Shown here: positions 1 through 44,208 of the stretch, piece by piece
How positions within the stretch are numbered: the first letter of the stretch is position 1
How the letters are laid out: each line of letters begins with the position of its first letter
Assembly (NCBI GenBank): GCA_947177125.1
Contig: CAMWTH010000003.1
Location: 1 to 44,208, forward strand
DNA: 44,208 nt
Source: an uncultured Mycoplasma sp.
GTDB taxonomy: Bacteria > Bacillota_I > Bacilli_A > Mycoplasmatales > Mycoplasmoidaceae
Direction: 5' to 3'
Made by a program: the position numbers and the translations under genes
The notes under the pieces: model-generated
The model's input: only the letters and a program-made list of their open reading frames with translations
Told to the model about the DNA's origin: nothing
Database searches by the model: none

Positions 1-90
1 TAGATTGGAATAAAAAATATCCATAATTTATTTTAATTATGGATATTAAATGTGTACTATAGTGTTGCACTTCAAATTTCACTCAAGGAA

Positions 91-123
91 AAAAGGATTA
101 CATATTTCTGTAATCCTTTTTTT
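91..123. terminator. Hairpin terminator (bidirectional) downstream of the ttcA-like gene
   Basis: aaaaaaggattaca-tattt-ctgtaatcctttttt: inverted repeat flanked by A and T runs; minus-strand CDS stop at 122-124. Confidence 0.7.
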
Positions 124-913
124 AATAATTTTCTTTTTTGATTTTTTCAACTAAGTCTATTTGTTTGTTTTTATCATCACTAAATCATAAACTAAATTCT
201 TTACCATTTATTAAAGCATGAAAAAAATTTTTATAACTTATTTCTCATTTTTTGTTTTTATAAAAATTATTGTTTAGAAAATCTTTCATTGAGTCTCTTT
301 GGGTAAAACCTTCCATTGGACATCCACACGGAACAATTGGCATGTTTTCTTTTTTAGCAGCTTTTGCTATGTCTTTTTCTCTAGCAAATATAAAAGGTCT
401 AATGAACCAAATATCAGACCTGTCTAAATACATTTTGGGTTTAAAAGTGGCAATTCTACCTTCGTTAATCATATTCATAAAAAAAGTCTCAATTGCATCA
501 TCAGCATGATGACCCATTGCTACTTTATTACAGTTGTTCTTTTTTGCTTCATCAATTAAAATAGCTTTTTTAAGTTTAGAACATAATGAACATTGAATTT
601 TTCCTTTTTTAATTTGGCCTCTTAAAATTTCTCCCATTGTTGTTTCGACAACATTAAACTTAATTCCAAGACTTTTTCAATATTTGATGATGGGGTCGTA
701 ATCAATGTGGCACAAATTCATTTTTAGGTGAATTCCTACAATTTCAATATTTCAATTTTTTTCACTTTTTAAAATTTGTTTATAAATTGATAAGGCTTTT
801 AATAATAACATTGAGTCTTTTCCACCACTGACCCCAACTGCTATTCTGTCATTGTTTTCAATGACATCAAAAGCTTTATTTGCTCTAATAATGCTACCAA
901 TACAAGTTCTCAT
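122..913 (-). CDS. PP-loop ATPase, TtcA-like (tRNA 2-thiocytidine biosynthesis family)
   Basis: Reading TGA as Trp gives 264 codons from ATG (913) to TAA (122). PP-loop motif VGVSGGKDSM; CSLCSKLKKAIL (CxxC), GHHADDAIETFFMN, PCGCPMEG. Confidence 0.8.
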
Positions 914-1345
914 AGTTATTGTTAATATGTTAATGATTGCTATTATATTTGAATAAACTCATTTTTATTTATGTAGTTATAGTTTTTGTTAATTAACACC
1001 ATTAACAATACTATATAAAAATAGAGGTAGTTGATTAAATTTTAAAATTTAACAATTTTTTTAAAAATAGATTGATTTAGATTAATCAAAAAAGGCATTA
1101 TAATTGATTTTTTAAGTAAAAACACATGATTTTTTATTTTTTATTTACTATTAAAAAGTATTTTTTATTTTATACTTTTTAAATTTTTTTTATTGCTATA
1201 ATTAAGAATGATATATGGGGATAATTTAGTAATAATTTAAACAAGTATTTTAGTATTTATAAAAACTTTAGAATATAAATTTAAATATTTTAGAAATTAT
1301 TTTTTTGTATATCAGGTTAAGACTAATATTTAAGAGGAGAATTAA

Positions 1346-2422
1346 ATGTTAATTAATAAATATACTAGTCAAACTGAAACTTATTCAGTATTAGACATAG
1401 ATGGGAATGTTACAAAAGCGGGATATACAATTCCTTTAACTAACGAAGAAATTCAAGAATCTTACTACACTATGCTTCTTTCAAGAAGATTTGATGAAAA
1501 GATGCTTAAATGACAAAGACAGGGTAAAATGTTAACTTTCCCACCTAACTTAGGTGAAGAAGGTTTACAAGTTGCTACTGCTATTAGTATGCACAAAGAT
1601 GACTGATTTGCACCTGCTTTCAGATCAGCTGCTGTTTTTTTACATAAAAAAGTTCCTATGTGAAAAATTATGCTTGTTTGAAAAGGTAATGAGTTAGGAA
1701 ACAAAATGCCTGAAGAATTAAATTTCTTACCTTTCAATGTTCCAATTGGTACACAATATTCACATGCTGCTGGTATTGGAATGGCTTTAAACTATGAAAA
1801 TAAACCAAATGTTGCTTATACATTTATTGGTGATGGTGGTACTGCTGAAGGTGAATTCTATGAAGCTATGAACATTGCTTCAATTAGAAATGCTCAAACA
1901 ATTTTCTGTGTAAACAACAACCAATGAGCTATTTCTACACCAACTGCTAAAGAAACTGGTCAATTAGACATTGCTAGTAAAGCAATTGCTGCTGGTTTAG
2001 ACTTTATTAAAGTTGATGGCAACTGTTTGTTTGCTTCTGTTGAAGCTGCTAAAGCTGCTAGAGAATATGTGTTACAAAATAAAAAACCAATTTTAATTGA
2101 ATTTGTAACTTACAGAATGGGACCTCATACAACTAGTGATAACCCAAGAGTATATAGAACAGAAGAATACGAAAAAGAACAAGAAAAGAAAGATCCAATT
2201 ATCAGACTAGAAAAATGAATGATGAGAAATGGTCTTTTAGATGAAGCTAAAAAAGCTGCATTAGAAGAAAAAATTAGTAATGAAATCGAAGAAGCTTACA
2301 AAACTATGGAAAGCAACACAACTGTTACTGTAAGCGATATTTTTGATTACACTTACAAAACATTAGACGAATCACTTCTAGAACAAAAAGCTGAAGCGAT
2401 GAAAGTAAATGGAGGTAAATAA
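1346..2422 (+). CDS. pdhA: Pyruvate dehydrogenase E1 component, alpha subunit
   Basis: 359 codons with UGA=Trp; thiamine-PP motif GDGGTAEGEFYEAMNIAS...CVNNNQWAIST; GAGGAG SD at 1333. Confidence 0.95.
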
Positions 2423-2424
2423 TA

Positions 2425-3423
2425 ATGTCTAAGACAATTATTGTAAATAACATTGAAGCTGTAACAAATGCTTTAGACTTAAATATGGAAAAAGACCCAA
2501 GAATCATTGTTTATGGTGAAGATGCTGGGTTTGAAGGTGGTGTGTTTAGAGCCACTCAAGGATTACAAGCAAAATATGGAGAAAGAAGAATATTTGACTC
2601 TCCAATTGCTGAAACTACTATTGTTGGTACAGCTGTAGGTGCTTCATTAGCTGGATTAAGACCAGTTGTGGAAATGCAATTCTCAGGTTTCTGTTTCCCA
2701 GGGCTTATGAACTTATTTACTCATGCTGCAAGATATAGAAACAGAAGTAGAGGAAGATTTAGTTGTCCTATGGTTGTTAGAATGCCTATGGGTGGAGGAG
2801 TTAAAGCTCTTGAACACCACTCTGAATCATTAGAAGCAATTTTTGCTCATATTCCAGGATTGAAAGTTGTTATGCCTTCAACTCCTTATGATACAAAAGG
2901 TTTATTAACTGCTGCAATTAATGATCCAGATCCAGTTGTATTCTTTGAACCAAAAAGAATTTATCGTGCATTTAAACAAGAAATTCCAGAAGAATTATAT
3001 GAAATTGAATTAGGTAAAGCTAATGTTGTAACTTCAGGAAATGACTTAACTCTTGTTACTTTTGGTGCAAGTGTTCATGACTGTTTGGCTGCTATTGAAC
3101 AAGTTAAGAAAACAAACCCTAATATTTCAGTTGAATTAATAGACTTAAGAACTATTAAACCATGAGACAGAAATGCAGTAATTAATTCTGTTAAAAAAAC
3201 AGGAAAATTAATGATTGTTCATGAAGCTGTTAAATCATTTAGTGTAAGTGCTGAAATTATTTCAACTGTAAATGAAAAAGCTTTCTATAGTTTAAAAGCT
3301 GCTCCTGTAAGATTAACTGGTTGAGATATTACTGTTCCATATGCTTTAGGTGAAAACTTACATATGGTTAGTCCTGAAAGAATTGCAAAAGAAATTATTA
3401 CTCTTGCAAATACTAAGGAATAA
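2425..3423 (+). CDS. pdhB: Pyruvate dehydrogenase E1 component, beta subunit
   Basis: 333 codons; GEDAGFEGGVFRATQGLQ, FDSPIAETTIVGTAVGAS, typical E1 beta. Confidence 0.95.
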
Positions 3424-3468
3424 TAAAGTATTATATAAAGAGTATTATTTCTAGGAGAAAGTAAAATT

Positions 3469-4881
3469 ATGTATATTTTTAAATTTGCTGATATTGGTGA
3501 AGGAATTCATGAAGGAAAAGTATCAGATATTCTAGTAAAAGAGGGTGATTCTGTTAACGATGGAACAGACTTATTTTCTGTAGAAACTGATAAAATTACT
3601 ACTGAAATTTCTTCTCCAGTTAAAGGTGTTATTTCAAAAATTCTAATCAAAGTTGGCGAAACAATTCATGTTGGTGATGCAATTTTTGAAATAGATGATT
3701 CAAATTCATCAAGTCCAGCTGTAGCAGCAACACCTGCTGCTCCTGCTGTTAGTGAAGAACCAAAAGGTGAATCTAAAGGAGCTTCTGTTGTTGGTGAAGT
3801 TAAAGTTTCAGATGCAGTTCTTCCACTATTTGGAAGCAACTCATTAAATGTTACTAAATCATCATCTGCTAACAATGAAGTTGTTAATAAAGATGTTTTA
3901 GCTAGTCCTGTTGCTAGAGCTTTTGCAAAAAGTCACAATGTTAACCTTGGATTAGTTAAAGGTACAGGTGAATTAGGAAGAATTACTAAAGCTGATGTTG
4001 AAACTTATTTAAATTCTTCTTCTAAAGTTAGTGTTGCACCTGTTTCAGTTGCAAGTGTGAGTCCAGTTTCTTCTGGTCCAGCTGTAGCTGTTGCAGTTGC
4101 TCCTGTTCAAACAGCAACTGTTGCAACTGCTGCTTCTTCAACATTAGTTGCTAATAAAGTTAATGCTATTACACCTATTAATGAAGGTGATAAAACATTA
4201 GAAATGACTTCTATTAGAAAAGCAATTGCTGCAGCTATGAAAAGAAGTTGAACTCAAGCTGCATATACTAATTTATCAGTTGAAATTGATGTTACAGAAG
4301 TTTGAGATCAAAGAAATAAAATTAAAGATTACATTTTAGAAACTGAAAATGTAAAACTTAATTTATTACCTTTCATCATTAAAGCTATTGCTAAAACATT
4401 GAAACAATTCCCTATGTTTAATGCAGTAAATGATGATGTTAACAATACATTAATTCTAAGAAATGAAGTTAACATTGGCATTGCTGTTGACACAAAAGAT
4501 GGTTTAATTGTTCCAAACATTAAAAATGCTGATAGTTTATCAATTTTAGAAATTGCAAAAACAATTTCTGAAATTGCTACTAAAGCTAGAACTAAAAAAA
4601 TTACTATGGCAGATTTATCTAAAGGAACATTCTCAGTTACAAACTATGGTTCTTTAGGTGTTGAATTTGGTGTTCCAGTAATTAACTATCCAGAAGTTGC
4701 AATTGCAGGTTTAGGTGCAGCTACTAACAAAGTTAAAAAAGTTGGAATCCAAATGGTTGAAAGAAAAGTTATGATTTTAACTATTGCTGCTGACCACAGA
4801 TGAGTTGATGGTGGTGACATTGCAAGATTTGCTAATCAAGTAAAACAGTACCTTGAAAATATTGCTTTCTTATTTGTTTAA
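3469..4881 (+). CDS. pdhC: Dihydrolipoamide acetyltransferase (E2), single lipoyl domain
   Basis: 471 codons; lipoyl motif VETDKITTEISSP, Ala/Val-rich linker, peripheral-subunit-binding segment ASPVARAFAKSHNVNL, C-terminal DHRWVDGGD. Confidence 0.95.
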
Positions 4882-4905
4882 TACTATTAAGGATAAGAAA
4901 ACATT

Positions 4906-6297
4906 ATGAAAAAATATGATCTTGTAGTTATTGGTAGTGGACCTGGTGGTTACATTGCTGCTGAACAAGCTGCTAAAAGTGGACTAAAAACACTTTGTAT
5001 TGAATCAAATGATTTTGGTGGTGTTTGTTTAAATAAGGGTTGTATCCCAACAAAAGCATTATTAAATTCTGCTAAAATTCACCAATATGTTTTAAAAGCA
5101 GCTGATTATGGAATTCAAGGAATTAATACTAATTCAATTACTTTGGACTGATCTAAAATCATTGCAAGAAAAAATGATGTAGTTAAGAAATTACAAATGG
5201 GTGTTCAAGGTTTATTAAAAACAGCAAAGGCTGAAACAATTAAAGGATTAGCTAAAATTGTTGATGCAAATACTGTTAGTGTTAATGATGAATTAATTAA
5301 TTTTGACAACCTAATTATTGCAACTGGAAGTTCACCAAGAAAATTTAACCTTCCTGGTTTTGATATAGGATATAGTGAAGGAAAAATTTTAACAAGTGAT
5401 GAGGTATTAAATTTACCAAATATTCCAAGTAAGTTTACAGTAATTGGTGGTGGTGTAATTGGAGTTGAATTTGCAATTTTATTTGCAGAACTTGGAAGTC
5501 AAGTAACTATTTTACAAGGAGTTGACAGAATCCTTGAAGTACTTGACAAAGATGTTTCAACTGAAGTTTCAAAACTACTAACTAATAAAGGAATTAAAAT
5601 CATTACTAATGCTCAAATTAAAAAATATGAAAATGGTAAGGTTTATTATGACTTAAACAATCAAGAGTTCAGCGAAGAATTTGAATATTGTTTAGTATCT
5701 GTTGGAAGAGCTCCAAGTACAGACATTGTAAAACCTTTGGGATTGGAGTTAGCAAGAAATGGGTCAATTATTACAAATGACTATATGCAAACTTCATTAA
5801 AACATATTTATGCAATTGGGGATTGTACAAGTAAGGTAATGCTTGCACACTCTGCTTATAAAAATGCAGTTGTTGCAGTTAACAACATTTTAAACAAACC
5901 AACTAAAATGGACATTTTAAAAGTACCTGGTTGTATTTATACACACCCTCAAGTTGCAACTGTAGGTTATACAGAAGAGCAATTAAAAGAATTAAATATT
6001 CCATACTTTGCAGCAAAATATCAATTCTCACATTTAGGAAAAGCCTTGGCTGATGGAACAACTTTTGGTTTCATTAAGTTATTAGTTAGCCAAGATTGTG
6101 GTGAGATTTTAGGATGTCATATTGTAGGGGAAGAAAGTTCAGATTACATTTCTGAAATTGCTTTAGCAATGGAAACTGAAGCTACTGTTTATACAATATC
6201 GCAAACTATTCACCCACACCCAACTTATTCTGAAATTGTTTGAGAAGTTGCAAGAAAAATTGTTTTAGAAAACTTTAAAGATAAAGTTTGAGAATAG
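4906..6297 (+). CDS. lpd: Dihydrolipoamide dehydrogenase (E3)
   Basis: 464 codons; GSGPGGYIAAEQAA, redox-active GGVCLNKGCIPTKALL, C-terminal HPHPTYSEIVWE. Confidence 0.95.
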
Positions 6298-6317
6298 CTA
6301 ATTCAAGTAAACAAACC

Positions 6318-6349
6318 AAAAATTATGGAAGTAATTCCATAATTTTTTT
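6318..6349 (+). terminator. Rho-independent terminator of the pdh operon
   Basis: aaaattatggaa-gtaa-ttccataatttttttt. Confidence 0.8.
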
Positions 6350-6446
6350 TATTTATTTTTTAAAATTTGTAAAAATATTATTGTAAATATAGCATTAATC
6401 ATATTGATGTTATAAAATAATATTATTAAGTGTCTTTTAGTAATTT

Positions 6447-6758
6447 ATGAAAATTTATATAAGTAAAATAAGTAAAAAAAATGATAAAGAGTTTTATTAC
6501 TACAAATATACATCTTCAAAAAAAATAAATTCTTTAGCTATTTGAGCTGAGCTATTAGAACCTAGATTTATTTTAAATAAACCAAGTTTTTTAAGAGCTT
6601 GAAGATATTTTACTGGTTCTGAATCTGAAATAGTTGTAGATAATGTTTTTCAAATTAAAGTTTTTGAAGAATGTTTAACTTTTTTCAACTCTTCAAGATT
6701 TGAGCATTTTTTAGAAAAAATTTGAAGTGGCTATTCATTTGTGGTTTTTTGTAGATAA
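6447..6758 (+). CDS. Hypothetical protein, 103 aa, absent from the ORF track because of internal UGA (Trp) codons
   Basis: ATG to TAA, 104 codons with three TGA: MKIYISKISKKNDKEFYYYKYTSSKKINSLAIWAELLEPRFILNKPSFLRAWRYFTGSESEIVVDNVFQIKVFEECLTFFNSSRFEHFLEKIWSGYSFVVFCR. Confidence 0.55.
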
Positions 6759-6842
6759 TAAGTTTATAAAAAATATTAATATAAAAGTAAGGTAGTTTAC
6801 ATATCTTACTTTTATTGTTGTAATAAGGAAAGATTGGTTAAT

Positions 6843-8420
6843 ATGATTAAAAGTATTAAAGTTAAAAATTTTGCATGTTTTTTGGATGAACAAGAAATAA
6901 ATTTTTTTAATTTTTTTGGTTCTGCAAAAAATGTTAGTTATCTTTTTGGATTACCTGGAACCGGCAAAACTTCTTTATTTGAATTAATAAAACTAACAAT
7001 CTATTACATGAAAAGTTGAGTTAAATTTTCTTATGATGATTCTTTCCATTCGATTAATAAAGAACTATGTTTAAGAAAAATTTTTAATGCTAATGTTGAT
7101 TCAATTGAGGATCACTTTAATAACTTCACAAATATTGAAATAGTTTTTGCAAATAAAGTTTTTGAATACAAGTATGAATTGAGTTTTAATAATTTGGCTT
7201 GTAACTATGAAAATTTTTACTATCAAAGTACAATTGACAAGACTGATTGAAAACCAATTTTTACTAAAAGATTAATATCATGTGATTATATCAATAATGA
7301 AATTGTAAGTATTTTTGAAACTAAAATAGAACAAGAAGAACTACAACTGGATTTTGGATTATCTTTAAAACGAGATGATTTAAATGATTCAGTTTTCTCA
7401 TATGTAGTTTCATTTGACAAGAGCAAATCAATTAGAAAAATTAATGAAATATTAGATAATATTGTTTTTTTAAATGAAAAAGATTTTTTTAGTTTAAATA
7501 ATTTTAATTTTCCATATGATGATTTTATTGCTAACAAGGAAAAAATTTTACAAACATTGAGTCATTTAAATTTTAATTTTTCTGATATTACAGTTGCTTC
7601 ATTTAATAAATTTACTGGTTTTTATGAATTGAATTTGTATCTAAAAAATACTAATCAAAATTCTAATGACCCAAAATTTATTTCATCATCCAAACTATCT
7701 AAAGAAGAAATAAAAATTTTAATTCTAGCACTTTTGTATAGTAAACATAGTGAAGAAAAAAAAGTTATTTTTATAGATGAATTTTCTAGTGAATTAAGTT
7801 ATGAAACTTTTTTAAAAATTCAACAAAAGTTAGAAAATTATTTATCTGAAAAAGAAAGCAAAACCCAAGTTATTTGTTTTAATAGCAGTTTTTATAATAA
7901 AACCAAATCTAGAGAAGCTAACAATTTTAATATTTTTAACATCATTAGAAATTCACATAATCATAGTTCAATTAAAAAAATTGCACAGTGAAGTAGTGCT
8001 AATGCAAAAAAAGAACAAGAAAAAGACTCTTTAAAATCAATGGTGAATTTATCTTCACCAAATGATGATATACTAAATCAAGAACAAAAAAATAATTCTT
8101 CTTTATCTATCAATAGTGACTTATCTGTTGTTGAAAAAATTGAAAATGATTTAAAAAAAGAAGCAGATAAAAATTCAGATTTAAATCAAGAAGAAATAAA
8201 AGATAAAGCTGAAAACACTTTAAAAACCGAAAAAGCAAAAGATAATTCAAACCAAGAAGATGTTATTGATGAACAATTAGAATTGCTTGGTGAAGATTTA
8301 GAAGATGAGTCAAGTTTAGAAAAAGAATTTGGTCAAGATTTTGATTGAGAAATAACTAAAGAAGATGAAGAAGCAAAAAGAAGATTAGAGCATTTTTTTA
8401 AAAACTTTAAAATAAAATAA
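6843..8420 (+). CDS. RecF/SMC/ABC-like ATP-binding protein with acidic C-terminal tail
   Basis: 525 aa. N-terminal SIKVKNFACFLDEQEINF, Walker A GLPGTGKTS, signature-like LSKEEIKILILALLYS, Walker B KKVIFIDEFSSE; long E/D/K/N-rich C-terminal segment. Confidence 0.75.
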
Positions 8421-8461
8421 AAGGAGTAATTCTTTTATTTTTTTATTTAATAAGGTTGAGT

Positions 8462-9385
8462 ATGAATAAGTATAAAAATCAAATTGGTTTAGTTGGTTTG
8501 AATGATTTTGGAATTTGCTTGTTAAGAAATCTAACAAGAAATTGTTTTAGTGTTGCAAGCTATGATTATAAAAAAAATAATTACACAAATTTAAGAAACG
8601 AAGGTTTTACATGCTTTGATTCATTAAAAGAAATGGTAGATAATTTTTTTGGTCAAATTATTATTTTTTTAACAGGTAATTGAAATGAAAGTTTGGAAAA
8701 TATTTTTGCCACTTTATTAGAATTATTGCCGCCCGAAAGCATTGTTATTGATGCAACAAACTGTGAATATGAAATAATTAAAAATAATCATCAAAAAGCA
8801 GTGCAAAAAAATATTAGTTATTTAGATGTTGCATTTGTGGGAACATTAGATGATGTAACTTGATCACCAAATTTATTGGTTAGTTGTAATTCTGATATTT
8901 TTAATTATTTAAAACACATTTTTGATTTACTAGTAGCTGATAAAAAAATTTTTTATTTTGAAAAATTAGGCTCAAGTCATTTTTTAAAAAAAATTCATGA
9001 TGGTGTTGAAAATAGTTTTGTTCAAAGTATTTTAGAAGGTTTATCCCTAATTAAAAAAAGTAACTATCATTTTGATGTTAAAAAAGTTTTAGATTTTTTC
9101 AATACTGGTTCTTTAGTTGAAGGTAAAACTGTTAAATTTATTAATGATGGATATGAAAAAGAAATTAAACCAGAAGGGATTGAAAACAGCACTTATGAAC
9201 TGTTAAGTGATCAAGAAAATTCTTTAAATAGCATTATTAAAAATTTAATTAATATTAATCACAAATCACCTGTGCTTTCTACTGCTTGTTTTTCTTCATT
9301 AAAACTTAAAAATAGTTTAGATAGCTTTTCAAAAAATATTTTTATTAATTTTTTAAAAATAAAAAAAGTAGTTGATGAAGATTAG
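8462..9385 (+). CDS. 6-phosphogluconate dehydrogenase-like (GND/HIBADH superfamily) protein, divergent
   Basis: 308 codons; Rossmann start IGLVGLNDFGICLLRNL and GSSHFLKKIHDGVENSFVQ, aligning with 6PGDH GxGHFVKMVHNGIEYGxMQ. Confidence 0.65.
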
Positions 9386-9566
9386 TGAATTTTTATAAGT
9401 AAAGATTTTTTTATAAAAATTAACCATTTTATTTTTTAAGAACTTTTGTGATTTTTTATATTGATATCTTGTATTATTTTATTTTTACTTTAAAAACTAT
9501 AAATTTATTTTTTTTATTAAAAGTAGCAAATAAATTTAAATTTTATAATTCAATAAATTAAGGTTA

Positions 9567-9575
9567 TGGTATAAA
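9567..9575 (+). promoter_or_regulatory. Putative extended -10 promoter (TGGTATAAA) of rpsO
   Basis: ggttatggtataaatatt upstream of rpsO; resembles the TGGTATAAT element upstream of infC. Confidence 0.45.
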
Positions 9576-9590
9576 TATTAGGTATTTATA

Positions 9591-9644
9591 AATATGAAAA
9601 TGTTTCACTTTAATTTTCCGATGTGGAGTAGCATTTTCAATATT
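9591..9644 (+). promoter_or_regulatory. Hairpin in rpsO 5'UTR, candidate S15 autoregulatory leader
   Basis: aatatgaaaatg ... cattttc(a)atatt, ~12-bp stem with one bulge around a 29-nt loop, ~25 nt before the rpsO ATG. Confidence 0.45.
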
Positions 9645-9668
9645 GTTTTATGGAAGGAAAATATTTAT

Positions 9669-9941
9669 ATGGCAATTAGTCAAGAATTAAAAGCAACTTT
9701 AATTAAAAAATTTGGTGGTGATTCAAAAAATACAGGAAAAGTAGAGGTACAAATAGCTATTTTAACTGCTGAAATTGAATCTTTAACTAAACATATAGTT
9801 AGCAATAAAAAAGATCAAATTTCTAAAAGAGGATTGTTTCAAAAAGTTTCTAAAAGAAGAAGTTTATTATCTTATTTAAAAAATGTTGATATAGTTAGAT
9901 ATCGTCAAATTTTAAAAGATTTAGAAATTAGAGGAAATTAA
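9669..9941 (+). CDS. rpsO: 30S ribosomal protein S15
   Basis: [43 protein letters not shown]...[29 protein letters not shown]. Confidence 0.95.
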
Positions 9942-9944
9942 AAT

Positions 9945-9969
9945 AAAATCCTGTTTTAAACAGGGTTTT
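9945..9969 (+). terminator. Terminator of rpsO
   Basis: aaaatcctgttt-t-aaacagggtttt. Confidence 0.7.
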
Positions 9970-9988
9970 GTTATTTAATAGATTAATT

Positions 9989-12391
9989 ATGTATAACCAT
10001 AATTTAATTGAAAAAAAATGAAGAAAAATTTGAAAAGATAGTAACTTATATATTTTTAAAGAAGATTTAAATAAACCTAAATTTTATGCTTTAGATATGT
10101 TTCCGTATCCAAGTGGAGCTGGATTGCATGTTGGACATGTTAAAAGTTATACACCTACTGATACTTTGTCTAGGTACAAAAGATTTAAAGGATTTTGTGT
10201 TTTGCATCCAATAGGATGAGATGCTTTTGGCTTACCTGCAGAACAATTTGCTTTAACTAATCAAACACACCCTGATGGATTTACTGATAGAAATATTGCT
10301 AATTTTAAAAGTCAAATAGAACAACTTGGTTTTTCTTTTGATATAAATAAAGAAGTGAATACAACAGATCCCAAATTTTATAAATGAACTCAATGAATTT
10401 TTATTCAACTTTATAAAAAAGGATTAGCTGAAATAAAAGACATTGATGTTAACTGATGTCCACAGTTGGGAACAGTTTTAGCAAATGAAGAAGTTTTAAC
10501 TGATGAAAAAGGAAATAAAGTTTCAGAGCGTGGTAAGTTTCCTGTTTTCAAAAAACCAATGAAACAGTGAATTTTAAAAATCACAAAATATGCTGAAAGA
10601 TTAATAGATGATTTAGATGAAGTTAATTGATCAGTTGGTTTAAAAAATATTCAAAGAAAATGAATAGGTAAATCAATTGGTGCAAATGTTAAATTCCAAA
10701 TCAAAAATCAAAATGAATTTATTCAAGTATTTACTTCAAGACCAGATACAATATTTGGTGTTTCATTTTTAGCTTTAAGCCTAGACCATTACCTTGTACA
10801 AAAAGAAAAGACAACTAATAAAAATCTATCTGTTTTTTTAGATAGAATGCAATCTTTAAAAGAATATGAAAGAAATTCAATTAATGCAAAAAAAGAAGGC
10901 ATTAAGTTGAATATAGAAGTTATTCATCCAATAACTAAAAAAAACATTCCAGTTTATGTTTGTAATTATGTATTGTCAAATTATGGTGATGGAGCTATAA
11001 TGGGAGTTCCAGCTGGAGATAAAAGGGATTTTGATTTTGCTCAAGAATTAGGATTAGAAATTATAAATATTTTTGAAAATCAAAAACTACCTTGTGAAGA
11101 TGAAAATATTAAATTAATAAACTCTGATTTTTTAAATGGTTTAAATAGCGATCAAGGAATTGAAAAAATTATTGATTTTTTAGAAAAAAATAATATTGGT
11201 AAAAAACAAATTAATTTCAAACTAAAAGACTGACTGTTTAGTAGGCAAAGATATTGAGGTGAACCTTTTCCAGTTTTATATGATGAAAAAGGCAATATTT
11301 TAATTGATGAAAATTTACCACTGATTTTACCAAAAACTAACAACATTAAGCCAAGTGGTGATGGGAGATCACCACTTGCAAATTTGACTGATTGAGTTAA
11401 TGTAAAAATTGATGGTAAATTGTATAAAAGAGAAACTAACACAATGCCACAGTGAGCTGGTTCTTGTTGATATTATTTAGGCTATTTATTAAAAAATAAT
11501 AATGATTACATTCCTTTAAATTCAGAGCAAGCTTATAAAATATTTGAACGTTGATTACCTGTTGATGTCTATATAGGAGGTCAAGAACATGCTGTTTTGC
11601 ATTTACTATACTCAAGGTTTTGACATAAATTTTTATATGATATTAAAGTGATTCCTACTAAAGAACCTTTTTATAAAATAGTTAATCAAGGCATGCTTTT
11701 GTATAATGGGGAAAAAATGTCTAAATCAAAAGGTAATGTTGTAAATCCAAGTGATGTTGTTGTTTCTCATGGAGCAGATGCTTTGCGTTTATACATTATG
11801 TTTATGGGACCACTAACTGCATCTTTACCATGAGAAGATAGTGGAATTGATGGAATTTATAAATGAGTGCAAAGAGTTTATCGTTTATTTGAAACTAAGC
11901 AAATTGATAAAAATTTTAATGATTTAGAATTAGAAAAAAAATATCATCAATTTATTAAAAAGGTTTCTGAATTTATTGAAAAATTAGATTTTAATTTAGC
12001 AATATCTGAAATGATGATATTTATTAATGAATGTTATAAATATGACAAATTAAATTATCAATATATGTTAAGTTTCTGTATTGTATTAAGTTGCTTTGCA
12101 CCTTTTATTAGTGAAGAAATAAATGCTGAATTTTTAAAAAATAAAAACTTTATTTCACAAAATAAGTGACCAGAATATGATCCTGCAAAAATTGTTGAAA
12201 CATTAATTAAATTACCAATTCAAATTAATGGAAAAATTCGTGAAGTTTTAGAAATAAGTGTAGGATTAAGTGAAAAAGAAATTTTAGAATTAGCAACAAG
12301 TAATGAAAAAATAAAAACATGAATTAATGGAAAACAAATTGTCAAACACATTTATGTTGAAAATAAAATTCTGAATTTAATTATTAAATAA
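9989..12391 (+). CDS. leuS: Leucyl-tRNA synthetase
   Basis: 801 codons with UGA=Trp; [59 protein letters not shown]. Confidence 0.97.
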
Positions 12392-12427
12392 TCAGATAAA
12401 ATTATTATTAGTTTTAAGGAGTAACAT

Positions 12428-12589
12428 ATGGCTGTAAAAAGAAGTATTAGACTTGAATGTAATGAGTGTAAAGAGATTAATTATTTAACTTTTAAAAACT
12501 CAAAAAAACATCCTGAAAAATTAGAATTAAACAAATATTGTTCAAGATGTAGAAAAGCACAAGTTCACAAAGAAACAAAAAAGAAATAG
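12428..12589 (+). CDS. rpmG: 50S ribosomal protein L33
   Basis: [53 protein letters not shown]. Confidence 0.93.
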
Positions 12590-12624
12590 ATTTATTTATA
12601 GTTTAAAAAGTAAAAGGGATTTAT

Positions 12625-13680
12625 ATGTCATATAAAACAGAATTAGTTAAACATGCACTAGAAGTTAATAAAGCTGATGCTTTCTTAATTGCTTCAGATA
12701 CTAACCGTTTTTGAATTTCAGAATTTAGTTCATCAGCTGGTTATGTAATTGCTACAAAAAAAATAATTTATTTATTTCTAGACAAAAGATATTATCAAAA
12801 AGCAATTGATACTATTAATGATATTGATATTAAAATAGTTTGTTTTACTTCTAAAAATCAAATTTTAGATTGTTTAAAAGAAAATAATGTAAATACACTA
12901 ATGGTTGAAAAAGAATATTTTTCATTTGATGATTATCTTTTTGTTAAAAACTCTATTAAAAACATAATTAATTTTCCAAGTGATATTTTAAGAATTCAAA
13001 AAACTGAGTATGAAATTTTTAACATTCAAACAGCAGTGGATATAACTTGTGAAACATTAAATTGAATTCAAAACCAAAATTTAATTGGACTAACTGAAAT
13101 TGAAGTTGCAAATATGGTAGCATGTCATATGTTAGAATTGGGAGCTACTAAAAATTCATTTGATACAATTGTTGCTAGTGGGAAAAATGGTGCATATCCA
13201 CACCATCGTCCAACTAAAAAAGTAATTGAAGATAATGAGTTTATAACTGTTGATATGGGATGCATCTATAATGGTTATTGTTCTGATGTTACAAGAACTT
13301 TCCCAATTGGTTTCCCTCATAAATTATTAATTGATGCTTATAAAGCTGTTTATCATTCAAATTCTTTAGGAATTGAAAAAGCAACTTATAAATCAATTGG
13401 TAAAGATGTTGATAAAATTTGTCGTGACACAATTGCTTCTTATGGATTTAAAGATTATTTTGTTCATGGAACTGGTCATGGAGTTGGAATTAATGTTCAT
13501 GAATTACCAAATGTTGCACCATCTTATGAAGGGAAATTAGAGAATAATTCAATTGTTACTATTGAACCTGGAATTTATATCCCAGATCTTGGTGGAATTA
13601 GAATCGAAGATATGGTTTTAGTTAAAAAAGATGGTTCTGTTTGAATGACAGAAAAAGGAAAACGTTGAATTTTTAATTAG
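12625..13680 (+). CDS. M24 metallopeptidase, Xaa-Pro aminopeptidase family
   Basis: 352 codons; HHRPTKKVIEDNEFITVDMGCIYNGYCSDVTRTFPIG, HGTGHGVGINVHELPN, TIEPGIYIPDLGGIRIEDM. Confidence 0.92.
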
Positions 13681-13693
13681 TTGAAAACAAGAT

Positions 13694-13743
13694 AAATATT
13701 AAAAAAGAATTTGGTGTTTTAGCTGAATTCTTTTTTAATATTT
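13694..13743 (+). terminator. Terminator downstream of the peptidase gene
   Basis: aaatattaaaaaagaatt ... aattcttttttaatattt, 18-bp perfect inverted repeat. Confidence 0.8.
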
Positions 13744-13818
13744 ATTTTTCATTATAATAAACAATTTCTTGTATGATAAATATAAGTTTTAATAATAGAG
13801 ATAGTTAGGAAAAAAGTT

Positions 13819-15204
13819 ATGAGTAATTCTGTTGTTAATACACTAAAGCAAGTTGAAAAATTTTTAGAGGACAAAAAAGATGATCAGTTTCTTTTATTAA
13901 AAGTTACTAGAATTGAAATTCTTAAAAAAATTCATAGTTGGATTTCAAATAATACAAATGAAATAATTAATAGTTTAAAAAAAGATTTAAATAAATCAGA
14001 AATTGAAACATTACTTTCTGAGGTTTATATAGTTTTAAATCAAATTACTTTTTATATTAAAAAAATAAACAGATTTTTTAAAGAAAAAAAAGTTAAAAAA
14101 AATGGACTTTTAAGTTTGGGTTCAACAGGTTATGTAACTTATAAACCATTAGGGACAACTTTAATTGTTTCACCATTCAATTATCCATTTCATTTAACTG
14201 TTTTACCTTTAATTACCAATATTGCTGCAGGTAATTACTCAATTTTAAAAAATTCTCCAAAAGCTTTTAATACAAGTAGAGTTGTTTTAAAAATGATTCA
14301 AGAATTAAATTTAGGAAATATCATTTGTTTTTTAGATGAAGATTCTGACAAAGAATTTTTATTTGATGTTATTTCAAAAAAACCAGATTTATTGTTTTAT
14401 ACTGGTGGAAAAAGTTTTGGTGATGAGTTGAAAAGACAAGCAAATTTAAATGATGTTAAAGTAATTTTAGAATTAGGTTCACCATCAGTAGTGATTGTAG
14501 ATGAATCAGCTGATATTCAACTTGCTGCTAAAAGAATAGTTTGGGGAAAACTTTTTAATTTGGGTCAAACTTGTGTTGCGCCTAATTCAATTTTTTGTGA
14601 TGAAAAAGTTATTGATAAATTAATTAGTGCAATTAATTTTGAATTAACTACACAATATGACTTAGAAAAATTTGAGTTTGCTAGATTAATTGATTCTAAC
14701 GCACTAGATAAAATAGTAAATTTAGTTAAGAATTTAACAGGAACTGATTTGGAATTTGATAAAGCAAATTTAAGAATTAAGCCAACTTTAATTAAAGTTC
14801 AAGATACTAACCCAATTTTATTTGAAGAAATTTTTGGTCCTGTTTTATTTATCTCTTCATTTAAAAACTTAACTGATTTTTCTAAAAAATACAAAGTTAA
14901 GATTAATGGTAGTTTAACTTTATACATTTTTTCAAACAACCAGTATAATATTAAAAATGTTTCTGATAACTTTCAGTATGGTTCATTAGGAATAAATGAA
15001 GTTTTATTGCAAGCTTCAAATATTCATTTACCTTTTGGTGGAATTAAATCAAGTGGAATGGGTAGATATCATGGTTTATTTGGTTTGGAAGAATTTACTA
15101 ATCAAGTTGCAATTTTAAAAGGTTCAAAAAAGGATAAGAGTTATCGATATTTTAATAAAATTTCAAAATATAAGAATTTAATTAAAATATTTGCTAAAAA
15201 ATAA
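13819..15204 (+). CDS. Aldehyde dehydrogenase family protein, ALDH3-like
   Basis: 461 aa; VILELGSPSVVIVDESADIQLAAKRIVWGKLFNLGQTCVAPNS, EEIFGPVLFI, LPFGGIKSSGMGRYHGLFGLEEFT. Confidence 0.9.
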   Translation: MSNSVVNTLKQVEKFLEDKKDDQFLLLKVTRIEILKKIHSWISNNTNEIINSLKKDLNKSEIETLLSEVYIVLNQITFYIKKINRFFKEKKVKKNGLLSLGSTGYVTYKPLGTTLIVSPFNYPFHLTVLPLITNIAAGNYSILKNSPKAFNTSRVVLKMIQELNLGNIICFLDEDSDKEFLFDVISKKPDLLFYTGGKSFGDELKRQANLNDVKVILELGSPSVVIVDESADIQLAAKRIVWGKLFNLGQTCVAPNSIFCDEKVIDKLISAINFELTTQYDLEKFEFARLIDSNALDKIVNLVKNLTGTDLEFDKANLRIKPTLIKVQDTNPILFEEIFGPVLFISSFKNLTDFSKKYKVKINGSLTLYIFSNNQYNIKNVSDNFQYGSLGINEVLLQASNIHLPFGGIKSSGMGRYHGLFGLEEFTNQVAILKGSKKDKSYRYFNKISKYKNLIKIFAKK

Positions 15205-15209
15205 ATATT

Positions 15210-16016
15210 ATGAATGATACTATACAAAAAAAATGAGAATGATTTTCTAAATTTTTTTTAATTGATCAAAAAAATAAAAAAAACATAGTTTATTTTCATG
15301 CTTTTACAGGAAGCTATAAAAATAAAAGTAATATTGTTGATAAATTTTTAGATTGCAATTTTTATGCTTTTGACATGCCAGGTCATGGTCAAACTCCAAT
15401 TTTGAATGAAAGTGAAGTTTCAATTCACAATTTTTCTGAATTAGCAATTGAATTTATTTTAGATTATGACATTAAAAATATAATATTATTTGGTCACTCA
15501 ATGGGTGGGGGGATTTGTAATATTATTGCTAATGACTCAAGAATTTCAAATCGAATAGAAAAAATAATTTTAGAATCACCTGCAAATCCTGCAAGTAAAA
15601 AAAACTACGAGACAATTATTAAACATTTAATTCCTGATACTTTAGAACAAATGGAAATGATTGGGAAAGAATTATTTTATGATCCAATTGCTTTTTTTGG
15701 TTCACAAAAAAATTATGCAAGATTTATCAGTATTGAATTTCAAAGATTGCAAAAACAAAAATTGTTAAAAAGAATTATTGATCAAGAAAATCAAGAAGAA
15801 TTAAATATAGGCGCACAACAAGCAATTAAAGCTAATAAAAAACCAACACTATTGATTTTAGGAAAAGAAGATAATATCATTCCTTATGAAGAGAGTGTTT
15901 TAATTTTTAAGCAAAATCCTGCTTTTGAAATTTTTTCAATAGAAAATGCTAAGCATGTTCCAATAGCTGAAAAGACAAACATTGCTCTATCTAAAATAAA
16001 TGATTTTATAAAATAG
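15210..16016 (+). CDS. Alpha/beta hydrolase family protein
   Basis: 269 codons with UGA=Trp; nucleophile elbow GHSMGGG; FDMPGHGQTP; C-terminal ENAKHVPIAEKTN. Confidence 0.85.
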
Positions 16017-16052
16017 TTTATTAATTTTTTGTTTTAATTTTTTGGAGTAACT

Positions 16053-16301
16053 ATGGAAAAAAGAATAGATGATATTGCTGTTATTGAAAATTATACAATT
16101 CATGACAGAGTAAAAGAAGAATTAACTTTATCAGATATTCATAAAACCCCTCTATATATTGATGAGTATGAAAATTATCTTTTAAAAATTGAGGCCGATA
16201 TTTTAGAAAAAGAAGTTTTTATAAAAGAACTTTGATTAAACAATCATCCTGAGGGAACTTTTTCTAAGTCAAGAAATTTGATTAAAAAATTTAAATATTA
16301 A
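16053..16301 (+). CDS. Hypothetical protein, 82 aa
   Basis: MEKRIDDIAVIENYTIHDRVKEELTLSDIHKTPLYIDEYENYLLKIEADILEKEVFIKELWLNNHPEGTFSKSRNLIKKFKY; GGAG upstream. Confidence 0.65.
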
Positions 16302-16357
16302 TATAGTGTATAAACTTTTATTATATACCTATATTTTTGATTTTCACTAAATAAAAT

Positions 16358-16386
16358 TTGTTTTTTATTTTTTTACATAATATAAT
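16358..16386 (+). promoter_or_regulatory. Putative sigma-70 promoter of the ravA/viaA-like operon
   Basis: TTGTTT (16358-16363), 17-bp spacer, TATAAT (16381-16386), ~64 nt before the ATG. Confidence 0.6.
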
Positions 16387-16449
16387 ATAAGAGTATCTTT
16401 GTAGTTTATACATTTAACTAACACTTATATTTTTTTGAGGAAATTGAAT

Positions 16450-17307
16450 ATGGCTAAAGAAAAGGATTCAAATGTTCAAGAAGTTGTAGAACAACCTGAA
16501 GCAACAGATGCTAAAAAAGCAACTGCTGCAGATAGTGCAGATCATTTAGATTTTGAATATGATAGTGAAGAGTTTAAAAAGAATTTACAATTATATTCAA
16601 AGATTATAGATAGAAGTGATGAAATAGTTGCTACTATTTATAAGTTCATGAACAAAACTTTAGATGCTCCTAGTAAGGCTGAAATTGAGTTATATCGTAA
16701 ATCAATTATTATGGCCATTAGAAAAGGTAATCATAAAAAGTATGGTTATTTGTATAAAATAATTGCAAAAAATGTTTATGATTACAAAGAGCATGTAAGA
16801 GATCAAAATTATAAAGCAAATAATCAAATTATTATTAATCCAAATATATTTGCTATTTCTTGAAATGATTTACAAGCAAACATTAGGGACCGTTTAAGAA
16901 ACACTGATTCTGAAATGCTTACACCAGAAAATTTAGAAAAAGCTTATAAAGGTGAATTGGACAAAGTAAAAAAGCTATATGAAAAATTAAAAGATATGGC
17001 TGACAATGGTGTAGAAGTTCCAAATGATGTAATGAACATGACAAGAAGCACAATGTTGAAGTTAACAGATTTGGTAAACATTTTTATGTTAGAAAATTTT
17101 GATGAACTTCAACCAATGATGCAAGAAATCCAAATGTTTGAAAAGCATCATACTTTCACAGATAGTGCAAATAATTCTATCTTCATTGATGCAAACTTTA
17201 AAAGCATTACAAATCTTACACAACCTGTAAATGATACAGACGCAGCAACTAAAAAATATGTGGACGAGCAAATTGAAAAAGTTTTAATGCAAATTAACTC
17301 TAAATAA
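16450..17307 (+). CDS. Hypothetical helical protein with a phage-tail-fibre-like C-terminal motif, first gene of the ravA/viaA-like operon
   Basis: 285 aa, GAGGA SD; C-terminus FIDANFKSITNLTQPVNDTDAATKKYVDEQIEKVLMQINSK. Confidence 0.8.
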
Positions 17308-17345
17308 TATCATTGAATAAGTAGTAATATATAGGAGAAAAGTCG

Positions 17346-19067
17346 ATGAATAATGATAAATTAAGAAACTTGAGCAATCAAGAAATTGAACAAATCAAAT
17401 TAGAAGCTGAAAAAACTAGACAACAAGTTGTTAATGTTATATCTAAAGTATCTAAAAATACTGTAGAAAGAGAAGAAGTTTTAAAACTATCTTTCCTTTG
17501 TGCGATGGCAGGGGAATCAATTTTTATGTTAGGTCCTCCAGGGATAGCTAAATCTTTAGTTTCAAGAAAAGTTGCTGACATTTTTAAAAACTCAAATACT
17601 TTTGAAGTTCTAATGAACAGATATAGTACTCCAGATGAAATTTTTGGACCTATTGACATTATTGAATTAAAACAAGGAAAGTATGTAAGAAAAACTGAAG
17701 GTTATTTACCTACTGCTGAAATTGGATTCTTAGATGAAATTTGAAAAGCATCATCTTCAATTCAAAATGCTTTGCTGATGATTATTAACGAAAAAATCTT
17801 TATTAATGATGGTAAACCAGTTAGAGTTCCTTTAGCATTATTAATTGCAGCATCAAATGAGTTACCTGAAAGAAATAAAGGTCTAGAAGCACTATGAGAC
17901 CGTTTCATTATTAGAGTTGATATGAAACCAATTCAAGCTGAAGAAAAATTACTTAACTTGATTGATAACCCAGTAAATATCTTAGATGAACAAGAATTAT
18001 CTGAATCAGATAAATTTGAGTTATCTTATTTAAAAACTGTTGCTAAAAATACTCACTATGTTGAAATTCCTAAGAATGTTAAAAGATTTATTTCATTATT
18101 AAGAAAGAAAATTAATGAATTTAATGAAAAAGTAAAAGAAGTTAACCAAAACCCAAATGACTTTGACTTAATTTATGTTTCAGACCGTAAGTGAAAAAAA
18201 ATTGGATCATTACTTAGAACTTCAGCTTATTTGAACGGAAGATTACATGTTGATGTAACAGACTGTTTTATTTTACAAAATGTAATTTGAAACAATACTA
18301 CTCAAATTCCTGAAATCATTAAAATGATTAATGATACTGCTTCTTCAATTGAATACGGAATTGATGGAAGATATGCATATGCTGTAGAATCTTTTAATAA
18401 AATTAGAGAAACAATTATTGATAACATTGCTATTCATGAAAAGAAAGCTAATGTTGTTATTAAACCATACCGTAATAAACAAGGTGTTTATTATTACTTT
18501 ATGGATGGTGAAAAAAACAAATATTTCTTTAAAAAAGAAGATATTGATAACATTCCAAAAAATGATAACTTTGAAGTTATGGATTGAATGGTTAATTATT
18601 GTACAGCTGAAGAGTTTAAAACAAGTGCCTCTCCATCTAGACGTGCATTAATTAAATATGATGGAACTAATTTCTTTGTTTATAGAGATGCAAATGAAAA
18701 TGGTGAAAAAGTTAAAATTTATACTAACTTTGAAGAAAAAGAAGTTGATCACTATCGTTTAGTTAGACCAACAGTTGATTTCATTAAAGATATTAAAAAT
18801 ACTGCAACGACTTTAATTAATAGAATTAACTTAGACATTGATGGTTTAAAAATATTGAGAGAAAAAAGATTTGATGGAGTAACAGCAAATAACATTTTTG
18901 TTGAGAAAAAAGATTTAGGTTTCTTAAAAGAAGCAATTGAAGACTCTATTCAAAAACTTGAAGACATAGTTGATAAAACAAAAGATATGTTTGTATACAT
19001 TAAATTAATTAACTATGGATTTACAACAAAAGATAAAGACAAGATTTTACCAACATTAAATAGTTAA
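17346..19067 (+). CDS. MoxR-family AAA+ ATPase, RavA-like
   Basis: 573 aa; Walker A GPPGIAKS, EVLMNRYSTPDEIFGPIDI, Walker B IGFLDEIWKASSSIQNALL, sensor AASNELPERNKGLEALWDRFIIR, VSDRKWKKIGSLLRTSAYLNGR as in RavA. Confidence 0.9.
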
Positions 19068-19128
19068 TTTCACAAATTAACTATTTATTTTATTATTACA
19101 ACATATATTAAGAAAATAGGAATAAGCT

Positions 19129-20556
19129 ATGATATTTAAAGAAATAGATATTGTTAACCAAATAGTTAATCTTTTAGAACAAAGTCAAACAACAGTTTTA
19201 AAACTTTATTATTTTGTTAATGGAGAAGGCAATAATCCAACTAAACAACAATATGAAAAGTTTAAAAAAGAGTTAATTAGTTCTGTTAAAAGAAGAAAAG
19301 AAAATGCTTTAAATTTATTTCCAATCATAAAATATTTTGAGTCTAAAAGAATGACTGAAGATGATTTAAAAGCTAATGAAACTTTGTTTACTGTTCCAAC
19401 TGATGAAAAAATTGCAATAGCTTCTCCAATTAAAGTTCTAGATCAAGTTCCTGAAACTAAAGAGTATGATTTAAGTATTTTGTGAGATTTATCAAAAATT
19501 GAAGAAAGGGAATCACAATTGTTTAAAGCTGTAGAAAACTATTTCAATATTGTTAAAGATGATGAAAACTTAAAAAGATTTATTCGAAACATTGGTACTT
19601 ACATTGATGAAAACTTAGAGTTGGTTGAACAAGAAAAAGATTTATTTATGGAAAATATTCCACAAGAAACTTTTGCTTTATACCAAAGTAGTGATTTAAA
19701 TAATTTGATTCCTAATGAAATTGCACAACTTGATGATACTGATTTAGAAATTATTTTTTTAAAGAACTATATAGAACAAAAATTATTAACTTATCAACTT
19801 TGAGGAATTGAAAGAGAACTTCAAGAAGAGTGAATTATTCGTCAAAAAGACATTGGAGAAAGAGGACCAATCTTTATTTGTTTAGATACTTCTGGATCAA
19901 TGCGTAATATGAAAGAAATTATTTCTAAAGCTTTAACATTAGTTTTTGTTAGAGAATTAGAAAAATTGAACATGAACATTGTATTTATTCCTTTTTCAAT
20001 GGATGCTAAATTTTATGATTTATACAATAGTCAAGTAAAATTTAAAACAGTTAAAATGAATTTAAGAAAATCATTTTATGGTGGAACTGATTTAGAAAAA
20101 CTATTTGCAACTATAGAAAATGTAATTCATAAAAGCAAATACAACAAGGCAAACATTTTGATAATGTCAGATTTTGTGTTTAAAAAACTACCTAAAAATA
20201 TTATTAAAAAAATTAAGCACTTACAAGAATCTGGTCACAAACTTCATTCACTTGCAATTAGTGATCAAAATTATAAAAATGATTTGTTAAAACATTTAAA
20301 TACAAATTGAACTTATACATATAATTGAAAATCAAATAGTGAAATTATTGAAGATGAATTAATTAATGAATTAATTAATGCTTCTTCACTATCTATGGAA
20401 GTGATTGATACTGTTCAAGCTTTTGGTATTATTAAAAAAGTTAAGGATTATGATTTTGTTGAAGACAAAGAAGAAATGCTTAAAATTTTAAATGAAAATC
20501 TTGATTTAAACAAACCGATTGATATTCCTAACTTAGAAGATATTCAATTAGAATAA
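19129..20556 (+). CDS. VWA-domain protein, ViaA-like
   Basis: 475 aa; MIDAS CLDTSGSM, SFYGGTDLE, LIMSDFVFKKLPKNIIKKIKHLQESGHKLHSLAIS closely resembles the ViaA VWA domain. Confidence 0.88.
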
Positions 20557-20573
20557 CTATATATTTTATAATG

Positions 20574-20607
20574 AAAAGTGTTCACATTTTATGTGGCACT
20601 TTTTTAT
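20574..20607 (+). terminator. Terminator of the ravA/viaA-like operon
   Basis: aaaagtgttcaca-ttttatg-tgtggcactttttt. Confidence 0.7.
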
Positions 20608-20617
20608 TTTTAATTAT

Positions 20618-21085
20618 TTAACTTGTAAATCAATGGTTGTTACTGAATATGTGAATTTGAAATAATAAGCAATATAAACCTATAACTCCAAAATATATAT
20701 TTCGAATATTGTTGATTATGAAATAATCATATTCATTTTTAAGGTTAGCTAAAGTTGAAAAAGAAAATCATATACATAACCACAAATGTTTTCGTTTTTT
20801 AAACACCAAAACAACTTTGTTCAATACTTTTAGTTTGGTTTTGGAAAATTTCAATTCAATGGATCAAAAAATAAATCATATCCATGCTTTGAATAATAAT
20901 GGTGATACTTGTATTTATAAGTTACTATCTATTGTTTTTTAGTAAAATGAATTAAATTTAAAATTTGATTGGTATTCTTTCTAGCAGCATAATCATCATC
21001 AAAAAAATGAATTGGTAGAGTATGTACTACATAAATAAAAATGATTGATGCAATTAATAAAGTTAAAAAAGATATTTTTGGACTT
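20618..21085 (-). pseudogene. Decayed membrane-protein-like gene
   Basis: Minus strand reads SPKISFLTLLIASIIFIYVVHTLPIHFFDDDYAARKNTNQILNLIHFTKKQ*IVTYKYKYHHYYSKHGYDLFFDPLNWNFPKPN*KYWTKLFWCLKNENICGYVYDFLFQL*, then a frame change to NLKNEYDYFIINNIRNIYFGVIGLYCLLFQIHIFSNNHWFTS*; protein-like with in-frame TAG/TAA and a frameshift. Confidence 0.6.
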
Positions 21086-21243
21086 TATTAATATGTATAG
21101 TTTGTTCTCTTAATTATCTATTAAACTTAATTTCATTTAGCACTATTTTAGTGATTTAAAATTTGTTTTTAATTAAATTAAATATTTTAATTATTAAAAT
21201 TTATAATTTAATTTGCTAATAATTTTTAATTTATGGAGAAAAA

Positions 21244-21759
21244 ATGAAAGTAGATTTAACAAAAGCAATAACCTTAGAAACTAAAAAAATAGTAGTTGGA
21301 CAGCAAGCTCCAGATTTCTGTTTAGCAAAATTAGATGGAAAAACAATTGATGATGTTTTTTTGAAAGATTTTGGAAATTCAATCAAAGTTATTTCTTGTT
21401 TTCCTTCAATTGATACAGGTGTTTGTGACTTGCAAACTAAAAAATTATATGAAGAATATGGTAATGCTGATGGACTGTCTTTATTAAATGTTAGTGCTGA
21501 TTTAGTATTTGCATTTAATAAATGGTGTGGTGCAAATAATATGAAAAACATTTTTATGTTATCTGATTATAGAGATCATAAATTTGCAAAAGACTATGGT
21601 GTTAATATTTTGCATGCTAACATCATTTATCGATCAGTTTTTGTCATTGATCAACAAAATATTGTTAGATATGTACAACTTGCAAAAGGAATATCTGAAC
21701 CATTAGATTTTTACAGCATTAAACAAGCAATAAATAATTTACTAAATAAAGATATTTAA
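21244..21759 (+). CDS. tpx: Thiol peroxidase (Tpx-type peroxiredoxin)
   Basis: 171 aa; FPSIDTGVCDLQTKKL (peroxidatic Cys) and VFAFNKWCGANNMKN (second Cys). Confidence 0.9.
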   Translation: MKVDLTKAITLETKKIVVGQQAPDFCLAKLDGKTIDDVFLKDFGNSIKVISCFPSIDTGVCDLQTKKLYEEYGNADGLSLLNVSADLVFAFNKWCGANNMKNIFMLSDYRDHKFAKDYGVNILHANIIYRSVFVIDQQNIVRYVQLAKGISEPLDFYSIKQAINNLLNKDI

Positions 21760-21771
21760 TATAATTATAGT

Positions 21772-22133
21772 GGTGTTAATGATAGTTGACTGCTATTTTA
21801 AAAAGTAGAGGAAAGTCCATGCTAACACTATCTGAGATGATAGTAAATGTTTGTGCAGATAAATAAAAAATAAAATCTGGAAGTTTAAAAACTTATGACT
21901 TTATTTTAACCTAAAGAAATTATTTCCATGGTTAAGTATCTAAAGTGCCACAGAGACGAGCAAAGAAGAAATTTTTTGTGTGAAACGCGGTAAACTCCAC
22001 AAGTTAGAAACCTAAATTTTGGTAAGGGAACTGCATATGAAAGAAATCAATTTCATAGCGGAAGAATTTTATTCTTAGATAAATAGTCAACATCTAGATA
22101 ATAGATACAGAACATGGCTTATTTCATTAACTA
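21772..22133 (+). ncRNA. rnpB: RNase P RNA
   Basis: Conserved GAGGAAAGTCCATGCT, CCACAGAGACGAG, GTGAAACGCGGTAAACTCCAC, ACAGAACATGGCTTA; terminal helix gttaatga/tcattaac. Confidence 0.92.
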
Positions 22134-22135
22134 TT

Positions 22136-22168
22136 AATATAAGGATTATCTCCTTATATTTTTTTTAT
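22136..22168 (+). terminator. Terminator of rnpB
   Basis: aatataagga-ttatc-tccttatatttttttta. Confidence 0.85.
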
Positions 22169-22342
22169 TTCATAAAAAGTAAAATTTATGGAATAGGGAT
22201 TAACATTTTTGAAAAATGGTTTATATTTATTTATTATATAGTTAGTAATAGGATAGATAAATTTCTTTTTAATTTTGTTTAAAAAGAAATTTGGATTACT
22301 ACTTTTAATATAATTAAATTATTTTCAAAGTTGGATTAGAAA

Positions 22343-25003
22343 ATGATAATTAGAAATAAAGTTAAAAAGTTGATATCTATTGGTGTAGTATCATCTGTTC
22401 TTGCAACATCAGGTGGAGCAGTTTTAAGTTATTACTTAACAAGTTTAAATACTGTTTATAATAGCAATGTTTCTAATGCAAAAAATGATTTTTTAAATGA
22501 CACAACAATTGATGAAAGAATTACTAATTTACAAGTTCCAACTACTTTTTATGAAATAGATGCAAATCAGTATTATAAGAATTTGAATTTGAAATCAATT
22601 TTATCTGAGTATTCAAACAAGTTAAAAAACCAATCGATCAATAGTATTATTGAAATGATTAAAGAAAGTAATTCTGATTTTAATGTTAAAAATTTTGATA
22701 AAGATATTTTATTATTTTTAAAAAATATTTATTTAAGTAGTAGTAAAAAAATTGGAATAAAAATACTAAAATCAGATTTTAATGCTGACACTAAAATTAA
22801 TTTTAATTATGAAATAGAGCTAAAAAATAATTCTAGTACTACTACTTCTTTTTCAGTAAATAATGTTAATTTGTTTATCCAAGCAAATGAAACAAAAATT
22901 TTAAAATTCTTTACAAATAGTGCTGATTATTATTTTACTGTTTCAAAAAGTTATACTGATTATTTTTTAAATTGAAACACAAGTGTTAGTTTTTCTTTTG
23001 ATGATAAAAATTATTCATTTGATAATTTCTGTTTTACTAATAACACTTATTCAATTGCAACACAAACAAAAATAGTTGGTATTGATAATAAATATAGAAA
23101 TTATTTGGATTTAGTTAATGATAAAAATAATTTTAAAAATTTATCTGAAGATTTTTTAAAAACAAATATTAAATCACATTTATCTAAAAATATGAATATG
23201 GTTTTAAATTTGTTAAGATATTTAACACCTATTATGGATGAATTTTCTAAAAATCAAACTTTATATTCACTTTTAATGAATCAAAAAAATAACATTAGTT
23301 ATATTATTTTAGAACTTTTAGAAATAAATCAAAATAATGAAGATTTTAACAGCTATTTAAAATTATTTTCAGATCTTATAGGTGGTGGTAAGTCACTGCT
23401 AGAAGTTATTGGAAACAATAACTTAGCTTTAGCAAATTTAATTGCTTTATTAATTAATGATTCAACAATTAGTGGTGAAATTATTTACACATATATAAAT
23501 AAAATTAGTATTAGTTTAACTGATGAAGAACTATTGACTCAAAAAAATGATATGAAGGGATTGATTTCTTTTTTTGTTAATTCTCAAAAAACTAATATTA
23601 ATGTAGATTTCATCAATAGATTAATTGACAATCTTTTTAACAGAAATACAACAACACTATCTTTTTTAAGTTACTTATTTGGATATGAATCAAAATCTTT
23701 AATTGATTTATTTGCAACTACTGAAGAGTCTAAATCTGTTTATCAACTATATTTTAGATTTATTAACTTAGTTGTTTCTAATCCTTCCAAATTAGTTATT
23801 ACTAATTTATTATCAAATGAAGGACGTTCTATTATTTCTGATCTATTAACTTTATCTATGGGATTTAATATTGTTCAAGGAGATACAACAAATTCATTAA
23901 TTCTTTCAATTGCTAATCAAGTAATTAGTCCAAGTAATACAAATTTAAATCCAACAAACTTAATTAATTTATTAAAAGACACAATAGTTCCATTACTTAA
24001 TTTTTTTAGTAACAAAAATAATTATTCAATTACCCAAAAATTTGAAAACTTTGCTTTTCAAGATTATAAAGTAAGTTATGATTATAGAATCCTTTTTGAA
24101 TTTAAAAATTCTTTTACTTTTAATTTAAATTCAATGCTTGAGATTTTACCTAAAACTATATCTTTAGGAAATACAAGTGTACCTAAAGAAATTTTAAACT
24201 ACGTTTTAAAACAAGATGGTGTTGCTTTAAAAGTTACAATTGGTATTAGTGATAAAATTGATTTTTTATTCTCAGGAAGTAATGAGCAAATTTATTTAAC
24301 TCCAAAGGTTTCGCCTTTGTCTGGAAAATACTATTTAGCTTATAGCATTCCATACACTATGAAAATGAAACTAAATATGCCAACAATGTTTAGTTCAATA
24401 ACATCTTTTTACAATATTTCATTACCAATATTAGGAATTGCAAGCCATCCAATAAATGATTTAATAGTTAATGTTTTAAAACAATTTTTAAGTGATTATT
24501 TATTAAGAGATTATTACTTTTACGGAACTATTCCTGCTGTTGATAATTCTTATGTTATTAGTGATTATGAGAAAAATATTTATTATGAAGGAAATTACTT
24601 TAAATGAGTTAAACCAAGTGATTCGTTTTATAATTCTTTAAAAAATAGTATATCTTCAATAAATAGCAATACCTATTCTTTAAAGTATGTTAAGTCTAAT
24701 GCTATTAATAGTCAAACAGTTTATGAAAATTTATCAGGAAAGTTACCTGTGTTTATAAACAACTTTGAAAATACTATTATTAACTCTGTTATTCAATATC
24801 AGTCTAATGTAGAACCAATCATAAATGTTACTCCTGAAGTAAATTCAAATATTCCAGTTAGTTTTATTGGTGTCCAATATGGAACTATTAGTGTTACTCT
24901 AGTTAAAATTCAAGTTTGATTTCCTTATTCGGTTGTTGATATTTCAGATCCAAGTAATGTGAAATTTAACAATTATTTTGAAGTAGAAATTAATTTATCT
25001 TAA
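22343..25003 (+). CDS. Large exported/membrane-anchored protein (886 aa) with N-terminal signal anchor
   Basis: 887 codons with UGA=Trp; MIIRNKVKKLISIGVVSSVLATSGGAVLSYYL, then long S/N/L/I-rich ectodomain; no lipobox Cys seen. Confidence 0.8.
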
Positions 25004-25032
25004 AAAACAGAATTTATTTTCTGTTTTTTTTA
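25002..25032 (+). terminator. Terminator of the 886-aa protein gene
   Basis: aaaaaacag-aatttatttt-ctgttttttttt-type hairpin. Confidence 0.7.
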
Positions 25033-25119
25033 GTCAAATTGTTAATGATAAAAAGATATTTATTTAGAAATATATTTAAAAAATAATAAAAAATTTTATT
25101 ATACATTAATAAATACAAT

Positions 25120-25148
25120 TTGATTTATTTTTTTTAAAATATTATAAT
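25120..25148 (+). promoter_or_regulatory. Putative sigma-70 promoter of the LPYQEE-repeat protein gene
   Basis: TTGATT (25120-25125), 17-bp spacer, TATAAT (25143-25148). Confidence 0.6.
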
Positions 25149-25182
25149 TATATGTATATTGATGTAAAAAAAGGGTATTTAC

Positions 25183-27666
25183 ATGAAATTTAGAAATTTA
25201 TTAGTATCTGAAGACAATCAACTTGTATTAAGTGATTATGGTTTAAGTGAAGGTGAGGCTGAAGTTTTAGATCTTAACAGATCTTTAACTGATGTAATTA
25301 CAGACCCTGAATTAAAATCTTTTATTATCGAAAACGCTATTGATCCACAAAAAATTTACATTTTTTGTGTTAAAGAAGACTTTGGAAATAATGACCAGTT
25401 ATTAGAAGATATTCCTAATATAAAAGAAATAGATAAAGGATTAAAAAAGAACTATAAAAAAATCCGTAATGTTTATTTCTTTGTTTATAATACTCATCTT
25501 AAAAATGATGATGCCATTAACCCTTCAATTGAAGAGCAACAACCTGTTGAAGCTGAATATCAAGAAGTTGTTGATTCTCAAGATATGCCAGTTGAAGTAG
25601 TTGTAAATGAAGAAATTCCAGGTCAAGAAGAACAAGTTGAAGTTGTAGTAGATGAAAATCTACCTTATCAAGAAGAAGAAATGGTAACAGTTTCTCAAGA
25701 AGAATTACCTTACCAAGAAGAAATAGTTGAAGCTTATAATGAAGAACCTTACCAAGAAGAGGTAGTGGTTGAAACTCCAAATGATGAATTACCTTACCAA
25801 GAAGAAATAGTTGAAGTTTATAACGAAGAATTACCTTACCAAGAAGAAGTTCAAGTTTCTAATGAAGATTTACCTTACCAAGAAGAAGTGATTGTTGAAG
25901 AACCTGAAGTATTAGTGCAAGAAGAACCTGCACAGTATGCTTACAATGAAAATAGTGTGGTTGAGTCACAAGAAGCTTTAGACAATTTAGAACATTTTGA
26001 AGAAAAACCAGAAATTGTTGTGACTGAACAACAACTTGAATTTGTTAGTGATGCTGATGAATTAGAAAAAATTGTTGATGATGGTATTGACAAATTTGAT
26101 AGTCCAGAAAGTGACAGAATAAGAGAAGACATTTTTGTAAGTAACGAAAATGTTGATGCACCTATTTCTGAAGATGTTGTTTTATTTAATGAACCAGAAA
26201 TGATTAAGGATGAAAATCTACCAATAACTGAAGTTATTTCTGATTCAGTTGAAAGTGTTGCATTAGAAAATAATTATGATCAAGAAATTCCAGTAAATGA
26301 AAATGGTCAAATTGATTATAATGATGGTCAAACAATGGTGGAAATGCCAGCTTCTTTCTTTGATGTTGAAAGAGAAGATGAAATTTCTTATGAAGACTAC
26401 AATGAATTTGTAAATGACTATGAATTAAATATTCATGCATTAAAATCAATTTATGATTTCATTTGAAGAATTTTAGTTTTAAATAACTATAATTTAAAAA
26501 TCAATGATCTTTTATACATTGCAGTTAATAACCTTGATGCTTTTTCAATTGGACAAAGTGATTTTGTAAGACAAACAGCTAATAAAGCAGAATCATTATT
26601 TGATTTGATTTTACAACTAGATATTAAGTTAGAATTCAATAACTCATTATTCTACATTTATTTAGCAGAATTCTTTAAAATTAGTGGAAACAAAATCATT
26701 GTTAATGAAAAATTCTTAGATACTATTTCAATTTGAGTTAATAATGCTTCTAAAGAAAAATTTATTAGTCAAGTTGAGCAGTTTATGAATTATAGTTCAA
26801 TTTACAATAAAAAAATTGTTTTCTCATATTTCATTGAATTAGCAAATTTTGTAAAAGGGAAATTACCTTCAATCAACTCTAACATCACATTATTAGATGT
26901 TCACAGACTATTAAATAACAAATACAACAAAATTAGAAATGAAAATGTTTTTGCCTATATGGTAAAAAGAATGAACCAAATCTTAGAAGCTAATGGTGTT
27001 GTAATTGAAATGTATTTAGTTAAAACTCCAGATAGTATGTTTGGAATTGAAGTAAATAATCCACAAGATCAAATTAGTGATAGTTGAAAATCTCAATTAG
27101 CTTTACTTTATAAAAAATTAATGGAAAACATTTTATCTTACATCCTATTAAAAGGTAATAAAGAAGTTGAAATCTTTAACTTATTCTTAGATATTAGAGA
27201 TTTAAGAATGTATCAAGATCTTGATGAAAGTAGAAATGTTTTAGCACCTGAAACAGTTAGTGCAATTAGTGGTAGAGATTCAGGTTATTTAACAATTGGT
27301 GATGAATTAGGAAGACTAGAAGCGATCGTACCTAGTCAAAGAAGTCAAGTACAATATAATTACTTAACTCCTCAAGCTTATGTTGAAAATTTAGAAAAAG
27401 GATATCCTATGGAAAGAAAATTTGGAAATAATGTTGTAAATGCTGCTGCTGATGATTTAACTTATCCACAAGAAGTTAAACTAACTAATGGTGAAATTAA
27501 CACTATTAGAGAAAACTATGCTTCAAGATTTAATGTTGCTGAATTTGAAACATCAATTTCTAGACGTATTGAAGAATATGAAAGAAAAATAAAAAATAAT
27601 ATTTCAAGAATTGAAGCTGAAAGAAAACAACTTAGAGAAAAAATGGAAGAGTTAAAAAACATTTAA
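25183..27666 (+). CDS. Large acidic repeat protein (827 aa), function unknown
   Basis: 828 codons with UGA=Trp; globular N-terminus, E/V/Q-rich repeat region with LPYQEE units, helical C-terminal half ending in coiled-coil-like RIEEYERKIKNNISRIEAERKQLREKMEELKNI. Confidence 0.85.
25660..25887 (+). repeat. Intragenic repeats encoding (L)PYQEE every ~13-17 aa, six copies
   Basis: LPYQEEEMVTVSQEELPYQEEIVEAYNEEPYQEEVVVETPNDELPYQEEIVEVYNEELPYQEEVQVSNEDLPYQEEV. Confidence 0.85.
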
Positions 27667-27673
27667 TTTTCCC

Positions 27674-27805
27674 ATGAACCTTATAAATATCATGTATAGA
27701 AATTATGAGCAAGAAATAGCTGATAAAAAACAAGCTACTCGTAGAAAAAGAATTAAAAAAGAACTAAGCTTCATTAATCCTTATGTTACGAAAAAGGTGG
27801 GTTAA
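27674..27805 (+). CDS. Small basic protein, 43 aa
   Basis: MNLINIMYRNYEQEIADKKQATRRKRIKKELSFINPYVTKKVG*; begins 7 nt after the repeat-protein stop, its stop lies inside the following terminator. Confidence 0.45.
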   Translation: MNLINIMYRNYEQEIADKKQATRRKRIKKELSFINPYVTKKVG

Positions 27806-27818
27806 ACCCACTTTTTGT
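27791..27818 (+). terminator. Terminator of the repeat-protein operon
   Basis: aaaaaggtgggtt-a-aacccactttttg. Confidence 0.8.
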
Positions 27819-27868
27819 TTATTACTCAAAAACTTTATTTTAAAAAGTTAGGTTAATTTTAACTTGAC

Positions 27869-27891
27869 TTTTTTTTTTTTTTTTTTTTTTT
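27869..27891. repeat. Poly(T) homopolymer, 23 nt
   Basis: Uninterrupted T run just upstream of the CDS at 27924. Confidence 0.9.
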
Positions 27892-27923
27892 GTTATTAAA
27901 TTAATTTTTTTTATTTTTTGTTT

Positions 27924-28553
27924 ATGGAAAATTTATTTAATAAAAAAATAAAAAATAATGAATATTTTGTAAAAAAAATGGAAGAATTTATTATTTTAAT
28001 GACAGATGAACACTGAGAAAGAGATTCTGAATTGGCCGTACCAGCTTTTAAACAAGTTTATAATTTTTTTTGAGGAACAACAAAAATAGTTGAAGATGTT
28101 GCAGAAACACAAAGAAATCAAGAGATGTTTAATTTACAACATAAAGAAAAAACAGAATTATTTAAAAAAAACAAGGAAACACTAATTAATGAAATAGTTG
28201 AACGTGGAATAAATTTATTTTTTGCAAACCACAGTAAATACACTGAATCAGATGAAAAAAAACTAACTATTGTTATTAAAAAATACATTGATGAAATTGA
28301 AGAAAAATGCAAAAATTTTAGAATTATTTTATCAGAACCAAGATGAGAAAAAGAACTTATGGAAATGGAATTGGAAAATAAATCTAATAAAGTAGCACTT
28401 TTGTCAAGTCAAGCAAATTTATTAAGTGTTTTTAAAAAAATAAAAATAAAAAATGAAGAAATAGAAAAAATAGAATTAATCAAAAAAATTTCTGATATTG
28501 AAGAAGAAATTTCAGAAAAAATCGAAGACTTTATAAGTGAAGTTTTAGATTAA
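27924..28553 (+). CDS. Hypothetical protein, 209 aa, K/E-rich, coiled-coil-like
   Basis: 210 codons with UGA=Trp; MENLFNKKIKNNEYFVKKMEEFIILMTDEHWERDSELAVPAFKQVYNFFWGTTKIVEDVAETQRNQ... Confidence 0.75.
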
Positions 28554-28592
28554 AAAACATTAAATATTTATTTATGGTATTTAATGTTTTTT
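28552..28592. terminator. Bidirectional terminator between convergent genes
   Basis: aaaaaacattaaata ... tatttaatgttttttat. Confidence 0.75.
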
Positions 28593-29041
28593 ATGATTGT
28601 AAAAGCACGATAAATTTGTTCTAGTAAAATTAGTCGAAAAATTTGATGATTAAAAGTAAGATTTGAAAATGAAATTTTATAATCAAACTTTTCTTTAATA
28701 GCTGAATCAATTCCATATGAACTTCCTACAAAAAAATTAAGATTTTTTGAATGATTAATTTTTTCATTAATTAATTTAGCAAAACCAATTGAATCAAGTT
28801 GTTTTGAATTAATATCTAACAAAATATTGAATTCATTTCTCATAAAAGGAATAAGTTTAAAACTTTCTTTTTTTAAACAAGTTTCTATTTCTCCTAAATT
28901 ATTTTCATTAACTATTTTTTCTTCAGATAATTCTATAATTTCAGTTTTATAAAAAAAATTTAATTTTTCTAAATAGTTATCAATTATTGTTTTTAAATTA
29001 ACATCTTTAATTTTGCCAAAACAAATAATTTTAATTTTCAT
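28568..29041 (-). CDS. rlmH: 23S rRNA (pseudouridine1915-N3)-methyltransferase RlmH
   Basis: 157 aa; MKIKIICFGKIKD..., FFVGSSYGID, C-terminal FNHQIFRLILLEQIYRAFTIIKNIKYHK. Confidence 0.93.
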   Translation of the reverse strand: MKIKIICFGKIKDVNLKTIIDNYLEKLNFFYKTEIIELSEEKIVNENNLGEIETCLKKESFKLIPFMRNEFNILLDINSKQLDSIGFAKLINEKINHSKNLNFFVGSSYGIDSAIKEKFDYKISFSNLTFNHQIFRLILLEQIYRAFTIIKNIKYHK

Positions 29042-29065
29042 AATAATAGTAAAAATAACAAGTTT

Positions 29066-29956
29066 TTACTTGTTATTTTTTTCTTCTGTTTTTACAGCTT
29101 CAAAACTTGCCATTAATGAAGCTAGTGAAGTTAAGTTTGGTGGCAAAATAATTTTTGTTGCATTTCCATTAGCTAGTGCATCAATCTTATCTAATGAAAT
29201 TCAAGTTAATACTTTTTCATTAATATTTGATGAAAGTAATAATTGAACTGATTCTTTTTTACCTTGTGCTTCAAGAATTTGTGCTTCTTTTTTAGCATTA
29301 GCTAACTTAATCATTGATTCACTTTCACCTTCAGCCCTTTTAATTAAAGACTCTCTATAACCTTCAGCTTCTGTAATTCTTGCTGTTTTATCACGTTCAG
29401 CTTGTAATAATTTTTCCATTGCTTGTTGAATTGATGGTGGTGGAGAAATTTCTTTTAATTCCACACGATTTACTTTGATTCCTCAAGCATTAGCTGCTTC
29501 ATCTAAAGTTTTAGTTAATTCCATATTAATATCTTGTCTACTTGTTAAAGCATCATTTACTGTTTTAGTTCCCAAAAAGTTTCTTAAAGTTGTAGCAACT
29601 AAATTTTCAATTGCTTTTATAGCATTATCAACACCATAGTAATAACATTGTGGATCAAGAATTTGCAAATAAGTAACTGTATCAATTGCCATTGTAACAT
29701 TATCTTTTGTAATAACTCTTTGACTTGGAAAATCAATTACTTTTTCTTTTAAACTTTCTCTTTTTACTACTTTATCAACAAAAGGGGCTAATACATGAAT
29801 TCCAGCTTTTCATGTTGCTCTATATCTACCCAATCTTTCAACAATATAAAAATCTGCTTGAGGAACAATTTTAATTGAAGTGAAAAGAATTATTAATAAA
29901 GTTAATAAAATTATTGCAAAAATTACACAAATTATAATTATTGATATAACATCCAT
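29066..29956 (-). CDS. SPFH/stomatin-like membrane protein (QmcA-type)
   Basis: 297 codons; N-terminal TM, IVPQADFYIVERLGRY, VIDFPSQRVITKDNVTMAIDTVTYLQILDPQ, coiled-coil AERDKTARITEAEGYRESLIKRAEGESESMIKLANAKKEAQILEAQG. Confidence 0.92.
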
Positions 29957-30424
29957 TTAAATCTCCCTAATGTAACATATACTTCCTTTTATATCTATTA
30001 TTTTAACTGTTGTATTCAAATTAATTATAGTTTGTTCATCAATTGGTAAAACTAAATATGTTTTGTCATCAATTTTTATTTCACCAAAAACATTTTTACC
30101 ATTATAGTTACTAGTACTTTTTGTTAAAACTGTGACTGTATCTTTAAGTTTGTCTAAATAATCAGTTTTGTTTTTATTAATTCTTTTTATTTTTAAAACT
30201 TTAAACATAATAAAGTATATAAAAATTCATAAAATAACAGCAACAGCAATTTCAACTATTGGTAGTCATCATTGAAATTGAACAAATCCAGCAATGAATG
30301 CACTTGGAATTAAAGAAATAATGGTTGTAATTCCAAAAGCTGCTGGCATTGCTATTTCAACAATTAATGACACAAGCATAGCAAAAAGAATTATACCTAA
30401 GCTTACTCAGTTACCAATTTCCAT
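29957..30424 (-). CDS. NfeD-like membrane protein
   Basis: 156 codons; TM-rich N-terminus followed by OB-like VTVLTKSTSNYNGKNVFGEIKIDDKTYLVLPIDEQ; adjacent to the SPFH gene. Confidence 0.75.
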
Positions 30425-30518
30425 ATTTATCCCCTAATAAATAAATTTGAATCATTTTATAAATATACAATTTTATTTTAATAAGAGTTTTGTCATCTGG
30501 TTTTTTATTTTTGATTTT

Positions 30519-31343
30519 TTATCAATTATCTAAAAAATAAATATCATAATTCATTTCTTTTTTATTTTTTTCGTGCATTTTTGTGAAAACTTCTTTTTCT
30601 TTTTTTAAGACAAAAAATTTTTTATCTAAGTCTATATAAGAACTAATTGATGTTTCGTATGGTAAATATGAAACAAGTTTAATAAAATCTTTTAAATCTA
30701 AATATGCATATTTTTCAATTTCTTTCTTTTCAGGTGAATAAATTAAATATGATTTATTAGACATTAATATTTCATATCCATCTGCTAAATAAAGTTTTAA
30801 ATGTTTTTTATTTTCTTTTTCAGTTTTATAAATAAAATTATTTATGTTTTGTGATTTTAAAAAATTAATGTTTATTTTATTAATTGTTTCAAAATTAATT
30901 TTTTCACTTTTGTTATCAGTTTTTAAAAATTGGTCTTTTCTTAAAATTCATTTTGTTATTTTAGTAACTGGTATAAAATCAAAGTTCTTATAAATATTTC
31001 AATCATGTGCTTGAATAAAAAATAAATTATCATAGTCATCTAAGTCATTGATAAAAAGTTTTAAATATTTTGACATAATTCCTTGTTTTTGATATTTTTT
31101 ATCAACAGCTACTGCAAATATTAAATAGCCTTGTTTTTTTTGATTATTAATGTAAATTCTTTTTGGAATAAAAAAAGTTATCATGACTAGTCTATCTTGA
31201 TCTTTAACACCAAAAAAGATTGCATTTTTTATATAGTTTGAAAATAGTGCTTCAGTATAATTTTCACTATCATTAAATGCTTTTTTATATAGATTTATTA
31301 CTTCATTAATTTCAATGCCTTTTAAGTCTTTGATTATTTCCAT
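30519..31343 (-). CDS. GNAT-family acetyltransferase
   Basis: 275 codons with UGA=Trp; LIFAVAVDKKYQKQGIMSKYLKLFINDL acetyl-CoA-binding-like motif. Confidence 0.8.
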
Positions 31344-31572
31344 ATTAAAAAATTTTAATATAATGTCTAAACTTTATTTTATTTTTTTTCTTTATATTGT
31401 TCTTTAAATACTTAAAACAATAAATTAAATACTTATAATACACAACTCATATTAATGAAATTCAAATTAAATAATGTCTAAAGTTTTTATTTTTATTATT
31501 TTAAGATTTGATAAAGTAGAATTAATAAATATAGTAGTATTCATTAACAGTAAAAATTAAAATGGAATAAAA

Positions 31573-33807
31573 ATGGCAAAAGATAATGCAAAATTAGATA
31601 AAAATTTTTCAATTTGAATAAATGATAAAGATGAAATAAACAATTATAAACCTGAATATCACTTTTATCCAAACAGGGGAATTTTAACGAATCCAAATTC
31701 ATTATTTTTTCATAATGATGTTTTGTTTTGCTTTTTTCAGCACATACCTTTAAATAAAACTAATTATTCTAATGTTTATTCTTTAGTCAAAACTAGTGAT
31801 TTATCTAATTACAATTATCATTTAATGGCTAATAAACCTGATTATTCTTTTGAAAAGGATGGAGTTTTTCCTGGTTCAGTTTTATTAAAAAACGGAATAA
31901 TGCATGGTTTACACATCGGTAAAGAAAAATTAGAAAATAAAGTGGTAACAACAGTTGTTAAAAGTGAATTTGATTTAGATTTAAATGAATTTATTAGTAA
32001 AGAAAAAATTTTAAATAATTTAAAATTTGAAAATTATTATTCTAATTTTGTTTCACCTTATCTTTTTGAATATGAAAATGATTTTTATTTTTTAATTGGA
32101 TGTAAAAAAGATGATGGAACTGGATCAGTTTTATTATTCAGTTTAGATAAAAAATTATCTAATCCTAAATTGATTAAAGAAATTTTATTGAGTCAAAGTT
32201 TTTCTGAAATTAAAAATATTAGTTTTATGTTTTTAGAAAAAAGCAAAATTGGTTATCTTTTTTATTCAGCTAAATACAATAAAGAAATTATTGATTCAAA
32301 AAAAGATATTAACCCTACTGTTTGTTGATATTCAAAAATAGATTTAGATGACTTATTTGATATTAATGAGGTTGAATATCAAATTTATAATAGTCAAATA
32401 ATTGATTATGGACCAGATTTTAATTCACCTTATTTGTTTAAAAAAGATACTAAATATTTTTTAGTAGGTCTTGTAGGATCTTTAGAAAATCAAAACTATC
32501 GTGAAAAAAAATTTGAATGAATGAACATTGTTTCTTCAATTAAAGAAGTTCAAGTTGATAGTGATGAAAATTTAATTTTTAATGAATTGAAAAATTATAA
32601 ATATCTTTTTGAAAATTCAGAAAATAAATTTGTTAAACATTTTACTTTTGAAATGATTGATAATGAATCTGTTGAAATTTATGATCAAGATAAAAAACTT
32701 TTATCAATCGATGTGGAAAAGACAGATATTTTAATTAAATCATTTAATGACAACGATTTTCACCAATTTAAAAATGATGTAAAAATAAATGGTATTTTTA
32801 AAAACATTGTTGAAATTTTTATTGATAACTCCATTGTTGAAATAAAAATAAATAATAAAGTTTGATACACTTCAAGAATCTATTTTGATAAAAAGATATC
32901 TTTAAAATACAGTAAATCGCTTACTAATTATGAAAACAAATACATTTTTTATGATGTTGATCCATTTTTTATTAATTGGTTTGTTATGACAGATAAATTT
33001 GTTGTAATTAAAAAAGGGAAAATTCCAATAAGTGTAAGTAAAAAAAATCTTCAATTAGATATAGTTAAATTAATAGGTGAACACATTAGCTTAACTAAAG
33101 AAAAATTAGAAAATGTGATTGGTGCTGGAGTTACTATTAGTGATTTATTAAATTCTTTTGAATTTAAAAATAATGGAATTAATAGTGGTGTCTTTTTTGA
33201 AAATTTTAATTTTGAAAATGAACTTTCTTTATATTCAAATTTACCAGTAATAGTTGAAAGCAAAATTAACTATTTATCAATAGGTCTACAATCAAAAGGA
33301 AGTTTAATCAATAATAATACTGCTGTTGTTTTGGACTTAGATAATTATATTCAAGGCTGCGTTTTACTAAATAGATTAATTTATCAACCAAGTAAAAAAG
33401 TTAAAATTGATATAGGATCAATGGATGTTTTAAACAAAAATTTTGGTACTTGATTTTGTTTACAAGGTCTTTCAAAAAAAGTTTTTGAAGATCAAAAATT
33501 AAAAATGAATCCAGATATAATACTAAAAAATATCGATAATAAATTTGATAATCAAATAGCTTATTGATATCAAGGGTTGACAAGAGGAATTGTAAATATT
33601 ATAGCTATGTACAATCCTGAAAAGATTGTTATTAATTCATCATTGAATGACATTGGTTTAATTGACATTAATTTAATTAAAAAAATAAAAGATAAGATTT
33701 TATCTAATTGCTATTTAGAAACAAAAACAGAATTAGACTTAGTTACTAATTCTTATTTGTTTATTTGACAAGGTTTTGTTGAATTTTTAACAAGTAGCAA
33801 AAAGTAA
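31573..33807 (+). CDS. GH32-like / ROK-like fusion protein (744 aa), catalytic residues apparently lost
   Basis: One frame, no TAA/TAG from 31573 to 33805. GH32 features: YHFYPNRGILTNPNSLFF, NFVSPYLFEYENDFYFLIG, IIDYGPDFNSPYLF, C-terminal IVEIFIDNSIVEIKINNKVWYTSRIYF. ROK features: GAGVTISDLLNS, LPVIVESKINYLSIG, GLTRGIVNIIAMYNPEKIVIN. No SD at the internal ATG 32986. Confidence 0.8.
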
Positions 33808-33828
33808 AATTATTTTTTACTTTTAAAA
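33799..33828. terminator. Bidirectional terminator between convergent genes
   Basis: aaaaagtaaaattattttttactttt hairpin. Confidence 0.55.
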
Positions 33829-34640
33829 ATATTTAATTTAATTTTGTTTTCACTATTTTTATATAATCTAACAATATTTTCTTTGTGTCGATAAACAATT
33901 AAGTTTGCAACTAAAAATTCTAAAATAAAAATAACAATAATGTACCAAAACTTTGTACCATCATAATAATTAAAAATTTGTGATACTGCAAAAGGATTGT
34001 TAAATGATGGAAAATTATCAATGACATTTGCTCCTGCTGTATCAACAATATAAAAATAATCTAAATGTGGAATTAAAACTCATAGTGGTAAAAGTGATGA
34101 TGTAATAATCGATGCTAATGAAACATATCTAGATAAAATACAAATTGTTCAAAAAATAATAAAACAAATGAAAAAGAATCATGGACTTATAGCTGCTGCA
34201 AATCCTGCTGCACTTGATACGCCTTTTCCTCCAGAATATTTTTTTGCTATTTGAAAATCAAATTTAAACTTAAACAAAACATAGAAATATGAAATTGGAA
34301 AACAGTGACCTATGATTGCACTAAATCCACCTAAATAAACAATTACACCTGAATTTGAATAATCTGTTTCACTACCTATTGAATTTTTTAAATATTTATA
34401 AATTACTAAACACAAAAATGTGGCAATTCAAGATTTAAAAAAATCTAAAATCATTACAGTACCACCAGAAATTTTACCTAAATTTCTTGTTACATTTGTT
34501 GCTCCAACATTTCCAGATCCTAAGTTTCTTATATTGATTCCTTGAATTTTAGAAATAATCAATCCAAACAATATACTTCCTATTAAATATCCTATTAATA
34601 AAAATAGAATGCAAATTCCAATTAAATTACCTATGTTCAT
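33810..34640 (-). CDS. plsY: Glycerol-3-phosphate acyltransferase PlsY
   Basis: 277 codons with UGA=Trp; [55 protein letters not shown]. Confidence 0.93.
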
Positions 34641-34710
34641 ATCTCTTACACTTAATTAAAAAAATTAATTTAATTTTATTGTATTATTTTAAATATATTT
34701 GGGTAAATAT

Positions 34711-35337
34711 ATGAATAAAGTTTTTTTAATATTCAATAATGTTTGTGCTGCAGCAATTTCTATTTTTGGAATTGTAACGATTGGAACAACTATAAATTTA
34801 TATAATAATTACAATTTAGCTAAAGATGAATATGATTTTTATCATTCATATAACCAATCAAATAACAAAGATTTGATTAAAGAAGATTTAGAAAATCTGA
34901 TTAATTTAAAATATAAAAATGTTTCTGATAACACATACTATTTATCATTGAATGAAATTACAGAAAAAACTCAAAATACTTTAAAAGATTTTTTAAATTT
35001 TTTAAAAAACAAAGAAAATCTTAATTCAATTATTTTTAATAAAAATATAAATAATGAAATTCAAAATAATATTAATTCTGATAATTCTGAATTTTATGTA
35101 TCTTTAGATTCTTTTAAACAAAAAATTAATTCTTTAAAAGACAAAGAAAATGATTTTTACAATCAGTGTTTAAGGTTCAGTTCTACTGTAACAAAAAATT
35201 ATTATTATGATGCAACTCCAGAAAATGTTAGTTTCATTGCTGGTTTGTGCTTGTTGTTAGTAGGAATTGTTTGATGGATTATTTATTGATCAATTTTTGT
35301 TTTCAAAAAAATAAAAGGACAGAAAAATAAAAAATAA
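34711..35337 (+). CDS. Hypothetical membrane protein, 208 aa, N- and C-terminal TM segments
   Basis: MNKVFLIFNNVCAAAISIFGIVTIGTTINLY ... NVSFIAGLCLLLVGIVWWIIYWSIFVFKKIKGQKNKK. Confidence 0.75.
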
Positions 35338-35360
35338 GCTTTAAATGCTTATTTTTTATT
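35327..35360. terminator. Terminator hairpin
   Basis: aaaaaataagc-tttaaat-gcttattttttatt. Confidence 0.7.
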
Positions 35361-35388
35361 TGAAAAAATTAAGGTAAACTTTTTTGAT

Positions 35389-35631
35389 TTATTTACTATT
35401 GCCATACACCTTTGCAGGTTTTGCATAATCAATTTTAACAACTTTATTGTTTTTCTTTAAAGTTCTTAAAGTTCTAGCTGAAACCTTAACTTCTACAATT
35501 TTGTTATCTTTATCATAAATTTTAACTTTTTGTAAGTTTAAGTCTCATGTTCTACGACTGTGGTTCATTGCATGAGAACGTGTGTTTCCAGTCATTGCTT
35601 TTTTCTTTGTTATTTGGTCTACTTTTGCCAT
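35389..35631 (-). CDS. rpmB: 50S ribosomal protein L28
   Basis: [80 protein letters not shown]; missing from the ORF track. Confidence 0.9.
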
Positions 35632-35825
35632 TTTTTAATTCCTATTTGTTCCCTTAATTTTAATTAGTAATAAAAAACTACAGATTACATTATATAATAT
35701 CTAATGATTTTTTATATACTTTTGTTTAATAATTTCTGATATCTTTGTATATCATTATATTTATATACATAAGCAAATATTAAAATAAAAAAATCAATTA
35801 AGACAATTTTAAGGAATACAGTTTT

Positions 35826-37187
35826 ATGGAAACAGTAGCAGTTAGAGATATATTTAAAGATTTTCAACTTTTTAAAAGTGTTAAATTAATGGGTTGAGTT
35901 AGATCTAATAGAGATAATGGTTCAATTGGTTTTATTTCTTTCACTGATGGCAGTAGCATTCACTCAGTTCAATTAGTTTATAAAAGCGGGGAAACTACAA
36001 ATTTTGATGAAGCTAAAATAACTAGAACTGGAAGTGCTATTTTAATTGAAGGTGAAGTAGTTGAATCTAAGCAACCAGGACAAAACTTTGAAATAAAAGT
36101 TACTAATTTTATTTTGTTAAAACAAGCAGATGAAGATTATCCTCTTCAAAAGAAAGAACATGGGAATGAATTTTTAAGATCAATTGCTCATCTTAGAGAA
36201 AGAACTAATAAGTATGGAACAATTATGAGATTAAGAAGTGAATTGGCTTTTGCAGTTCATAATTTCTTTCATCAAAATAATTTTGTTTGACTAAGTTCTC
36301 CAATAATAACTTCAAATGATGCAGAAGGTGCAGGAGAGAATTTTGTTGTTGATTCCAAGTCAGTAAAAAATTTTTTTAATAGAAGTGCAAATTTAACAGT
36401 TTCTGGACAAATGCATGCTGAAGCTTATGCTCTAGCATATAAAAGAGTTTATACTTTTGGTCCAACATTCCGTGCTGAAAAATCAAATACTAATAGACAT
36501 ATCTCAGAATTTTGAATGATAGAACCAGAAGTGGCTTTTTGTAATTTGGAGCAATTAATGTTTTTAATTGAAGAATTCATTAAATACTTAATTCGTTTTA
36601 CTTTAAAAAATTGCAAAGATGAGATGAGTTTTTTAAATAAATTATCAAATAACACTTTATCTGAAAAATTATTAAGTGTTATTCAAGAACCATTTGAAAA
36701 AATAACTTATAAAAAAGCAATTGCTATTTTAAAAACTGATATTGCAAATAATAAAGTTAAGTTTGAAAATAATAGTATTTTCTTTGGTATGGACTTAAAC
36801 AGTGAACATGAAAAATACTTATGTCAAAAAGTATTTAATAAACCTTTATTTATTTATGACTATCCAGCAGATATAAAAGCATTTTATATGAAAATGAATG
36901 GTGATGGAACAACTGTTGCAGCATGTGATTTACTTGTACCAGGAATTGGAGAAATTGTTGGTGGAAGTGAAAGAGAAAATGATTTCAATAAATTATTGAA
37001 AAAATGTGATAAATTGCGTATGAACACAAAAGATATCCAATGATACTTAGATTTAAGAAAATATGGATATTATAAATCAGCTGGTTTTGGGCTAGGGTTT
37101 GAAAGATTTTTGATGTATATAACTGATAGTGAAAATGTTAAAGATGTAGTTCCTTTTCCAAGAGCTTATGGTTCACTAGATTTCTAA
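35826..37187 (+). CDS. asnS: Asparaginyl-tRNA synthetase
   Basis: 454 codons; [97 protein letters not shown]. Confidence 0.96.
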
Positions 37188-37206
37188 GAATTTTTATAGG
37201 TAGATT

Positions 37207-37848
37207 ATGAACTTTAAAAATAAACTTCACTTACTTCCAAACATTTTGTCAATTTCAAGAATTTTTTTAACAATAATTGTTGTTATTTTAATGTTTGTTG
37301 AATCTAGTGAAGTTTATTCTTTTGTTTCACTTAATTTAAATACAAATGTTAGTGTAACTTTTTTGTTAGCAGGAATTTTGTTTATAATTGCTTGTTTTAC
37401 TGATTTTTTGGATGGTTTTTTAGCAAGAAAATATCATTGAATTAGTGATTTTGGGAAAATTTGGGATTCAATTAGTGACAAAGTTTTAACTAATTTAGTT
37501 TATATAAGTTTAGCAATTTTAGGTTTTATCCCTTTTTATTTTGTTTTGATTATGATTTTTAGGGATTTTGTTATTGATGGATACAGATCATTTTCTGCAA
37601 AAAATGGGATAGTTGTACCAGCAAATTTTTTTGGAAAAATAAAGTTTGTTTTGCAAATTATTTCAATTATTATTATTTTCTTTGTTTTTAACTTCAAAGG
37701 TTATTACCAAACAAATAATGTTTCATATTACTTTGTTCAAAATTTATTTGTGATAATTTCATCAGTGGTTTCATTAGCATCAGGAATGATATATATAATT
37801 AACATTCAAAAAAAACTAAAAGAAATTAAATTGCAAAATAACAAATAG
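37207..37848 (+). CDS. pgsA: CDP-diacylglycerol-glycerol-3-phosphate 3-phosphatidyltransferase
   Basis: 214 codons; LLPNILSISRIFLT and CDP-alcohol phosphotransferase motif DFLDGFLARKYHWISDFGKIWDSISDKV. Confidence 0.92.
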
Positions 37849-37857
37849 GATTAATTT

Positions 37858-39129
37858 ATGATAGATAAAAATATTATTAAAAATAATATCAGTATTTTAG
37901 AAAAAGCTTTAAAAGATAGATTAAGTAAAATTGACTTATCTGAATTAAAAAAACTACTTACTAAACAAAGTAGTCTTTTGTCAAATGTAGAAAAGTACAA
38001 TCAGAAAAGAAATGAAATTTCTAAAAAAATAGGCTTTTTTTTAAAAGATAAAAAAAATGCAGAAGCAGATTCATTAAAAAAAGAAATGGAAAATTTAAAG
38101 AAAGATGTTGAAAAATTTAATAAAGATTTAACAGATGTTGATAGTAAATTAAATGATATTTTATTAACAATTCCTAACATTCCTCATGAATCTGTTCCTG
38201 TTGGTAAATCTGAAGATGATAATGTTGAAATTAAAAAATGAGGGCATCCTACTAAATTTAATTTTATACCTAAACCTCATTGAGATTTAATTACTAAATT
38301 AGATATTGGTGATTTTGAAAGAGCTGCTAAAATTACAGGTCAAAGATTTTTTATTTATAAGGGTCTTGGTAGCAAATTGATGCGTGCTTTGCAATCTTTT
38401 ACTTTGGACATGCATGAAAAACAAGGGTATTTAGAATTTGGTCTTCCAGTAATTGTTAATCAAAATTCTCTTTTTGGTACAGGGCAATTACCAAAATTTA
38501 AAGAAGATTTATTTGCTTTAGAAAATACAAATTATTTTTTGTCACCAACTTTAGAAGTTCAATTAACAAATTATTATCGTAATGAAATTTTAGATGAAAA
38601 AATTCTTCCAGTAAAATTTACAGCAAGTTCAATAAACTTTAGAAGTGAAGCAGGTTCTGCAGGGAAAGATACTAGAGGAATAGTTAGACAGCATCAATTT
38701 AATAAAACTGAAATGGTAAATTTAGTTCATCCTAAAAAATCTTATGAAGCATTAGAAGCTATGACTTTACAAGCTGAGTCAATTTTAGAAGCTTTAAATT
38801 TACCATATCGACGAATTGTGTTATGTACTGGGGATATGGGGTTTAGTGCAACTAAAACTTATGATATTGAAGTTTGGTTACCATCATATAACAATTATAA
38901 AGAAATATCTTCATGTTCTAATTGTTGTGATTTTCAAACTAGAAGATTAATGATTAGATTTAAAAATAAAGAAACAAATAAAAATGAATTGGTTCATTCA
39001 TTAAATGGAACTGGACTAGCACTTGATAGATTATTTGCAGCTGTCATTGAAAATTATCAAAATGAGGATGGATCAATAACTGTTCCAAAAGTACTTGAAA
39101 AATATTTAGGTGTAAATAAAATAAAATAA
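37858..39129 (+). CDS. serS: Seryl-tRNA synthetase
   Basis: 424 codons; [86 protein letters not shown]. Confidence 0.96.
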
Positions 39130-39667
39130 ATTTATATCTAATATACAAAATTTTATTATATATTATTTTTTATGATTTTATTTTCTTTTTTAATTTTTAG
39201 ATTGAAAAAAAATATTCTTTTAAGATATAATTATTAATGTGGTATGTCTCCACCATAAAAAAAGACTAAACTTTTTAAATTTATAAATATTATTTTTAAT
39301 AGGTAATTTTAGTTTTGCCAAATATACTTTTACAATAATACCTGTTTTAGTCTCCATTTTTTACAGTTCATTATTGTGTTGAGTAGAATATCTCTTTCTA
39401 AAAGTTATTAAATTATCTTCTGACTCCTTTCTATTGATAATTAATTCTTATTTTTTCTTTCATATATCCTCCTTTTATTTTTTTTTGAAAAAAGGCTTGA
39501 TATTTTCATTTTTTTGTTCCTTTGTTATTTTTTATATTTTTATCTTTGATTTTTTAATCTGAAGAATTTATTTATTGCATTTTTTAATTTGTTTGTTCTG
39601 TTTGTGGTTTATCTCCTTTCTGTGCTTAAAACTAGAGTTATTAATATAAATTGAAAAGTTTCATAAT

Positions 39668-39698
39668 GAACACTTAGTGCTGCTAGGTGTTTTTTTCT
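39668..39698 (+). terminator. Hairpin + T-run with no close upstream plus-strand gene
   Basis: gaacactta-gtgctgc-taggtgttttttt (one G-U pair). Confidence 0.5.
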
Positions 39699-39760
39699 TG
39701 TCTTTTTTTACAAAATATATATAAAATATTTAAGAATAAAATTTGGATTTTGTTATTTTC

Positions 39761-40831
39761 ATGAAAGTAAATAAATTGATAATTTTTGGTGGAAGTTTTG
39801 ATCCTGTTCACAATGGGCATTTAAAAATAGCAAAAAAAGCTTTTAAAAAAATAAAAGCAGATAAACTTTTTTTTGTTCCTTGCAATCAACACCCTGATGC
39901 AAAAAATATTTCTGCTTCAAATTCTGAAAGACTAGCAATGTTAAACTTGGCAATTCAAAATATTCCAGAATTTGAAATTTGCGAATTTGAGTTGAATAAT
40001 AATGAACCATCTTACACAATTAACACAGTTAGATACTTTAAACAAAATTACACTAATTATGAGTTATATCTACTAGTTGGGTATGATCAATTAGTTCATT
40101 TTAAAGAGTGACAAAATTATCAAGAAATCTTAGAAAATGTAAAAATTATTTGCCATGTCAGAAAAATTGATAAATCTTTAATAAAACAAAATGTAGATTT
40201 TCCATACATTAAAGTTGGTCTTAAAAATATCAATGCAGCATCAAGTCAATTAAAAACTGAACCTAAAAAAGCTTTTTTAAATCCTAAAGTATTAAATTAT
40301 ATTAATGAAAATGCAATTTATGTGGAAGATCGTGAAAAATTAGTTTTAACAGAATACCGCTTAAACCACTGTAAAGTAGTTGCAAATATTGCAAAAGATT
40401 TAGCACTATCTCATAAACTTTATCCAATTGTTAAAAAAGCATATGTTGCAGGTTGGTATCATGATTATGCAAAAGACATGCCTAAAGAAAAATTAGAAGA
40501 AATAGCTAAAAAAATTAAAATAAAAGACTATGTTTCTTGAAAAGTGCTGCATGGACATGTTGCTGCATATATTATGGAAAAGGATTTCTTTATGGATGAT
40601 TACCAAGTTTTAACAGCAATTAGAAGTCATACTTTACCTTTTGATTTTTCTTCACTTTCTAAAATTGTTTATATTGCAGATAAATTAGCACCAAGAGATG
40701 ATGAAGCAAACCAGTTAAGAAAAGAGTGAGCTAAACTTGCATTTAAAGATTTAAATTTATGTTTTGAAACAATTAAGGATTTTTATGATGATTTTTATAG
40801 TAGAAAAGGAAAAGAAAAATTGGAGTCATAA
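39761..40831 (+). CDS. nadD: Fused nicotinate-nucleotide adenylyltransferase (NadD) and YqeK-like HD-domain hydrolase
   Basis: 357 codons; FGGSFDPVHNGHLKIA; C-terminal HD region AYVAGWYHDYAKDMPKEKL, HGHVAAYIM, AIRSHTLPF, KIVYIADKLAPRDDE. Confidence 0.93.
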
Positions 40832-41517
40832 TGATTGGTTTTATTTTTGCAATGGAAAGTGAAATAACTGCAGTTAAAGACATTAATAAAAATATTAAAG
40901 TTTATCAAACTGATTTTTTTAAGTATTATTTATTTTCACAAAATAATCAAGATTTTGTTTTTGTTTTTAGTGGAATTGGCAAAGCTAATGCAGCAGCTGC
41001 AACTTTAGAAATTATTAAAACTTTTTCTTTAAAAAAAATTATTAATATCGGAATTTGTGGAACCAATAAAAATCATTTAAAACCAAATGATATTTTAATA
41101 TTAAATAGAAATTATTATTTAGATGTTGATGCAACTTTTTTTGATTATGAGTATGGACAAATACCAAAAGAAAAACCTTATTTTGAAAATAATAATGAAC
41201 TAACAAATTTAATAAAATCTATTTTTGATGAATTGAAAATAGATTTTATTGAATGCTATGGAGCTACTGCTGATAGTTTTATTAATATTAATAACTATAA
41301 TAAATATAATAAAGATTTGTTTAATCTTGTAAGTTGTTTAGATATGGAAGCAACAGCAATTAAACAAATTGCTAGTAAAACTAATGTTGAAACATGTTTT
41401 ATTAAAATTATTTCAGACAATGTTTTAGTTTCTAAAAATGACTATGAAGAAAGTAAAGAGAGTTGGCCTTTAATTGTGACTAAAATTATTGGAATTTTAA
41501 CTAATAAAATAAAATAA
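40831..41517 (+). CDS. mtnN: 5'-methylthioadenosine/S-adenosylhomocysteine nucleosidase
   Basis: 228 aa; IGFIFAMESEITAV, FVFSGIGKANAAAATLEII, CLDMEATAIKQIASKTNVETCFIKIISDN; start overlaps nadD stop (TAATG). Confidence 0.9.
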   Translation: MIGFIFAMESEITAVKDINKNIKVYQTDFFKYYLFSQNNQDFVFVFSGIGKANAAAATLEIIKTFSLKKIINIGICGTNKNHLKPNDILILNRNYYLDVDATFFDYEYGQIPKEKPYFENNNELTNLIKSIFDELKIDFIECYGATADSFININNYNKYNKDLFNLVSCLDMEATAIKQIASKTNVETCFIKIISDNVLVSKNDYEESKESWPLIVTKIIGILTNKIK

Positions 41518-41576
41518 TAAATATAAATTGATATTTTAATTTTTCATTTATTATTTTTGTATACTTAATAGATATT

Positions 41577-42143
41577 ATGAAACCTAGCAAACTTTTTAAT
41601 TTTGAAAACAACTTAGAAAATGATGAAAATATCAAAAAATATGGTCACCATTTTTTAGAATATCAAAGTTTAAATTATTTCAATTTTAAAAATCCAACTA
41701 CAAAAGAGTTTTGTGAAAAATTAATAACATTAAAAATTAATTTTACTTTTTTACTTAAAGTCAGTTTACTTTTGCTAACTGTTGTTATTTTAACAATTCT
41801 TTTATTTTGCTTACTTAATGCAAGTTTTATCAAAGATAATAATGGTTTATTAATTTCAGCTTGCTGCTTTGCAGGAATTGCTTTGTTGTTATTTTTTTAT
41901 CTTTTTTATTTAACAACTAAATCATTTTTACTTTTAAAAAAGATTTTATTTTTTGATGAAAGTTCTAATTTTTTAAAGTTACAAACCATAAAACTAATTC
42001 TACTAGTGTTTTTTTGTTCATTAGCTAATTTAATTATTTTTTGTTCTATAACTTTTTTACTAGTATTATTGTTTTTGAAACAAATTATGAATAATTTTTC
42101 TAAAAATTATGAAATTTTTAACATAACAAAGAAAAAAATGTAA
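41577..42143 (+). CDS. Hypothetical membrane protein, 188 aa
   Basis: Complete ORF with several hydrophobic helices. Confidence 0.75.
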   Translation: MKPSKLFNFENNLENDENIKKYGHHFLEYQSLNYFNFKNPTTKEFCEKLITLKINFTFLLKVSLLLLTVVILTILLFCLLNASFIKDNNGLLISACCFAGIALLLFFYLFYLTTKSFLLLKKILFFDESSNFLKLQTIKLILLVFFCSLANLIIFCSITFLLVLLFLKQIMNNFSKNYEIFNITKKKM

Positions 42144-42178
42144 GTTAAAGCAAAAAAATATTTAATAAAAAAATTGTT

Positions 42179-42187
42179 TGGTATAAT
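42179..42187 (+). promoter_or_regulatory. Extended -10 promoter (TGGTATAAT) of infC-rpmI-rplT
   Basis: ttTGGTATAATac followed ~220 nt later by infC. Confidence 0.6.
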
Positions 42188-42382
42188 ACTTTCTGTATAG
42201 AGAAAGTAGTTTATCACTCACCTGATTTCTTAAATTAATGGATTTTTGCTCTTTATAAGCAAGCAATGGAAATGGGTTAATGGCTTTTATGACTTTTTGG
42301 TAAGTTTTTAACTTGCAACACTAATTGCTGTTGAGGTAAACACACTTTTCTTAATTTTAAAATAAGAAAAAGTGTGTTTTTC
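42188..42382 (+). promoter_or_regulatory. Structured infC-rpmI-rplT leader with attenuator-type terminator (42338-42382)
   Basis: Hairpin actttct-gtatag-agaaagt at the 5' end and aaacacacttttcttaatttt/aaaataagaaaaagtgtgttttt terminator 28 nt before the infC ATG. Confidence 0.65.
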
Positions 42383-42409
42383 TTTATACAAAAAATTTTA
42401 AGGAAATTT

Positions 42410-42922
42410 ATGAAAAATAGATTTGTTTTAAATGAACAAATAAGAGAAAATAGATTATTAGTAATAGATTCTGATGGTTCTAATCTAGGTCAAATGACAA
42501 AGCAAGAAGCATTGGAATTAGCACAAAAACAAGGACTTGATTTAGTTCTTTTTTCTACAGGTGACAAACCAATTGCAAAAATAATAGACTATGGAAAGTT
42601 TGTTTACGAAAATAAAAAAAAGAATAAAGAAAACAAAAAAAATCAAGTAAAAGTAAAAAATAAAGAAATTAAAGTAAAACCAGCTATTGGTATTCATGAT
42701 TTAGAAGTTCGTGTTAAGAATGCTAAAGAATGATTAAATAGTGGGTATAGAATTCGTTTTGTTGTACTAACTTATGGAAGAATTGCAACAAAAGTTGATT
42801 TAGTTTATGAACTTTATGAAAAGTTTATAGCAATGGTTGGTGATTGTGCAACAATCCAACAACCATTAAAAAAAGTTAGTAATGTTCAATATGAATCATT
42901 TTTAATTCCAGCAAAAAAATAG
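42410..42922 (+). CDS. infC: Translation initiation factor IF-3
   Basis: 171 codons; NEQIRENRLLVIDSDGSNLGQMTKQEALELAQKQGLDLVLFS, KEIKVKPAIGIHDLEVRVKNAKEWL. Confidence 0.95.
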
Positions 42923-42947
42923 ATTTATTTAGAGGGATTTTATTATT

Positions 42948-43145
42948 ATGAAAGTTAAACATAAAACAAAAAAATCTGTTTCAAAAAGAGTGATTGTGAC
43001 AGGATCTGGAAAATTAAAAAGAAAGCAAGCATACAGATCTCACCTGGCTCATAATAAAACAACTAAACAAAAAAGACATTCTAGAAAAGACAGCATCATT
43101 ACTGGTGTTGATTCACAAAGATATAAACACTTAATTAATAACTAA
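42948..43145 (+). CDS. rpmI: 50S ribosomal protein L35
   Basis: MKVKHKTKKSVSKRVIVTGSGKLKRKQAYRSHLAHNKTTKQKRHSRKD... Confidence 0.95.
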   Translation: MKVKHKTKKSVSKRVIVTGSGKLKRKQAYRSHLAHNKTTKQKRHSRKDSIITGVDSQRYKHLINN

Positions 43146-43184
43146 TTGATTTAATTATTTGATATTTTATAAAGGAAAATAAAC

Positions 43185-43532
43185 ATGAGAGTTAAGACTG
43201 GTCCAACTACTAGAAGAAGAAGAAAAAGATGGTTGAAAAAAGCTGAAGGTGCTTGAGGAATTAATAGTACTTCTTACAGAAATGCTAAACAAACAGTAAT
43301 GAAAGCATCAAAATATGCTTACAGAGATCGTAAAAACAAAAAAAGAGATTTTAGAAAATTATGAATTGCTAGAATTAATGCAGCTGTAAGAAAAGAAAAC
43401 TATACTTATTCATCTTTTATGAATAAGTTAAAACAAAAAAATATTGCAGTAAATCGTAAAATGCTATCAGAATTAGCAATTCATAACCCTGAAGAATTTA
43501 AAAAATTTGTTCATTCAGTTATGTTAAAGTAA
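43185..43532 (+). CDS. rplT: 50S ribosomal protein L20
   Basis: [69 protein letters not shown]...; missing from the ORF track. Confidence 0.95.
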
Positions 43533-43538
43533 ACTCAT

Positions 43539-43570
43539 AAAAGATGTTATTAATTTAGCATCTTTTTTTG
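43539..43570 (+). terminator. Terminator of infC-rpmI-rplT
   Basis: aaaagatgtta-ttaattta-gcatctttttttg. Confidence 0.7.
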
Positions 43571-43666
43571 TCTTAATTTGACTTATTAAACATTTATTAT
43601 TACTATTAATATAGTTGTATGTTTGTCTTAATATATTGATTTTATTTTTACTTGGGTAAATAGATT

Positions 43667-44038
43667 ATGAAAAAAAAATTGGTTTTTTATGCTATTGAAG
43701 CACTAGCGATAATAGCTTTAATATTATGAATAGTTTTCACAATTGCAGCATATTCAAGTTCATTCCTTACTTTTTTTCCAAAAGCTAGTTTGGCAGTTCC
43801 AGAATCTGGTTCATCTGATCGTATTTCAGGAATTCCAGGTTTAGCTACAGTTACTCAGATTGGAGTAGTTTTATTGGATATGGGAATTGCTATATTCATT
43901 ATCTATTTTGGATTAATGTTTTTATTATATAAATTAAAGATTAATAAAACCAAAATTTTTATTACCAATATATGCATCTATTCATTAGTATGTTGTTTGA
44001 TTATTGTAGGAACATTATTTGTTAGTTTAAATTTATAA
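43667..44038 (+). CDS. Hypothetical membrane protein, 123 aa
   Basis: MKKKLVFYAIEALAIIALILWIVFTIAAYSSSFLTFFPKASLAVPESGSSDRISGIPGLATVTQIGVVLLDMGIAIFIIYFGLMFLLYKLK...; three to four TM segments. Confidence 0.7.
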
Positions 44039-44073
44039 AAAAATAGCAAAAGCTATTTTTTTTTTTTTTTTTT
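44039..44073 (+). terminator. Terminator with 18-nt T run
   Basis: aaaaaaatagc-aaaa-gctattttttttttttttttttt. Confidence 0.75.
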
Positions 44074-44208
44074 AAAAAATTTAAAATTTTTTTTTAAAAT
44101 TTTTTGATTTTTAAAAAAATATTTTTTTGAAATTTTAAAATTAATTAAATTTTTTTTGAAGATAACTTATGAAAAGAAATTATAATTTCTTTTAGAAAAC
44201 TTTTAAGA

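What the first reader, a model, noticed from the sequence alone, without database searches (positions are those of the whole stretch)
17179..17304. Phage tail-fibre-like motif at the C-terminus of the RavA/ViaA-linked protein
The C-terminus reads FIDANFKSITNLTQPVNDTDAATKKYVDEQIEKV. From general knowledge of phage tail-fibre/baseplate-associated proteins, the pattern (k)ItnLxxPxxdtDAatKkYVD recurs there. It is unexpected in a non-prophage operon of a Mollicute, and I see no integrase, capsid or terminase here. Inference: a tail-fibre segment, a trimerising/attachment element, has been domesticated next to an AAA+/VWA pair. AAA+ ATPases also occur in phage-tail-like contractile injection systems, though that link is speculative.
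Basis: partly seen in the sequence, partly recalled or inferred. Interest (0 to 1): 0.72.

Follow-up and report, generated by a model that had tools for sequence, protein, structure and literature searches.

The report
Tail-fibre trimer motif in MoxR-linked protein
A small wall-less bacterium carries, beside a molecular-machine gene pair (a MoxR/RavA-type ATPase and its ViaA-type partner), a conserved protein that ends in the three-stranded joint otherwise known from phage tail fibres and bacterial adhesins, so this machine probably works with a previously undescribed three-part partner.

Summary
The last 43 residues of a 285-aa protein ("P1", 16450-17307, code 4) are a genuine phage tail-fibre "short neck". 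As a lone 53-aa query they hit phage genomes at E=7e-5, mostly annotated tail fibres; a control segment of the same protein hits nothing. A profile made only from P1 orthologues finds solved tailspikes, tail fibres, phage hyaluronidases and trimeric autotransporters in register. Published structural work names this element a beta-layer "short neck", found in homotrimers. The motif is conserved in every orthologue found.

P1-MoxR-VWA is a stable three-gene unit in all 10 Malacoplasma genomes and two more distant Mollicutes; its MoxR proteins form one clade (100/99). New here: P1 also carries an N-terminal helical module homologous to the N-terminus of its own VWA partner and absent from the other Mollicute VWA proteins compared. 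No sheath, terminase or second neck protein was found in the genus, so the injection-system idea is unsupported. Mollicute prophage fibres carry the same neck, making phage capture plausible but unproven.

Best reading: P1 is a homotrimeric cytoplasmic third component of a RavA-ViaA-like machine, presenting three VWA-partner-like modules. Trimer likely; role inferred.

The parts
16450..17307 (+). P1: 285-aa third component (code 4, one TGA=Trp): variable N-terminal tail, helical body, C-terminal fibre neck
   Evidence: ORF and translation; orthologues in all 10 genus genomes; dN much lower than dS in the body and the neck
16588..16764 (+). P1 residues 47-105: helical module homologous to the N-terminal module of the VWA/ViaA-like partner
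   Evidence: hhalign E=2e-7; HMM of the VWA N-termini finds every P1 tested at E 1.7e-7 to 1e-4, next best ORF 1.2, shuffled P1 18 or more; AF2 helices H57-68/H76-92 match H20-31/H39-55 of the VWA protein at the same offset of 37
17176..17304 (+). P1 residues 243-285: tail-fibre/TAA short neck (beta segment SIFIDANFKSITNL, linker, beta-layer, coiled coil)
   Evidence: short neck described in PMC4786415
17242..17250 (+). Predicted beta-layer residues A265-A266-T267
   Evidence: aligned by eye to HylP DPTANDHAATKAYVDKAISELKKL, 'TAA short neck homolog' in PMC4786415 Table 2; inferred, not modelled as a trimer
17251..17301 (+). Short C-terminal helix / coiled coil (residues 268-284), hydrophobic residues V271, I275, V278, I282 at 4-3-4 spacing
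   Evidence: AF2 monomer helix 268-284 starts right after the predicted beta-layer (low confidence); spacing read from the sequence
17346..19067 (+). MoxR-family AAA+ ATPase, RavA-like (573 aa)
   Evidence: Pfam bpMoxR 1e-52, AAA_5, AAA_lid_8; NCBIfam RavA 5e-73 but below the equivalog cut-off
19129..20556 (+). VWA protein, ViaA-like (475 aa), D-T-S-G-S motif at residues 253-257
   Evidence: Pfam VWA_CoxE 3e-7; NCBIfam ViaA 2e-45, below the equivalog cut-off

Best explanation
P1 is the dedicated third component of a MoxR-VWA (RavA-ViaA-like) ATPase system of some Mollicutes. Its C-terminus folds as a phage-fibre/autotransporter 'short neck': strands of three chains interlock, a beta-layer (AAT) caps the start of a short three-stranded coiled coil, and this holds P1 as a cytoplasmic homotrimer. 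Each chain carries an N-terminal helical module shared with its VWA partner. The trimer therefore presents three VWA-partner-like docking modules, most likely to the MoxR ring (a three-fold hub on a six-fold ring, if it is hexameric like RavA) or to the VWA protein, and acts as adaptor or scaffold through which the ATPase remodels or is positioned on its client. Shown: the neck homology, its conservation, the gene order, the shared module, and the single clade of P1-associated MoxR proteins. Inferred from homologues: homotrimer. Inferred only: docking to MoxR/VWA and the adaptor role; the client is not known. Phage ancestry of the neck is plausible, not shown.
For: Neck: (with control 43); beta-layer proteins of known structure are reported to be homotrimers apart from the SLH domain, and the phage HylP neck DPTANDHAATKAYVDKAISELKKL is listed as 'TAA short neck homolog' (PMC4786415). 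Three-gene linkage with different outer neighbours in different species. P1 in 10/10 genomes of the genus. MoxR proteins of P1 operons are one side of a branch with 100/99 support, in 100% of bootstraps. Shared P1/VWA N-terminal module, not detected in nine VWA proteins of operons without P1. Precedent: the N-terminal part of E. coli ViaA is sufficient to bind RavA (PMC9489729); other MoxR-VWA pairs work with a distinct third protein (PMC7159879).
Against: No trimer model could be made; the AF2 monomer is of low confidence (mean pLDDT 55, much of the neck under 50) and a fold search with it gave nothing. The shared module aligns over only about 60 residues, and the ViaA model match in the window protein starts only at residue 102, so equating this module with the RavA-binding part of E. 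coli ViaA is uncertain. No interaction data. P1 could equally be the client of the ATPase.
Confidence: 0.55

Rival explanations
1. P1 is the client (substrate) rather than an adaptor: MoxR-VWA assembles, disassembles or conditions the P1 trimer, whose own job is structural (for example part of an internal scaffold).
For: Known MoxR-VWA pairs act as chaperones on dedicated complexes (PMC9976466, PMC7159879). P1 is encoded first in the operon. Interlocked trimers are the kind of assembly an unfoldase could reset (inference).
Against: The module shared by P1 and the VWA protein is more easily explained by a common binding site than by substrate status. No further structural gene travels with the trio.
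Confidence: 0.25
2. The neck arose or was acquired independently of any phage: it is a generic bacterial trimerisation module (as in autotransporters), so 'domesticated tail fibre' is wrong although the structural reading is right.
For: Autotransporter necks match the same residues and beta-layers are found in several unrelated bacterial proteins (PMC4786415).
Against: P1 has the phage-type signature DAATKKYVD rather than the DAVNxxQL autotransporter consensus (PMC7247746); the best solved matches are phage proteins; Mollicute prophage fibres carry very similar necks, e.g. NNKITNLANPQNEKDAVNKKYVD.
Confidence: 0.3
3. P1 is an anti-phage decoy: its fibre-type neck co-trimerises with incoming phage fibre chains and poisons or senses their assembly, with MoxR-VWA as the effector arm.
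For: Phage-type neck; Mollicute prophages use it; some MoxR-VWA ternary systems were proposed to be conflict systems (PMC7159879).
Against: No PADLOC defence model matches any of the three proteins; single copy in all members of the genus with no recognised effector domain; the neck is conserved rather than diversifying.
Confidence: 0.03
4. The trio is part of a contractile injection or phage-tail-like particle.
For: Only the fibre-type neck and the general occurrence of AAA+ ATPases in such systems.
Against: No Phage_sheath_1 and no TerL_ATPase match in any of 10 genus genomes, while controls ring; no second convincing neck protein in the genus; named neighbours are metabolic.
Confidence: 0.02

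Closest known systems
TAA 'short neck' / phage HylP neck (beta-layer, beta-to-coiled-coil connector; PMC4786415)
   Same: Same sequence pattern (P-x4-D-A-A-T-K-x-Y-V-D followed by a coiled coil), same register in profile alignments to solved chains
   Different: Here it is at the very C-terminus of a helical, apparently cytoplasmic protein, with only about two heptads of coiled coil after it and no receptor-binding domain
Phage tail fibre / tail spike proteins (PHROG 1640, 6518, 2710; Klebsiella phage KN1/KN4 fibres; Mollicute prophage fibres)
   Same: Neck residues 246-276 match tail families; Mollicute prophage fibres carry the same element
   Different: No homology seen outside the neck; no phage structural genes recognised near the locus
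RavA-ViaA (MoxR AAA+ and VWA pair of E. coli)
   Same: RavA-like MoxR followed by ViaA-like VWA protein
   Different: Both are below NCBIfam's equivalog cut-offs; an additional upstream gene P1; an N-terminal module shared by P1 and the VWA protein
MoxR-vWA ternary systems (VMAP, iSTAND, FtsH, beta-propeller types; PMC7159879)
   Same: MoxR + VWA + conserved third protein as a unit; MoxR matches Pfam bpMoxR
   Different: The third protein matches none of the described types in Pfam: a helical protein with a fibre neck; no effector domain seen
MoxR-VWA operons of other Mollicutes (e.g. L075, L076, L080)
   Same: MoxR followed by VWA, homologous proteins
   Different: Separate side of the MoxR tree; several have a 206-223 aa hydrophobic, apparently multi-TM protein upstream of MoxR instead of P1

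Membership tests
TAA/phage short-neck beta-layer elements | Neck sequence pattern in register with solved necks | tested here: met
   P1-only profile against PDB chains: 9m4c 2.9e-5, 23sh 1.2e-4, 8vbx 1.7e-4, 2wb3 0.0019, 3wpr 0.0027
TAA/phage short-neck beta-layer elements | Coiled coil starting immediately after the beta-layer | tested here: inconclusive
   AF2 monomer helix 268-284 begins right after A265-T267, with hydrophobic 4-3-4 spacing, but the model there is of low to middling confidence
TAA/phage short-neck beta-layer elements | Homotrimer with interlocked strands | not testable with these tools
   Only monomer prediction was available
Phage tail fibre protein (as a whole protein) | Virion-anchoring or receptor-binding domains and phage structural gene context | tested here: not met
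   Similarity confined to the neck; no Phage_sheath_1 or TerL_ATPase in the genus
RavA-ViaA system | MoxR AAA+ ATPase with AAA lid, RavA-like | tested here: met
   bpMoxR 1e-52, AAA_lid_8 1e-20; RavA model 5e-73
RavA-ViaA system | ViaA-like VWA partner beside it | tested here: met
   ViaA model 2e-45 over residues 102-402; adjacent in all inspected relatives
RavA-ViaA system | RavA and ViaA equivalog scores | tested here: not met
   247 bits against a cut-off of 681, and 156 against 500, so RavA/ViaA-like and not filed as RavA-ViaA
MoxR-vWA ternary systems of PMC7159879 | One of the four described third components (VMAP, iSTAND, FtsH, beta-propeller) | tested here: not met
   P1 has no Pfam domain above cut-off and the VWA protein has no beta-propeller hit; no dedicated VMAP or iSTAND profile was run
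Known anti-phage defence systems | PADLOC model match | tested here: not met
   No match for P1, MoxR or VWA at E up to 0.1
Contractile injection system | Sheath protein | tested here: not met
   PF04984 not found in 10 genus genomes, controls positive

The most novel reading that the evidence does not exclude
A new type of MoxR-VWA ternary system whose third component is a homotrimer held by a captured phage tail-fibre neck, with the trimer displaying copies of the VWA partner's own N-terminal module so that a three-fold hub docks on the six-fold ATPase ring.
Probability: 0.35. Interest if true: 0.65.

Novelty: new variant of a known kind. Interest (0 to 1): 0.5.

Why it matters
RavA-ViaA-like ATPases are widespread but few of their clients and adaptors are known. 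If P1 is a trimeric third component, these reduced genomes offer a compact three-protein version in which symmetry (three on six), docking module and oligomeriser can each be tested separately. It would also be a clear case of a fibre-type trimerisation joint used inside the cell and tied to an AAA+ machine. My paper searches found no description of it, though the library held is only part of the literature.

Tried and rejected
Pfam and NCBIfam on P1: nothing above cut-offs. Rubrerythrin and similar weak Pfam hits: chance, single members only. AF2 of P1: mean pLDDT 55; fold search against PDB best E=0.6 to 14-3-3-like helical proteins, not meaningful. Plasmid search with P1: no match. Viral contig scans: the machine gave no answer twice. 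Class-wide search of 298 genomes: at E<=1e-5 only the window's genome and G034. Profile A4 contains three Mollicute prophage necks, so its PDB E-values were not used as evidence; the P1-only profile A5 was used instead. Injection-system and defence readings rejected. Promoter scan uninformative: promoter-like hits equal the shuffled expectation. Literature searches on M. penetrans/M. iowae terminal organelle and cytoskeleton gave no lead on this protein; those papers were not read in full.

Full report
What is there. Window 16450-17307 (+) encodes a 285-aa protein under genetic code 4 (one TGA read as Trp), here called P1. It is followed after 38 bases by a 573-aa MoxR-family ATPase (17346-19067) and after 61 more by a 475-aa VWA protein (19129-20556). 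The ATPase matches Pfam bpMoxR (1e-52), AAA_5 and AAA_lid_8; the VWA protein matches VWA_CoxE. NCBIfam's nearest models are RavA (5e-73) and ViaA (2e-45), both below the equivalog cut-offs, so 'RavA/ViaA-like' is right and 'RavA/ViaA' is too strong. The genome is 1.0 Mb in 81 contigs; the nearest relatives by P1 (94-98% identity) are records titled Malacoplasma sp. or uncultured Mycoplasma sp.. The named neighbours are metabolic: M24 peptidase, aldehyde dehydrogenase, alpha/beta hydrolase, AhpC/TSA peroxiredoxin.

Is the motif real? Yes. The C-terminal 53 residues match PHROG tail, tail-fibre and decoration families at E down to 1.4e-6; four families match all nine aligned orthologues. The same 53 residues as a tblastn query against 50,697 phage records hit 93 records, best E=7e-5 (Roseobacter phage CRP-3, putative tail fibre) and 1e-4 (Klebsiella phage KN4-1, tail fibre); most listed hits are annotated as tail fibres or spikes. 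A control of equal length from the helical part of P1 gives no match. A profile made only of P1 C-termini finds, in register, solved chains of a Klebsiella phage depolymerase/tail spike (2.9e-5), tail fibres 23sh and 8vbx (about 1e-4), phage hyaluronidases (0.002-0.03) and trimeric autotransporter chains 3wpr and 3wpa (0.003-0.03). Pfam only gives a sub-threshold Phage_T7_tail hit.

What the motif is. Hartmann et al. (PMC4786415) describe beta-layers: three short strands, one per chain, closing a triangle at the end of a trimeric coiled coil. They list the phage hyaluronidase segment DPTANDHAATKAYVDKAISELKKL as a 'TAA short neck homolog', with AAT as the beta-layer, and state that all the proteins with beta-layers of known structure that they identified are homotrimers except the SLH domain. 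P1 reads QPVNDTDAATKKYVDEQIEKVLMQI at the same place. The SadA short neck in the same table (AAVNDTDAVNYAQLK) shares VNDTDA. P1 has the phage-type ending (DAATKKYVD) rather than the autotransporter consensus DAVNxxQL (PMC7247746). That P1 itself is a trimer is inferred from this, not shown.

Conservation. Nine orthologues align over their length. Between the window and the two distant ones (39-44% identity) the neck keeps S243, F245, D247, A248, N249, K251, I253-L256, P259, D264, A265, K268 and Y270-D272, while the linker between L256 and D264 varies. Against three close relatives the neck shows 4-7 synonymous and 0-1 amino-acid changes; the first 36 residues, in contrast, vary freely. In the genus search the neck profile finds one convincing copy per genome, always P1; the other matches have E of 0.15 or more.

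Distribution. P1 is in 10 of 10 genomes of the window's genus and in one genome of another genus of the family (G126) among 97 family genomes, and in one genome of a second family (G034) among 140. A class-wide sample of 298 genomes adds none at E<=1e-5. In every case inspected, P1 lies immediately upstream of MoxR and VWA, while outer neighbours change. Many other Mollicutes have a related VWA protein without P1, in the operons inspected beside MoxR. A tree of 17 MoxR proteins puts the eight P1-associated ones on one side of a branch with 100/99 support in all bootstraps, with G126 and G034 together. Thus P1-MoxR-VWA behaves as one inherited unit, with likely transfer or differential loss between families.

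The N-terminal helical module of P1 (residues 47-105) is homologous to residues 10-67 of its own VWA partner. Profile-profile comparison gives E=2e-7 (6e-5 with smaller alignments). An HMM of the VWA N-termini finds all P1 proteins tested at E=1.7e-7 to 1e-4, the next best open frame at 1.2, and 120 shuffled P1 sequences no better than 18. The genome searches show the same in both directions: the P1 profile finds the VWA N-terminus in several relatives and the VWA profile finds P1. Two separate AF2 models place helices 57-68 and 76-92 of P1 exactly where helices 20-31 and 39-55 of the VWA protein lie, at the alignment's offset of 37; both models are weak overall, but this part is among their better ones. 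In nine VWA proteins of operons without P1 the module was not detected.

How it probably works. P1 shows no evident signal peptide or membrane segment in its sequence, so it is taken as cytoplasmic (inference). The neck should hold three chains together; each chain then presents one VWA-type N-terminal module. The simplest use is docking: in E. [quoted passage not shown] A three-fold hub on a six-fold MoxR ring is an attractive geometry but is not demonstrated. Whether P1 is adaptor or client is open; I favour adaptor or scaffold because it shares a module with the VWA partner. The client is not known.

Origin. Prophage-type fibres in other Mollicutes carry closely similar necks: NNKITNLANPQNEKDAVNKKYVD in G577, ANNHKLYNLADPSADKDATNKKYVD in G110, and several in G004, G013, G020 and G043. 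A phage source within related hosts is therefore available. A 40-residue element cannot by itself show descent, and no phage protein resembling P1 beyond the neck was found; viral-contig scans could not be run.

What was ruled out. No sheath protein and no terminase ATPase match in the ten genus genomes, while control genomes ring; no PADLOC model. The injection-system and defence readings have no support here.

Verdict. Observation confirmed. Interpretation partly right: a tail-fibre-type trimer joint really is built into a conserved protein tied to a MoxR-VWA pair. It is a new variant of MoxR-VWA systems with a third component that I could not place in any described type.

Noticed in passing
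L088 and L089 (G577): Two prophage-type tail-fibre genes in one genome are nearly identical up to and including the neck KITNLANPxNEKDAVNKKYVD and then have unrelated C-terminal parts, as if the ends were exchanged at the neck.
   Followed up: partly
L075:3312-3980, L076:7280-7936, L085:2443-3099, L080:2780-3397: In other Mollicutes with MoxR-VWA but no P1, a 206-223 aa hydrophobic, apparently multi-TM protein of a common type lies upstream of MoxR; those tested had no Pfam match above cut-off. It may be an alternative third component.
   Followed up: partly
L074:4509-5865 (G034): The VWA gene of the P1 operon is split into two frames, a frameshift or sequencing error.
   Followed up: no
window 22343-25003 and 25183-27666: Two large proteins without Pfam match: an 886-aa protein with an N-terminal hydrophobic segment and an 827-aa acidic protein with PYQEE-type repeats; similar-sized genes follow the trio in G025.
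   Followed up: no
L026, L028, L029, L030, L032, L038, L041 (G004, G043, G020, G013): Several copies of neck-bearing prophage-like genes per genome in large-genome relatives of the order, some beside transposase-like frames.
   Followed up: partly
L005 around 14939-16138: A stretch of the contig translates to X, so it reads N in the stored record.
   Followed up: no
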